A stretch of DNA of 64,000 nt from Paludibacter sp. (GTDB lineage: Bacteria; Bacteroidota; Bacteroidia; Bacteroidales; Paludibacteraceae): the NCBI GenBank assembly GCA_028691965.1, contig JAQUYE010000004.1:1-64000 (forward strand). Reading direction: 5' to 3'. Numbering within the stretch: the first letter of the stretch is position 1; the number at the start of each line of letters is the position of its first letter. Below the pieces are notes generated by a model, which saw only the letters and a program-made list of their open reading frames with translations, was not told the origin of the DNA and did no database searches. Made by a program: the position numbers and the translations under genes. Positions 1 to 64,000 of this stretch are shown here, one piece after another.

Positions 1-1
1 T

Positions 2-1075
2 CGTTCAAATGGACTTGTGCTTTCTAACCTGGCAAATACCCGCGTGCAATGGGAAACTACTGCCCGTGCCAATGTGGGCTTAGATCTTGGATTGTTTAAT
101 GATCGCCTGAATGTACAGGCCGACTTCTACCATAGTACTACCTCTGATTTGTTGACCTTGCAACCGCTTCCCGAAATTACCGGTCTGCGCTATTTCTGGA
201 GTAATGGGGGCGAAATGACCAATACCGGTTGGGAACTGGCAGCTCAGCTCAAAGTGCTGAATACACGTGATTTCCAGTGGGAACTTGGGCTAAGCGCAGG
301 CGGATATGTGAATGAAGTGCAATCCCTGCCCGACAATCGCCCGATAATTTCTGCGCTCTATGGAGGGGAAATGATTACTCAGGTCGGACAACCTTACGCA
401 TCCTTCTATGGCTACAAAACTACCGGAGTTTACAAAACCCGCGATGAAGCCGAAGCCGGTGGCCTTACCAAACTCATGAATGATGGAAGCTATGCTCCCT
501 TTGGTGCTGGTGATATGATTTTTGAGGAAGTGGTAAAAGACGGAGTTATCGACGAAAAGGATCGCCAGATCATCGGAAATCCTACTCCTTCGCTCTATGG
601 TAACTTCTCAACACGCATGAACTACAAGCGCTGGAGCCTGAATGCTGTCTTCGCTTACAGTCTTGGTAACGAAGTATACAATTATTACCGTCGAAACCTC
701 GAGTCGGGAATGAACTATAATAATCAGACCTTAGCGATGAATCGCAGATGGACAGGTGAAGATCAGGATACTGATATGCCACGGGCAGTGTATGGCGACC
801 CAATGGGCAATGCACGTTTCTCCGACCGATGGATAGAAGATGGTTCGTACCTGCGTTTTAAAAACCTTTCGATAGCTTACGAACTGCCGCTCAACAGCGA
901 GTTCATTGAGGGACTAAGTGTTTGGGCCTCCGGTGAGAATCTGTATACATGGTCGCGTTACCTGGGTCTCGATCCGGAAGTGTCGGCCGGAAACTCGGTG
1001 TTCCAGCAAGGGATTGATATTGGTCTGTTGCCTCCGACCCGCAGTTACTCGATAGGTGTAAAAATAAATCTGTAA
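2..1075 (+). CDS. SusC/RagA-family TonB-linked outer membrane protein, C-terminal part (truncated by window start)
   Basis: Open frame into window start; C-terminal SusC-like sequence (LSIAYELP..., ASGENLYTWSRYLGLDPEVS); followed by SusD-like gene. Confidence 0.9.
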   Translation, partial: RSNGLVLSNLANTRVQWETTARANVGLDLGLFNDRLNVQADFYHSTTSDLLTLQPLPEITGLRYFWSNGGEMTNTGWELAAQLKVLNTRDFQWELGLSAGGYVNEVQSLPDNRPIISALYGGEMITQVGQPYASFYGYKTTGVYKTRDEAEAGGLTKLMNDGSYAPFGAGDMIFEEVVKDGVIDEKDRQIIGNPTPSLYGNFSTRMNYKRWSLNAVFAYSLGNEVYNYYRRNLESGMNYNNQTLAMNRRWTGEDQDTDMPRAVYGDPMGNARFSDRWIEDGSYLRFKNLSIAYELPLNSEFIEGLSVWASGENLYTWSRYLGLDPEVSAGNSVFQQGIDIGLLPPTRSYSIGVKINL

Positions 1076-1093
1076 TTGGTAAAAAACTAGTAT

Positions 1094-2722
1094 ATGAAAA
1101 AGATAAGTAAACTATTCGTGGTGCTGTTATTCCCGGTACTCTATTTCTCCAGTTGCGATAGCCTGCTGGAAGTGGATTCCGACCGACTGGTATTCGAGAA
1201 GGATCATGGGATGGATGCTGCCAACGACACCTTATATTCCATGTTCGGGGTGCTTTCGCAACTCCAGAAGCTGGCTGATAGTTATGTAATACTCGGCGAA
1301 CTCAGGGGTGATCTGATGGATGTAAGTGAAACGGCTAATCGCTTCCTGAAAGAAGTGAACACCTTTAATTTTAGTGCCGATAATCCCTATAGCTCCAATT
1401 TACGTGACTATTATGCCGTTATCAATAACTGTAATTATATTATTCAGAATATTGATACTTCGGTGGTCAACAAGGCCGAAAAGGTGATGTACAGAACGTA
1501 TGCTGCAACTAAGGCCATTCGTGCCTGGACCTATATGCAGATTATGCTTAATTACGGTGAAGCAACGTATTACGAAAAACCCTTGCTGACGCTCGAAGAT
1601 GCTTACGAAGGTCATACTGTCTACACAAGTATGGACCAGCTGGCTCCTGTGTTGATTCAGGATCTTGAACCCTGGAAAGAGGTGGAACAACCTACCTTCG
1701 CGGGAGGCTTATACTCGTATAATATTAACGATTCCTTCTTCCCGGTACGTATGCTTCTGGGGGATTTGTTCCTGTGGACCGGTCAGTACGAACGGGCTGC
1801 CAACGAATACCGCGATCTTATGTTTTACGACAGGGTGTTGCTGAGTTCACAGTATGCCTCGACTTACCGTACAGAAAATAATGTATTCACGGGTGGTGCA
1901 TGGACTAACTGGTCGACTATTTTCAGAAGAGGTACAACAGAGCAACTCACCAACCTGGTTACCTCCAATGAGCACCAGCAAATCTTCACGCTGGATAGTT
2001 TGTTTATTCATGCAGAATTGATTCCTTCTACTAAAAGTATTTATAACTGGGCATCACAAATCTACTCTGAATCGGTACGACTCGATACCATCGGGGATTT
2101 GAGACGTTATGGTTCGTATTCTACCGCCTTCACTGATGACTTTACGGTTATCGAAGATGAGTACCGTATCTCCAAGTACGAATTGTTGTACGAAAACGAA
2201 GAGGATGTTGAAACGCGTCAGGTGTTTTTGTATCGTGCAGCTATGGTGTACCTGAGGTATGCAGAAGCGGTAAACCGTATGGGGAAACCACGGCTTGCGA
2301 TGGCCGTTCTTAAAAATGGGTTGAATGCAAACACTATTGCTAGTGATTTGATAGTACCTCCCTCCGAGAAAGATTCGATTGTTCCCAACTATATGAACTT
2401 CTCCGATCAACGTTTCACGAATAATATCGGCGTGCATGCCCGCGGTTGTGGAAACGTGCACCTGGATACTACCTATTTTGTGATTCCCCGTTCCATCGTG
2501 AATCAGGAAGAGATGGTGCTGTATGTGGAAGATCTTATTGTGAACGAAGCTGCTCTGGAGCTTGCGTTTGAAGGAAATCGTTTCCACGATCTGATGCGTG
2601 TGGCGATACGTCGCAACGATAATGCGTACCTGGCTGATAAAGTAGCGGATAAACACATACAGAACAAGGAAGCTATACGTGCTAAGTTGTTGGACCGCAG
2701 CAACTGGTACCTGAAGAAATAA
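1094..2722 (+). CDS. SusD/RagB-family nutrient-binding outer membrane lipoprotein
   Basis: Lipoprotein signal (YFSSCDSLLE), SusD-like architecture, directly downstream of SusC. Confidence 0.9.
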   Translation: MKKISKLFVVLLFPVLYFSSCDSLLEVDSDRLVFEKDHGMDAANDTLYSMFGVLSQLQKLADSYVILGELRGDLMDVSETANRFLKEVNTFNFSADNPYSSNLRDYYAVINNCNYIIQNIDTSVVNKAEKVMYRTYAATKAIRAWTYMQIMLNYGEATYYEKPLLTLEDAYEGHTVYTSMDQLAPVLIQDLEPWKEVEQPTFAGGLYSYNINDSFFPVRMLLGDLFLWTGQYERAANEYRDLMFYDRVLLSSQYASTYRTENNVFTGGAWTNWSTIFRRGTTEQLTNLVTSNEHQQIFTLDSLFIHAELIPSTKSIYNWASQIYSESVRLDTIGDLRRYGSYSTAFTDDFTVIEDEYRISKYELLYENEEDVETRQVFLYRAAMVYLRYAEAVNRMGKPRLAMAVLKNGLNANTIASDLIVPPSEKDSIVPNYMNFSDQRFTNNIGVHARGCGNVHLDTTYFVIPRSIVNQEEMVLYVEDLIVNEAALELAFEGNRFHDLMRVAIRRNDNAYLADKVADKHIQNKEAIRAKLLDRSNWYLKK

Positions 2723-2786
2723 TATATATACACACAAAAGGATGTACACTGGTAGCACAGGGTATATCCTTTTTTTTGCACTGCTC

Positions 2787-4706
2787 ATGAAAAAAGTACT
2801 TCTTTACGTGTTGGTGATGCTGGGATTAGCTGCACCAATGAATGCCCAACAGTTTTTTACTATCAACAACCCGGATTATCGTAAAAGTCCGCATACCGGT
2901 ATGACCCGCCAACACTGGAAAGAGGCGGCCTTGTTTATGCTTGATGGAGCATTCAGCTATGTGAAAAACATCGATGATCCGATGAAGTTCCCCAAGCAGC
3001 ACGAAATTACCTATCCGCGTAACGAGGGACAAGTACCTACTGAAAAGCTGGAGGGACTCAGTCGCACCTTGTTTGTGGCAGCACCACTGCTTCGTGAGGA
3101 TCCTGAACTTAAACTCAATGGGATAGGCGTGGCTGAGTATTACCGCCATCAACTGGGGAACCTGATTAAAGAAGGGCATCCTTCCTTTATTCGTCACCGT
3201 GCCCGCAATGGTGGTCCCAGTCAGATCCTGGTTGAATTCGGTGCCATGGCTATTTCGCTGTTTACTGCTCCCGCTGTGCTGTGGGATCCGCTTCCGCAGG
3301 ATCAGAAAGATGCGCTGGCTGCTGTTATGCTCAGCTATGCCGACGGACCGACGGTGGACTCGAACTGGAAGTTCTTTAATATTTTTGTGCTTAGTTTCTT
3401 CGACCAACAGGGATATACGGTTAATAAAAAGCTATTGGTCGAATACCTCGACCGATCGTTGAAGCATTACCGTGGCGAAGGATGGTACAATGATAGTCCG
3501 GCTTTCGACTACTATTCAATGTGGGCATTCCAGATGTATGGTATTCTGTGGGCCGACTTCTATGGAAACAAGAACTACCCGGATCAGGCACGTACCTTTA
3601 CGCAGTATTTTTCTGATTTGAAGGATAACTATTCCTATCTCTTTGCCCGTGATGGAAAGATGATCATGTGGGGTAGAAGTATTTCGTACCGCTATGCTGC
3701 TGTTACACCTTTCCTGCTGATGGGACTCGAAAACGATCCTGCTACCAATTGGGGATGGATGCGTCGCATCGCTTCGGGTAATTTGTTGCAGTTCTTCCTG
3801 CACCCCGAATTTATGGAAGAGGGTGTTCCTACACTTGGCTTTTATGGCCCGTTCGAACCGGCAACACAGATGTACAGTTGTCGCGGAAGCGTGTATTGGG
3901 GAGGTAAGGTATTCCTTGGATTACTGGTTCCCGAAGATCATCCCTTCTGGCAGGCCACCGAAAATGAAGGTGCATGGGAAAAGGACTTTAAAAAGGGAAC
4001 AGTAGTGAATAAATTCCAACCGGGATCGGAAATCCTGATTACGAATTATCCGACCATTGGTTCCTCGGAAGTAAGAGCCTGGTGTCACGAAACGGTGGCG
4101 GGCGACTGGCAGAAATTCAGAAGTACTGAAAACTATAACCGCTTATCGTACAACAGTGCTTTTTTATGGCAGGCGGATGGTAAGCAGGGTGAGGTAGCCA
4201 TGAATTACCTTACCAAAAATGTTAAAGGGCAATGGGAAGCCTTGCGTTTATATACCTTCCGAAGTTTTGAAGGGGGTGTGTATCACCGCGATGCTGTGCT
4301 CGAAACGAACCGTGAATTGCGTTACTCCCTGCGCGACCAGCCACTGGCAGATGGTATCCTGCGTAATGACACCCTCTTTTCGCCGGTGGATACGGAATTG
4401 CGCTTAGGACATTATGCCTTGCCGGTGCTCGATAAGCCCATGAAACAACAGGTACGCACGATTGGCGGTCGCCGGGTCTACATCCTCGATAATGGGTACT
4501 ATACCCTTGCAATGGCAGTGAACGACAACTTCAGCAGGATGGAGTTTGTTGAAACAACTGGATTGCATCCCGAAGCAGATAAAAGTGTTGTAATTAATGC
4601 GGTTGCCTCCGTAAAGGCAGGTGAGCCTTTGGCATTAAAATCGGTAATGCTTTGGAAACAATCCGGTAATAAGTTTAGAAAGAAGGATTTCAAACTGTTG
4701 AACTAA
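2787..4706 (+). CDS. DUF2264 domain-containing secreted protein
   Basis: Signal peptide MKKVLLYVLVMLGLAAPMNAQ; DUF2264-like sequence; ATG at 2787 preferred over 2742. Confidence 0.8.
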   Translation: MKKVLLYVLVMLGLAAPMNAQQFFTINNPDYRKSPHTGMTRQHWKEAALFMLDGAFSYVKNIDDPMKFPKQHEITYPRNEGQVPTEKLEGLSRTLFVAAPLLREDPELKLNGIGVAEYYRHQLGNLIKEGHPSFIRHRARNGGPSQILVEFGAMAISLFTAPAVLWDPLPQDQKDALAAVMLSYADGPTVDSNWKFFNIFVLSFFDQQGYTVNKKLLVEYLDRSLKHYRGEGWYNDSPAFDYYSMWAFQMYGILWADFYGNKNYPDQARTFTQYFSDLKDNYSYLFARDGKMIMWGRSISYRYAAVTPFLLMGLENDPATNWGWMRRIASGNLLQFFLHPEFMEEGVPTLGFYGPFEPATQMYSCRGSVYWGGKVFLGLLVPEDHPFWQATENEGAWEKDFKKGTVVNKFQPGSEILITNYPTIGSSEVRAWCHETVAGDWQKFRSTENYNRLSYNSAFLWQADGKQGEVAMNYLTKNVKGQWEALRLYTFRSFEGGVYHRDAVLETNRELRYSLRDQPLADGILRNDTLFSPVDTELRLGHYALPVLDKPMKQQVRTIGGRRVYILDNGYYTLAMAVNDNFSRMEFVETTGLHPEADKSVVINAVASVKAGEPLALKSVMLWKQSGNKFRKKDFKLLN

Positions 4707-4724
4707 TCGTTGCTAACAGATAAC

Positions 4725-4761
4725 AACAGCCCGGAATGTAACTAACACATTCAGGGCTGTT
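4725..4761. terminator. Bidirectional terminator-like hairpin between convergent genes
   Basis: AACAGCCC..GAATGT / ACATTC..GGGCTGTT inverted repeat. Confidence 0.7.
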
Positions 4762-4764
4762 TGT

Positions 4765-7700
4765 TTATTTGCGTTTGTTTTTCTCGATCCACTCTTTCGG
4801 GGTCGTGCCGAATTCGTTTTTAAAACACCTGCTGAAGTACTTAGGATCACTGAATCCAACGGAATAGGCTATCTCCGAGATGTTTCCGATATTATTGGCC
4901 AGCATCTGCAAGGAGTGTTTCATACGCACATTCCGAATAAACTCACCCGGTGAGAGTCCGGTAAGTGATTTCAGTTTCCGGTGCAGAGTCGACTTGGAGG
5001 TCGACATGTCGACTGCAAACTGGTCGAAGTCGAATTTCTCATCTGCCAGTCGTTCTTCAACCACTTCAACTGCCTGTTTCAGGAATACCTCATCAATCGA
5101 ATTGTATTCCATTGAAGAAATATTGATTTCTTGTCCCTGCTGGAAGCTTTCTACCTTCTGCTTCCGCTTTCCGATCAGGTTTTTTACACGTGCATTCAGC
5201 ACCCCTAATTCAAAAGGCTTCGAGATAAAGGCGTCGGCTCCTGCATTATAACATTCAATACGATCCTCAGCAGTGTTCTTGGCAGTCAGCATCAATACAT
5301 CAATATGACTGGTGTTCAGGTCGTTTTTAATTATTTTACAGAAGGTGAGTCCATCCATTTCAGGCATCATAACATCGCTGATGATCAGGTCGATTTCATG
5401 TTCACGTACCAACTGCAAGGCCTGCAGTCCGTTCTCGGCGCGATACACGGTATAGTTGTCGCTGAAATTCCCGGCAATAAGCTGGTTCAGTTCCTTATTA
5501 TCTTCCACGATAAGAATGCTGAAGTCGGTTGCAACATCCGGTGTTGTACTGCTCTGAATTTCTTCTGTTTTAATCTCCTCTATATTCGATAATTCGTCTT
5601 CGGCTGCTTTTTCATTGGCAGTGTAAGCTTGTTCGTTGACAGGGATTTCGATGGTGAATACCGACCCTTCGCCCAGGATACTATTAACTTCTATTTTTCC
5701 ATGATGAATTTGTAACAGGTCCTGGGTAAGTGATAAACCAATGCCATGACTCTGACTCTGATCAACAGTGCTGCTGATGTAGAAACGTTTGAAAATGTGA
5801 GGCAGGTCGTTTTCCGGTATGCCACTGCCGGTGTCGGAAACCGATAAACGCATTATAACATCGTCCTTGCGGGGCACGAAGCTGGCTTTTACAGCGATGG
5901 AACCTCCGGCAGGAGTGTATTTGAAGGCGTTGGAAAGGATGTTATATACAATCTTATCCAGTTTGTCGGGATCGAAAAAGGCCATGTAACTATCGTATTC
6001 GATGTCGACCGAGAACTGGATTTGCTTTTCAGTTACCTGTGGCTGGAAGTTCGACTGACAAATATTGCGCACAAATGCCACGATATCGCTCTGTACTACC
6101 TTCAGTTTCATGTTCCCTGTTTCGGTTTTACGAAAAACAAGGATTTGTTTAATTAGACGTTTCAGCCGGTTGACATTATCTTTCATGATTTCAAACTGAA
6201 CGTTGTGCTGACTAAGATGTTTCTGCAGACTTTCAATCTGTAGCATGATAATGGTTAGCGGCGTTAGCAGCTCGTGCGATATATTCGTAAAATACCTCAG
6301 TTTTATCTGGGTGAGCTCTTCAGTCTTTTCTTTATCAATCAGCGAGATCTTTAGTTCGTTGCGCAGCCGGATACGATTGGCCAGGGTATGATAGATAAGA
6401 TAGGTGAGTCCGACAATCAACAGAATGTAAATCAAATAAGCCCACCAACTCTGGTACAGGGGTGGCTTCACCTGTATACGCAGGGTCGTCACCTCATCGC
6501 TCCACACCCCGTTTTCATCGCTTGATCGCACCTGGAATACATAATTACCGGGTGTTAATCCTGCATAGTTAACAAATCGACGGTTGTTGCCAACATAGTT
6601 CCAGTCTTTGTCGATTCCCGACATACGATATGCGTACTGAATTTTTCTGGCAGTGTAGTAGTCGGGCGAGCTAAATTCTATGCCTATTGTACTCTCACTG
6701 TGTTTGAGTACGATGCTGTTTTCGGTGGCATCAAAATGCTTGCTGGTACTCAAGTCGAATAAGGATCGATTCTGAATCAGAATATCCGAAATCTTAACTT
6801 TCACCTTTGAGCGACCGGTATTGATGGCTTGAAGGGCAGGATTAATTAAGCAGAACCCGTTGTTCCCTCCAAACAGGAGTTCGCCGTTGCGTAGCTTTAT
6901 TAATGAATTCTTGAAAAAAGCACTTACGGCGATACCATCTACTGTTGAGTAATAATTGGAAGCGTGCGATTTCGGATTGTAACGGATAATGCGTTTCAAC
7001 GTGGTAAGCCAAATATTTCCCTGGTTATCTTCCAGGATATCCAGCAAACCTTCTTCAGAAATACCATAGCTATTACTTATCTCTTCAGCTAGCTGTTTGT
7101 CGGGGTTGTACACGTACAATCCCCCTTCCTTGGTAGCTATATATACTAAACCATTGTTCTGGCATAAGATGCTCTGAACGCTCAGACTCTCATAGTTTCC
7201 GATATGCAAGGGTGTTTTGTGTACTTCCCATTTTTTTTTCTCCTTATCCGCTTGCAGGTAAAAGACTCCATCCTTTTCTGTTCCTACCCAGATACGCCCG
7301 AACTTATCGTGTTTGATGTCGTTTATATACCTCAGTTGATCCGAAATTAAACGGGTAGTCCCTGATGCCTGATGAGCGAATATGCCGTTAGATGTGCCTA
7401 TCCACATGGTGCCCTGAGCATCTTCGTGGAAGTCGGTAATGGCATGTTGACTTGCCGGATCTTCGAGGTAATCAGTAGAGAGGTGCTGAAGGTTGCCCGG
7501 ACCAGTCTGGCGATAGATATGATAAAAATTATCCCCTTCGCCTGCTACCCACAGATTGCCTGTTTTTTGATGATGTGCCAGGGCGATAATAGAGCTTTGT
7601 CGGTTAAGGAAGGGGTCGGACGGGCGACTCACTGTAGCGGTAGTGGTATTGAAATGGAACAGACCTACACGATTGATGACGAGGTACAGTTCGCCGGAGT

Positions 7701-8805
7701 TAGTTTCAGCAAAACGGGTTACATAAGGCTCTGCATTTAGGTTACGTACCTGAGGTAAGGAATAATTTTGCACCGGTAGCCGGTTATAGTCCATCTGGAA
7801 GACACCTTCGCCCACTGAGCCCAGCCAAAGGTTATCATTCCGATCGCGTATGATAGAATGAAACAACTGATAGTCGCCATTGCCAAAAAGCTGTCGACAA
7901 CCCTTTACAGTATACTGATTACCCTCCCGGTGAATGGATCGGAGTCCGGAGTAGGTAACTACCCACAATGTTCCGTTTTTATCCTCCGTCATACTATAGG
8001 ATATATCATCAATTCGTTCGGTGGAGGCAGCAGAGGGTTTGAATTGCTCGTAACTAATCGTTCCGCGATGGTCGGTTTTAAGTTGAAAGATCCCGTCGCC
8101 CCAGGTCAGTACCCAGAATTGATCGTTACTGTCCTGCATAATATGGAAGGGGTTATTTTTGGGACCAATGGAAGAGGGGGTAATAACCTTTTTAGCATCT
8201 TTGGTGATCATGCATAGTCCGCGATTCCAAAAGGATATCCACAGATTTCCTTCTTTGTCTTTAAAAATATGGTTTACAGTATTTCCCGGAAGTCGAAGGG
8301 GAGAGTCGGAATCAGCAGAAAAACGCTGGTATTCCTTAGTTTCGGGGTTCATGCGTAACACACCATAATCGGTAGTGCCAATCCACATCATACCCTCATC
8401 GTCGAGAAGCAGACTGTTAATTCGTTCCTTGTTAGTGTAAGGATTGTTGAGGGTTTCGATAACAAAGGAGGTGTTGTCGATAATATTGACCCCTTCGGAG
8501 GTTCCTACCCAGATGCGACTATGATTATCTTCGGTGATATACTGAATTTCGTTGCTGGTCATGGTGCCCGGAGTTTGGGGGCTGGAACGAAATACTTTAA
8601 TATCATACCCGTCGAATCGCCCTAAACCGTCGCGTGTTCCAAACCACATATAGCCCTTGCTGTCGTGGTACAAGCGGTTTACCGAATTGGATGGCAAACC
8701 TTCGTTGTAAAGAAACCGCTCAAAGCTAAGAGTTTGATTTTCTATGGCCTGAAGCAATGGTGGCAGCAGCAAAAGAAAAAGGAGTAGGGTTGAGTATTTC
8801 TTCAT
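4765..8805 (-). CDS. Hybrid two-component system protein (beta-propeller sensor, histidine kinase, response regulator, AraC HTH)
   Basis: Two-component propeller repeats, Y_Y_Y region, HK motif ISHELLTPLT, receiver ISDVMMPEMDG, AraC C-terminus. Confidence 0.95.
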   Translation of the reverse strand: MKKYSTLLLFLLLLPPLLQAIENQTLSFERFLYNEGLPSNSVNRLYHDSKGYMWFGTRDGLGRFDGYDIKVFRSSPQTPGTMTSNEIQYITEDNHSRIWVGTSEGVNIIDNTSFVIETLNNPYTNKERINSLLLDDEGMMWIGTTDYGVLRMNPETKEYQRFSADSDSPLRLPGNTVNHIFKDKEGNLWISFWNRGLCMITKDAKKVITPSSIGPKNNPFHIMQDSNDQFWVLTWGDGIFQLKTDHRGTISYEQFKPSAASTERIDDISYSMTEDKNGTLWVVTYSGLRSIHREGNQYTVKGCRQLFGNGDYQLFHSIIRDRNDNLWLGSVGEGVFQMDYNRLPVQNYSLPQVRNLNAEPYVTRFAETNSGELYLVINRVGLFHFNTTTATVSRPSDPFLNRQSSIIALAHHQKTGNLWVAGEGDNFYHIYRQTGPGNLQHLSTDYLEDPASQHAITDFHEDAQGTMWIGTSNGIFAHQASGTTRLISDQLRYINDIKHDKFGRIWVGTEKDGVFYLQADKEKKKWEVHKTPLHIGNYESLSVQSILCQNNGLVYIATKEGGLYVYNPDKQLAEEISNSYGISEEGLLDILEDNQGNIWLTTLKRIIRYNPKSHASNYYSTVDGIAVSAFFKNSLIKLRNGELLFGGNNGFCLINPALQAINTGRSKVKVKISDILIQNRSLFDLSTSKHFDATENSIVLKHSESTIGIEFSSPDYYTARKIQYAYRMSGIDKDWNYVGNNRRFVNYAGLTPGNYVFQVRSSDENGVWSDEVTTLRIQVKPPLYQSWWAYLIYILLIVGLTYLIYHTLANRIRLRNELKISLIDKEKTEELTQIKLRYFTNISHELLTPLTIIMLQIESLQKHLSQHNVQFEIMKDNVNRLKRLIKQILVFRKTETGNMKLKVVQSDIVAFVRNICQSNFQPQVTEKQIQFSVDIEYDSYMAFFDPDKLDKIVYNILSNAFKYTPAGGSIAVKASFVPRKDDVIMRLSVSDTGSGIPENDLPHIFKRFYISSTVDQSQSHGIGLSLTQDLLQIHHGKIEVNSILGEGSVFTIEIPVNEQAYTANEKAAEDELSNIEEIKTEEIQSSTTPDVATDFSILIVEDNKELNQLIAGNFSDNYTVYRAENGLQALQLVREHEIDLIISDVMMPEMDGLTFCKIIKNDLNTSHIDVLMLTAKNTAEDRIECYNAGADAFISKPFELGVLNARVKNLIGKRKQKVESFQQGQEINISSMEYNSIDEVFLKQAVEVVEERLADEKFDFDQFAVDMSTSKSTLHRKLKSLTGLSPGEFIRNVRMKHSLQMLANNIGNISEIAYSVGFSDPKYFSRCFKNEFGTTPKEWIEKNKRK

Positions 8806-8892
8806 GGAAAATAAATTATAATAATACAAACTATGAGCTAAGGTCTCCTGTGAAGGAGAACCCAGCTCATATGTAACAAAAAATAAGTTTAC

Positions 8893-11010
8893 TTAGTTGT
8901 ATGTGAGTTCCCGAAGGATACGTTCAGCACCTCCGATTTTATCCATCACGAACAACATGTAGCGCACATCCACATTAATGGTACGTTGTACTTCCGGCTC
9001 AAAAACGATATCACCACTCATCGCTTCCCAGTTACCGTCGAATGCCAGTCCGAGTAGTTCACCTTTAGCGTTAAATATCGGACTGCCCGAGTTGCCGCCG
9101 GTAATGTCGTTATTGCTTAAGAAGTTAACTATTAATTTCCCGTTTTCATCGGTATAGGGTGCCAGGTCGTTATTCAATAAGGTTGTTTTCAACGCTGCGG
9201 GCACATCAAATTCCATATCACCGGGAATCTCTTTTTCAAGGATACCCTTTGAAGTGCTGTAGTAGTTATATGCTACTGCATCAGCCGGCTCGTAACCACT
9301 GATAGTGCCGTAGGTAAGACGCATGGTGAAGTTAGCATCCGGATAGGTTTTCACGCCTTTCGCACGATTAATTTCGAGCATTCCGGCTTCGAAGAGACGT
9401 TCGGCGTTCCGGATGATGGCACGGCTTTCGTCTATATCAGCACCTTCCAGGCCATTCAGTGTGGCTCTCACCTCATCTCTGAACTTCAAAGCAGGGTCTT
9501 TCCTGAGATTAATTTTACCTGATTTGTAAAGCTTTAAAAATTTATCTTTATCGCTAAAGGCTGATTTGGCAAATAGATTGCGGGCGTATGCCTTGTAGTT
9601 GCCTTTAAACTTCTTGTCGATTTCAGTATAGAAAGAGGGTAGTTCGGAAGCATCTACATAAGTGCGGTAGGTTTCGAGCATAACGGCAAGGGTAGCCTCG
9701 TCAACGGAAGGATAATAATCTTTGTAGACCCGTTCGGCACGCTTAAGAGCAGCTTCTTCCTTGTCTTTGGCGTTGACTAAGTCTTCGAGTGCACCGGCGA
9801 TGCGGGGCATTTCAACACCGGCCAGTAATGCTTCCCGCAGGTAAGTAGCAGTTCGGGTTGATGTGTAAACTTTAGCATTGTGTTGTTCCAGCTCCTGTAA
9901 CACCGAACCATATTTCTTTGTGCGATCGGGATCGGCTGCAACCCATTGCCGGAAGTTACGTTCCAGCTCCTGTTTACGAGCCATCACACCCAACTCTTCA
10001 ATGGCTTTGTTCATGCCGATGCTGTTTTTCCAGTAGTTCGAACTTCCGGCATATTTACTTGCATAGGCGATGTTAATCGCTTCGTCGGCTTTCATGAACG
10101 ACTTCCACACCTCCTGTTTGGCACCACGTACGTCGATACGGGCCTGGTTGGTAGCCTTGGTGCGGTTGGTGATTCCCCAGGAAGTGAGGTAGCGGGAAGT
10201 GCTTCCCGGATTTCCCATGATAAAAGCAAAGTCGCCCGCTTTATATCCTTTGGTGCTTATAGCTGCAAAACGTTTCGGACGGTAAGGCTGGTTGTCGGCT
10301 GAGTAAGCGGCAGGCTTATTGTCTTTATTTGCATAAACTCTGAATACCGAATAATCACCTGTGTGGCGTGGCCACATCCAGTTGTCGGTGTCGCCGCCAA
10401 ACTTGCCGATGGAAGTGGGAGGAGCATGTACAAAGCGTACATCTTTAAATTCCTCGAGCAGGAAGACAAAGAACTGATTGCCTGAGTACATGGACTTTAC
10501 CTGCACTACATAATCATTATCTTTCGAAAATTCATCTTTTATAACAGCTACAACCGAGTCCTGAGTACTGCTTCGTTTTTCAGGCGACATGGATTCGTTG
10601 AGCGCTGAAAGCACCCTGTCGGTTACTTCGGTAATGCTGACCAGGTATTTTACAGTAAGTCCCGGAGCCGGTATTTCATCTTTCAGCTCTTTAGCTGTAA
10701 ATCCATCGCGCAAGTAGTTGTGTTCTAAACTGCTAAGGCCTTGAATAGCACCATAGCCACAATGGTGGTTAGTAAATACTAATCCCTGATCCGATACAGT
10801 AATTCCTGTACATCCGCCACCAAAAACTATCACTGCATCCTTCAGGCTTACTGTAGAATCGCTGTAAAGTTCTTCGGCCGGCATGGTGCAGCCTAATTGT
10901 TGCATCGCTGAGATATTTTCCTGAATGGAAGGTAGCATCCACATACCTTCATCGGCTTTGGCAGTCAGCATGGTGATAAGAGCGACTGCGGTTAAAAGCA
11001 TTTTCTTCAT
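8893..11010 (-). CDS. S46 family peptidase (DPP7/DPP11-like)
   Basis: ADEGMWMLPSI N-terminus, TNHHCGYGAIQ catalytic His, TGGNSGSPIFN catalytic Ser. Confidence 0.93.
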   Translation of the reverse strand: MKKMLLTAVALITMLTAKADEGMWMLPSIQENISAMQQLGCTMPAEELYSDSTVSLKDAVIVFGGGCTGITVSDQGLVFTNHHCGYGAIQGLSSLEHNYLRDGFTAKELKDEIPAPGLTVKYLVSITEVTDRVLSALNESMSPEKRSSTQDSVVAVIKDEFSKDNDYVVQVKSMYSGNQFFVFLLEEFKDVRFVHAPPTSIGKFGGDTDNWMWPRHTGDYSVFRVYANKDNKPAAYSADNQPYRPKRFAAISTKGYKAGDFAFIMGNPGSTSRYLTSWGITNRTKATNQARIDVRGAKQEVWKSFMKADEAINIAYASKYAGSSNYWKNSIGMNKAIEELGVMARKQELERNFRQWVAADPDRTKKYGSVLQELEQHNAKVYTSTRTATYLREALLAGVEMPRIAGALEDLVNAKDKEEAALKRAERVYKDYYPSVDEATLAVMLETYRTYVDASELPSFYTEIDKKFKGNYKAYARNLFAKSAFSDKDKFLKLYKSGKINLRKDPALKFRDEVRATLNGLEGADIDESRAIIRNAERLFEAGMLEINRAKGVKTYPDANFTMRLTYGTISGYEPADAVAYNYYSTSKGILEKEIPGDMEFDVPAALKTTLLNNDLAPYTDENGKLIVNFLSNNDITGGNSGSPIFNAKGELLGLAFDGNWEAMSGDIVFEPEVQRTINVDVRYMLFVMDKIGGAERILRELTYN

Positions 11011-11280
11011 TAAATGATAGTTTTCAGTGTTCAATCGATAATTTGTATAAAAAGGACACAAATTTACAATAAATATCTCAATTTCAGAGAAACAAGATTT
11101 TTTAATTGTTAGTTGTTAATTGTTAATTGTTAATGAGGGTTGCTTGTGGGTGGGTGTCGGGCGGGTTTTGATGTTATTTTAATAAAATATTGGTAGTTTA
11201 CAGGTAGTTAGTGCTTTGTTTTTAACTGTATTCTATAGTTTTGTAGAACCAAATGGGACTGTTTCACCCTGATTTACAGG

Positions 11281-11456
11281 TTGTCACGCCCTGTGTGATT
11301 GACCGGGACGCCCTGTGTGATTGACCGGGACACCCTGTGTGGTTGGTTGCGACATCTCGTGTGATAGTCTGTGACACCTTGTGTGCCAGACCGGGACATC
11401 TCGTGTGATAGTCTGCGACATCTCGCGTGCCAGTCTGCGACATCTCGTGTGATAGC
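11281..11456. repeat. Eight tandem degenerate 22-bp repeats
   Basis: Units such as ccgggacatctcgtgtgatagt / ctgcgacatctcgtgtgatagc in contiguous 22-bp register. Confidence 0.85.
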
Positions 11457-11471
11457 CTATCACACAAGATG
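11441..11471. repeat. Inverted repeat, 14-bp arms with one mismatch
   Basis: catctcgtgtgata / tatcacacaagatg. Confidence 0.8.
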
Positions 11472-11479
11472 TGGGGATC

Positions 11480-11520
11480 TGTCATATAAGGTGTGACGAC
11501 TGATCACACCTTATATGACA
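11480..11520. repeat. Perfect 17-bp inverted repeat, 7-nt spacer
   Basis: tgtcatataaggtgtga cgactga tcacaccttatatgaca. Confidence 0.9.
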
Positions 11521-11526
11521 AGCAGA

Positions 11527-11562
11527 TAAACTATAAGTAACTGATCAGTTACTTATAGTTTA
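11527..11562. repeat. Perfect 36-bp palindrome without spacer
   Basis: taaactataagtaactga|tcagttacttatagttta. Confidence 0.9.
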
Positions 11563-12174
11563 AATGGACAATCGGTTTAGTTGAGACGACAGTTTCCCGG
11601 TAACCAAAAAAGGAAATTGGTTAAAGCTTTTTGGAAGTAAAAAGGACGTTAGTGCAGTAAAACCAGCAAGGAAAGGAGGGTGCTGTAAAAAAGATACGAC
11701 TGTTCGTGTGTTCTGATTGCCCGAAATGGGTAATTGTTGTTGGGGTGAAAGCGGCAGGGTAACGGGATGAAAACCTGCCGGAATTGGATAGGTAAAGTGC
11801 ATTGTAAGTAGTTGCGACCTGTCCGTATACAGTTGCATACGCCGGCCCGAATACCCTAAGCATAGTTGTTAAAGTCTTTGATGTGCCTGATATGTTAATT
11901 TTTGAGTTAACAGTTTGAGGTATGTGGAGAGAGGGTGCAAGTTGGGTGGTGAGGACTATTACAAGGTATACAGTAACTATAAGAAGCACTATCGGGAGAA
12001 CTTCGGGTTGGAATAATTTAAGTAGGAGGCTTGCTTTCATGGGTGCAAATATAGCGCACTTCCTTCACTGAAAATTGCACAATTGTGGGCAAAAATTGCA
12101 CAATTGTGTCTGATTTTACCGTTTATCAGGCTGATAGGGTCAGTTTGTCGCTGGAGGATAGGTAAAGCAATCAA

Positions 12175-12214
12175 AAAAAGATGTCCTGAAATATAATTTT
12201 CAGGACATCTTTTT
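12175..12214. terminator. Bidirectional terminator-like hairpin next to left prophage end
   Basis: aaaaagatgtcctgaaa tataat tttcaggacatcttttt, 17-bp perfect stem. Confidence 0.75.
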
Positions 12215-12303
12215 AAAAGGTGGTGCCACCAGCACCACGATATAATCAGATAGTCAGTCATTTACGCCCAATTGGTCTTTTGTTGGGATGTAAATCCTTA
12301 ATT

Positions 12304-12684
12304 TTACCCTGTATTCGCGCTGGAATTTGGAAAATCGGTAAGCTTTTCACATCTCTCTAGCTCTACTCTTAGATGTGTTATTTCCTTCTGTAATTCGTAA
12401 CATAGTTTCCATGGATTTTCCCCGTATTCTGGTGATGGTTCTTGTAATCTGTCAACAGACATCGGCTTTGAATCATATTGGTCAAAAAAATAATTCATAT
12501 CAACATTGAAAAACAACGCTATCTTTTCCAAATTGGTGACTTTAGGAATGCTCCTTCCATTGATAATTGAATCTAATCCAACGAGACTTAGTTCAATGTG
12601 TTCACATAAAGATGCTTTAGAAAACCGTTTGTCAATAAGTTTTCTTTGTGTAATTAGATAATTGATTTTCTGTGGATTAAACAT
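12304..12684 (-). CDS. XRE-family HTH regulator (putative prophage repressor)
   Basis: HTH SKASLCEHIELSLVGLDSIINGRSIPKVTNLEKIALFFNV; divergent from early genes. Confidence 0.75.
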   Translation of the reverse strand: MFNPQKINYLITQRKLIDKRFSKASLCEHIELSLVGLDSIINGRSIPKVTNLEKIALFFNVDMNYFFDQYDSKPMSVDRLQEPSPEYGENPWKLCYELQKEITHLRVELERCEKLTDFPNSSANTG

Positions 12685-12745
12685 ATTTATATTGTTTAAG
12701 ATTCTAAATAACAAAGTAAAGTATGATTTTTAACACAAATAATAG

Positions 12746-12775
12746 TTTGTATTATGAAAGAATACTGTATGTTTG
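12746..12775 (+). promoter_or_regulatory. Bacteroidales housekeeping-type promoter for early operon
   Basis: TTTG (12746-12749), 18-nt spacer, TATGTTTG (12768-12775). Confidence 0.5.
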
Positions 12776-12808
12776 CACTACTAATTTAATAATTAAATTG
12801 ATAATGTA

Positions 12809-13048
12809 ATGAAAGTAGAACTAACAAAAGAGCAACAATTAAACTTTAAGGACTATTATAATGCTCTGGTAGAGAGTAAGAAAGCGGATATAGTAAAGTT
12901 TTTTGTACCGAAGTACATGTCAATCGCTACATTCTACTATCGAATGAGAACTAATGGATGGACAGAGTATGATTATGAGAAAATGGAAGAGTTAACCACA
13001 CTAAACTTTAGATCTGATGAAAACAAAATTTGTACAGTTGCTGAGTAA
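12809..13048 (+). CDS. Hypothetical small early phage protein
   Basis: First ORF of rightward early operon, good start context. Confidence 0.55.
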   Translation: MKVELTKEQQLNFKDYYNALVESKKADIVKFFVPKYMSIATFYYRMRTNGWTEYDYEKMEELTTLNFRSDENKICTVAE

Positions 13049-13241
13049 GGCAACGGGTGTTGATGTAACAATTGTTGGTGATAACACTAATATAACCTTT
13101 GAATCACCTGTATGGCCAGGTAAAACTTGTATATACCAGATAATGGGTGCCTGGGAGCTTATTTCGGCAAATGAGAGAGGTATAAAATTGGCAAATTACG
13201 ACGAAATAACACCAAGTAATTATGGAAATAAGGAATCTTGA
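13017..13241 (+). CDS. Hypothetical small early phage protein
   Basis: Overlapping ORF in early operon. Confidence 0.5.
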   Translation: MKTKFVQLLSKATGVDVTIVGDNTNITFESPVWPGKTCIYQIMGAWELISANERGIKLANYDEITPSNYGNKES

Positions 13242-13779
13242 ATTTACCGGATTGCCAGATGGTGAAGTTGAAGTGAGACCTGCTGAAGCTAAACCATTTA
13301 CTCTTACTCCAGAGAATGCGGAGTTTGTTGAGGAATTTTTAAATATGCTTCGATTACGTCGTCCTCATGCTCTTGATGCGTTACGCAAAAGGTACTCAAA
13401 AAGCAAAGAAAACAAACAGTACTACAATTTTCTTGTCTGTCGTGGTTTTATTAAATGTAATTTCATAGTACATGATAACCGATTAGATATTGATGATAAG
13501 GGCACTATTAATACCGAATTTATAATGTGCCCTCGCCTGGGAGAATGCCCGGAATATGGTGTTGTATGTAATTCGCAGGAATGTAGTGAACTTTCGTCGC
13601 GCGAAATTGAAATATTAAGACTTATTACACTTGGTTATGAGAATACTGAGATTGGAGACATATTGTATATAAGTCCGAATACGGTACATAATCACCGGAA
13701 TAATATTCTCCGTAAATTGAATTTGAATAATACAGCCGAACTGGTTAGATACTGGTTCGAGAATAAACTTGATCAATAA
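13222..13779 (+). CDS. LuxR-type HTH protein
   Basis: C-terminal LSSREIEILRLITLGYENTEIGDILYISPNTVHNHRNNILRKLNLNNTAELVRY. Confidence 0.8.
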   Translation: MEIRNLEFTGLPDGEVEVRPAEAKPFTLTPENAEFVEEFLNMLRLRRPHALDALRKRYSKSKENKQYYNFLVCRGFIKCNFIVHDNRLDIDDKGTINTEFIMCPRLGECPEYGVVCNSQECSELSSREIEILRLITLGYENTEIGDILYISPNTVHNHRNNILRKLNLNNTAELVRYWFENKLDQ

Positions 13780-13788
13780 ATTGACACT

Positions 13789-14055
13789 ATGGAAAATCAT
13801 ATGATTATTACTGTTAACAATAAATCGATCCGTTTCGGGAAAGTTATCGATGGGTACATCAACCTGATTACTGATTTTAATATTTTCAATTATCCTAACC
13901 TTATTAAAATACTTCGTGACGATCCGGAGGTGGAAGATGTATACTCTGTACAGAATTTTACAACTACTTTAGGTGGTATGGCGCTGATTGTAAAAAGCGA
14001 TTTCAACTACTTGAGATTTTCGGAGAGATTATTTTCATACTTATCCTCTATGTAA
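13789..14055 (+). CDS. Hypothetical early phage protein
   Basis: ORF in operon. Confidence 0.5.
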   Translation: MENHMIITVNNKSIRFGKVIDGYINLITDFNIFNYPNLIKILRDDPEVEDVYSVQNFTTTLGGMALIVKSDFNYLRFSERLFSYLSSM

Positions 14056-14065
14056 CAAACAAACA

Positions 14066-14482
14066 ATGGACCTATCAACCTACCGTCTTGTGTCTTATGC
14101 TGATTCTACATGGATTAATGAGTATATTGATATAATGGGTTATAATCAATTTCATCACTACAAGGAAAGAGTATACAATAGGTTATATAATTTAACTGTT
14201 GGGCAGAGTCTGTCGATTTTAAAGTGGGTCGAGCCAAGTAACTACGATCTATTTATAAAAATAGCCTGTTGCTTTATTAGCGAATCAAAGGGCTGCTATT
14301 ATTTCTATGATAACTATACAGTAATAAAACACACTTTCGATCATGAACAAATGGAACAATCACATAGATTTTTTGAAAGAAAACGTTGGGAAAATGACAA
14401 CAGAGAAGATAGCTCAGGAACTAAAAGTGACTCCGTACGAGCTACATCTTTTCCTTCATCGGAAAAGGCTCTTCAAGATTAA
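14066..14482 (+). CDS. Hypothetical early phage protein
   Basis: ORF in operon; 3' end overlaps next ORF by 140 nt. Confidence 0.45.
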   Translation: MDLSTYRLVSYADSTWINEYIDIMGYNQFHHYKERVYNRLYNLTVGQSLSILKWVEPSNYDLFIKIACCFISESKGCYYFYDNYTVIKHTFDHEQMEQSHRFFERKRWENDNREDSSGTKSDSVRATSFPSSEKALQD

Positions 14483-14726
14483 TGAGAGAAAGAATTTGTG
14501 TCTGAAGTTGATAAGGTTCAAATTCATTCACGAGGAATACTTTACTCCTACTTTTCGGTTTTTTGATGCTACTGGTATCCGCTCACGTAGATGGTGGCAA
14601 ATATTTAGAGGTGAAAAGTTAATGACAGAACGAGAATACCTGGCAGTTGTAAAACATCTGCAAATACCACTTACTAAAGCACAAGAAGTACGACAACTAG
14701 ACTTATTTGACAATGAACTACTATAA
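14343..14726 (+). CDS. Hypothetical protein with HTH-like N-terminus
   Basis: MTTEKIAQELKVTPYELHLFLHRKRL resembles HTH; overlaps primase start. Confidence 0.5.
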   Translation: MNKWNNHIDFLKENVGKMTTEKIAQELKVTPYELHLFLHRKRLFKINERKNLCLKLIRFKFIHEEYFTPTFRFFDATGIRSRRWWQIFRGEKLMTEREYLAVVKHLQIPLTKAQEVRQLDLFDNELL

Positions 14727-17700
14727 AGAAGAAGATAAACAGCGAATTTTGGATGCTACCAATGATAGACTGGTAGAGGTAATATCCGACTTTGTGAATT
14801 TAACACAAAAAGGTAATAAGTATTTTGGGGATTGCCCGTCGTGTGGAAAGGAACGCGGATTAGAAATTAATCCTCAAAAGAAAATATTTAAGTGTTTCAA
14901 ATGTGGACAGGTAGGTGGTAATAATTCAGTAAGTTTTCTTATGAAAGCTCAAAATAAGACTTTCCCTGAAGCACTGGAATATCTTCAACATAAATTTTCG
15001 ATAGTGGTTGATACTCCGAACCCTGCAAAACCAAAAAAAGCAATTAAGCAAAAAAAATCTGAATCTTATTGTGAATCTCTCCTCCGCATGTCGGGATTGA
15101 CACAGCAAGATGTACAAGCAACTGTGTTTGTTCAGGATACAAATAAAACAGTTCTTACCTCTCGGGTTTTTAAATCGGGCACTGTCGATAGTTTTTTTCG
15201 TATTGTAGAGGGTGATGATGTAATCATTGAGTACTATGACCTTGAAGGCGCTCCTGTTAAATATGAGGTAAAGGAAAAGAAAAAACCAACCGGTGTATAC
15301 AAGGAGTTTTTCCGGATCAGGTATCAATTTCCTGATGAACATAAAGATTCGCAAGGTAAACCATGTAAGTATAAGTCTCCGTATGGAAGTGGAAATTTTA
15401 TTTATATACCTGAAAAAATTAGGGAGTTGTATCGATCCGGGCAAAATATCGAACGCTTATTTTTGCAGGAAGGGGAGAAAAAAGCCGAAAAGGCATGTAA
15501 ACATGGCGTTCATTCTGTTGGTCTTGCTGGAATCAATAATATAGCAATGGATGGCAGATTACCGGAGGATCTGATCCGCATTATTCAAAAGTTGAAGGTT
15601 AAGGAAGTTATTCTTGTATTTGATAGTGACTGGAATGATATTTCGAAAGAAATTAAAATCAACGACTCTGTCGATAAACGTCCCCGCAATTTTTTCTATG
15701 CTGCTCGTAATTTTAAGGACTATATGCGTGCCTTGAAAAATCGTGAAATATATGTTGATATTTACATTGGACACGTAAAGCAAAATGAAAAGGAAGATAA
15801 GGGTATTGATGATTTGTTAACTAACACATTAAAAAATAATGAATCCGAATTGCAATCAGATATCGAGTACTTAATCAACGAAAAGAATTTATCTGGCCAA
15901 TACCTGCAGTTGTTCAAAATTACAAGCTGGACCGACAATAAGCTCGAAGAACTATGGAGTTTAAACAATCCACAAGAATTTGCTAAGGCTCATAGCGCTG
16001 TTCTTAAGCACCTTCCGGAATTCCGGATTAATCGTCATGTATGGCGTTTTAACGATAAACAGGAAATCGAATCGGCACAACCTATTGAAGCAGATGAAAA
16101 ATACTGGGATGAATCAGTAAAAACTGATAAAGGAGGTAATGAACGAACTGTCTACGATTTTAAATATGGACGATGTTTTACATTTTTACAAAATCGTGGT
16201 TTTGGTCGATATCGGAAACCGGATGGCAATTTTCAGTTCATACAAATTGAACATCCTGTAGTTAAAAATGTAGATCATAACGATGTTCGTGATTTTGTTA
16301 TCGAATTTACAAAGGTAGTTGCAAACGAAAATGTACTTGAAATGCTATACCGTGGAGGGGTGCAATACCTGGGGCCAGACAAACTTAGTAACCTAAATTG
16401 GATCAATCCTAATTTTGAAGATCCAACACGAGATTCTCAGCGGTTTTATTTTAAAAACAAATGCTGGGAAGTAACATCAGGCGAAATTAAAGAATTGGAA
16501 TACACCGGAGTATCGTACAACATTTGGACGGATCAGAAACATGATTTTCCAGCAGTCAAGCATGACTTACCTGTTATTGATGTATCGCTGAATGATGGCG
16601 AATTTGATTATTCTATAAGCCCATACGGAAAAAAATGTCAGTTTCTGCAGTTTCTTATCAATGCTTCCAATTTTACCTGGCGGAAGGAGGAGAAAATCCG
16701 TAATGGAGATTTGGATATACGTATCGATCCTGAGGAGCTGTATGAAAATAAATTACATCTTATATCAAAATTGGCGGCTATTGGGTATATGCTAATGTCT
16801 GCAAAAGACAGATCAATCGCCAGGGCAGTTGTGGCCATGGATGGGATGCAAAGCGAAGTTGGCCAAAGCCGTGGCCGTACCGGCAAATCGCTAATTGGCG
16901 AACTGTTCAAGCAAGTTGTACCATCAATTTACATTAATGGGAAAAAAGGAGATTTGGAAACTGATACATTTATTTGGGACGAACTTACTGAGAAAACAAA
17001 AATTGTATTCATGGATGACGTCCGTACCAACTTTAACCTGGAATTTCTTTTTGCAAATATAACTGGTGATTGGGCAGTCAATTATAAAGGTGGCAGACGT
17101 ATGACTATTCCTTTTCACAAGTCTCCAAAAATATACATCACAACTAACCATGCCCTTAATGGCGAAGGATCCAGTTTTACGGACCGTCAATACATAATTG
17201 CATTTTCCGATTGGTATAATGATACTCACAAGCCTATTGATGATTTTGGCAATCAATTTTTTGACGAATGGGATTTTGAACAATGGAACCTGCTATGGAA
17301 TCTTATGGCTAACTGCGTACAGGTTTATTTAAAATATGGTGTAATTCAAGCTCCTCAGGAACGTATTGCAATAAGGCAACAGCGTCAAAAAATGGGAGAA
17401 ACATTTATTACGTGGGCCGAAGAATACTTTAGCGACGAGTCTAAGTTAGGACAAAGACTAGTCAAGAAAAATATTTACGAAGATTTTATTAAATCGTCGA
17501 ATGTTAATCTTAAGTATGAGCCAATTACCATCTTCAAGAAAAAAATACAATCGTTCTGTAAATGGAAAGGATTTATTTTCAACCCACATATGTATGATTC
17601 CATCACTGGATTGCCGTTGCGATACGACAAGGATGGACAGCCAATACTTGACGATAAGTCGGGTGGGGTTGAGTACTTAACAGTAGCAGTATCCGGGTAT

Positions 17701-17766
17701 AAAACCATATTTACCGAAAGCGAATCCGGAGAATTAATTCCAGAAAATGACGACAAACCATTTTAA
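14707..17766 (+). CDS. Phage primase-helicase (CHC2 zinc finger, Toprim-like region, SF3/D5-like helicase)
   Basis: CPSC...CFKC zinc ribbon, LFLQEGEKKAEKACKHG, GRTGKSLIGELFKQ Walker A. Confidence 0.85.
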   Translation: MTMNYYKEEDKQRILDATNDRLVEVISDFVNLTQKGNKYFGDCPSCGKERGLEINPQKKIFKCFKCGQVGGNNSVSFLMKAQNKTFPEALEYLQHKFSIVVDTPNPAKPKKAIKQKKSESYCESLLRMSGLTQQDVQATVFVQDTNKTVLTSRVFKSGTVDSFFRIVEGDDVIIEYYDLEGAPVKYEVKEKKKPTGVYKEFFRIRYQFPDEHKDSQGKPCKYKSPYGSGNFIYIPEKIRELYRSGQNIERLFLQEGEKKAEKACKHGVHSVGLAGINNIAMDGRLPEDLIRIIQKLKVKEVILVFDSDWNDISKEIKINDSVDKRPRNFFYAARNFKDYMRALKNREIYVDIYIGHVKQNEKEDKGIDDLLTNTLKNNESELQSDIEYLINEKNLSGQYLQLFKITSWTDNKLEELWSLNNPQEFAKAHSAVLKHLPEFRINRHVWRFNDKQEIESAQPIEADEKYWDESVKTDKGGNERTVYDFKYGRCFTFLQNRGFGRYRKPDGNFQFIQIEHPVVKNVDHNDVRDFVIEFTKVVANENVLEMLYRGGVQYLGPDKLSNLNWINPNFEDPTRDSQRFYFKNKCWEVTSGEIKELEYTGVSYNIWTDQKHDFPAVKHDLPVIDVSLNDGEFDYSISPYGKKCQFLQFLINASNFTWRKEEKIRNGDLDIRIDPEELYENKLHLISKLAAIGYMLMSAKDRSIARAVVAMDGMQSEVGQSRGRTGKSLIGELFKQVVPSIYINGKKGDLETDTFIWDELTEKTKIVFMDDVRTNFNLEFLFANITGDWAVNYKGGRRMTIPFHKSPKIYITTNHALNGEGSSFTDRQYIIAFSDWYNDTHKPIDDFGNQFFDEWDFEQWNLLWNLMANCVQVYLKYGVIQAPQERIAIRQQRQKMGETFITWAEEYFSDESKLGQRLVKKNIYEDFIKSSNVNLKYEPITIFKKKIQSFCKWKGFIFNPHMYDSITGLPLRYDKDGQPILDDKSGGVEYLTVAVSGYKTIFTESESGELIPENDDKPF

Positions 17767-17775
17767 TTAATATTT

Positions 17776-18000
17776 ATGAGTAGAACAGTAATTGTAAAAA
17801 TCGAAGCAGATTACAAAGAAATTGCAATGGAATTAGCAGAAATGCACAAACAAAAACATGAAGGTTTAGTCCCGATGCGTATCAGTGCTAAAACCGTGAT
17901 CCTGGTAAAACCAGATGATCCTCGCTACGTTGAGTATCGCATAAGCCAGAAAGGTAAAATACATAAGGAAATGGACGTTTTAAGAAAATCTAAGACATAA
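17776..18000 (+). CDS. Hypothetical small phage protein
   Basis: ORF after primase. Confidence 0.45.
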   Translation: MSRTVIVKIEADYKEIAMELAEMHKQKHEGLVPMRISAKTVILVKPDDPRYVEYRISQKGKIHKEMDVLRKSKT

Positions 18001-18005
18001 TTATA

Positions 18006-18119
18006 ATGAAAGCAAAAGTAAAATCACGAGGTCAATCAAATGGTTGTTTTTACATTTTTATTACAGCAATTGGCTTTTGGGCCGCATTGATCACTATTTT
18101 TTTTATATATATCAAATGA
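18006..18119 (+). CDS. Small single-TM protein (37 aa)
   Basis: MKAKVKSRGQSNGCFYIFITAIGFWAALITIFFIYIK; stop overlaps methyltransferase ATG (ATGA). Confidence 0.5.
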   Translation: MKAKVKSRGQSNGCFYIFITAIGFWAALITIFFIYIK

Positions 18120-19738
18120 CAAAAGATATTGAATTAATATACATTGATTTATTTTCAGGTGCAGGTGGCACCTCAACAGGGGTAGAGACAAGCGGAGTAG
18201 CAAAAGTTATTGCTTGCGTCAACCATGATGCTAATGCAATCGCTTCCCATGCTGCAAATCATCCGGAAGCACTACACTTTGTAGAAGATGTTAGAACACT
18301 CGATGTAACAAAGATTATTGCTCATACTAAATTTATGAAGCGTCAACACCCGGATGCAAAACTTGTGTTGTGGGCTAGTTTGGAGTGTACTAATTTCAGC
18401 AAGGCAAAAGGTGGCCTACCACGTGATGCAGACAGCCGAACATTGGCTTATTCGTTGTACAAGCATTACGATCCTATCAGAAATAAATATCTTGACGGGA
18501 TAGGATATATTCAGGCATTAGATCCAGACTACATACAAATAGAAAATGTTGAAGAGTTTATGAGCTGGGGCGAAATGGATGCAAATGGTAAGCCAATAAG
18601 CAGACAAAATGGGATAAACTACATGAGGTTTGTTAATGATATTTGCAACCTTGGCTACCATACAGATTTTAGAATTTTAAATTCAGCTGACTTCGGAGCT
18701 TACACATCAAGAAAAAGGCTTTTTCTTCAGTTTGCGAAATGCAATCTTGCTATTACATGGCCGGAACCAACGCATTGCAAAGGAGGATCAGTGGGTATGT
18801 TTGATGAGTTTAAAAAATGGAAGCCGGTAAAAGATGTTCTTGATTTTTCAGACGAAGGTGTTTCTATTTTTGAAAGGAAAAAACCACTTTCGGACAAAAC
18901 ACTAGAAAGAATTTATGCCGGACTTATAAAGTTCGTTGCAGGAGGTAAGAATAAATTTATCTCAAAGTACTTTAGTGGACATCCTGAGAGTAAAAACATA
19001 TCTGTTGAACAGCCATCTGGGGCAATTACAACAAAAGATCACCACTCGATTGTGACTTGCCGGTTTATTTCTGCATATTATAGTAACGGAGACAATGTGA
19101 GCTCAATTGAATATCCAAGTCCTACAGTTACAACCAAAGACAGGCTTACGATTGTTAATACAAAATTTCTTGACATGCAGTATGGAAATGGCATGCCATC
19201 GAATTTAAACAATCCAGCACCTACTGTAACCACGAACCCAAAACATCATCTGGTCACAGTTACCCCATGGATCATGAACACAAATTATGGTAACATAGGG
19301 AGCGGAATCAACGTCCCGGCACCAACAATTACAGCAAATCGCAAATGGCACTACCTCCTGAATCCTCAATACATGAATGCAGGTGGTTCAGTTGATAATC
19401 CGGCTTTTACTTTAATTGCAAGAATGGACAAGATGCCACCATATTTAGTTAATGCCGAAAGTGGAGAGGTTGCAATAATGATACACGAATCCGATACCAT
19501 ACAAATGATAAAAATCAAAGAATTCATGTGTATGTATGGTATTGTGGATATTAAAATGCGAATGTTGAAAATTCCAGAGCTAAAAATGATAATGGGATTC
19601 CCGGAAAACTACAAACTGATTGGGACTCAGGCGGAACAAAAGAAGTACATAGGTAATGCGGTTGAGGTAACAATGGCCAGAGCGCTTTGTGGAGCAACGG
19701 CAAGGGGACTAAGAAATGTATGCAGAAATGCTATATAA
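18116..19738 (+). CDS. C5 cytosine DNA methyltransferase
   Basis: IDLFSGAGGTSTG motif I, EN(V)EE motif, C-terminal MMGFPENYKLIGTQAEQKKYIGNAVEVTMARAL; start reassigned to 18116. Confidence 0.88.
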   Translation: MTKDIELIYIDLFSGAGGTSTGVETSGVAKVIACVNHDANAIASHAANHPEALHFVEDVRTLDVTKIIAHTKFMKRQHPDAKLVLWASLECTNFSKAKGGLPRDADSRTLAYSLYKHYDPIRNKYLDGIGYIQALDPDYIQIENVEEFMSWGEMDANGKPISRQNGINYMRFVNDICNLGYHTDFRILNSADFGAYTSRKRLFLQFAKCNLAITWPEPTHCKGGSVGMFDEFKKWKPVKDVLDFSDEGVSIFERKKPLSDKTLERIYAGLIKFVAGGKNKFISKYFSGHPESKNISVEQPSGAITTKDHHSIVTCRFISAYYSNGDNVSSIEYPSPTVTTKDRLTIVNTKFLDMQYGNGMPSNLNNPAPTVTTNPKHHLVTVTPWIMNTNYGNIGSGINVPAPTITANRKWHYLLNPQYMNAGGSVDNPAFTLIARMDKMPPYLVNAESGEVAIMIHESDTIQMIKIKEFMCMYGIVDIKMRMLKIPELKMIMGFPENYKLIGTQAEQKKYIGNAVEVTMARALCGATARGLRNVCRNAI

Positions 19739-19871
19739 CGAATAAGACTATATGAAATGTAAAGATAAGAATACCGAAACACGCATTTTTGTAAAGATAC
19801 TTCATAACCACACAAACATGTATAAATCATAGGCAAAACATTATAATATCACATTTATAAACAACTATATT

Positions 19872-20249
19872 ATGAACATCACAGAAAAAATCAAAAGTTA
19901 CGAAGATGCATGCAATGCATTAGGTTTAAACCCGGAGGATCTTCCGGTAGTCGATATGCTTCCCGAAAAGGATAAATCATCGATAATTAGCTATTACAAG
20001 CTTATTGTTATTATCCGAGCCCTGAATGAGGGATGGGAGCCTGACTTTTATAATATTCATGAAAGAAAGTACTATAATTGGCTTTGGGTGGATTCTGCGG
20101 GCTTCGTTTTTGTGTCTTCGTCTAACGCCTCCTCGTCTACGGCTGCGCTTCTCGGCTCTCGCCTTTGTTTTAAAAATAGTAATCTAGCCAGATTTGCAGC
20201 TGAACATTTCCTTGAATTGTATAAAAGCTATTTACTCCTAATAAGATGA
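19872..20249 (+). CDS. Small phage protein carrying DGR variable region VR2
   Basis: Contains 78-bp segment homologous to TR (20094-20171), same reading frame as VR1 (AGFV...GSRLCF). Confidence 0.8.
   Translation: MNITEKIKSYEDACNALGLNPEDLPVVDMLPEKDKSSIISYYKLIVIIRALNEGWEPDFYNIHERKYYNWLWVDSAGFVFVSSSNASSSTAALLGSRLCFKNSNLARFAAEHFLELYKSYLLLIR
20094..20171 (+). repeat. DGR variable repeat 2 (VR2, remote)
   Basis: Ungapped alignment to TR 44014-44091; 18 of 20 mismatches are at TR adenines. Confidence 0.88.
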
Positions 20250-20566
20250 AGCAGTTTAAAATACAGGTTTGCATATCAAATGAGGAAAGCGAGCGAAGGA
20301 GAATGATCGCTAGGGTTGCGCTCGATATGGGCCTGGCCATTACCATGGCCGACGCCGCTAAAATAATTAATCCAACTCCGTTTGATTATGATCTACAGTG
20401 TGCTTACGTTGTTTTAGCTGCCACGTTCAACTTTCGCCAATCATCACATACTGTACACCAATTGTACAGATTAGCATCCTCCGGGATAGCTGTAGTAGTT
20501 GGTGTAAAGAAGCTACAGCCAGAGTACGAATTTATGTGTAGCATTTACGAGCCAGGAGTTGTATAA
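20246..20566 (+). CDS. Hypothetical phage protein
   Basis: ATGA overlap with VR2 gene. Confidence 0.5.
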   Translation: MKQFKIQVCISNEESERRRMIARVALDMGLAITMADAAKIINPTPFDYDLQCAYVVLAATFNFRQSSHTVHQLYRLASSGIAVVVGVKKLQPEYEFMCSIYEPGVV

Positions 20567-20587
20567 AGACATAAAATCATTAATTAG

Positions 20588-20623
20588 AAGTTGGATGCGC
20601 ACGATTGCACTCCAACTTTTTTT
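20588..20623 (+). terminator. Rho-independent terminator-like hairpin at end of early operon
   Basis: aagttgga...tccaactt followed by T run. Confidence 0.65.
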
Positions 20624-21010
20624 GTTTTCCCCCGTTCCCCCAATTTTATCTCAACTATATTTATAGGAATAACTGTGCACAAGTTGTTCAAATATAGATG
20701 TATACATATAATATTCTTCTTTTTTATATTTTTTGTATTTTACAAAACAGACTAGTATAAAAAGTGGTAAAAAAATCGTGCAGTCGTACGAAAGTTAAAT
20801 TTTGAAACTTAAACACCTAAATAACAGATAATTATAGGCGCACGATTTTTGCACGATTTTGCACGATTCGTACTTTTCCGCACGATTTTTAAAATCGTAC
20901 GGTTTTTTTTAAAAATGAACGAAATCGTGCAAAAAAAGTACGGCCATATATTGTTGATATACAGCATACTATGTTACTATGATTGATGTTTTGCACTTCT
21001 GCACGATTTT
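20599..21010. repeat. Cluster of GCACGATTTT-type iterons in both orientations
   Basis: GCACGAT/ATCGTGC at 20599, 20774-20781, 20840, 20851, 20861, 20880, 20924-20930, 21001. Confidence 0.75.
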
Positions 21011-21155
21011 TTACCTGTATTTTCGATAAGGGGGGTAGTCAAATTTAGATAGTTTTATCATTTTTTTTTGGTGGGCTTAGAAATTATTGTTATATTTAAT
21101 AATTAATTAAATATATGATTATCAGTTTTTTAATTTTAAAATTCAATGCTATATT

Positions 21156-21716
21156 ATGAGTAAATTTTCAATCATAATACCATGTAAGACCTATTCAAAG
21201 AGATTTTTAGAGCTGAATTATGGTAATCCTGTTGACTTCACTAAGGATAAAACTATTTATCCGGAATTCCGTAAAAAATTACAAAGGCAAAATAACCGCT
21301 ATGAAAAGAGATACCAGGACTGTAGTTTCTCCAGATACATAGATTCCATAGAAGTGAAAATAACAAGGGATGATTTTTACCGTTTTGGATGGGAGCTCAC
21401 AAAAACTGATCTTGTAAGTTTTAATAGGGAAATTGAATCTAGAGCTAAGATCTTTATGTATGTAATAGTATCAACACGTATGGCATTTGGCATGTCAATG
21501 ACTGATAGTATTGCTTATTTTCAGGATGCTTACGATTTCCCCGAGGATATATGGGCAAAGGAAAGTATAGTTAAAGACTGTCAGCGCAATCTATCGGTAA
21601 CTAAGAATGAGATCTTAAATAATATATCTTCACTAATAGATAAACTTTCGTTGGCGAAATTGTCAGTTAACGAGACAATATCTCATAATTTCAGAAAATC
21701 ATATGAAAAAGCTTGA
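21156..21716 (+). CDS. Hypothetical phage protein
   Basis: ORF. Confidence 0.5.
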   Translation: MSKFSIIIPCKTYSKRFLELNYGNPVDFTKDKTIYPEFRKKLQRQNNRYEKRYQDCSFSRYIDSIEVKITRDDFYRFGWELTKTDLVSFNREIESRAKIFMYVIVSTRMAFGMSMTDSIAYFQDAYDFPEDIWAKESIVKDCQRNLSVTKNEILNNISSLIDKLSLAKLSVNETISHNFRKSYEKA

Positions 21717-22176
21717 ATTTGATTTTAATGGCAACATGGGTGGCATTACCAGAATGTTTGCAATTCCTGAAAATTCTTATAAAAGAATTGTGCCTGATCA
21801 TACTAATAAAAAAGTAAGATTGGAAGTTAAGAATAGAGCTGATATTATTGATATTTATTTTATTGATGATACTGATACCTTTACTGAAGAGTATGATAAT
21901 GGACTTTATAAAGTACAGGTTAGTGCTATATTTCCAAAGTTAAACAGATTAACGCAACACGATTTAATTAAACTCGATACTGAAAATTGGCGTGTATTAT
22001 TTCAGGACAATAATGATAATATACGCTTAGCCGGTAACGATGACTATGCTTTAGAATTCAGGCGTATCGATACTACCGGTCGTATATCGGCACGAAATCA
22101 GGTTAGCTTTACTTTTTACGGAGCTCAAATTACTCCATGTTGTTTTATTGATCTTATTGAAATGGACGATTTATAA
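21703..22176 (+). CDS. Hypothetical phage protein
   Basis: ORF overlapping previous stop. Confidence 0.5.
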   Translation: MKKLEFDFNGNMGGITRMFAIPENSYKRIVPDHTNKKVRLEVKNRADIIDIYFIDDTDTFTEEYDNGLYKVQVSAIFPKLNRLTQHDLIKLDTENWRVLFQDNNDNIRLAGNDDYALEFRRIDTTGRISARNQVSFTFYGAQITPCCFIDLIEMDDL

Positions 22177-22215
22177 TGTTAATCAGCACTATATAGTTAA
22201 TCAGCAATAGGCTTC

Positions 22216-22251
22216 TGTCCTTTTGCTGTTTTTTTTTGTACTCTACTTTTG
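22216..22251 (+). promoter_or_regulatory. Phage late promoter-like element A
   Basis: TGTCCTTTT N19 TACTTTTG; 31 nt from G of GTCC to T of TTTG. Confidence 0.65.
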
Positions 22252-22269
22252 AGCAAATATTTAAATATT

Positions 22270-23388
22270 ATGGCAAAAGAAAGGGTAATTAATTTGATAG
22301 GTGGCATTTCCGAATGGAATATGTCATATTCATACATCAAATACATGATGGATGAATTGGGTGAAGGTCCTATTCATGTTAAATGCACTTCCCCTGGAGG
22401 TGATGTTAATCAGGCTCTACTGATCAAATCATTATTTGAGGACCATGGTGATGTAACAATCGAATATATTGGTTTCAATGCGTCGGCAGCAACCTTGATT
22501 GGGCATGGTGCATGCAAAACTACTATTCGAGAAGATTCATTGTACCTGGTTCATAAACCATCTATCTGGATTGATACATGGGGACGTATGAATGCTGACG
22601 AATTGGCGGCAGCTATACAAGAACTTGAAGGTCAAAAGAAAGATGCTGAAAAAATAACTCTTATGTTGGCTCAGGACTATGTTAATAGTCGTGGTATGGA
22701 AATGCAAGTAGTAGAGAAACTTATGAAAGAAAGCCGGTGGTTGACAGCTAAAGAAACGGTTGATCTTGGTTTAGTTGATGAGTTGATACCTACAAAATCA
22801 AAAAAGGCAACAATAACAAATGAAGCCATTGCTATGATGCATGCCAACGGCTATCCAATACCAGAAGAAGTAGAAGATTTATTAACAAATCAAATTCGAG
22901 ATTTAAATCCAGGACTTCTCAAACAAATCATGAATATTATTTCACCTAAAAATCAAATCTCAATGACAAAAGAATTTTCTTGTATCAATCAAGTGCTGTC
23001 TGTTGATGGTGTGGATGTAAAAGATGGAAAGGTAACTCTTACCGTTGAACAGCTAACTGCACTAAATCAGCACCTGTCTGATCGCGATTCGGAAGTAACT
23101 AATATTACTACCGAGCGTGATAATGCTATTCAAGCACAATCTACAGCCCAAAGTGCGTTAAATGATTTTACCACACAGGTAAATCAAATTGATCCTTCAG
23201 TAGCTGCTGCTGCTGACATAACTTCGAAAGTTGCAGCAATAACAGCTAAACTCTCATCAAGACCTGGTGCTAACCATTCTACTCCACAAGGTAAATCGGG
23301 TGCTAGCAATCAGTCAACTAATGATGCCGACTTCGACACTATCGATGCCCTGCCTCATAATCAGGCTGCCGACAAAGAAACGTATTAA
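22270..23388 (+). CDS. ClpP-like prohead protease / head maturation protein
   Basis: HVKCTSPGGDVNQALLIKSLF, NASAATLIGHGA, LVHKPSIW; start moved to 22270. Confidence 0.82.
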   Translation: MAKERVINLIGGISEWNMSYSYIKYMMDELGEGPIHVKCTSPGGDVNQALLIKSLFEDHGDVTIEYIGFNASAATLIGHGACKTTIREDSLYLVHKPSIWIDTWGRMNADELAAAIQELEGQKKDAEKITLMLAQDYVNSRGMEMQVVEKLMKESRWLTAKETVDLGLVDELIPTKSKKATITNEAIAMMHANGYPIPEEVEDLLTNQIRDLNPGLLKQIMNIISPKNQISMTKEFSCINQVLSVDGVDVKDGKVTLTVEQLTALNQHLSDRDSEVTNITTERDNAIQAQSTAQSALNDFTTQVNQIDPSVAAAADITSKVAAITAKLSSRPGANHSTPQGKSGASNQSTNDADFDTIDALPHNQAADKETY

Positions 23389-23407
23389 TCAGCTAAATAT
23401 TTAAATT

Positions 23408-24358
23408 ATGGCTATCAACAAAACTGACATTGTTATTGAATACGGCGCATATTATATTGCCGGAGGTCAAAATGAACAGCGCCTTAAAAGGCTGTTGCTG
23501 TTTGGTCGCGAGACTACTAAGTATGCGACTCAGGTAAAAACGGACGATACTGTCTACCGTCTTGCTAAGTCTACCATCTCCTCTCTTGTCCAAAGTTTCC
23601 AAAAAAGTTTCACACCTAAAGGTGATGTTACATTTACACCTAATCCAATTCAGCTATTTAAACTGAAAGTGGATATGGAAGTATATCCTGACGATATTGA
23701 AGATAGCTGGTTAGGATTTCTTGCCAGTAATTCTTTGACCCGGAAAGATTGGCCATTGGTAAGATATATACTTGAATCTCATGCTTTCGGAAAGATATCT
23801 GAAGACATGGAGCTCAACGAATACTACAAAGGTGTGTATGAAGCTCCTGTTGCAGGAACTGCCGGGACAAGTGGTAAATCGATGGACGGACTTAAAGTAA
23901 TATTGGGCAAAGATAATATCAATCGTTTGACGATGGATGCTCTGAATGCTTCAACTATTTACGATCAGGTTGAAAATGCTTTCGAACAAATCAGTGAGGT
24001 ATACCAAAATACCGAAATGATTGTAGCTATGGCCCCTAAATGGGCTCGCGCTTTTCTTAAGGATAAACGTACCCTTGGGTATTATACTATTGATGGCGCC
24101 AACAAAATTGACAACCGTCTTGATTTTGCACCTGCTGCTGTTGTTGGGTTGCCTTCGATGATCAATACCAACGACATTTTTATCACTACAAAATCAAACT
24201 TTCTTCATATTACCAAAAAGGGTGAAAATGCTGCTAAGGTTAATGTTGAAGAGGCAAAACGCTGTGTTAGTATTATGACTGACTGGTGGGAAGGTCTTGG
24301 TTTCGGCATTAACGAACTTGTTTGGACTAATGTTCCGGCATCTACTCCTGAATCGTAG
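23408..24358 (+). CDS. Phage major capsid protein (probable)
   Basis: Follows prohead protease; capsid-like size and composition. Confidence 0.7.
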   Translation: MAINKTDIVIEYGAYYIAGGQNEQRLKRLLLFGRETTKYATQVKTDDTVYRLAKSTISSLVQSFQKSFTPKGDVTFTPNPIQLFKLKVDMEVYPDDIEDSWLGFLASNSLTRKDWPLVRYILESHAFGKISEDMELNEYYKGVYEAPVAGTAGTSGKSMDGLKVILGKDNINRLTMDALNASTIYDQVENAFEQISEVYQNTEMIVAMAPKWARAFLKDKRTLGYYTIDGANKIDNRLDFAPAAVVGLPSMINTNDIFITTKSNFLHITKKGENAAKVNVEEAKRCVSIMTDWWEGLGFGINELVWTNVPASTPES

Positions 24359-24385
24359 TATTAACTATCTTAACAACTTTATGTT

Positions 24386-24955
24386 ATGACAAAACAAATA
24401 ACGTTAGAAAATATTGATCATGTTTTGGATGGTGGTAATATGGCTGGTATTCGTCCTCGTTTGGTATATGGGTATCACGAAGATGTTGCTGTATGGCCGG
24501 TAGAACCTGATGGGTCTACAGCCCCTGTATCACTGGATGCTGCCGGGGAACTGGTGGGTGATGTGATAATGAAACCTGGTACAAAAGCTTTTGTTCTCGA
24601 CTTCACTGAAGACGTTGGAAATCATCAGATGGCAGTTGTTGGTGAAACAGATGGCTTGCACGTGGATCATACCTTGAATATTATCAAGGCTAAAATCAAA
24701 TCAAGAATATTAGGATTTATGGCAGCTGCAATGGATCGTAAAATGTTCTTCATTGTTGAGGACGAAAACGATACGCATTACTTGATGGGTAACAAAAAAA
24801 GAGGTGCATCGATGGTTGCCAGTGATGGGACAGTTACTGGTACAGGTAGTGGTGATCGTAATCAGACTACTCTTCAATTTAAGTTCCGTACTCGTAAAGC
24901 TCTTATATATAAGGGCGACACAGAAGACATGCTTATTGAAGTCCCTGTATCATAA
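24386..24955 (+). CDS. Hypothetical head-associated/decoration protein
   Basis: Follows capsid gene. Confidence 0.45.
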   Translation: MTKQITLENIDHVLDGGNMAGIRPRLVYGYHEDVAVWPVEPDGSTAPVSLDAAGELVGDVIMKPGTKAFVLDFTEDVGNHQMAVVGETDGLHVDHTLNIIKAKIKSRILGFMAAAMDRKMFFIVEDENDTHYLMGNKKRGASMVASDGTVTGTGSGDRNQTTLQFKFRTRKALIYKGDTEDMLIEVPVS

Positions 24956-24976
24956 CCACCAATGTAAAGATAAGAG

Positions 24977-25006
24977 ACTCCTGATAATTTTCAGGAGTTT
25001 TTTTTT
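24977..25006 (+). terminator. Rho-independent terminator
   Basis: actcctga...tcaggagt + T run. Confidence 0.75.
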
Positions 25007-25041
25007 GTCCTTTTGCCACACTGAATATCGCACGTTCTTTG
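25006..25041 (+). promoter_or_regulatory. Phage late promoter-like element B
   Basis: TGTCCTTTT N19 GTTCTTTG, same 31-nt register. Confidence 0.6.
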
Positions 25042-25066
25042 ATATATAATTATAGCTAACAACATT

Positions 25067-25897
25067 ATGGAAGTACAACTATCAGTTCAACTTAGGAATG
25101 AAGTAACTAAGTGGCTTAATTCATCTAAAAAAAATATTGATGAAGGATTAAATCTTTTTGAAGAATCAGGATATAAACCAGGTGTTTGCAAGATTTTCAT
25201 TCAAAATCGTAATAGAGGGGATATACCTAAAAAGCTTGAAGCAGAACTTCGGTTGTTGCTACGTTATTATGCTAATCCTACTAGTCCGATACATCAGGAT
25301 CAGGTAAATGAATTTTACCAGAAACATAAATCTGAAAATGTTTTGCAACAAAAAACATTTATTGAGCCACTTGAGTACGATTTATATCCCACACAAGTTA
25401 AGGATTGCATTACCGAATTCAGAAACCTTTACACCGAACGAAGTAAAATGCATAATAAGCTAAAAAAGGACGGAGAAGGTAATTCAATTAACCAAACAGA
25501 TGCACGGGCACTTATAGTTGCTAAGATAGACGCCTGTAGTCGCAGAATGGATGAACTTTGGGCAGCAGTTGATGCCTGGAAAGCAAATCAGTATCTACCA
25601 TCTGATGATTTACTAGGTAATAAACTTATTTTGGAAAATATAAGAATTGCTAAATTGCATGTCCAGGATCCTAAATTCGAGTTGGGAAATGATATTACTA
25701 CTCTACGCAAACAGTCGGATAATTGGCGTACAAAGATTGTTAAGGCTAAAAATCGACTTAAATATCAATCAGACACGAAGAGTAATAAAGAAAATCCAAT
25801 GCCTGCAGGACCTAAAAGAATTAAAATAGAGAAAAGGATAAAAACACTAGAGATCCAAAAACTTGAAATTGACACTAAATTAGCAGAACTCTCATAA
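25067..25897 (+). CDS. Hypothetical phage protein (coiled-coil)
   Basis: ORF downstream of late promoter B. Confidence 0.5.
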   Translation: MEVQLSVQLRNEVTKWLNSSKKNIDEGLNLFEESGYKPGVCKIFIQNRNRGDIPKKLEAELRLLLRYYANPTSPIHQDQVNEFYQKHKSENVLQQKTFIEPLEYDLYPTQVKDCITEFRNLYTERSKMHNKLKKDGEGNSINQTDARALIVAKIDACSRRMDELWAAVDAWKANQYLPSDDLLGNKLILENIRIAKLHVQDPKFELGNDITTLRKQSDNWRTKIVKAKNRLKYQSDTKSNKENPMPAGPKRIKIEKRIKTLEIQKLEIDTKLAELS

Positions 25898-26481
25898 TGC
25901 TGGTTGAGATTAAGCCCATAATAAGAGAACTTTCTCATGTACGTTATGATCAGAAAAAGGAACCAGAATCATTTGATGTTTCTGGCTGTTCTGCGACATT
26001 TTATTCACGTCAGGAATTGATTACAAAATGCTTAGGTGAAATTGTCCGCGGTCAGGACAAACACTTTTGGAGTTTTGGAAATTTTAATATGATGAGACTA
26101 ATATTTTGGATATTAGACCAGATAGGTCCCTCTGAAATTATTATGAGTACTTATTCTATATCGCCAAAAACTATTCAGGGCGTAATTAACCGAAGAGAAA
26201 AACAGGTAATAAAAAATATCAGATTTATTGTTGATAATAGAGTTAGATCTATTTCGCCAAAACCTTTCAACTTGCTTGTTGCAAACTTTGATTATAGATG
26301 CATTTCAATTCATGCCAAAGTTGCATGTATTTGGAATGACGATTGGGAAATTACAATTGTTAGTAGTCAAAATGCAACAGATAATCCTAAGATGGAGAGG
26401 GGAGTTATTTATACAGATCATGAAGTATTTAAATTCGATAAGCAAATATTAGAAGATGCATTTAACAGAGGAACAACTTAA
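25897..26481 (+). CDS. PLD-like domain protein
   Basis: IHAKVACIWNDDWEITIVSSQNATDNPKMERG resembles HxK...SSxN PLD motif. Confidence 0.6.
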   Translation: MLVEIKPIIRELSHVRYDQKKEPESFDVSGCSATFYSRQELITKCLGEIVRGQDKHFWSFGNFNMMRLIFWILDQIGPSEIIMSTYSISPKTIQGVINRREKQVIKNIRFIVDNRVRSISPKPFNLLVANFDYRCISIHAKVACIWNDDWEITIVSSQNATDNPKMERGVIYTDHEVFKFDKQILEDAFNRGTT

Positions 26482-26731
26482 TATAATCGAAGAAATGGCC
26501 TACCGGCTAATAATACCAAGATTTGTTGCTATTAATATTGAAGTTGATGAAGATGATTTTTTAGAGGAAATTTCACAGCCAGGATCTCAAGTTAGAAAAG
26601 CGTATTACAAAGGACTTATTCGACATGATACCGATTTGAGGGAATCTATTATTAAGGCTGCTCATAATGGTAGTAATCCGGCTCAGGACCAATTAATTCG
26701 ATTGATGAATACTCTTATTTCTGCTTTATGA
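26456..26731 (+). CDS. Hypothetical phage protein
   Basis: ORF in operon. Confidence 0.45.
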   Translation: MHLTEEQLNIIEEMAYRLIIPRFVAINIEVDEDDFLEEISQPGSQVRKAYYKGLIRHDTDLRESIIKAAHNGSNPAQDQLIRLMNTLISAL

Positions 26732-27516
26732 ATAAAATAAAAATAGCGATTGTAATCCCATGCTGGAAGCGCTCAATAGTTCTGGAATATGTAATGAATC
26801 AATTTGATTTGTTGTATCAGAAGACTCCAAATTATGTCGATGTAATGGTGATTTACGTATTTTCTAAAAATGATCCGGAATTACCGCAAATGCTATTTAA
26901 TTACTTAAAATCAAATCATCAAAGAGATTATATATACTCAGCCAATGAATTTCTTGGACAAAAACTAAATGATGGCATTTGGCTTGCGTTAAATTATAAT
27001 TTTGATTACGTGATGAATTGTGGAAGTGATGATTTGATACATCCTAAATTGTTTGATTTGTACAAAAAACATTTGCTGAATAAAGAGCTTCTTTTTGGAA
27101 TTAACAAGTTGTATTTTTACAAAGACGATCAAGATCCATTGTTTTTTTCAGGGTATAATAAGCCATATGTAGTTGGAGCCGGACGAATGATACACAAAAG
27201 TATCCTTATGCACGTATTTAGTGAATATGGAGGACTTTATTCTAAGGATATAAATAGGGGTATGGATACAATGTCATCTAACAGAATGCATGAAATTGGA
27301 TATGTTGAAAAAACCGTTAATCCCGGCAAATTTCCATACGTAATTGATATAAAATCTAATATTAATATCAATAGTTTTCAAAAGATCAATAGGAGTGGAA
27401 ATGCTACAAAGCATATCGTACCGGCTGATCGTTATTATTTATTTCGTCACTTTAAAATATTGCAAGAATATGAGTTCCAAATCACCAATCTATCAGCCAA
27501 AAAAGTCTTTAGCTGA
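26728..27516 (+). CDS. Glycosyltransferase-like protein (GT-A/family 2-like)
   Basis: KIAIVIPCWKRSIVLEYVMNQFD ... NCGSDDLIHPKLFDLY. Confidence 0.65.
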   Translation: MNKIKIAIVIPCWKRSIVLEYVMNQFDLLYQKTPNYVDVMVIYVFSKNDPELPQMLFNYLKSNHQRDYIYSANEFLGQKLNDGIWLALNYNFDYVMNCGSDDLIHPKLFDLYKKHLLNKELLFGINKLYFYKDDQDPLFFSGYNKPYVVGAGRMIHKSILMHVFSEYGGLYSKDINRGMDTMSSNRMHEIGYVEKTVNPGKFPYVIDIKSNININSFQKINRSGNATKHIVPADRYYLFRHFKILQEYEFQITNLSAKKVFS

Positions 27517-28069
27517 ACAGCGTTACGAAGTAATATTAGCTCATATACTCGATCCTGAGAATTCGCCAATACCTGTTGAATATCAGGAACAATTTAACAG
27601 GGTTATATCAGCAGCAAAGATGCTGGATAATTTCCATCCATCATCGGTCATACCAAGATTACAGGCTAAATATCGTATATCCACGCGTCAGGCCAGGACA
27701 GATATACAGTTAAGTCAGGAACTATTTAAGTCTAAACATACGTTTGACTGGGATTATTGGCAGCAATGGCAGCTTAAAGATTTAGTTGATATAATTCGAA
27801 CTTGCAAATTGCAAGGCAAACATAAAGAGAGAGTTGCTGCACATAAGGTTCTACAGCAAGTTATTGGGGAAAAACAGGTCGGAACAGAAGACCCTAAACG
27901 TATGGAGAAGAATGTATACTATATTCAACTTAATAACAATTCAAATACAATCAATATCCCACTTGATAAAGTAAAAGGACTATCATCTAATGAAATACAG
28001 GTAATTGTTGAAGCTATGTCAACTAGTGTCGACACTGACGAACAAATTGCCGAAATACTTGATACATGA
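27470..28069 (+). CDS. Terminase small subunit-like protein
   Basis: Immediately upstream of large terminase; HTH-like; start at 27470. Confidence 0.55.
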   Translation: MSSKSPIYQPKKSLAEQRYEVILAHILDPENSPIPVEYQEQFNRVISAAKMLDNFHPSSVIPRLQAKYRISTRQARTDIQLSQELFKSKHTFDWDYWQQWQLKDLVDIIRTCKLQGKHKERVAAHKVLQQVIGEKQVGTEDPKRMEKNVYYIQLNNNSNTINIPLDKVKGLSSNEIQVIVEAMSTSVDTDEQIAEILDT

Positions 28070-29787
28070 TAAAAGAAGAATTTTGGGAAGAAAACATATC
28101 CCTTAACTCATTTCAAATTAGTGCTCAATTATTCAAAGCTAAGTTGAAGTATCTGATAGCTGGTAGGGCTACCGGAAAATCCTTTATTAATGGTGCTGAA
28201 GTTGATGAAAACGTAAGATTAATGCCACGAGGAATAACATCAGTTACCCAGGATACAATAGGGCAGGCCCTTACTAAAACTTTACCATCTACGTTTAAGT
28301 ATCTTGAAATGCTGGGTTATAAGAAGTATGATCCGAGGACTAAATCTGGCGATTATGTTGTTTGTGGTAAACCTCCAGCACATTTTTATGACCCTTTTGA
28401 AAAAGTAATGAGTCATGAACACATGATTACATTCAGTAATGGGCATGCACTGTATTTATTATCTCAGCTATCAGGTGCACGTGGTCCTAATGCTGATTAC
28501 AACATAACAGACGAAGCTCTTACAATCGACAAAATAAAATTTGACCAGGAGGCAGCTGCAACTAATCGCGGTAATGAAGAGGTTTTTGGATTTAAATCTA
28601 AAAATCCTGTTTATAAACACCATGGTTCTACATTTACGTCGTCGATGGGATACTTACCTGAACATAAATGGCTGACAGAGCCGGCAAAATATTACGAAGA
28701 TGAAGCAGGTATTCGCTTATTTGAGGTCTGGAATAAAATTGTTAATCTACAGCTGCAGCTAATAAAAGCTAAGCTAGATAATGAACAGATATTGGCTATT
28801 GAGCTGTGGAAAGAAACAATCCGTTTGCGAAAAGAAATAACACCATTTGTTTCAAAAGATGGTATTCTTTTTATGCTTTCCAATGCTTTTGATAATGTGC
28901 ATAATATTGGATTTTCCTACATAACTAAAATGTACCAGGTAATGGATCTGGTTACATTTATGATCGAAATACTTAATTATTTTATTGATAAAGTAACTGA
29001 CTGTTACTATTCAATTGATGATAGACATGTGTATTATAAGGCTGATAACGATGATTATATACGTGGAATTGCAGATGATAATAACTTTGACTGGGATGCT
29101 CTACAGAATAGACATTCATTATATGATGCAGACTGTGATGCTAATAAAGCTATAGAAATAACTCCCGACTGGGGTTCTAAGATATCGCTAATCGAAGTAT
29201 CTCAGGAGAGTATGTATGATTACGTTACAGGACTTATAACGCCATGCGATAATAATATTAACGAATTCTTTGTTAAGCCTGATGATAACCCTGATACTAT
29301 GATCAATGCTTTAATTGACAAGTTCTGTGATTATTATCGTCACCATAAAAAGAAAGTAGTTATATACACAGTCGATACATATGGTGATATAGTACTGGCC
29401 AGCTCAAAGAAAACCTATAATCAGCATGCTATATATCGCTTAGAGCGCAACAAGTGGAAGGTGATAGTACGTAAGCATCCAGGGAAAGAACCACCTCATA
29501 ATGATAAGTATTTGCTATGGAGATATATGCTAAATGAGACTGACCCTAAGTTGCCTCGTAAACGTTTTAACGGCACCAGGTGTAAGTATACATTGATATC
29601 CATGAATAATACATCAGTTATTCAAAAGACTGATGGTAAATTTCAGAAAAATAAAAAAAGCGAAGCACAAAGTTCTGTACTACCGGAAGAAGCTACTCAT
29701 TTTGGAGATGCAGTTGACAAACGAATATGGACTAAGTATGGTGCTCAGCTACGCAAGGACTCTACCTTTGTTTCCCCAAGATTATAG
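28066..29787 (+). CDS. Phage terminase large subunit
   Basis: LIAGRATGKSF Walker A, ADYNITDEA Walker B, nuclease-like VIYTVDTYGD. Confidence 0.82.
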   Translation: MIKEEFWEENISLNSFQISAQLFKAKLKYLIAGRATGKSFINGAEVDENVRLMPRGITSVTQDTIGQALTKTLPSTFKYLEMLGYKKYDPRTKSGDYVVCGKPPAHFYDPFEKVMSHEHMITFSNGHALYLLSQLSGARGPNADYNITDEALTIDKIKFDQEAAATNRGNEEVFGFKSKNPVYKHHGSTFTSSMGYLPEHKWLTEPAKYYEDEAGIRLFEVWNKIVNLQLQLIKAKLDNEQILAIELWKETIRLRKEITPFVSKDGILFMLSNAFDNVHNIGFSYITKMYQVMDLVTFMIEILNYFIDKVTDCYYSIDDRHVYYKADNDDYIRGIADDNNFDWDALQNRHSLYDADCDANKAIEITPDWGSKISLIEVSQESMYDYVTGLITPCDNNINEFFVKPDDNPDTMINALIDKFCDYYRHHKKKVVIYTVDTYGDIVLASSKKTYNQHAIYRLERNKWKVIVRKHPGKEPPHNDKYLLWRYMLNETDPKLPRKRFNGTRCKYTLISMNNTSVIQKTDGKFQKNKKSEAQSSVLPEEATHFGDAVDKRIWTKYGAQLRKDSTFVSPRL

Positions 29788-30299
29788 ATTTTATTTATTT
29801 TGATTCAATGTACACGCTGATATTAAAATTCTTCGTGCACAGGACTGCCCCCCCGACTGGCTGTCATATTTCCTGAAATTGTGCGGGTTTCGTTGCTGTC
29901 GGGTACAGGGCGGGGGGTAGTTTGTAAACAAACATACCGACATAGTCGGATTTTTACATCTTATCTAATTTGCTTTATGATACATATATATGTTGTTTTT
30001 AACATATATTATTATTTTGTGAAAAAATCGCTCATACAAACTGAATTTAATTAGCTGTTTTTATTTTCTGAAGTTTGTAATCAAAATATATTTTTTAGTC
30101 TTAAATGCTCAGTTAAACTTGTACCCGTTCTCATATTTTGTGATACAATATTGTTTTGAATTTTATATATGCCTGTTATACTGTGTGTTACACTTGTTTT
30201 ATATCTTTTAATTTTGTATCTTTACTATGTAAATAAGAGATTTACAAACAATTAAACATTAAGAACTGGCGGCAACAGTATAAAATCGGCATCAGAATA

Positions 30300-30752
30300 A
30301 TGACTACTTATAAATCAAAGCTTCCTGAAATTTCTTTAAAGTACAAAACAGGTGAAATTTACAAAACAAAAATTCAGTCCTCAACAGACCTGTTTAATGT
30401 AATGTATAAAATGTTCAATTCCGATACAATAGAATACAGCGAAGAGGTAATAGTACTATTTCTTAACAATGCAAATAACACAATAGGATGGATGAAACAT
30501 AGCTCCGGCGGAACTTGTCATACTATTGTTGATATTAAAATAATCCTAGCTACAGCTTTACAGTGTGGCGCCAGTTGTGTGACTCTTGCACATAACCACC
30601 CGAGTGGACAGACCTTTCCAAGTCGTGAGGATGATAAGGTGACAGCCAGGCTCAAAGCAGGCTGTGAGGCCATTGGAATAAGGCTACTAGACCATATAAT
30701 TGTTTGCTCCGAATCTACATATTATTCTTATTGTGATGATGCAAAAATCTAA
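30300..30752 (+). CDS. JAB/MPN (RadC-like) domain protein
   Basis: AHNHPSGQTFPSREDDKVTARLKAGCEAIGIRLLDHIIV. Confidence 0.88.
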   Translation: MTTYKSKLPEISLKYKTGEIYKTKIQSSTDLFNVMYKMFNSDTIEYSEEVIVLFLNNANNTIGWMKHSSGGTCHTIVDIKIILATALQCGASCVTLAHNHPSGQTFPSREDDKVTARLKAGCEAIGIRLLDHIIVCSESTYYSYCDDAKI

Positions 30753-30894
30753 ATAATGATTTTGTAGGTAAATGTACCCTGGCTTTGTATAAGTCGGGGC
30801 ACATTTTTATCGTCTACTTTTTTGTCGCGTCAAAAAAGTAGCAAAAAAGACGCCTTTGCCCTTATTGGGCAATAAATAGGAAGTATTTTTTTTG

Positions 30895-30930
30895 TGTCCT
30901 TTTCTTGTGAAATGGATGTAAATAAATTTG
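30895..30930 (+). promoter_or_regulatory. Phage late promoter-like element C
   Basis: TGTCCTTTT N19 TAAATTTG, 31-nt register. Confidence 0.7.
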
Positions 30931-30950
30931 TATCGAATAATAATGTCTAT

Positions 30951-32021
30951 ATGATTGAAATACGTTTTCCAACAAGTAGTTTAACTTCTGAATATGGTGA
31001 TATAATACTTGGCTCAGTTATCGAAAAACTGAGCCTGGAAATATCGTATAATGAAACAGTTATACTCGAAGAAGATTATTTCCCGGATGACAATGGAAAG
31101 GTAGTAATCCGTGATATTGGCAAAGTTGCTTCAATGTATTTTTCAAACACTGATATTGATCTGGTTAATAGAAATGGGATTGTAACTTTTACAATTAAGT
31201 TGACAGAAAATACAGCTCCTGTTGATGTTGTAATAAAAGATGTTGTGTTTTATTTGTCTACGATTGATTACAAGGGCACTATTAATACTGATCAATTGAT
31301 TTCGATGCCATTAACCCGATCGCCTTTAAAATCAACAGGTCCTGGAAGGAAAGAATATATTTCATTTTTTGGCAATGCTGATGTGACAGTGTATGCTGTA
31401 TATTCTGATGGCAATCGTGACGTTTCAAAGACTCTTTCAGCGTTTAATACTTTGGTCAGTGTTGATAGTATTTATCGTATTGATGTATCTCCGGAAGTTA
31501 TTGCCGGTTTAATAGGTTGTCCTATTAGTAACCTGGTATATTACAGCGTATATACCAATGCTAATACAATTGTAAAATATGTGATGGATCACCGGGGATT
31601 CACCAGTAAAACAACTTTTATTTTCCTGAATAATTTTGGTGCTACTGAGACTATTACGATGATAGGTCATCAGGTCCGTGATAATAGTTGGAATCGCGAA
31701 TTTGGTGTTGTATATGATAAAATGCTCATCAGTTCAGCTGACAAAGAAGATCTTATTACAGTCAATACAGGTTATTTGCTGCCTGGTATGGCTGATGTTA
31801 TCGATGACTTATTGAGTTCGAAAGAGGTTGCCGTAATTGATGGTGATGTAATTGTTCCAGTGGTGATCATTGATGAGGATTTTAAAAGAGATACGCATAA
31901 AAATGCTCCTAAAACGTATGAAATCACCTATCGGGTTGCTTCTAATACTCCTTATTCGAAGTATGTACCATTAGCAAGATTAGGTGTGTTTGATGAATCT
32001 TTTGATAATACATTCGATTAA
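30951..32021 (+). CDS. Hypothetical phage structural protein
   Basis: Start reassigned to 30951 because the tabulated GTG start lies inside promoter C. Confidence 0.55.
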   Translation: MIEIRFPTSSLTSEYGDIILGSVIEKLSLEISYNETVILEEDYFPDDNGKVVIRDIGKVASMYFSNTDIDLVNRNGIVTFTIKLTENTAPVDVVIKDVVFYLSTIDYKGTINTDQLISMPLTRSPLKSTGPGRKEYISFFGNADVTVYAVYSDGNRDVSKTLSAFNTLVSVDSIYRIDVSPEVIAGLIGCPISNLVYYSVYTNANTIVKYVMDHRGFTSKTTFIFLNNFGATETITMIGHQVRDNSWNREFGVVYDKMLISSADKEDLITVNTGYLLPGMADVIDDLLSSKEVAVIDGDVIVPVVIIDEDFKRDTHKNAPKTYEITYRVASNTPYSKYVPLARLGVFDESFDNTFD

Positions 32022-32022
32022 T

Positions 32023-32310
32023 ATGGTGGTTAAAGTAAAAAATATTAGAAGAAATATGATGCTAAAGGAGCTGGATATTAAATGGCTGCCTGGCGGAATT
32101 AGAAATATATTTTCAATCAAATTTGTCAATAAAAAAGGAAATATACATTTTTTCCCACGGGCATACGCAACCGGTTTGAATTATTCAGTTTCGGATTCGC
32201 GCCAACGTGGAATTCAGGAATGTGATGAAAGAGGAAAACCAATTGGTCATATTTATCCGGTAGGGATTGATTTGATTTTGATGTTTAATAACATGGAAGT
32301 AATACTTTAA
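32023..32310 (+). CDS. Hypothetical phage protein
   Basis: ATG at 32023 in frame of ORF 31984. Confidence 0.45.
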   Translation: MVVKVKNIRRNMMLKELDIKWLPGGIRNIFSIKFVNKKGNIHFFPRAYATGLNYSVSDSRQRGIQECDERGKPIGHIYPVGIDLILMFNNMEVIL

Positions 32311-32313
32311 ATT

Positions 32314-33678
32314 ATGGATATTCTGTTCAATAAAGATGGCGCACCCTTGATGCTTTCGGCGAAAAGCTTTTTTGCTGCAACGACCGGAGTGCCAAAAGAA
32401 GCTCTGGACGAAATTAAGAAAAAGCAAAAAAAAGTTGCTGACACCAAAACGGATCAGGATTTTACACGTCTCGACGGTATTGAACTGCTTTCGTGGGGAT
32501 CTAATAACGACTTTCCTCAGTGGGCCGATAAGATCATTACGTCAACAAGCGTGTTGAATTCGGGGCTGAAGTTTATCAGAAACTTTACGCTTGGACAGGG
32601 AATATTTGCGTGTAAAGTTGTTGGGTATGATCCAGATGGTAATGAAATACTTGAGCAGTATCCGGATCCGGCACCACAACAATTGGTGAATTCGCCTAAA
32701 ATAAGACGGTATATGGAAAAAGCCGGTAGGGATTATTTTAAATACGGCTCGTCGGCTGTTCAATTAATTCCAAATGTTGATGGGGATAAAGTTGTTGGTT
32801 TGAATCCTATCAATGCTTATTTTTTTCGCCTTAGTACACGTGATGTTAAGACAGGTGCAGAAAAATGTATTATTTCGGGTAAATTTCCGGACAATCCATC
32901 AAAAAGCGAATTTGAAGCCATAGACGTGCTGATGGATTATGATGCAGAACTCGATCTTGATCTTCGCCGGTATAATGGTAAAGGAAAAGAAAGTGTAATA
33001 TTTATGATTCGGGACTCGTGGAGCAATAAAGATACCTACTCGGAACCGGTGTGGTTGTCGGCTTACTTGGCCGGCTGGATTGATATCGCTAAGTCGGTAC
33101 CAACTTATCTGCAGAAGGTATATAAGAATCAGGCAACGTGGAAATGGCATATACAGATACCGTATAAATTTTGGGACCGGAAGTTTCCACTGGCTGAATT
33201 TGATGATGTTACAAAACGCCAGGAGGCGATAGAAAAATATATGGATGATATTGAAACAAATCTTCTAGGGTCTGAAAATGCTGAGAAGCCTTTGTTTACT
33301 TTTTATGAGTCGAACGACAATGGCAAGATTGAAGAGGAGTGGAAAATCACGCCGTTGGATAATAAGTCGAAGGAGGGCGATAAGCTGGTGACTTCGGCTG
33401 CTGCAAATAGTGAAATATTGTTTGCATTGATGATTAATCCTAATGTTCTTGGTGCGGGTATGCCGGGCGGAACTTATGCCGGTAATCAAGGGGGAAGCAA
33501 TATTCGTGAAGCATTTTTGGTAAATGTGGCAAACGCCTGGGTTGATCGGCAGAACCTGCTTGATCCAATTGAAATTACGCTACGTTACAATGGCTATTCG
33601 GACATTGTGTTACGATACAGAAATACTGTGCTGACAACCCTTGATAAAGGCGCTGGAACAAAAAAGACTTTATCCTAG
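32314..33678 (+). CDS. Phage portal protein
   Basis: LSWGSNNDFPQWADKIITSTSVLNSGLKFIRNFTLGQG; portal-like length and position. Confidence 0.7.
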   Translation: MDILFNKDGAPLMLSAKSFFAATTGVPKEALDEIKKKQKKVADTKTDQDFTRLDGIELLSWGSNNDFPQWADKIITSTSVLNSGLKFIRNFTLGQGIFACKVVGYDPDGNEILEQYPDPAPQQLVNSPKIRRYMEKAGRDYFKYGSSAVQLIPNVDGDKVVGLNPINAYFFRLSTRDVKTGAEKCIISGKFPDNPSKSEFEAIDVLMDYDAELDLDLRRYNGKGKESVIFMIRDSWSNKDTYSEPVWLSAYLAGWIDIAKSVPTYLQKVYKNQATWKWHIQIPYKFWDRKFPLAEFDDVTKRQEAIEKYMDDIETNLLGSENAEKPLFTFYESNDNGKIEEEWKITPLDNKSKEGDKLVTSAAANSEILFALMINPNVLGAGMPGGTYAGNQGGSNIREAFLVNVANAWVDRQNLLDPIEITLRYNGYSDIVLRYRNTVLTTLDKGAGTKKTLS

Positions 33679-33721
33679 TTTTCCTTGCTTTTCTTTTCTT
33701 CTTGTTTTGCTAAGTGTGACG

Positions 33722-33753
33722 AAATACGCCTGACTGTGAAGTTAGGCGTATTT
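33722..33753 (+). terminator. Terminator-like hairpin
   Basis: aaatacgcct...aggcgtattt. Confidence 0.65.
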
Positions 33754-33827
33754 GTGTTTTATAACAGGTAATACTTGCAATTATATCTAATATGATATAT
33801 TACCTTTGGTCCGTAAATTTAGTTATT

Positions 33828-34025
33828 ATGAATACAAGAGTCGCGATAGGTAATAAAATAGCAGAAATTCGTAACCAGAAAAAAATGAGCCAACAGGAGT
33901 TGGCCGACTTAACTGGTTTAACTCAAAATAATATATCCAGGATAGAACAGGGAAAGTATTCATTCGGGATTGATATTTTATTCCGAATCGTTGATGTTTT
34001 GGGTAAGAATGTTGAAATTGTATGA
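33828..34025 (+). CDS. XRE-family HTH protein
   Basis: IGNKIAEIRNQKKMSQQELADLTGLTQNNISRIEQGKYSFGIDILFRIVDVLGK. Confidence 0.85.
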   Translation: MNTRVAIGNKIAEIRNQKKMSQQELADLTGLTQNNISRIEQGKYSFGIDILFRIVDVLGKNVEIV

Positions 34026-34039
34026 TTAATTTTAATGCT

Positions 34040-34486
34040 ATGAAGAAAGTTATTTATGGTTTAATTGTCATTGTATTTTGGAGTTGTACGTCTACTAACA
34101 AGATATCGTATCAACTTAATTCTCTTTATGTTGATTATAACGAATATCATGAAAAAGGATTCTTTGTATCCGAATCTAATTCTGTTAGTTTTGATTATCA
34201 GTCAATTGGTAGTATTATAGTTCAATCAAGGGAGGGATTTGAAATAGTGGGTTCGACTTTGTCGGCTGGTTTTAACAAGTATGGCTCTGTATCAGAGATT
34301 GAGGTACCAAAGTATGGAAAGTATAAAAACGCATCACTAAAAGAGGCATTTGATGAACTATATAAAATTGCCCTGGAGAAAGGTGCTAATGGAGTAATCA
34401 ATTTTAAATCGGAGTACAGAGCATATAACCCTGAATACAATAATCTGGAGATATGGGTATTAACCGGTATGTTGATAAAAATGTAG
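34040..34486 (+). CDS. Putative lipoprotein (moron candidate)
   Basis: MKKVIYGLIVIVFWSCTS lipobox; C-terminal EKGANGVINFKSEY loosely YbjQ-like. Confidence 0.6.
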   Translation: MKKVIYGLIVIVFWSCTSTNKISYQLNSLYVDYNEYHEKGFFVSESNSVSFDYQSIGSIIVQSREGFEIVGSTLSAGFNKYGSVSEIEVPKYGKYKNASLKEAFDELYKIALEKGANGVINFKSEYRAYNPEYNNLEIWVLTGMLIKM

Positions 34487-34568
34487 GTTTTACAGTTGCG
34501 TATTATTAATTTAATAAAATAACTGTCGAAATATTTGGTAGATTAAAATCTTATTTTAATCTTTGCAG

Positions 34569-34737
34569 TGCGTAATGATTTAATAGGCTGGTATACCAGC
34601 TCCACTGCATCAACTGCACGTGGATTTTTTATTGGAATATAACACATTAAGGGCGGTGCCCTTTCCGAGCCGGTTAGCCCGGTATCAGCCTATTGGTCGT
34701 TACGCAGCGGAAAGTGAGCACCGCTTCTTTTGTGCTC
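34569..34737 (+). ncRNA. Structured RNA / 5' leader with long closing stem, internal hairpins and possible H-type pseudoknot
   Basis: Arms 34569-34590 and 34686-34706 pair over ~21 bp with wobble; internal agggc/gccct and ccgg hairpins; interleaved agcgg/ccgct and gagcac/gtgctc stems. Confidence 0.5.
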
Positions 34738-34764
34738 TAAAATCTAAAAATGCGTAACGACCTC

Positions 34765-35004
34765 ATGAAAACAAAAACAACACAGTTCGGATCCACTCCG
34801 GAAAGAATTGAAAAAACAAAAGAGCTTGACACTAAACAGGCTTTGGAATTATTAAAGTATCTTTACCTGCAGGTTCGCAAGGAACTTAAGACAACACCTT
34901 CAACATCGGTACATGCCATTCGTAACGTTGATACTACTGCGTTAAATTTTAAAAGTAATGGGTTCGAGCTACATATCATTGCAATGGAAGGAGGTGAGTT
35001 ATGA
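34765..35004 (+). CDS. Hypothetical phage protein
   Basis: ORF 34750; internal ATG 34765 possible. Confidence 0.45.
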   Translation: MKTKTTQFGSTPERIEKTKELDTKQALELLKYLYLQVRKELKTTPSTSVHAIRNVDTTALNFKSNGFELHIIAMEGGEL

Positions 35005-35243
35005 CACAAGTAGATGGTTTTACAATAAGTCCGGATCTTGTAGTGTTGTTAAAGTTGTGGCAGGATATGGAGATTCCTGAATCGTATATTAATGAGTTAT
35101 TGAATATTCAGGATTACTTATCCAGATTGTTAGGGGAAAATTTATCTGATTTGAACGAGCTAGCTCAGTTATCACTTCACATTAATACTTTGGTAGGAAT
35201 TCGTGATCAGTTAAAGCATCTTCAACCTTTAATACAAAACTAA
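35001..35243 (+). CDS. Hypothetical phage protein
   Basis: ATGA overlap with previous ORF. Confidence 0.45.
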   Translation: MTQVDGFTISPDLVVLLKLWQDMEIPESYINELLNIQDYLSRLLGENLSDLNELAQLSLHINTLVGIRDQLKHLQPLIQN

Positions 35244-35244
35244 T

Positions 35245-35547
35245 ATGAGTAAAAAGCGTACGATTGGATTTGTACAGCACGATGATGCTGACGATCCACG
35301 CCCTGAAGAACGAGATTATTTAAAAGAGGCTATTGAACGAATATGGAGTCCGGAAGGAGAAACTGAAAACATGGATTTCTATTCGCCAATTATGATCCAG
35401 GAGTTTATTGGTGAATGGGCCTCGGGCACTTTCAGGCAAATTAATGATACCATGACCAAAATGGGTTTCAGATCGACCACCCTGGATGGCTTCCATTGCT
35501 GGATAGTGTACGAAAAAAATAAAGTGCCAGACGAATTTGGTATGTAG
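35245..35547 (+). CDS. Hypothetical phage protein
   Basis: ORF in operon. Confidence 0.5.
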   Translation: MSKKRTIGFVQHDDADDPRPEERDYLKEAIERIWSPEGETENMDFYSPIMIQEFIGEWASGTFRQINDTMTKMGFRSTTLDGFHCWIVYEKNKVPDEFGM

Positions 35548-35552
35548 TGTTT

Positions 35553-35586
35553 AAAAAAGGTGTTTGTAGATCAGGCACCTTTTTTT
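35553..35586 (+). terminator. Rho-independent terminator
   Basis: aaaaaaggtg...cacctttttt. Confidence 0.7.
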
Positions 35587-35587
35587 G

Positions 35588-35623
35588 TGTCCTTTTCTTT
35601 GAAAGTATGATTGCTGATTTTTG
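35588..35623 (+). promoter_or_regulatory. Phage late promoter-like element D
   Basis: TGTCCTTTT N19 GATTTTTG, 31-nt register. Confidence 0.65.
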
Positions 35624-35643
35624 TATCAATAAAATACATTGAT

Positions 35644-36606
35644 ATGATATTCAGCAAAGAAAAATGGAACAACGCATCAGAGTTACAGCCATACATAAGT
35701 GTGTCTAGATCGTCTGAATTTACTGCATTTGAAGGCCCTCTTCGGAATGCATTTGAAATATTTATCCGTCCGCTATTGGGCGAGGATCTTACTGCAGATA
35801 TGGTAGCCATCTACCAAAAAGCCACACCCAACATTAAGGAAAAAAGATTACTGGAGCTTGCTCAGAGGGCTAATGCTTTTCTAGCCCTATGGTATGATTA
35901 TGATGAGATGCAGATAACTATCAGCAATGCAGGAGCTAAGAGGCAGGAGTCGGGTGAGACAAAGACTCCATACAAGTATCAGGAACAGGCACTGAAAAAA
36001 GGATGGAAAGATAAGGGATTTGCTGCACTGGATACATTATTGACATTTTTGGAAAATGAAGTTGTCGATTTTCCTAATTACAAATCATCACCTAATTACA
36101 CTCAGTCGCGTACTGACATTGTACGTTCGACAACGGAGGTAAATGAGTGCTATTGGATTGCTAATAGCAGGATTATTTTTCTCAGATTGAAGCCACATTT
36201 TAAAACCGTGATTGAAACTTTTGTGGCTCCTCGCCTGGGCAGTATATACACTTCATTGGTAGATGAGTTGATTAAAGAGACACCTGAGCAAAAGTATATA
36301 AAGCTACGAAAAACATTGGTACCTGTAGTTGTAATGATGGCTGTTGCTCGCTTAATGAGAGAGACTGGTAGTATTACAGAAAAGGGTTTGTTTTTTCAGG
36401 CGCTTAAGAATTCGGATGATATGTACTATACTTCGCCTGTAGCGCTTGAGATGATTTCGATACAGGCTAATACGGCCGAAAATGATGCTCATCAATACTG
36501 GGCATTAGCTGAAAAAATATTGAGATCGGAGTTTAATTACTCAGCACCTTCATCGGCCAGGATACCCAATCGTGATAATGCTGATAAAAAATCGTTTTGG
36601 GCATGA
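35644..36606 (+). CDS. DUF6712-like phage structural/connector protein
   Basis: MIFSKEKWNNASELQPYISVSRSSEFTAFEGPLRNAFEIFIRPLLG. Confidence 0.55.
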   Translation: MIFSKEKWNNASELQPYISVSRSSEFTAFEGPLRNAFEIFIRPLLGEDLTADMVAIYQKATPNIKEKRLLELAQRANAFLALWYDYDEMQITISNAGAKRQESGETKTPYKYQEQALKKGWKDKGFAALDTLLTFLENEVVDFPNYKSSPNYTQSRTDIVRSTTEVNECYWIANSRIIFLRLKPHFKTVIETFVAPRLGSIYTSLVDELIKETPEQKYIKLRKTLVPVVVMMAVARLMRETGSITEKGLFFQALKNSDDMYYTSPVALEMISIQANTAENDAHQYWALAEKILRSEFNYSAPSSARIPNRDNADKKSFWA

Positions 36607-37373
36607 AAACGCTTGAATTGAAATATAGAATTTTAGGTTTTAATCGTGTTAAAAAGGTTAATGCGCCTGAATGCTGGGAGGAGCTATCGCCAATACAGTT
36701 TGCTGTTTGTTCGCGAATATATACGGATCAAATTCCGGAAAAACGGTTTGTGCAAGAATATTTTGATTTACCTGGGATAGTTATGCGCCGTTTATCTTCA
36801 TTCCAACTCTTTAAACTAACTCAACTGACTGATTTTGCCCTTAAACCAGAGGGGTCGACTAATTTCTTTTATTTAAGAGAGATACCCCGTACGGGTTTAT
36901 TAGCTCCAGGGGATCGCCTTACCGGGATAACACTAGAGCATTTTGCGATTTTTGATACTGCATTTTTTGACTATATCGAGAATTCGACCGGAGAAAACCT
37001 TGTGCGGTTTATTGCTTGTTTGTATTTGCGATCGGGAGAAGTAATCTCGCAAATTGATTTTGAGAAGCGCCTTGAATTAGTAACGTCGAGGGCATGGATT
37101 TGCGATTATTACTCCATATTTCTAAATTACATTTTCGTGCATCGTTGGTTGGCTAAATCATTTCCTTTTTTATTTGAAGAAAAGGAAGACTCGATAGTAT
37201 CAGATAAAACAAGTAAACCGGTGAAACCACTAAGGCCACAGTGGAATAAAATTATTGATGGTTTTATTGGCGAGGATGTAATTAACTATGATAAATATCG
37301 CCAGATGCCGGCCATTGTAGCTCTAAAGACAATTAATAAACGCATTAAAGATCATAGGTATGGACGCAAGTAA
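36603..37373 (+). CDS. Hypothetical phage protein
   Basis: ORF in operon (MKTLELKYRILGF). Confidence 0.5.
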   Translation: MKTLELKYRILGFNRVKKVNAPECWEELSPIQFAVCSRIYTDQIPEKRFVQEYFDLPGIVMRRLSSFQLFKLTQLTDFALKPEGSTNFFYLREIPRTGLLAPGDRLTGITLEHFAIFDTAFFDYIENSTGENLVRFIACLYLRSGEVISQIDFEKRLELVTSRAWICDYYSIFLNYIFVHRWLAKSFPFLFEEKEDSIVSDKTSKPVKPLRPQWNKIIDGFIGEDVINYDKYRQMPAIVALKTINKRIKDHRYGRK

Positions 37374-37875
37374 TAATCAACTTTTTGACTTTACCTCTTA
37401 TATTGAAAGCCTTTGTAAATATCATATTGATATTAATCATACAGAGGATAACAAACACTTTGTAGAACTAAATGAAGAGCAGCAGCTTGTTGACAGTAAA
37501 ACTTTGTGTTACCCGCTGGTAACTATTGATAAGCTTACGGTACACTATACCGGAGGTGACGACTTTATGAACAAAAGCCGATATGTTGAATTGATGTTTT
37601 TGAACAGTACCGCTGATGCTCATGATTTTAAAAGAATTCAGGAAATTAAAAATGGGATGGAGCGTGTTGCAGAAGATTTTTTGCGAAAAATAAAAAAAGA
37701 TAAGCGAAATCGTAAAATATATCCCTTTCTGAGAAATTTATCGCTATCGGATGTTGAGCTTGATTTTGTTGAAAACTCTGCCCTAAGGGTTTATGGCGCA
37801 TTATTATCATTCAATTTTGAGCTTGCATTTGACGAAACACTAGAGCCGGGACGATTTGGTGAGGTTGAAAGTTAA
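37360..37875 (+). CDS. Hypothetical phage protein
   Basis: ORF in operon. Confidence 0.5.
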   Translation: MDASNNQLFDFTSYIESLCKYHIDINHTEDNKHFVELNEEQQLVDSKTLCYPLVTIDKLTVHYTGGDDFMNKSRYVELMFLNSTADAHDFKRIQEIKNGMERVAEDFLRKIKKDKRNRKIYPFLRNLSLSDVELDFVENSALRVYGALLSFNFELAFDETLEPGRFGEVES

Positions 37876-37911
37876 TGTCCTTTTTGATAGAAAGCAAACG
37901 GTATAATTTTG
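37876..37911 (+). promoter_or_regulatory. Phage late promoter-like element E
   Basis: TGTCCTTTT N19 TAATTTTG, 31-nt register; no preceding T-run terminator. Confidence 0.7.
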
Positions 37912-37930
37912 ATATAAAATAATAACAGAC

Positions 37931-38176
37931 ATGACACTTCAAGAAATTCTGAATGATGCCGAACAGATAAGAGTTGAATCGGTAGAAGGGGCAAACTCTT
38001 CGCAACGGGTTGGGCAGATATTAAAGGATATTGCTCAATATTTAGGAAGGGTACCGTCGCTGGATGGTAGTTTGACAATTGCATATACGCCACCGATTTT
38101 GCCGAAAACAGGTGACCAGTGGCTAGTAGAAGGAATAGTGTATACATGGATTGGTAGTGATTGGGTAGAATTTTAA
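37931..38176 (+). CDS. Hypothetical phage protein
   Basis: ORF just downstream of promoter E. Confidence 0.5.
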   Translation: MTLQEILNDAEQIRVESVEGANSSQRVGQILKDIAQYLGRVPSLDGSLTIAYTPPILPKTGDQWLVEGIVYTWIGSDWVEF

Positions 38177-38194
38177 TTTAATAAGACAAAAGAT

Positions 38195-41100
38195 ATGATT
38201 GCAATTCCGGCTAAAACATACAGCAAAAGCGATCCGGCACTTGTTGGTAAGATATTGAAAAGAACCTCTACTTTAGGGGTGAGGAATACCGCATCTTTGT
38301 ATATCCAGTGGAATGAAGAATGGGCATATAAGGAGAACTGGGGGTATGATTGGGAGTATGCAAGCGCCGATACTAACCCCGGAGTAATTATTGGTAAATT
38401 AACAGGCAGGTATAATGTTGTTGGGGATAAGTATGAGTGCGAAGTAGAATTGTTTAATCATACCTGGTCCGAATTTGGTATACCCGTTCGCTTTATTGAC
38501 TGGAGAACTCCTATTTTGAGCGGATTTTATAATGATGTTGATTATCAGGTATTGACTGATGATGGTACAGTTACAGGTATTGTTTCGAAAAACCATTATT
38601 CGCGCGATGGGCACCAGAATTGCTTCCCTCATTTTGATCCAGATTATTTTGAGTTTTCGGATCCGGAATATTGGGATACTTATTTTAAATCTCCGGATTG
38701 GAAATCGGGTACAGGCTTTATTGCCTATCAGCATAAATTGCCACGGGTAAAGCCGGTAGGATCTTTTAATTCGTCTACGGGTAAATCGTTGGAATTTATC
38801 TCTTTGCGTCCGCATTGGAGTGGTGGATATCTGCTAAGCTGGGGTATATGTTTGTCTGATTCTAATCCGCTTCCAACAACTGAAGATATTTTTTTGGAAG
38901 CTACTGGCGATTCGCGGGTATTTAAACCTCGCGGGGAGAGCCGTATTTATGACCTGGATCCAGATACCACCTATCATGTCAGATTATGGCATTTGAGGGA
39001 AGGGAATCTATCGAAAGGTGAAGATGCCGAAGTAGAGTATTATTCGGATACTATATTGGCTGCAACGGCTGCTACTCTCCAAAAACCACAGTTGGTAATT
39101 GGAGCAACGACTCGGGACCTTACTTCAACATCATGCCAAATTCGCGTTGGTTTTGATTGGATTGGTGATTATGATATTGAGGAGGCCGGCTTGTGCTGGT
39201 CAACTTCTATTAATCCAACTCCGGCCAACAACAAGACTATTGTTGGCGAACGTCAAGAGATGGTTGCTGTTTTCATAAATCTGTCAGGTTTACTTCCTGC
39301 AACTAAGTATTATGTTAGGACCTATGTAAAGATACCGGGTGAAATTGTATATGGGACGCCTGATTTGTCGATACAGCCGATCCGAAATTACGCATACCGG
39401 CATCCCGGATATTTCACAACATCAGAACTGCTCGTTCCGGTATTGGCGTCGAGCCAGGTACTTCAAAAATTTAATATTTTTGCTTCTAGTGCCGTCATTT
39501 CAGGACAAATAGCTAATAATGGAGGTGCTGCAATTATTGCTGCAGGTATTTGCTGGGGCAAAAACACATTACCAACAAAGGATAATTCGTTTGCTGATGC
39601 TGATCTGTCGAGAGGTCAGTTCGAGGAGTTTTACGTTGACTTAAAAGATTTGGATCCAAATGCAACATATTATGCCAGGGTATGGGTGCAGACTTCGGCC
39701 GGCATTGGATATAGTAATAACGAAATAAGCTTTACAACTGCTACTGGAGTTGTTTCTGAGCTTAGTATATCAACAAATGCAGTAAAGGAAATTACAACTA
39801 CATCTGCCGTGTCAGGAGGGCACATTACAGATGATGGTGGCAAGATGATAACAGAACGTGGTATTGTTATTAAGTTGGAATCTTTAGCCGGATTTGCAAC
39901 TGTGACAGATACTAAGTTTGTACATCCAATTTCGATAGTTGGTGACTTCGAATTGCAGCTTACTAATCTGGCAATTAATAGTTCTTATAAATTACGAAGC
40001 TATGTGATTGCCGGTGACGAAACAAAGTACGGTAACGAGATCAAATTTAAGACACTTAATGTTGAAACTACCAGTAAGCCGATAATAACAACTAACCCTC
40101 CGAGTGTTGTTGCTCCTACTGAAGCTGTTGTAAGTGGTACTGTGGTGAGTAACGGGGGAGCTTTAATTCTCCGTAAAGGCTTTTCGTACAGCGTTAACTC
40201 TATTGCAGTAACACCGGCACCTGTTGGTACTTACATTGATGTCGCCGGTGAGGTCTTTGAAGCAAAAATTGAAAATCTAACTCCTAACCGACTCTATAAA
40301 GTAAGAGCCTATTCGATTAATGCAAATGGTATATCGTGGGGTCTTGAACAGGAGTTTTTAACTCTTGGTACCGTTGATATTCAAAAACCTACTATCGAGT
40401 TATTACCCGTTTTTGAAGTAAGTAAGACCGGTGCTTCAGTTGGTGGCCGGATTACATCTAAAGGAGGTGGGACTATATCACGTTGTGGTATAAGTTGGAG
40501 CACAGATCCACTACCGGGAGCCGGCATCCCAATGGGCAGCTTCGAAGATAATCCATATTTGCCGGAATCCTTTTCGGCAATCTTATCAGGATTGACTACG
40601 AACACAACGTACTACATTAGAGCGTATGCCGTTAATGAAGCCGGGATCTCGTGGAGTGAGCAAGGTGAGTTTGATACATTGGCTGAGAATCTCTTGCCTG
40701 TGACCATCAGCAATACTGTTGCTGAAACGCTGAGTAATTCATTGCGTATACAGGTTCTGATTGGCAATGATGACATGTCGCCACTATCTGATAAGGGTAT
40801 TGTATGGGGGTTGGATCCGTCGCGATTGTCGAACTTTATATCATATGGCGATTACAGGTCTTCGTTTGATGCTATTTTTACCAGAAATGATCCTGGTACA
40901 TACTATGTTAAAGCATATGCAATTAATGCTGCCGGTACAAGCTATGCAACTGCGCTACTTCAATTAGTTGTTGGCATGAGGGATAATACTCAGTTTGGAA
41001 TACCTGATGATCCCAATATAACTACTTATACCTATAAAACGAGATCATGGATCCGGAATCAGTATGGTTGGGCACTATACAGGCCTGCTACTGTTACATC

Positions 41101-41986
41101 AGCACCGGAACAGGTACAGGTAGTTCAGGCTCCTAGCAGGGCAAAAACTACCGTATCTACACCCATGGTACAAGTTAATGATTTGTGGCGTAAGACAGAG
41201 TCTAAAAGAATGACCATTAAGTCGACCAGGATTATTTCAGTTGAAGGTACTCCATCATTGTACATGTATGCATCCGAACCGATAAAATTTAATTTACCGA
41301 CTGAGTTGGTAACATTGCGGGCCGGTGATGTTGAACTCGTAGGTATTACTCTCCAACCGGTTGATGATGATGATGCCGTATTGGTTTATCCTAATTTTAC
41401 TTTCGAAAATCTGGCATACGACAATATTATACTATTTGGATCTGCAATTGAACTCGAGTCGTATGGTGCTGAAAATGTATCTCTTTTAGTGCCGGTATCA
41501 GGCGAAAAGATACCTGTAGAGTCTATACACAACCTACCTAGTCCGGTAGCAATTGACGTGGTTGGAGAAATCGGAGATTCGGCCGAAAAAGCAATATCGC
41601 AGGAATTCTTCTCGGACAAGGTTGTTGGAATTGAAGCCTCAATAGCACAAATTAATAATACAATTATTCCGGGTGCAATCTCTTTAAATTATCCTACTCG
41701 GATTAATTTGAGAAATACATATGTTCAATACATACAGGCAACTGCAGGCACACAGCTATCTCGCAGTGTTCTGTACGTAAAAGACAATCCTCTTGATGCT
41801 GTGTTGCGTGTTGCTCCGGATGGACAGGTGTTTCCTCTATCGCCCGGCAAGTCGATTGTAAATGTGATACCGATACTTAATAATAAGGCTTACCGGCAGG
41901 TAGAAATAGAGGTGGTTGCACCTGTAATTCGAAAAGTAAGTACAGGTATTCGATTTGACTCAACTAATAATATTCGTTTAACATAA
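38195..41986 (+). CDS. Large tail fibre-like protein with multiple fibronectin-III-like repeats
   Basis: Repeated TYYVRAYAINAAGTSY-type FN3 signatures. Confidence 0.7.
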   Translation: MIAIPAKTYSKSDPALVGKILKRTSTLGVRNTASLYIQWNEEWAYKENWGYDWEYASADTNPGVIIGKLTGRYNVVGDKYECEVELFNHTWSEFGIPVRFIDWRTPILSGFYNDVDYQVLTDDGTVTGIVSKNHYSRDGHQNCFPHFDPDYFEFSDPEYWDTYFKSPDWKSGTGFIAYQHKLPRVKPVGSFNSSTGKSLEFISLRPHWSGGYLLSWGICLSDSNPLPTTEDIFLEATGDSRVFKPRGESRIYDLDPDTTYHVRLWHLREGNLSKGEDAEVEYYSDTILAATAATLQKPQLVIGATTRDLTSTSCQIRVGFDWIGDYDIEEAGLCWSTSINPTPANNKTIVGERQEMVAVFINLSGLLPATKYYVRTYVKIPGEIVYGTPDLSIQPIRNYAYRHPGYFTTSELLVPVLASSQVLQKFNIFASSAVISGQIANNGGAAIIAAGICWGKNTLPTKDNSFADADLSRGQFEEFYVDLKDLDPNATYYARVWVQTSAGIGYSNNEISFTTATGVVSELSISTNAVKEITTTSAVSGGHITDDGGKMITERGIVIKLESLAGFATVTDTKFVHPISIVGDFELQLTNLAINSSYKLRSYVIAGDETKYGNEIKFKTLNVETTSKPIITTNPPSVVAPTEAVVSGTVVSNGGALILRKGFSYSVNSIAVTPAPVGTYIDVAGEVFEAKIENLTPNRLYKVRAYSINANGISWGLEQEFLTLGTVDIQKPTIELLPVFEVSKTGASVGGRITSKGGGTISRCGISWSTDPLPGAGIPMGSFEDNPYLPESFSAILSGLTTNTTYYIRAYAVNEAGISWSEQGEFDTLAENLLPVTISNTVAETLSNSLRIQVLIGNDDMSPLSDKGIVWGLDPSRLSNFISYGDYRSSFDAIFTRNDPGTYYVKAYAINAAGTSYATALLQLVVGMRDNTQFGIPDDPNITTYTYKTRSWIRNQYGWALYRPATVTSAPEQVQVVQAPSRAKTTVSTPMVQVNDLWRKTESKRMTIKSTRIISVEGTPSLYMYASEPIKFNLPTELVTLRAGDVELVGITLQPVDDDDAVLVYPNFTFENLAYDNIILFGSAIELESYGAENVSLLVPVSGEKIPVESIHNLPSPVAIDVVGEIGDSAEKAISQEFFSDKVVGIEASIAQINNTIIPGAISLNYPTRINLRNTYVQYIQATAGTQLSRSVLYVKDNPLDAVLRVAPDGQVFPLSPGKSIVNVIPILNNKAYRQVEIEVVAPVIRKVSTGIRFDSTNNIRLT

Positions 41987-41997
41987 TCATAAACAAA

Positions 41998-43587
41998 ATG
42001 GCACTAACACCCGAACAGGAAGCTAAGCTTCTCACAATTATTGACGCCTTTGATGGCGGAAAACGTATTAATGAATTACCGCTAGCTAGCTCTACAAATC
42101 CATTTGATTTGCTCACAGAGGTAATTGATGTAGATGGCGAGACGAAACAAGCCAAGGTAGCGTCTATGCTGCCTTATCTTGAAGATAATGTTGCGTATGG
42201 TATTGAGTTCGACACCACAATATCAAGTCCAACATGTACACGTGTGGGAAACCTAAACTTACATGCATCATTGCCTATTCAGTCACGAATGCTTGGCTGT
42301 CTGCTCGATGACGATGGAAATGTTGTAGAATATTTGAACCAAACCAATTGGGGAGCACATGATTTATCGGGAGCAAGAGGTCAGGTGATGGTAGAAATGC
42401 CGGAACATTACGCTAAATACTCCATTAATGGGACAAAGCGTCGTGTAATGATCAGCGAGTTCCCCATCCCGGGTTATATACATCGCCCAAAACGCTACAT
42501 ATCGGCTTACGAGGCTGCTCTGGACCGTGTTAACCTTAAGTTAGCATCGGTAGTCAACAACACTGCAGATTACCGAGGTGGTAACAACAACGCTGCAAAT
42601 GACCTTTTGAGTAATTCGATGTTGCAACGTCCGGTAACCTCAATATCCCGCACACAATTCAGAACCTATGCCCGTAATCGTAAATCAGGATCGACGGCGT
42701 GGAATCAGCTGGTGTATTCTATGCATAAAGATCTGTATTGGCTCTATGCAATTGAATATGGTACCCTTGATTCGCAGAAAGCTGTAAATGCTGTGATGGA
42801 TAGTAATGGATATCGCCAGGGGGGATTAGGTCCCGGTGTTACAGCTGTGTCAAGTGCAAAGTGGTCAGCGTTTAATGGTTCAAATCCTTTTATCCCTGTA
42901 GGCTGGAGTAATGCCCTTGGCAATTACAGTGGAGAGGTTGATTATACTGCTCCCTTTGAATTTGATAGCATTGGTGCTGCAAATTTCCTGGGGGAATACA
43001 GTCCTACGTCGGCCTATGTGATTGATAACTATGTATCGTCAGGAGCTAACCTTTATAAGTGTATACAGGCATGTACCGGTGTTGAACCTACTAATACTGA
43101 CTATTGGACTTTACAGACGCGCACTGTATGTAAGGTGAATCGTTATCGAGGTATTGAGATGCCTTTCGGACATATATGGAAATGGGCAGATGGTATTAAC
43201 ATCGAAATAAAATCGGAAGCCGATGGTGGAACATCAAAGATATATGTATCGGAAGATCCGTCAGACTTCAACGACTCAAATTACACAAATTATGAAATGA
43301 GAGGATTATTGGCTCGTACAGAAAATTTCATTAAGGAAGTTATTTTTGGTATTCATGGAGATATTACTGCATCTGTAGTTGGTAATGGAGCAGGTAGTAC
43401 TACCTATTTCTGTGACCATAACTACACATCGATCCCATCAACAGGGACAGTGTTACGCGGGTTCCTGCTTGGCGGTGCTGCGAGTAACGGCGCGTATGCG
43501 GGCTTCGTTTCTGCGCTTTCGTATAACGCCCCCTCGAATTCGCTTGCGTCTATCGGCTCTCGCCTTTGTTATTTGCCTGTTAATTAA
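41998..43587 (+). CDS. DGR target 1: fibre-tip/receptor-binding-like protein with CLec/FGE-like C-terminus
   Basis: C-terminal VR1 GFLLGGAASNGAYAGFVSALSYNAPSNSLASIGSRLCYLPVN. Confidence 0.85.
   Translation: MALTPEQEAKLLTIIDAFDGGKRINELPLASSTNPFDLLTEVIDVDGETKQAKVASMLPYLEDNVAYGIEFDTTISSPTCTRVGNLNLHASLPIQSRMLGCLLDDDGNVVEYLNQTNWGAHDLSGARGQVMVEMPEHYAKYSINGTKRRVMISEFPIPGYIHRPKRYISAYEAALDRVNLKLASVVNNTADYRGGNNNAANDLLSNSMLQRPVTSISRTQFRTYARNRKSGSTAWNQLVYSMHKDLYWLYAIEYGTLDSQKAVNAVMDSNGYRQGGLGPGVTAVSSAKWSAFNGSNPFIPVGWSNALGNYSGEVDYTAPFEFDSIGAANFLGEYSPTSAYVIDNYVSSGANLYKCIQACTGVEPTNTDYWTLQTRTVCKVNRYRGIEMPFGHIWKWADGINIEIKSEADGGTSKIYVSEDPSDFNDSNYTNYEMRGLLARTENFIKEVIFGIHGDITASVVGNGAGSTTYFCDHNYTSIPSTGTVLRGFLLGGAASNGAYAGFVSALSYNAPSNSLASIGSRLCYLPVN
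43457..43570 (+). repeat. DGR variable repeat 1 (VR1)
   Basis: 114-bp ungapped match to TR 43976-44089; all 19 mismatches at TR adenines. Confidence 0.95.
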
Positions 43588-43609
43588 TTATTTAAATTGT
43601 GTGTAAGTA

Positions 43610-43948
43610 ATGAATAACGACAATTATGATGACGGTTCACTTTCGTGCCTGGGTATTCCCAGGGACGAAAGTAGCCGTCACTTTAACTGCCCTGAAATTG
43701 GTCAACAACGGTTAATCAATACTCCTTTTTATATCGTGGATATTATTTCGGATGTTAAAACAAAATACGGATCGGACCGGATGCTGGTTAAAATTAAATT
43801 TAGTCTTGACGATTCGGAAGCTGATGCACGTAAATTTTTCACTGGTAGTGGTGAGATTAAACATATACTTCAGCATGTAAAAGATATGAATAAGTTTCCT
43901 CGAAAAGTAACATTACGAGCAGTTGGAAATCGTTATTTTCTGGAGTGA
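43610..43948 (+). CDS. Small protein between VR1 and TR (possible DGR accessory protein)
   Basis: ORF at the usual accessory-gene position; not recognisably Avd. Confidence 0.55.
   Translation: MNNDNYDDGSLSCLGIPRDESSRHFNCPEIGQQRLINTPFYIVDIISDVKTKYGSDRMLVKIKFSLDDSEADARKFFTGSGEIKHILQHVKDMNKFPRKVTLRAVGNRYFLE
43630..43680. repeat. Long near-perfect hairpin downstream of VR1
   Basis: tgacggttcactttcgtgcctggg tatt cccagggacgaaagtagccgtca. Confidence 0.85.
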
Positions 43949-43975
43949 AAAATATAAAAAGGTTGTCTCCAGCGA

Positions 43976-44089
43976 GCGGGTTCCTGCTTAGCGGTAATGC
44001 GAATAACAGCGCGAATGCGGGCTTCGTTTATGCGAATTCGAATAACACCCCCTCGAATACGAATGCGAATATCAGCTCTCACCTATGTT
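43976..44089 (+). repeat. DGR template repeat (TR)
   Basis: Adenine-rich AAY-codon version of VR1, just upstream of RT. Confidence 0.95.
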
Positions 44090-44196
44090 TTTTATCAGCG
44101 CTGGAGAGACCATGCCATCAGGGCAAAAAATAAAATTCAAAACGGTGTTGGTAGCCATCAGGGCGAAGACTCCTAGTACGAAAAACAAAGCAAAAA

Positions 44197-45234
44197 ATGA
44201 AACGGATCGGTAATTTATACGAAAAAATAATTTCACTCGAAAACCTCAAATTGGCAGACGAGAGAGCGCGTAAGGGAAAACGAAATTCTTACGGCGTACG
44301 CCTGCACGATCGTAAACGCGAAGAAAATATCCTTCGTTTACACGAAATTCTTAAAAACCGACAGTTTAAAACCTCTGAATACCACGTTTTCAAAATATAC
44401 GAACCAAAAGAAAGGGAAATTTACCGCTTGCCATATTATCCGGATAGGATTGTTCATCATGCAATTATGAATATTCTTGAACCTATTTGGGTGTCGGTGT
44501 TTACTGCCGATACTTATTCCTGCATCAAAGGCCGGGGCATAAACGGCGCCATGCAGAAGGTAAAAAAAGCGATAAAAAACGATCCCGAAAGCACCCGCTA
44601 TTGCTTGAAAATCGACATCCGGAAGTATTACCCTTCGATTGATCACGTAATTATGCAGGAAATTGTTGAGCGAAAAATTAAATGCATCCCTACGATGGAT
44701 ATTCTGTGTGAGATAATCAGAAGCGCAATGGGTGTGCCGATCGGTAATTACCTATCGCAATATTTTGCAAACCTGTTCCTGGCTTATCTGGATCACGTTA
44801 TTAAAGAAGTGCTGAAGGTTAAGTATTACTTCCGCTATGCTGATGACATGACTTTTTTTGCAGCCACCAAAGAAGAATTGCACGAAATTCTTGCTGCCGT
44901 TCGCACTTACCTTTCCGAAAATCTGAAACTTGAAATTAAATCGAATTATCAGATTTTTCCGATTTCGGACCATCACAGATCGAAAAATGGCCGTGGGCTT
45001 GACTTTGTTGGTTACGTGTTTTATCGACATGAAACTCGAATTCGCAAATCCATAAAAATGAATTTTGTTCGTAAAGTAGCTAAAATCAATCGCCGACAAA
45101 TGTCGACAAAACATTATACTATGCACCTTGCGCCATGGCTGGGCTGGTGTAAATATTCAAACTCAAATAAATTAGTTTATAAATTAATAAAAAAAGAACA
45201 TTATGAAAGCATCTTACAAAGACTTGCCAGCTAA
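44197..45234 (+). CDS. DGR-type reverse transcriptase
   Basis: YADD catalytic motif (FRYADDMTFFA) and DGR-type IGNYLSQ motif; next to TR/VR pair. Confidence 0.95.
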   Translation: MKRIGNLYEKIISLENLKLADERARKGKRNSYGVRLHDRKREENILRLHEILKNRQFKTSEYHVFKIYEPKEREIYRLPYYPDRIVHHAIMNILEPIWVSVFTADTYSCIKGRGINGAMQKVKKAIKNDPESTRYCLKIDIRKYYPSIDHVIMQEIVERKIKCIPTMDILCEIIRSAMGVPIGNYLSQYFANLFLAYLDHVIKEVLKVKYYFRYADDMTFFAATKEELHEILAAVRTYLSENLKLEIKSNYQIFPISDHHRSKNGRGLDFVGYVFYRHETRIRKSIKMNFVRKVAKINRRQMSTKHYTMHLAPWLGWCKYSNSNKLVYKLIKKEHYESILQRLAS

Positions 45235-45559
45235 AATTGTAGCAGTTGGTAATGGTAATTTCCTCTATCGCCAGAACATTGTTGAAGTAACTAACCAGGA
45301 CGACGAAGTGTCCTACGAATGTGATGAATTCGTAATTGCTGGTGCTATATCTCGTGAAGATATTGTAAAGACGGTAATCAATGATCTTTACGGTCATGGA
45401 GTAGAACAAAAGCTAATCAACGACTATAATGCTAGTGTTAACGGCATATTGCCAGTGGAAGCTGGTAATGAGTATCTGTCATATCTTGAAGACCGCAAGG
45501 TTATCAAACAAACAATACTCGATGATTGGAATGAGTATCTCAATGAAAGTATATCCTAA
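45203..45559 (+). CDS. Hypothetical phage protein downstream of RT
   Basis: ORF overlapping RT 3' end. Confidence 0.5.
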   Translation: MKASYKDLPAKIVAVGNGNFLYRQNIVEVTNQDDEVSYECDEFVIAGAISREDIVKTVINDLYGHGVEQKLINDYNASVNGILPVEAGNEYLSYLEDRKVIKQTILDDWNEYLNESIS

Positions 45560-45587
45560 TTAATCACCTTTTTAACTAAGACTCGAA

Positions 45588-46106
45588 ATGACAACCCTTT
45601 TCATTCCTTCGATCCTGACTGAAGATTACAAATCTTTTTTCATCAAATTAATTATAGTTTTCGCCCTGTGGATAATTGCCATTATCGCTACATTGATAGA
45701 TCTTAAAACGGGAATAAATGCTAGTAAACGTATGGGTATTTTTAAAACTACATCAATAGGATTACGACAAACATTAAAAAAGAATTTTCAGTATTTTACT
45801 CTTTTGTTTATCGCATTATTATTTGATGTTGTATTCAGCTACCTGACCACGTTGACAGATATAATCTCATTTTTGGGTTTGTTTCGAATACCTGTTTTTA
45901 CTCTATTATCAGTTGTTATTGTAATGGCAATTGAGTTTATATCGGTTCGGGAAAATATGAATAAAGGAAGAAAAGATCTAGTTTCTCCAGATTTGATTAA
46001 TAAAGCCCTTGAAATAATTGGCGAGCTTGGCGATGAAAAAGTAAAGGCAATTTCAAAAATATTGAAACAAAAAAAAGATGAACAACAATCTTCTGCAAAT
46101 AATTAA
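45588..46106 (+). CDS. Phage holin-family membrane protein (probable)
   Basis: Several TM segments, next to endolysin. Confidence 0.65.
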   Translation: MTTLFIPSILTEDYKSFFIKLIIVFALWIIAIIATLIDLKTGINASKRMGIFKTTSIGLRQTLKKNFQYFTLLFIALLFDVVFSYLTTLTDIISFLGLFRIPVFTLLSVVIVMAIEFISVRENMNKGRKDLVSPDLINKALEIIGELGDEKVKAISKILKQKKDEQQSSANN

Positions 46107-46647
46107 AGAAGTTGCCCGGGAATTCGATTTTGACTGGAGGTTGGCTGCTGCATTTATAGAAGTTGAAAGTGGCAGTAAAGGTTTTGACGACAAAACAGGT
46201 AAGATACTCATTCAGTTCGAACCTGTTTGGTTTCGTAGGCAAGCACCATATGCGCCGTCCGGAGTGTGGAGTGTAAACAAAGTCGACATCCAGCGGAAAG
46301 AATGGGAAGCGTTTAACAGCGCCTTCCGCATAAATCCCGATGCAGCCATGGAGAGCACCTCAGTTGGGTTAGGGCAAATCATGGGCCTACATTGGAAACG
46401 ACTGGGCTACAACTCCGTTGGTGAAATGTGGGACTACGCTAAAAAAGGGTTGCACCAACAGGTTCAGCAATTGTTCATGTTCATTGCGACAGACAGGAGG
46501 TTGCTGGCTGCATTACAGGCCCGTGACTGGCATATGGTTGCTGCACGGTACAACGGTGCCGGCTACATGGAAATCGCAAGAAAATACGGACGTGAGCCGT
46601 ATGATCAAGCTATGAAACGTGCTTTTAAAAAGTATTCAACGTTATGA
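46078..46647 (+). CDS. N-acetylmuramidase-type endolysin
   Basis: FDWRLAAAFIEVESGSKGFDDKTGKILIQFEPVWFRRQAP; QIMGLHWK. Confidence 0.85.
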   Translation: MNNNLLQIIKEVAREFDFDWRLAAAFIEVESGSKGFDDKTGKILIQFEPVWFRRQAPYAPSGVWSVNKVDIQRKEWEAFNSAFRINPDAAMESTSVGLGQIMGLHWKRLGYNSVGEMWDYAKKGLHQQVQQLFMFIATDRRLLAALQARDWHMVAARYNGAGYMEIARKYGREPYDQAMKRAFKKYSTL

Positions 46648-46742
46648 AGATATTTGAAGTCATAGTTTGGTATATTTTTTTGGTAGTTGTTCTGATCTCA
46701 GAGACAATACAAGATGCATTTAAAAAAATCAAAACGTTATGA
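46644..46742 (+). CDS. Small TM protein (32 aa) in lysis cassette
   Basis: MKIFEVIVWYIFLVVVLISETIQDAFKKIKTL; overlaps both neighbours by ATGA. Confidence 0.5.
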   Translation: MKIFEVIVWYIFLVVVLISETIQDAFKKIKTL

Positions 46743-47332
46743 AAGCATCAATTAACCTGATATGGATTGTTTTGCTGGTTGTCGTTATCACATCAATGGG
46801 CTACCTCATAAACGACAATGTAAAGCAGCGGAAGGAAAACGTAAGGTTATCGCTCAATCTAGATCAGTATGGCCGGCAGGTATCTTCCCTGGAGCTGACA
46901 AAAAAAGAACTAAAGACAGAGCTTGAGAAAAAAGAGAAAACAATTGTGGCTGTCGATAGTATTCTAAAGGCGCGGAATATGAGAATAACGCAACTCGAAC
47001 GGGTAATTGCTACGCGGATAACAATTACTGATAGTGACACAACATTTATTCCGCTTGAAAAATCAGTTCCTGTTTATCTGCCAACACCTGTTGAAGTAGG
47101 GCAATTGTATAAAACGGTCTTTAAAACCGCCGGTAATTGTATGGCCATTGAGGGTTTTATCTTGTCGACAGATCCGGATCCATCATTGGCATTAACTAAA
47201 AAGACGTTAGGGGTTACAGTTTATAATATCGAGGTGAAACGTAAGTGGTACCAGTTTTGGAAACCAAAATATGAAAAAGTAGTAACCTCAGATTGTGGGG
47301 ACGTTGAAATTGTTGAAATTGAAAGAAAATAA
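46739..47332 (+). CDS. Spanin-like TM/coiled-coil protein
   Basis: N-terminal TM followed by coiled coil, lysis cassette context. Confidence 0.55.
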   Translation: MKASINLIWIVLLVVVITSMGYLINDNVKQRKENVRLSLNLDQYGRQVSSLELTKKELKTELEKKEKTIVAVDSILKARNMRITQLERVIATRITITDSDTTFIPLEKSVPVYLPTPVEVGQLYKTVFKTAGNCMAIEGFILSTDPDPSLALTKKTLGVTVYNIEVKRKWYQFWKPKYEKVVTSDCGDVEIVEIERK

Positions 47333-47342
47333 TATTTAAGTT

Positions 47343-47378
47343 TGTCCTTTTATACCACATATAACAAGGTTACTTTTG
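47343..47378 (+). promoter_or_regulatory. Phage late promoter-like element F
   Basis: TGTCCTTTT N19 TACTTTTG, 31-nt register. Confidence 0.65.
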
Positions 47379-47414
47379 AGTCTACTTTGTTATAAATAAT
47401 TACTTTTTGTTCTT

Positions 47415-47453
47415 CCATCCCAGACTTGTGAAAGTGTGGGATGGATTTTTTTT
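47415..47453 (+). terminator. Rho-independent terminator
   Basis: ccatccca...tgggatgg + T run. Confidence 0.75.
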
Positions 47454-47488
47454 GTCCTTTTATAATGATGTGTTTTGAATGATATTTG
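47453..47488 (+). promoter_or_regulatory. Phage late promoter-like element G
   Basis: TGTCCTTTT N19 GATATTTG, 31-nt register. Confidence 0.6.
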
Positions 47489-47504
47489 TATAAATTACTG
47501 TGTT

Positions 47505-47963
47505 ATGATAGATACAACTCCTAGCCTCATGCAGGCAGAAGAATATAATAAACTAGTGAAGAACTGGACATTAAAGACCAGGAGTAAATTTCAACACAAT
47601 GCTCCGGTGTCGGGATCCGGGAATAATAAAACTAGAGCACTACGTCCATCCATTGATTCTAGTACAAAAAGATACGGTAAAGAAATTGGAAAAATACGTT
47701 TTGGCTTTGAAAAACATGGAGTTTATATTCACTATGGTGTTGGACGGGGATATATTCGAAATGGTAATGCTGTCGTACGTGGATCTAAAAACAATGAAAA
47801 TGTAATATCACAGGGATTTAAACGTCGCCCAAATGATTGGTTTGATGTTGAAATTAAAAAAGGAATTCGTGAACTGTCACTTATTGCTCAGGAGTATTAT
47901 GGGGACTGGGCAATGAATAAATTACTACAACAAATTGATAAAGCTACAATTCAAAAGAAATAA
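47505..47963 (+). CDS. Hypothetical phage tail-associated protein
   Basis: ORF upstream of tape measure; start 47505. Confidence 0.5.
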   Translation: MIDTTPSLMQAEEYNKLVKNWTLKTRSKFQHNAPVSGSGNNKTRALRPSIDSSTKRYGKEIGKIRFGFEKHGVYIHYGVGRGYIRNGNAVVRGSKNNENVISQGFKRRPNDWFDVEIKKGIRELSLIAQEYYGDWAMNKLLQQIDKATIQKK

Positions 47964-47965
47964 AG

Positions 47966-50900
47966 ATGGCTGATAAAATTGCAAAAAGAGGAATATCAAT
48001 ATTCATTGATGGCAAAGAAGTTTCGAATTCAGTTAAGGGTATTCGAAGTGAAATTACAAAAATGATTAATGAGCAAAATAAGATGACTATAGGTTCGAAA
48101 GAATATGTTGCTCAGAGTCGTAAAATTGGGCAATTGAAGTCATATCTTACAGAGCACAATGAGCTTCAGAAGAAGATATCTTCCGGATATGGTACCATGA
48201 ATAAATCATCCGGGAGTTTCTTTTCTCGAATGGCTAATGGGTTTAATAAGTATTTTGCTATGTCTACGGCGTTTATTGCGTCAATTACAGGTGCTTCGCT
48301 AGTATTCCGAAAATTATCTGAAGATGTGGCTAAGATGGATGATACTTATTCGGATGTTATGAAAACTACCGGCATGACTCGGGAAGAAGTGATAGCTCTA
48401 AACGAGGAGTTGAAGAAAATAGATACAAGAACTAGCCGGGAGCAACTAAATATGTTAGCCCGCGATGCTGGTAAGCTAGGGATATCAGCTAAAAAAGATA
48501 TTCTTGACTTCGTTGAAGCCGGAAATATGATTAATGTTGCCCTGGGAGAAGATCTTGGTGATGACGCAATTAAATCGATTGGTAAAATGGTTGATATTTA
48601 CAAATCATCTACTAATCAAATCCGCGATTTAAATCTTAAAGAGCAAATGTTAGCAGTAGGGTCGGCGATTAACGAGCTAGGGGCATCCTCAACGGCCAGC
48701 GAAGCATACTTAGTTGAATTTGCCGGACGACTTGGAGGGGTTTCAAAACAAGCAAAAATATCTATGGCTGATATACTTGGATTTGCAGCTTCTCTGGACC
48801 AGGATATGCAGGCTGTAGAGATGTCGGCAACAGCACTACAGAACTTTATCATGAAGTTAATGGGTGATCCTGCTAAGTTTGCAAGGCTAGCCGGACTAGA
48901 AGTTGGGAAGTTTACTGAACTGCTTAAAAACGATACAAATAAAGCAATTAAGGATGTACTGAGATCCCTTAACGAACAGGGAGGATTTCAGCAGCTGATT
49001 CCTGTTTTTCAGGAGATGGGATTGGATGGTGCACGTGCTGTTGGAGTGCTCAGTTCTATGGCTGGAAGCATTAATAAAATTGATGAAGCTCAAAAAATTG
49101 CTAATCAATCCATGTCTGAGGGCACTTCGATTTTTAATGAGTATTCTATTAAGAATAACAATATGAAGGCCGAATTGGATAAGGCAAGGAAGGCATTTCA
49201 GGAAACAGCTCTGCAGCTAGGGGAGAGCCTTAATCCTATTCTATTACAATCTACAAAATCAACAACCTACCTGATTAAAGCTCTGGTTGAGCTGCCGAAA
49301 TGGCTCAGAGAAAACAAAGGAATGCTTATCGCATTGGTGTCTGTACTTACCATTTATACCATTGCAGTTAATAAAGCCAGAATTGAAACATTACTTCATG
49401 TCGCTCTTGAAAAAACAAAGATTATTGTACAGCGAGCAGGGATAGTTTCCACACTTGCTGCAGCAGCTGCTCAGGCATTGTTTACCGGGAATTTAAGTAG
49501 AGCTGCTGCTGCCATGAGGTTGTTGAATGCTCAAATGATGATTAATCCTTATGTTGCCTTAGGTGTTGCAATCGCTGCCATAACAATTGGAATTTTTAAA
49601 TTAACAACAAGAACAACGGATGCAAAAAAAGCAATGGTTGATTTTAACGTTGAATTATTGAAAGAACAAAGAGAATTAAAAAATATTTTTGATGCTTATA
49701 AAAAAGCTAATGAAGGGACTGATCTTAAAAGTAAATTGCTGAAAACAATCAAAGAAAAGTATGGACCTTACATCAAAGATCTGATTGATGAGAAGGGAAA
49801 AATTACTGATATAGAAAAAGCACAAAAGCTAGCTAATGATGCACTACGGGATCAAATATCTCTTAAAATACGTAATCAATATATTGATGAATACACATCG
49901 AAAGAAATAAAACAGCAAGCAGAAACTCTGACTAAAATTAGAGACAGAATTCAACAATCGAAAGGTGATACGGTTGCCGATCTTATTATTGGTGAGATTG
50001 GTAATTCTATGAACGAAAATATCAATGATCCAATGATAAAGGGATTGGATAGCATGAAAAAAATTCTATCTGATTATGGATTGATGAATGGAGTGATAGA
50101 TAGGAAAGAATTTAATAGTCTGGCAAATTCACTCGCAAGTAGTTATTATCGTATTAATTTAAAGACAAATGAATTTAAAAGCATATTCAAGGCATTAGTT
50201 AAAGATGTTGGTCTGGTGGCTAAGGCTGTAGATGAAGAAGAAGAAGATGATGATGACGATCCAACATCAACTACAATAAAATATATTGAAGCCGAAAAAG
50301 CCCTTGAAAAAACTTCAAAAATAAGACAATTGGTGTTGCTTCAAATGTATGAAAAAATGCAGATTACTGAAGAGTTATATAATAAACTCAGTGAGGCAGA
50401 AACAATTCTGGCGTTGGACGAAAAACTTAAACTTCAAAAAAAATATGGTGAAGACACTATTGATACCGAACTCGCCATACAGCATGCCATGTCGAAGTTG
50501 AGCAAGGAAGATCTTAAGCGGATTGAAGAACACAATAAACTTCGTGATTCGATGACAATTAAGGAGTCGTTTGATACAGGCGAGGAAGATCCAATAATTG
50601 ATGCAGAGCGTCATACAACATCATTAAGACTCAAAATACTTGAAGCTTTCCATCAAAAAGGTCAAATATCAGAGAGAGAATACGTAGAGGGTATCGCGGA
50701 AATATATAAAAAAAATCAGCAGGAAATCAATAAATATATCAGAGATTTCAGACTTAAGAGCAATCAGGATGATTATGATAAGGCCATAATTGGCCGAAAA
50801 ACATATTTAGAAAAGGTAAAACAGATAACCAGAGAATATTGGGAAGACACATTTGCCGATGCCCAGGATGTTGCAGAAAGTATTTTGGCTGTTGCAAATG

Positions 50901-51667
50901 CAGCTGCAGAAGTAGTTTCCAATATCGTTGAGGCTGAAAGTTTGGCTATTGACGCTAAATATGCAAAACAACTTAAAGCTGCACGAAAAGCCGGAGAAGA
51001 CACTACCGAGATAGAGGAAGCAATTGAGGCTGAGAAATTGGAAATTAGAAAGAAATACGTTGATCTTGAATTCGGCATTAAAGCTGCTAGCATCATTGCG
51101 GACACGGCAATGGCAATCATGAAAATGTGGGCTGAAGGTGGTCCTGTAGCCGGCCCAATATTAGCCGTCCTGGCTGGTGCTGCTGGTGTCGCTCAACTTG
51201 CTGTTGCCAATCAACAACGTAATCAGGTTAAGAATCTCTGGACAGGAGGTTATACTGATCCTGGCGATAAATATGACCCACGTGGTATTGTGCATGCCGG
51301 TGAATTCGTTGCATCTCAAGAATCTGTTAATAACCCTCATATACGTCCGGTCCTTGATGCAATTGACATGGCACAACGACAAGGGATGGCCTCAAATGTG
51401 ACCCCGGAGTACCTTTCGAAAGCCTTACAAGCGTCTCGCCATTACGCTGAAGGAGGGTTTGTTATTATGCAACAACCCGAATCAGTAAATACATACGATT
51501 CGAACAGCAACAACGATCAAGTTGCTGTTGAGTTAATAAGAGTAATTGCCAGACTCAATGCAAAACTAGATGAGGGTATTGAGGCTTATTCTGTTGTATC
51601 TGGGCCTAATGGTAGCTCAGAGGTATCGCGTAAGTATGAGAATATGATTAAAAACGTATCAAGATGA
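47966..51667 (+). CDS. Phage tail tape measure protein
   Basis: 1233 aa, coiled-coil N-terminus, TM segments, TP901-like core. Confidence 0.85.
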   Translation: MADKIAKRGISIFIDGKEVSNSVKGIRSEITKMINEQNKMTIGSKEYVAQSRKIGQLKSYLTEHNELQKKISSGYGTMNKSSGSFFSRMANGFNKYFAMSTAFIASITGASLVFRKLSEDVAKMDDTYSDVMKTTGMTREEVIALNEELKKIDTRTSREQLNMLARDAGKLGISAKKDILDFVEAGNMINVALGEDLGDDAIKSIGKMVDIYKSSTNQIRDLNLKEQMLAVGSAINELGASSTASEAYLVEFAGRLGGVSKQAKISMADILGFAASLDQDMQAVEMSATALQNFIMKLMGDPAKFARLAGLEVGKFTELLKNDTNKAIKDVLRSLNEQGGFQQLIPVFQEMGLDGARAVGVLSSMAGSINKIDEAQKIANQSMSEGTSIFNEYSIKNNNMKAELDKARKAFQETALQLGESLNPILLQSTKSTTYLIKALVELPKWLRENKGMLIALVSVLTIYTIAVNKARIETLLHVALEKTKIIVQRAGIVSTLAAAAAQALFTGNLSRAAAAMRLLNAQMMINPYVALGVAIAAITIGIFKLTTRTTDAKKAMVDFNVELLKEQRELKNIFDAYKKANEGTDLKSKLLKTIKEKYGPYIKDLIDEKGKITDIEKAQKLANDALRDQISLKIRNQYIDEYTSKEIKQQAETLTKIRDRIQQSKGDTVADLIIGEIGNSMNENINDPMIKGLDSMKKILSDYGLMNGVIDRKEFNSLANSLASSYYRINLKTNEFKSIFKALVKDVGLVAKAVDEEEEDDDDDPTSTTIKYIEAEKALEKTSKIRQLVLLQMYEKMQITEELYNKLSEAETILALDEKLKLQKKYGEDTIDTELAIQHAMSKLSKEDLKRIEEHNKLRDSMTIKESFDTGEEDPIIDAERHTTSLRLKILEAFHQKGQISEREYVEGIAEIYKKNQQEINKYIRDFRLKSNQDDYDKAIIGRKTYLEKVKQITREYWEDTFADAQDVAESILAVANAAAEVVSNIVEAESLAIDAKYAKQLKAARKAGEDTTEIEEAIEAEKLEIRKKYVDLEFGIKAASIIADTAMAIMKMWAEGGPVAGPILAVLAGAAGVAQLAVANQQRNQVKNLWTGGYTDPGDKYDPRGIVHAGEFVASQESVNNPHIRPVLDAIDMAQRQGMASNVTPEYLSKALQASRHYAEGGFVIMQQPESVNTYDSNSNNDQVAVELIRVIARLNAKLDEGIEAYSVVSGPNGSSEVSRKYENMIKNVSR

Positions 51668-53436
51668 CAGAAATATATATTGATAAAACGGCCGTTGTAC
51701 TACCTAAAGAATTTAGTTTTAAAACTTTTGATGAAAACCCAAGGTACACGAAAAATGGCAGTTATAGCCTTGATATTGATTTATCGTTGAATAATGTTAT
51801 TAACAGTAGATTGTATCGGCACATTAACCGTATTCATAGTCGCGCAATATTCACCGGTCGAAGTGTTATAATTAAGGCTGATGGTAATAAAGAATTTGTA
51901 GGAAAAGAAGTCATCCTGGGATTCACTAATAGTACTGTTAGAATACAAATAATTGCCGGTAATTCGGATCTGAATTTTAATCTAAGAGAGGATAAGATAA
52001 GAAATCTTAATTTGGGAAGCGTGACATATAAGTTCATTAGTGATCCTGACACAAATCCGGATAATTTTTGGATAGCAGATAATGAACCTTTTGAAGTATA
52101 TCTTAATCAGCGGTATCCTTCAAAGAATTTTATCCATGCCCCTTTTTATGCTGAAGATGCCGGCCAGTTTTGTAACCAATGGTTGTACACGAACCAGTCA
52201 GCTCCAGGGATCCCTACATTAGGCCCCAATGGATTATTTGTAGCACAGCCATACATAAGTGCCATTATCAATAAAATTATCAAATACTATGGTTATACAG
52301 TCGAACACAATGATATAGAGCTTGATCAGGGTTTTTCTGAATTGTACATTGTACATGGATATAATACAAATGAATATGCAAAAATGCTGCCGGATTGGAC
52401 TGTAAAGGAATTCTTCGAGCAAATTGAAAAGTTGTTCAATTGTACATTGATTGTTAATCCGCAAAATCAGGCTGTTTCTATTGTATTTAACAATCAATAC
52501 TTCAAAACATCCGATACTAATGTCCTTAAAATGATTGATGCATATGAATGTGAGAACAATCCTGAAAATACAATTGATTATTCAAATGCAAATATTGGAT
52601 ATGATTTGGATGATTGCTTATATTATAGGTATGCCAGACTTGATAAACGTATTGATAATATGGCCTTATCGGACTCTTATGTTGATGCTGCTGATTTGTA
52701 TGCTAAAATTAATGATGCAGCAGACATACAGCGTCATATAAAGATTTTCAGTGGACCCCTTGGTGATTTTATATCCAGGAAGATACCGGACAGCACATAT
52801 TTTTTGGCTCAACGGGTTAATGAGATGAAGGATTTATCACAAAATCAGAAAGAAGATCTGGATATTACGTTTAAAATAATGCCTGCCCCAATGAAGCAGG
52901 TGATCGATTATGTATATGATATGGGATCTGTAGATAATTATCCGTATTGGAATCAGTATCCGGTTGTGCTTAAATCGGAAAAATATGACCAGGCAAATTT
53001 GGTTAATATTGACGATGTATTGACTCAGGAATTAGAGTTGCCGGAAGAAAAACTTCAAAGTAAAATGTATTTAGCTGTTTATACCGGTATGCAGCTAATT
53101 GACTATGTAAATGATGTTCCGTCATATAGTTTGCCAGGAATACCAATGTCTTATACGACATATTTAGCATCATACTTTGATGGACGACAAGAACCCAGAT
53201 TTTTCCAGTCTGGGGGGGCTTTAAAATTAGAAAGGTTAAAGGATACAAAGTATAATTCGGATGAAGTTGATACTACACGAAAGTTTAGAATATCATTTAT
53301 AGCCAACAAGAATATTGATATACGCAATTTTTTCAACTTTAACAATAAACTCTATGCTTGCATCAGGTTAGAAAAAACATTTAATCATAAGGGTTTAAAC
53401 CAAATTTTTAGTGGTGATTTTTACCCCCTGAAATAA
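51664..53436 (+). CDS. Phage tail/baseplate protein
   Basis: Follows tape measure. Confidence 0.55.
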   Translation: MTEIYIDKTAVVLPKEFSFKTFDENPRYTKNGSYSLDIDLSLNNVINSRLYRHINRIHSRAIFTGRSVIIKADGNKEFVGKEVILGFTNSTVRIQIIAGNSDLNFNLREDKIRNLNLGSVTYKFISDPDTNPDNFWIADNEPFEVYLNQRYPSKNFIHAPFYAEDAGQFCNQWLYTNQSAPGIPTLGPNGLFVAQPYISAIINKIIKYYGYTVEHNDIELDQGFSELYIVHGYNTNEYAKMLPDWTVKEFFEQIEKLFNCTLIVNPQNQAVSIVFNNQYFKTSDTNVLKMIDAYECENNPENTIDYSNANIGYDLDDCLYYRYARLDKRIDNMALSDSYVDAADLYAKINDAADIQRHIKIFSGPLGDFISRKIPDSTYFLAQRVNEMKDLSQNQKEDLDITFKIMPAPMKQVIDYVYDMGSVDNYPYWNQYPVVLKSEKYDQANLVNIDDVLTQELELPEEKLQSKMYLAVYTGMQLIDYVNDVPSYSLPGIPMSYTTYLASYFDGRQEPRFFQSGGALKLERLKDTKYNSDEVDTTRKFRISFIANKNIDIRNFFNFNNKLYACIRLEKTFNHKGLNQIFSGDFYPLK

Positions 53437-54586
53437 ATTTATCAAAACAGCTTATTCCACGCTGCTTTGTTTTTTCAAGAGCGTGCACATAACTCATGGT
53501 TTGTTTGATATCAGAATGTCCTAGTATAGTTTGTAATGTTTTAGGATTTGGGTTATTTTCAAGAAAAATTGTGGCAAACGTATGCCTGCCAGTTTTAAGT
53601 GTAACCTTCTTTTTTATATTTAACTCATCAGCTATAGTTTTAAGATATCTATTCATTGTCTGTTCGGCAGGTAGCTTTTCAAATATTTTGCCCGTATCGC
53701 GATCACCAAGTACGTCGGCAAGTATTATTCTTACCGGCATAGCCAATGGCACTGTAACTGCTTCCGGCTTTGAATTAAGTAATTTCTTACGGAAGTATGT
53801 GAAAGAAACGTTGTTGAATTGTTCTGTTCTCATATCAGCTGCATCGCCAACATGTTGAGATCCGAAACATAGAAATAAAAAGAATTGAAGAGTGGTAAAA
53901 TACTTTTTGTCTAGGTAATAATCCCGGTAAAGCAACCAAAATTTAAGTAGCTCTTCTTCCTCCAAAAACACCACATTTGGTTTTGATCTTTTAATGCTTA
54001 AATCCGAGAATGGATTATCATCCATATATCCTTCGCGGATTGCCTGCAGTACATATTTTTTAATTACACTTAGGTTTTTGTGAGCGGTATTGTCATTGTT
54101 GCCAATATCTTTTTTTAGATACACCAGGTAATCTTCCAGGAAGTCTTTCGTTATTTGCTCAAAATATAGGTCTGGTTCGTAATATGATAGCTTTTTGAGT
54201 GCTGAATTATGTAGTTTGATTGTATTAATATTGAGCCTACGTCGTGTTCTATGTAGATAATCGACGCAGTAGTCATGAAATGTTTGAAAATCGTCCGGCC
54301 GATTATATGATTTTAGAAATTTTTCTTTGGTTAACACCCGATCTTTTAAACGATATTTTACTTCTACATTATTTATCCTTGCCAGAATGTTGGTCAGTAT
54401 TAAATTTTTATCGGATGAGTAAATGTCTGATGCTTTTACTCTCATTGATTTTTCACTCCAGTCTTTTAGTGCACATTTTACTTTTGTTGAAAAATGGACT
54501 TTTTCCTTATTCAGGTAAAAGATAACCTCAATTGTACCAATGGTTTTGTTCTTTGAGCAGCGATTTTGTAGTTTGACTTTTATCAT
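53408..54586 (-). CDS. Tyrosine-type site-specific integrase
   Basis: GRHTFATIFLENNPNPKTLQTILGHSDIKQTMSYVHA catalytic region; adjacent to tRNA. Confidence 0.93.
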   Translation of the reverse strand: MIKVKLQNRCSKNKTIGTIEVIFYLNKEKVHFSTKVKCALKDWSEKSMRVKASDIYSSDKNLILTNILARINNVEVKYRLKDRVLTKEKFLKSYNRPDDFQTFHDYCVDYLHRTRRRLNINTIKLHNSALKKLSYYEPDLYFEQITKDFLEDYLVYLKKDIGNNDNTAHKNLSVIKKYVLQAIREGYMDDNPFSDLSIKRSKPNVVFLEEEELLKFWLLYRDYYLDKKYFTTLQFFLFLCFGSQHVGDAADMRTEQFNNVSFTYFRKKLLNSKPEAVTVPLAMPVRIILADVLGDRDTGKIFEKLPAEQTMNRYLKTIADELNIKKKVTLKTGRHTFATIFLENNPNPKTLQTILGHSDIKQTMSYVHALEKTKQRGISCFDKFISGGKNHH

Positions 54587-54677
54587 TTCTATTTTTGGTC
54601 TACTATTAGTTATAAGGTACTGTTAAATTGGTATAGTGGGGTAAAGTCGCAACTGATTAGTACACAGTTAAAATACA

Positions 54678-54708
54678 ATAGCTCACAGCGTTTTAGACTG
54701 TGAGCTAT
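54678..54708. terminator. Terminator-like hairpin between integrase and tRNA
   Basis: atagctcacag cgttttaga ctgtgagctat. Confidence 0.6.
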
Positions 54709-54729
54709 CTCTTAATAATGGTTAAATTG

Positions 54730-54802
54730 TGGTGCCACCAGGAATCGAACCGGGGACACAAGGATTTTCAGTCCTTTGCTCTACCAACTGAGCTATGGCA
54801 CC
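54730..54802 (-). tRNA. tRNA-Phe (GAA)
   Basis: Reverse complement folds as 73-nt cloverleaf, anticodon loop CTGAAAA, TTCGATTC T-loop. Confidence 0.95.
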
Positions 54803-54946
54803 TTGCTCTTAGCGGGTGCAAATATACGGCGATTATTTGATTCTGCAAACGGAAAACGAAAAAAAAATTGTATTTTTGCAACAATGACCTGTGGTACCTA
54901 AGCAGTACTTATGGATCTTTAAGTTGATGAAATTTTATAACTTCCT

Positions 54947-56443
54947 ATGAATCTGAATTTTGATCTTTTTATACTTGTCGCTTCAGTTCTGCTGTTCTTT
55001 AGTCTTATTGCCGGGAAGACCGGCTATAAGTTTGGTGTACCTACCTTGCTTTTATTCCTTTTTATCGGGATTATTGCAGGTAGTGGTGGAATCGGACTCG
55101 AATTCAGTTCGCCCGAAGTAGCTCAGTATATCGGGGTAGTTGCCCTGAATATTATTCTTTTCTCCGGTGGGTTGGATACCCGTGTCTCCGAGCTGCGTCC
55201 TATTGCCAGGCAAGGAGTAGTGCTGGCAACGGTAGGGGTGTTGCTTACAGCATTAATAACCGGACTGTTTATCTACTGGCTTACCAATAATATCCTGCAA
55301 AGTGTTACCTTTTCGTTGCTTGAATCCTTATTGCTGGCGGGAATTATGTCGTCGACCGATTCGGCTTCGGTGTTCTCGATTTTACGCTCCAGGAACCTGA
55401 CACTCAAAGAGAATCTTCGTCCCCTGCTTGAATTGGAAAGTGGTAGTAACGACCCGATGGCGTTTATGATAACCATCGTTTTGCTTCAGTTGCTTAATTC
55501 TCCTGAGATCAGTGGCTGGATGGTCTTGCTGAAATTCCTGCAACAGTTACTGTTTGGTGCCGGTGCCGGCTATCTGCTGGGTAAGTATGCGGTTAGGCTT
55601 ATTAATAAAATAAACCTGGATAATGATGCCCTCTACTCCGTATTGATGCTCACCATCATGTTCTTTATCTATGGGTTCACCTCGGTAATTGGTGGGAATG
55701 GGTACCTGGCAGTTTATATTGGTGGATTAATGATTGGGAATCATAAAGTAGTTCACCGCAGAAGTACAATGCGTTTTTTCGACGGACTCACCTGGTTGTT
55801 CCAGATTATTATGTTCCTCGCACTTGGATTGCTGGTTGAACCACGTGAATTGCTGCCGATAGCCGGAGTGGGAATAATTGTTGGTTTATTTATGATACTG
55901 GTTGCTCGTCCGCTGACGGTATTCCTAAGTTTTGCCCCCTTCCGTAAATTATCAACCAAAGCAAAAATATTTACTTCCTGGGTAGGATTACGCGGGGCTG
56001 TCCCGATTATCTTTGCTACCTATCCCTGGATTAACGAAGTGCCGCAGGCGAAGATGATGTTTAATATCGTTTTCTTCATCACTATTCTGTCGCTAATGGT
56101 GCAGGGTACTACTGTTTCGACCATGGCTAAATGGCTGGGCTTATCCAAAGAGACTCCTAAGCGCCCGCGCATGAAAGAATTTGAAATTGAATTTTCGGAT
56201 GATATTAAGTCGGCAACCTGTGAGATTACGGTTAACAAGGAAATGCTTCAACAGGGTTCTAATCTTCTGAATATCAATTTGCCCGAGCATACCCTGGTGG
56301 TGATGGTAAAACGAAAAGGCCGGTATTTTATCCCACGTGGCAACACCCACCTCGAGGATGGTGATTCGTTACTGGTTATAACCGACAATGAAGAAGCCAT
56401 GCGCGAAACATATCGTCAGCTCGGTATTTCTCCTCTTGAATAG
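54947..56443 (+). CDS. Potassium/proton antiporter (CPA1, NhaP2/CvrA-like)
   Basis: Multi-TM CPA fold, SSTDSASVFSILR, C-terminal TrkA-C-like domain. Confidence 0.88.
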   Translation: MNLNFDLFILVASVLLFFSLIAGKTGYKFGVPTLLLFLFIGIIAGSGGIGLEFSSPEVAQYIGVVALNIILFSGGLDTRVSELRPIARQGVVLATVGVLLTALITGLFIYWLTNNILQSVTFSLLESLLLAGIMSSTDSASVFSILRSRNLTLKENLRPLLELESGSNDPMAFMITIVLLQLLNSPEISGWMVLLKFLQQLLFGAGAGYLLGKYAVRLINKINLDNDALYSVLMLTIMFFIYGFTSVIGGNGYLAVYIGGLMIGNHKVVHRRSTMRFFDGLTWLFQIIMFLALGLLVEPRELLPIAGVGIIVGLFMILVARPLTVFLSFAPFRKLSTKAKIFTSWVGLRGAVPIIFATYPWINEVPQAKMMFNIVFFITILSLMVQGTTVSTMAKWLGLSKETPKRPRMKEFEIEFSDDIKSATCEITVNKEMLQQGSNLLNINLPEHTLVVMVKRKGRYFIPRGNTHLEDGDSLLVITDNEEAMRETYRQLGISPLE

Positions 56444-56466
56444 AAAACAATTAATAGATACAATCA

Positions 56467-56904
56467 ATGAAAAAAGCAATTATTACTACTGAAAAAGGTG
56501 TTATGAAGGTGGAGTTCTACGAAAAAGATGCTCCCAATACAGTGAAAAATTTCTGTGATCTGGCGCAGAAAGGGTTTTATAACGGACTCACTTTTCACCG
56601 GGTTATTCCGGATTTCGTAATTCAGGGCGGATGTCCCGATGGAACCGGAGCAGGCGGCCCGGGTTATTCGATCGATTGCGAACTCGACGGTGACAATCAA
56701 TTCCACGACCGGGGTGTGTTGTCTATGGCTCATGCAGGTCGAAATACAGGTGGATCGCAGTTTTTCATTTGTCATAGTCGCCGGAATACTGCTCACCTGG
56801 ATCGTCGCCATACCTGTTTTGGTAAAGTAGTCGAAGGTGTCGATGTAATCGATGATATTCGTCAGGGTGACAAGATGATTACCATTGAGGTGATTGAAGA
56901 GTAA
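56467..56904 (+). CDS. Cyclophilin-type peptidylprolyl isomerase
   Basis: [35 protein letters not shown]. Confidence 0.95.
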
Positions 56905-56938
56905 AAAAAAATGCCGGAGTTTAATCCGGCATTTTTTT
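56905..56938. terminator. Bidirectional terminator
   Basis: aaaaatgccgg agtttaat ccggcattttt. Confidence 0.85.
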
Positions 56939-58154
56939 ATTCTGCTACTAACTGGTCGACCAGACTGTTGAAGTCGCGTTTGAATTCTTCGTAAAAGAGT
57001 CCCGTTGCCGGTCCGTTGAACCCGGTATGTATTTTACGAACCTTCCCCTTTTTATCGATAAAGAAGGTAGTAGGGTAGCTGTTGATCTTTTCGAGTTCAG
57101 GTAATGCCTTTCCGGTGGATTCACGGCCTGCTTGTCCGCCGAATAAGATCTCATATTCAGTATTGTAACGTTGCTTAAGCCGTTGCAAAGTGCCTTGTGC
57201 ATAGCTGAAGTCATCCTTTCGTTCGAAGGCGAGTCCTACCACTTCTACACCCCTGTCGCGATTAGCGCTATACCAGGGCGATAGAAATGCCATCTCATCG
57301 AGGCAGTTGGGGCACCAGCTGCCGAGTACTGACACAATAAGCACTTTGTCACGGTAGCGTTCGTCGTTAATGGAGATGATTTGTCCTTCGGTGTTGGGCA
57401 GACTAAAACTTAGTGTTTCCATGCCGGGTTTCATGGATGTCAGGCTATAAGGGTCGGCCAGTCCGGCTTGCTCGTTTCGTTTGCCTATCATCTTTGTCTT
57501 GCTGCGTGTGGTATACAGAATACCCTCAAAAGCATCGTTTCCATCGAAGGTGATTTCGAGAAGGTAAGGACTCAGGCCTGCAAAAGCGGAAAGTTGTATC
57601 CCGTTTTCAGTATAGTTTCCTTCCAGAAAACGAAGGTCTCCGAAACTGGTGAGAACCGATCCTGTAACAGTAGTACCCTCACTTTTAAAGATACCAACAT
57701 TATTTGCAGTATCCCCTTCTTCGCTGATAAATAAAACTTCCCATTTACCGTCTATCTTCACCAAAGAAGGTTGTGAAACAGGTTCGAAGCGTTGCTTATT
57801 GCCATATTCTGCTTTAAAGGGCACGCCGGGATCGTTTTCAATGTAATTCTTAATAAACAAGCCTTCGAGGGTGTGGTTGTTCAGGACTGCCTCTATCCGG
57901 GTATCATAGGCTTCGATGGGGATCGTAATGCTGTCGCCGTTTATAACGCAATTTTTAAGTTCAACCCGTTCTTCTCCGTTCATGAGAACCACCATGGCTG
58001 TATCGGTATGTGCGTATTTCAATTCAATCAGAAACGGAGCTGCTTTTTCAACGAGTGCAAGCTCGGCACGCCATATGCCATCGTGTAGGTGTGAATGGTC
58101 TCCGCAGCTTATAAAAGTGCTGATTATTACTGTTATAATAGCTAGTTTTTTCAT
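56937..58154 (-). CDS. TlpA-like thioredoxin-fold lipoprotein
   Basis: VLGSWCPNCLDEMAFL; lipobox TFISCGD. Confidence 0.88.
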   Translation of the reverse strand: MKKLAIITVIISTFISCGDHSHLHDGIWRAELALVEKAAPFLIELKYAHTDTAMVVLMNGEERVELKNCVINGDSITIPIEAYDTRIEAVLNNHTLEGLFIKNYIENDPGVPFKAEYGNKQRFEPVSQPSLVKIDGKWEVLFISEEGDTANNVGIFKSEGTTVTGSVLTSFGDLRFLEGNYTENGIQLSAFAGLSPYLLEITFDGNDAFEGILYTTRSKTKMIGKRNEQAGLADPYSLTSMKPGMETLSFSLPNTEGQIISINDERYRDKVLIVSVLGSWCPNCLDEMAFLSPWYSANRDRGVEVVGLAFERKDDFSYAQGTLQRLKQRYNTEYEILFGGQAGRESTGKALPELEKINSYPTTFFIDKKGKVRKIHTGFNGPATGLFYEEFKRDFNSLVDQLVAE

Positions 58155-58287
58155 CATATTGTAAATTTGTGGAAGCAAAAGTAAACAATTTAACAAGAAT
58201 TCAAAACGGCTCAGACAGTCTTTTTAATGTATAGTACCATTTTTATATGTCAGAGCTATTCCTGATATTTGCAGAAATAGAAATTGT

Positions 58288-59664
58288 ATGGTAGATAAAC
58301 AAAGCTCCTCCCTGGTATTGCCCATCATAGCACTTAGCTCTTTTTTGGGTACTTTTCTTATTTCAGCAGTGAATATTGCTCTTCCTTCCATCGGGTTGCA
58401 GTTTGAACTGAGCCCGGTGATGCTTAGCTGGATAGTTACCGCCTTCCTCCTTTCCACCGCGATGTTTCTGCTTCCGGTGGGGAGGTGGGCCGATAGCAAA
58501 GGTATAAGAAAGGTATATAAGATTGGTATTGTGCTTTTCACACTTGCTACATTACTGATACCTCTCTCACCAAGCGGAAGCTGGATGATTGGACTGAGAT
58601 TTCTGCAGGGGATAGGGGCTGCCTTTATGAATACTACGGGACAGGCGATTCTGGTTTCGGGTTATCCTGTACAGCAACGGGGGCGAGTGCTGGGTATCTC
58701 GGTATCGGCAACCTATATGGGACTGGCGATGGGACCGTTTATTGGTGGTTACCTTACCCAATACGCCGGTTGGCCTGCGCTGTTCTGGTTGTCGGGGGGT
58801 GTTGGGATAGTAGTGTGTTTTATTGCTTTCCGGTTTCTGGGCAGGGATCTGAAGCCAGAAGAGCCGACACAGAGGCCGCATCTTAGGGGTGTTCTGTTTT
58901 ACATGGCCGGACTTACTGCCCTGGTTTACGGGTCGGCGCGGATACCTGATAGTACCGGTTGGATACTGATGGTTGCCGGAGTTGTGTCAATTGTACTGTT
59001 CATTCGTTTCGAAAGTAAAAGTCAGTCGCCCGTCATCGACATCAAACTATTTACCCATAACCGTCTGTTTGGCTTTTCAAACCTTGCAGCGCTGATTAAC
59101 TATTCAGCTACCACGGCTATCGTGTTTTTTCTCAGTCTGTACCTGCAACAGGTTCAGGGATTTCAACCACGGGTTGCAGGGTTGATTCTCGTTGCTCAGC
59201 CCATCATGATGTCGCTCTTCTCTCCCCTGGTGGGCCGACTCTCCGACAAAGTGCAACCCAGGTACCTTGCTTCTGCGGGGATGGCGATGTGTAGCGTCGG
59301 ACTTGGAGCATTTGCCTTGTTAGGTGAATCGACTCCGGTGGGCGTTATTGTAGCCATACTCCTTTGGGAGGGTATCGGATTTGCCCTGTTTTCTTCACCC
59401 AATATGAATACCATTATGAGTTCGGTTGAAAAGCGGAACCTGGGAGTAGCATCTGGTACGGCAGCTTCGATGAGGGTGGTGGGGCAGATTGTGAGTATGA
59501 CAGTTGTAACCCTCCTTTTCTCGCTATTCTTTGGAGAAAAGTTAATGAATGAGGTGCCAAAAACACAATTTCTGAAGGCCATGAAATGGGGATTTACTAT
59601 CTTTGCAGCGCTCGGAGTTTCGGGGATTTATTTCTCCTTTAACCGGGGTAGGTTAAACCGTTAA
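58288..59664 (+). CDS. MFS transporter (DHA2-like)
   Basis: Multi-TM, LPVGRWADSKGIRKVY motif. Confidence 0.88.
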   Translation: MVDKQSSSLVLPIIALSSFLGTFLISAVNIALPSIGLQFELSPVMLSWIVTAFLLSTAMFLLPVGRWADSKGIRKVYKIGIVLFTLATLLIPLSPSGSWMIGLRFLQGIGAAFMNTTGQAILVSGYPVQQRGRVLGISVSATYMGLAMGPFIGGYLTQYAGWPALFWLSGGVGIVVCFIAFRFLGRDLKPEEPTQRPHLRGVLFYMAGLTALVYGSARIPDSTGWILMVAGVVSIVLFIRFESKSQSPVIDIKLFTHNRLFGFSNLAALINYSATTAIVFFLSLYLQQVQGFQPRVAGLILVAQPIMMSLFSPLVGRLSDKVQPRYLASAGMAMCSVGLGAFALLGESTPVGVIVAILLWEGIGFALFSSPNMNTIMSSVEKRNLGVASGTAASMRVVGQIVSMTVVTLLFSLFFGEKLMNEVPKTQFLKAMKWGFTIFAALGVSGIYFSFNRGRLNR

Positions 59665-59674
59665 ATACGTCAAT

Positions 59675-60232
59675 ATGGCTCATCCTCAGTTTTATACCGA
59701 TTTTGTAAACAACCTTACGCAGGTGCTCCTGCAGAATGCCACCAACGAAGGGTTGCTGGGCGGACAAATCCTTACTACCGAAGATTTTGATGATAAGTGG
59801 ACTCAGATAGCGCCCGAATACATGGCAGATGCAGTGCAGGAAATCGCTGAATATCCTTCGGTAGCCATTGCCTGGGCTGCCTACCTGGGAATGGGTGTCG
59901 CTGTATTGTGGGATACTGATTGGGGAAAGCATGCATTTACCCCCGATACCTACAAGCTCTTTAAAACACCGCGTGGGTTTGATGCCATGGATGAATATGT
60001 TATGGAAGAAGTGCTGGGGATACCGGTGGATTCGGAGGATTTTAGCAAAGTGGAAGTTTTTCTGCGTAATTCGGCACAGCTGGCCATGACTCTTATCCGT
60101 AAAGAGAATATTCCTCCGCAAAGTATCGAAGCTTACCAGTTGTTTTCCGACTGTGTTACTGTCTTTTTCCGACTCGGAGCATCGCTTTGTTTGCACGGAA
60201 GGGGATATGCATATCATCCTGCAGGCAATTAG
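59675..60232 (+). CDS. Hypothetical conserved protein
   Basis: Complete ORF. Confidence 0.6.
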   Translation: MAHPQFYTDFVNNLTQVLLQNATNEGLLGGQILTTEDFDDKWTQIAPEYMADAVQEIAEYPSVAIAWAAYLGMGVAVLWDTDWGKHAFTPDTYKLFKTPRGFDAMDEYVMEEVLGIPVDSEDFSKVEVFLRNSAQLAMTLIRKENIPPQSIEAYQLFSDCVTVFFRLGASLCLHGRGYAYHPAGN

Positions 60233-60419
60233 AAAAAGTTCGTATAAGCTCTGATTATTAGTGTGTTCAGATGAGTCCCGTTTGTTAATAATTTTAAAAT
60301 TTAACTAAGGGTAATAGTGGCGGATAGTTAGGATTCTGATAAATATTGTATATTTACGCATCTGTGTGGCTCCGTAACGTCGGAGAGTTACACATTGAAA
60401 CAATAACACACGTAATTAT

Positions 60420-61943
60420 ATGAAAGAGATTTATTACACTCCAAGACACTATTCAGCGATTGAACTTTGGAAAGATGTAACCGAACAGGAATGGCAGGAT
60501 CCTCAATGGCAGATGAAAAATGCCATACGAACTGTTGACCAGTTGAAAAAGATCATCAAGCTGAACGCTTATCAGGTGGCTGAAATTGAACGTACCATTA
60601 CCACCTTGCAGCAACAGGGTAAGGAGCCTTTTCGAATGACTCCCTATTATGCTTCCCTGATGCAGGCCGACCCCTTTCACCCGAAAATGCTCGAAGGTGA
60701 AAAAGAAGAAAAACGATTAGACCCCATATTCTGGCAGTCGGTTCCTACACCGGCGCATTTGTTATTCCCGGATACGGGAGTAGAAGGTGCTATGTCGGAA
60801 GGTTCGAGAAGTTATGGCGCTGCCTATCAGCGTTATCCTAATCGGGTAGCTCTCTTTGTAGCCGAAAATACCAGCTGTGCAGCCTACTGCCAGCACTGCC
60901 AACGTTCCAAGTCGTTGGATGGCTCAGTGGATGTGAACAGCACGATGATTAATCGCGGGTTGTTTTATATTTCACAAAATCCGAATATTAACGAAGTGCT
61001 GGTAACCGGAGGGGATGCTTTGATGATCAGTAAGCACCGCCTTCAGTTTATTCTGGAAGAATTGAGTAGTATCCCTCATTTACGGGTGATTCGGATTGCG
61101 ACACGGGTACCGGTGGTAATGCCAATGGGTGTCACCGACGAAGTGCTGGAGCTGATTAAGAAGTCGGCCAATTAACATAGCCAGGGGGTACCCAAGTATG
61201 TATACTTTATGACTCATGTGAATCATTATCAGGAGATAACGAAAGATATGCATGCTGCTGTTCAACGGATCAATGCGCATGGATTTACCATCCGTAATCA
61301 AACGGTTTTCCTGAATCATGTAAATGATTATTACAAGACCTTAGCGGAAACCTTCAGACGGATGTTCTGGATTGGCATACATCCCTATTACCTGCTTCAA
61401 TGTCACAAGGAAAAGGGAATTGTACATTTCATTGCGCCGATTCAGATTGGTAAGATTTATATGAAACACCTACAGGGCTGGATGTCGGGAATTACTATGC
61501 CCCGCTATGCCGTTAATGTTGAAGGAGGAGGTGGTAAAGTAGTACTGATGCCTTCCGGTCATGATACCCTGAATGCGGGATTACAGATTGATGAAAAAAT
61601 ATCGGAAAGTGCAGCCACGGTACATACCTGGGACGGACGTGAGATTGAGTATTATGAAGCGCTTGGACGAACTACGCATGATGAGTTTACACAGGGTGTA
61701 AAGATAATGGATAAGTTTATCGGTCGGAAGGGGGTTTTCAAACCGAAATTGATTGTAGTCGATGAAAACGGGCAGCATATTGAAACAACCAACCGAACCA
61801 AACTGCCCACTATTGAAAAAATGAAGAAAGCAGAATTGTTAGGGTATAAACTGTTTGATGGAAAAATGCCGGTAACTAATCCTGCTGTTATTGAAGAGCA
61901 ACTGGAAAAGGCTTTTCTTGCTTCTGAATTTGTAAAGAAGTAA
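60420..61943 (+). pseudogene. KamA-family radical SAM (lysine 2,3-aminomutase-like) gene interrupted by in-frame TAA at 61173-61175
   Basis: N-part has CAAYCQHCQRS cluster; C-part (from 61209) continues in the same frame. Confidence 0.8.
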
Positions 61944-61950
61944 ACAAGGC

Positions 61951-62745
61951 TTAGGGTTGTGTCAATTCACCCGACAGTCCCATCCCAAAGAGGGCAAAAT
62001 CATATTTCGCCGGATCAGTTGCGTCGAACCGACGCAGCTGACCGGTGATTTCTTCTACTGCTTTCCAGTCGTCCTGCCTGCGATCAAGCAATCCCAATGC
62101 ACGACCTACCTTCCCTACGTGCACATCCAGTGGTATCATCAGGGCTGATGCAGGAATACCCTGCCATAGTCCGAAGTCAACCCCCACCTCGTCCTTGCGA
62201 ACCATCCAGCGGAGGAACATATTCAACCGTTTAGCTGCCGAGTTGGCTGCAACTGCCGACAGGTGTTTCTCACTTCGGGGCTCGTGAGGAGTGCTGAGAA
62301 ATACCTCCCGGAAGTAACGCAGGGCATCATACACTGTATTGCTCTCGCTATATCCCTTTGTGAATACCTCTTCCAACCCACCGCGTTGCCGGTAGATGTC
62401 CTGTAGTGCCCGTATAAAAAAGCGGCAGTCTGTAGCCTGAAAGGTACGATGCACAAACCGATCAACGACAGCCAGATCGGAGCTTTCGGCATTTAAAACG
62501 AAGTCGGCCGGACTATCATCCATCCTTCGCATCAATTCACGTGCATTTTTAATAATGGTTTTTCGTTGCCCCCATGCAATTGAGGCTGTAAGAAACGCCG
62601 CTATCTCCACATCTTCCTTGTTGGTAAACAGGTGCGGTAGCCGGATAGGATCGTCGTCGATATAGGCCGGTACATTATAACGCCTGTACCGGTCTTCCAG
62701 CAGTTCGTGCAGAATGTCGAACGTATAGGTTGATTGTTGAATCAT
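61951..62745 (-). CDS. TIGR02757 family protein
   Basis: AAFLTASIAWGQRKTIIKNARELMRRMD; PLDVHVGKVGRALGLL. Confidence 0.85.
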   Translation of the reverse strand: MIQQSTYTFDILHELLEDRYRRYNVPAYIDDDPIRLPHLFTNKEDVEIAAFLTASIAWGQRKTIIKNARELMRRMDDSPADFVLNAESSDLAVVDRFVHRTFQATDCRFFIRALQDIYRQRGGLEEVFTKGYSESNTVYDALRYFREVFLSTPHEPRSEKHLSAVAANSAAKRLNMFLRWMVRKDEVGVDFGLWQGIPASALMIPLDVHVGKVGRALGLLDRRQDDWKAVEEITGQLRRFDATDPAKYDFALFGMGLSGELTQP

Positions 62746-62923
62746 ATAGCTGCAAAAATAAGCTATTTAAGGGAATAAATCCCGGTAATATTACAAGTTG
62801 TTGATAGTATAGCAAAAAAGAGAAACCACCAGTAAGTAATAACCGAAATAAAGTTTTAACTTTGCGCGATAGGCCATTACGAAGGTGTGGCTATTAATTT
62901 ACAAATCTGTAAATGAAGTGTCT

Positions 62924-64000
62924 ATGAAGAAAATTGTAGTATTAATTAGTTGTATTATTGTGGGATTAACAGAAATGAATGGTCAGGAGAACCTGGCATA
63001 CCAATTACCGCCGAAGAGTATTTTGGAACTGGCGGATTACGAGCGTGCTCCGGCAGTGGCTGTGGACAGTAAAAAAGAATATATGTTGTTTAGCTACCGA
63101 CCGACTTATAAATCGCTCGATGATTTGAACCAGACAGAGATGAGCCTGGCTGGATTGCGTGTCAATCCGGTGACGAATATAAGCTCATCCATGAGCTATA
63201 TCAACAACCTGAAAGTTAGAAAAGTAGAAGATGAAGATCCCATACAGGTAAAAGGTCTGCCGGCTAACCCTAAAATTACCTACCTTACCTGGTCACCCGA
63301 TGAAACCAAAGTGGCGTTTACCAATACCACTTCCGGGGGGGTAGAACTGTGGGTAATGGAGTTATCCACTGCCACTGCCACCAAACTTACGGATGCAGTC
63401 CTCAATGCCAATCTCGGGAACCCCATTAACTGGTACAGGGATAATGCTTCCTTGCTGGTGAGAATGTTACCTGCCAGCCGGCAGCAGTTAGTTGATTCAA
63501 AGAATGCGATTCCTGCCGGTCCGGTAATATCCATGAGCGATGGTACCGTATCGCAAAACCGTACCTATCAGGATATGCTGAAGAATCCGACCGACGAAGC
63601 TAACTTTGTGACGCTTACTACCTCCGAACTGTATAGGGTGACACTCGATGGAGAGAAATCACTGTTTAAACCGGCCGATATGTATGCCGGTGAAAACTTC
63701 TCTCCGGATGGTACACTGCTTATGGTGACAACTTTTCATAAACCATTTTCGTACATTGTTCCTCTGTATCGCTTTCCGCAGTTAACGGTGGTGTACGACT
63801 TGAATGGAAAGCCGGTGAAGACTATCGCTGATATTCCTCTTTCGGAGGTTATGCCGAAGGGTTTTATGGCTGTGCGAAAGGGCATGAGGTATATCAGCTG
63901 GCGTTCCGACGAACCGGCGACTTTGTTTTATGTGGAAGCGCTCGACGAGGGTGATCCTCAGAATAAAGTAAGTCACAGGGATGCTCTCTATTTATGGAAG
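62924..64000 (+). CDS. S9-family (prolyl oligopeptidase-like) peptidase, N-terminal part (truncated by window end)
   Basis: Signal peptide MKKIVVLISCIIVGLTEMNG; LTWSPDETKVAFTN propeller repeats; open to window end. Confidence 0.8.
   Translation, partial: MKKIVVLISCIIVGLTEMNGQENLAYQLPPKSILELADYERAPAVAVDSKKEYMLFSYRPTYKSLDDLNQTEMSLAGLRVNPVTNISSSMSYINNLKVRKVEDEDPIQVKGLPANPKITYLTWSPDETKVAFTNTTSGGVELWVMELSTATATKLTDAVLNANLGNPINWYRDNASLLVRMLPASRQQLVDSKNAIPAGPVISMSDGTVSQNRTYQDMLKNPTDEANFVTLTTSELYRVTLDGEKSLFKPADMYAGENFSPDGTLLMVTTFHKPFSYIVPLYRFPQLTVVYDLNGKPVKTIADIPLSEVMPKGFMAVRKGMRYISWRSDEPATLFYVEALDEGDPQNKVSHRDALYLWK

Follow-up and report, generated by a model that had tools for sequence, protein, structure and literature searches.

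A pseudoknot-containing, predicted bistable leader RNA in phages of Bacteroidales

Phages and bacterial toxin genes are known to use messenger RNAs whose alternative folds control access to the translation start. The 5′ leader of the MS2 maturation gene, cited as an example of metastable regulation (PMC6733600), probably acts by delayed folding, in which an upstream complementary sequence seals the initiation site after a transient hairpin has kept it busy. In type I toxin mRNAs, including hok and aapA3 (PMC6733600) and timP (PMC11228461), mutually exclusive folds and an anti-RBS strand sequester the start site of a small first ORF; timP also has a pseudoknot. Pseudoknot riboswitches such as SAM-II and preQ1-II appear to place an H-type pseudoknot a few nt before the start codon, where it alternates with other pairings. 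In the Bacteroidetes, Weinberg et al. (PMC2864571) described candidate motifs found by covariation, among them Bacteroidales-1, Bacteroides-1 and Bacteroid-trp, but phage gene control in this phylum is poorly known.

Here we describe a leader RNA in a prophage of Paludibacter sp. that resembles the MS2 leader in its likely working principle, but belongs to a DNA phage, has its own promoter, carries the decoy strand at the 5′ end, and contains an additional pseudoknot with its own exclusive partner; there is no sequence relation. No antisense RNA promoter is conserved and the first-gene families are diverse, which separates it from the type I toxin mRNAs, and in contrast to timP, where the pseudoknot is in the active form, here it nests in the predicted sealed form. 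Compared with the pseudoknot riboswitches, the pseudoknot itself is not the helix that sequesters the start site, and no ligand is known. A search of Rfam 15 found only a tRNA in the window (the whole 64,000-nt stretch analysed, JAQUYE010000004.1 positions 1 to 64,000, assembly GCA_028691965.1). The best sub-threshold match to the leader region was on the opposite strand and far below the cut-off, and no family matched in the loci of ten relatives, including those Weinberg motifs that are deposited in Rfam. No description of this RNA was found in the literature searched, the coverage of which was partial.

Anatomy of the leader and its operon

The window is contig 27 of a 3.04-Mb, 167-contig genome and contains a prophage, with a CHC2 primase (14.7 kb), a ClpP-type protease, a portal-type protein (32314–33678, assigned by similarity to annotated phage portals), a DUF6712 head protein (35644–36606), a muramidase, a tape-measure-like protein, and a tyrosine integrase (53408–54586, minus strand) beside a tRNA at 54730–54802, a probable prophage attachment end. 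The RNA, on the plus strand, lies between the portal and DUF6712 genes, after a small Cro/CI-type HTH gene and a lipoprotein-like gene (33831–34486); other portal-linked phages have different small genes at this position. It heads three small genes (34765–35547), and the stretch from 33.7 to 35.6 kb is bounded by two terminator-like hairpins, one of which, with a T run, follows the third gene at 35557–35586.

The leader is roughly 195 nt long. A Bacteroides-type promoter (34534–34568) consists of a –33 type TTTG (34534–34537) and a –7 type AATCTTTG (34558–34565), the latter ending 3 nt before a 5′ arm (34569–34590) at the presumed transcript 5′ end; the TAnnTTTG/TTTG consensus is that of sigma-ABfr (PMC7366714). 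The 5′ arm pairs with the 3′ arm (34686–34706) to form helix P1, a duplex of –32.6 kcal/mol when the adjoining bases are included. The last 12 nt of the 3′ arm (34695–34706) are also perfectly complementary to 34751–34762, a copy of the 5′ arm that forms the ribosome-binding region (helix P2). Folds of 145 nt and 205 nt beat all 200 dinucleotide shuffles (z = –5.4). In the minimum-energy fold of 34566–34770, the outer 12 nt of the 3′ arm pair with 34751–34762 while its inner part stays paired with the 5′ arm, whereas the whole 3′ arm pairs with the 5′ arm when the sequence stops before the copy, amounting to strand exchange at the outer end of one helix.

Between the arms lie a terminator-like hairpin (34601–34624) followed by T6 (34625–34630) at about +57, a segment X (34653–34667, GCGGTGCCCTTTCCG), and a small hairpin GCCGG-TTAGC-CCGGT (34669–34683). 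The 3′ arm is followed by an H-type pseudoknot (34706–34737) composed of S1, AGCGG/CCGCT (34706–34710/34721–34725), and S2, GAGCAC/GTGCTC (34716–34721/34732–34737), with a pyrimidine-rich third loop, TCTTTT. The two stems share C34721, so that 4+6 or 5+5 bp can form at once. Segment Y (34706–34725) of the pseudoknot can alternatively pair with X.

The first-pass annotation, which proposed a structured leader with two mutually exclusive pairings, an H-type pseudoknot and a promoter at the 5′ arm, is supported, with three changes. It took 34750 as the start of the downstream ORF, but the start codon is most likely ATG 34765, since in the relatives the ATG lies 10–23 nt after the copy begins; the sequestered segment is thus the ribosome-binding region and not the ORF. 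Two elements that it listed as small hairpins are reassigned: CCAC...GTGG is followed by T6 and has the form of an intrinsic terminator, and AGGGCGGTGCCCT is better read as half of the long-range helix X:Y, which it had missed and which excludes the pseudoknot.

ORF1 (34765–35004) encodes 79 aa with no Pfam or PHROGs family. Like ORF1 of most elements, it ends in a KGGE/GGE-like motif (34985–35004) that encodes a strong Shine-Dalgarno (GGAGG) for the next gene, which is unusual for Bacteroidota and suggests translational coupling. The second gene (35001–35243, 80 aa, no family) resembles by eye the second ORF of L009, one of the related loci described below, but gave no tblastn match. The third (35245–35547, 100 aa) belongs to a family of about 90–110 aa proteins (pattern EFKTS-EL..E....M...MGF....WVMY) that recurs near the RNA in most portal-linked phages, with homologues in loci L004, L007, L009, L012, L014 and L016; no Pfam family was found for the window and L138 members, and no PHROGs family.

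Relatives of the leader and covariation of its helices

Nucleotide searches of named phages with the window RNA gave no match, and a rumen relative gave one weak hit in phages and none in plasmids. Protein searches of viral contigs with ORF1 and with the 100-aa ORF returned nothing, and a 21-nt exact match in a same-genus genome (L002) lies in a coding region without the other elements and was treated as chance. Searches with the DUF6712 and portal proteins, however, gave about 140 phage or prophage loci, and in three of these (L009, L004 and L012) the gap between portal and DUF6712 holds the same arrangement with different letters. A three-strand descriptor nominated more, but it was noisy by itself, with reversed-sequence controls reaching 114, similar to some real elements. 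It therefore served only to nominate candidates, which were kept on promoter, start codon and syntenic evidence and then tested with a covariance model.

Twenty accepted elements were aligned over the 3′ arm, pseudoknot and copy to build this model, which gave one strong hit per locus at the nominated place. The model hit 11 of 393 sampled genomes of the order Bacteroidales; one hit (L155) lacks the promoter, 5′ arm and X and was rejected, leaving 10 including the window's own. A phylum-wide sample of 396 genomes added only one genome, with two simple inverted repeats. Hits L157/L158, simple inverted repeats without the pseudoknot, were likewise rejected, and L134, which has the arms but no pseudoknot, was left out. 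Although the model holds only the 3′ arm, pseudoknot and copy, the genomes newly found by it carry upstream the promoter box, a 5′ arm, the U-rich hairpin and X, except that L145 lacks the 5′ part. In total, we found about 55 distinct relatives in Bacteroidales phages and prophages, including many environmental and gut viruses.

The pairing between 3′ arm and copy, 12 nt in the window and 12–24 nt in relatives, is supported by covariation. In the 20-sequence alignment, 91.6% of cells were paired, against 33–42% when the strands were slid, 17 of 18 pairs had double-sided changes, and the covariation score was 0.814 against 0.199 shuffled. With 54 elements, in an alignment fitted to the model, the helix was 93.7% paired and the whole structure 93.6%, with a whole-structure score of 0.701 against 0.158 and no shuffle reaching it. 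In a test free of that bias, a pattern fixing only the pseudoknot core found 32 stretches in viral contigs; in the 24 distinct elements the arms pair at 365 Watson-Crick and 11 GU of 384 positions, and 21 of 24 pass a strict promoter plus 5′ arm criterion. A few of these 24 coincide with no earlier element and a few lie in phages already seen.

In partner-swap tests, the pairing of 5′ arm with its own 3′ arm averaged –28.5 vs. –10.4 kcal/mol for swapped partners and was the best in 31 of 31 elements; that of 3′ arm with copy averaged –24.5 vs. –8.7 kcal/mol and was the best in 31 of 32; and that of X with Y averaged –28.3 vs. –21.5 kcal/mol, with 0 of 2000 permutations reaching the observed value in each case. 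The strands of pseudoknot S2 change together in 32 elements (own –7.34 vs. –4.31 permuted, 0 of 2000), e.g., GAGCAC/GTGCTC, GGGCAG/TTGCCC, ATGTACAG/CTGTACAT and TAGCGAAA/TTTCGCTA, whereas S1 (ACGG/CCGT) is nearly invariant and says little by itself.

TTTG of the –7 box ends 4 nt before the 5′ arm in 25 elements, 3 nt in 4 and 5 nt in 2, providing indirect support for a transcript starting near 34570. The promoter-to-copy length has a median of 208 nt (range 153–291). At +44 to +83, a hairpin of –5 kcal/mol or stronger precedes a T run in 28 of 31 elements, vs. 17% of control T runs; in many, the 3′ side of this hairpin can instead pair across the U run, and in one rumen group the U run is degenerate. 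No ORF is conserved across the leaders, arguing against leader-peptide attenuation.

Proposed switching mechanism and alternatives

Comparative sequence evidence shows a promoter placed so that transcription should start at the 5′ arm, a pivot strand (the 3′ arm) with two conserved, exclusive partners, and a second pivot segment (Y) that pairs either within its own pseudoknot or with X. From this we infer, with reasonable confidence, a cis-acting, bistable 5′ leader that controls translation of the first small gene of the operon. In this proposal, P1 and possibly X:Y form first as RNA polymerase leaves the promoter and keep the 3′ arm busy; once the copy is transcribed, it can capture the 3′ arm, with the pseudoknot forming inside the P2 loop, and initiation is shut. 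The 5′ half would thus be an anti-sequestrator, and ORF1 would be translated only in a time window after synthesis or when an unknown factor holds the RNA in the P1/X:Y state. Nested folding is consistent with this order: before the copy is transcribed the 3′ arm pairs with the 5′ arm with a mean probability of 0.90, whereas in the full leader the copy takes it (0.61 vs. 0.27), and over the same 16 nt the copy is the stronger partner in 26 of 31 elements. However, about 9 of 31 elements do not reach the sealed state in the full leader, mostly favouring P1, and because free-energy models ignore pseudoknots, the balance of P1 plus X:Y (the latter strong, at about –28 kcal/mol) against P2 plus pseudoknot is undetermined.

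A ligand- or protein-sensing switch, in which the conserved pseudoknot/X core is an aptamer or a site for a protein such as a late phage regulator and the arms are only the expression platform, remains a tentative possibility. The core (ACGGG..ATGGCAGCCGTTT, X, U-rich hairpin) is conserved in sequence while the arms vary freely, and the architecture resembles that of pseudoknot riboswitches. The conservation of Y and X is, however, partly explained by their mutual pairing, and the downstream genes differ (small proteins, antirepressors) and name no metabolite.

It is less likely that the leader is primarily a transcription attenuator or antitermination site, in which the +44 to +83 hairpin stops most transcripts and the downstream structure governs readthrough. 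The prevalence of the terminator-like hairpin, the T-rich stretch after S1, and the occurrence of modules at the head of several structural operons in one phage favour this reading, but the degenerate T run of the rumen group suggests that termination is not a universal step, and attenuation does not explain the 12–24 bp helix over the start region, the best conserved pairing. A trans-acting RNA, with the arms as targeting segment, is doubtful; early termination would free a 5′-arm RNA, and copies in one genome have different arms, as if cross-pairing were selected against, but each arm's conserved partners are in cis within the same leader, although second targets were not sought genome-wide.

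A type I toxin-antitoxin mRNA with a self-inhibited start site is very unlikely. ORF1 is small and sometimes membrane-type, the full-length fold is predicted to be inert, and multiple copies with different arms occur as in the hok/sok and aapA families, but TAnnTTTG was found on the opposite strand in only 6 of 60 elements, and with a –33 box in 3 of 60, and the ORF1 families are diverse and often soluble. A DNA-level feature (recombinase or inversion repeats), or an intron or ribozyme with the 5′ arm and copy as exon ends, can be all but dismissed despite the inverted and direct repeats of the arm sequence around a compact element, since the three-strand relation, the pseudoknot covariation, and the fixed distances to promoter and start codon are RNA-leader features and the element is too short for known self-splicing introns.

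Genomic contexts and divergence of the arms

The module is not tied to one gene. ORF1 is small, soluble or membrane-type, and without Pfam or PHROGs families where tested, and in two elements (L150 and L153) the next gene is a BRO-N antirepressor. One 41.6-kb virus record holds three modules, two of them ahead of a ClpP-type protease and a tape-measure gene, and a 62-kb record holds four. Within these, ORF1 DNA can be 96–97% identical and the pseudoknot core 96–100%, while the arms are 50–83% identical, mostly near the 51% background, each copy keeping its own complementarity. In IMGVR_UViG_2883843030_000004, for example, three RNA+ORF1 modules (L183 2068–2370 and 10387–10700, and L173 2317–2614) have ORF1 DNA 96–97% identical but different, internally complementary arms.

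Arms thus change fast, and in three places together. We take this as a hint of selection against cross-pairing, although mutation by template switching between repeats is an alternative. A more speculative and rather unlikely extension is that the arms are private addresses through which leaders interact in trans, sensing or silencing matching transcripts, e.g., from co-infecting relatives or sibling operons, with selection keeping the addresses apart.

A natural half-deletion was seen in a pair of modules 17 kb apart (L159/L160, G551:C2), the second of which (L160 5861) keeps X, 3′ arm, pseudoknot and copy but has lost the 5′ arm and promoter. The three-strand descriptor also surfaced, in the phage early region of the window (20773–21050), a cluster of direct and inverted copies of GCACGATTT / AAATCGTGC that is iteron- or operator-like.
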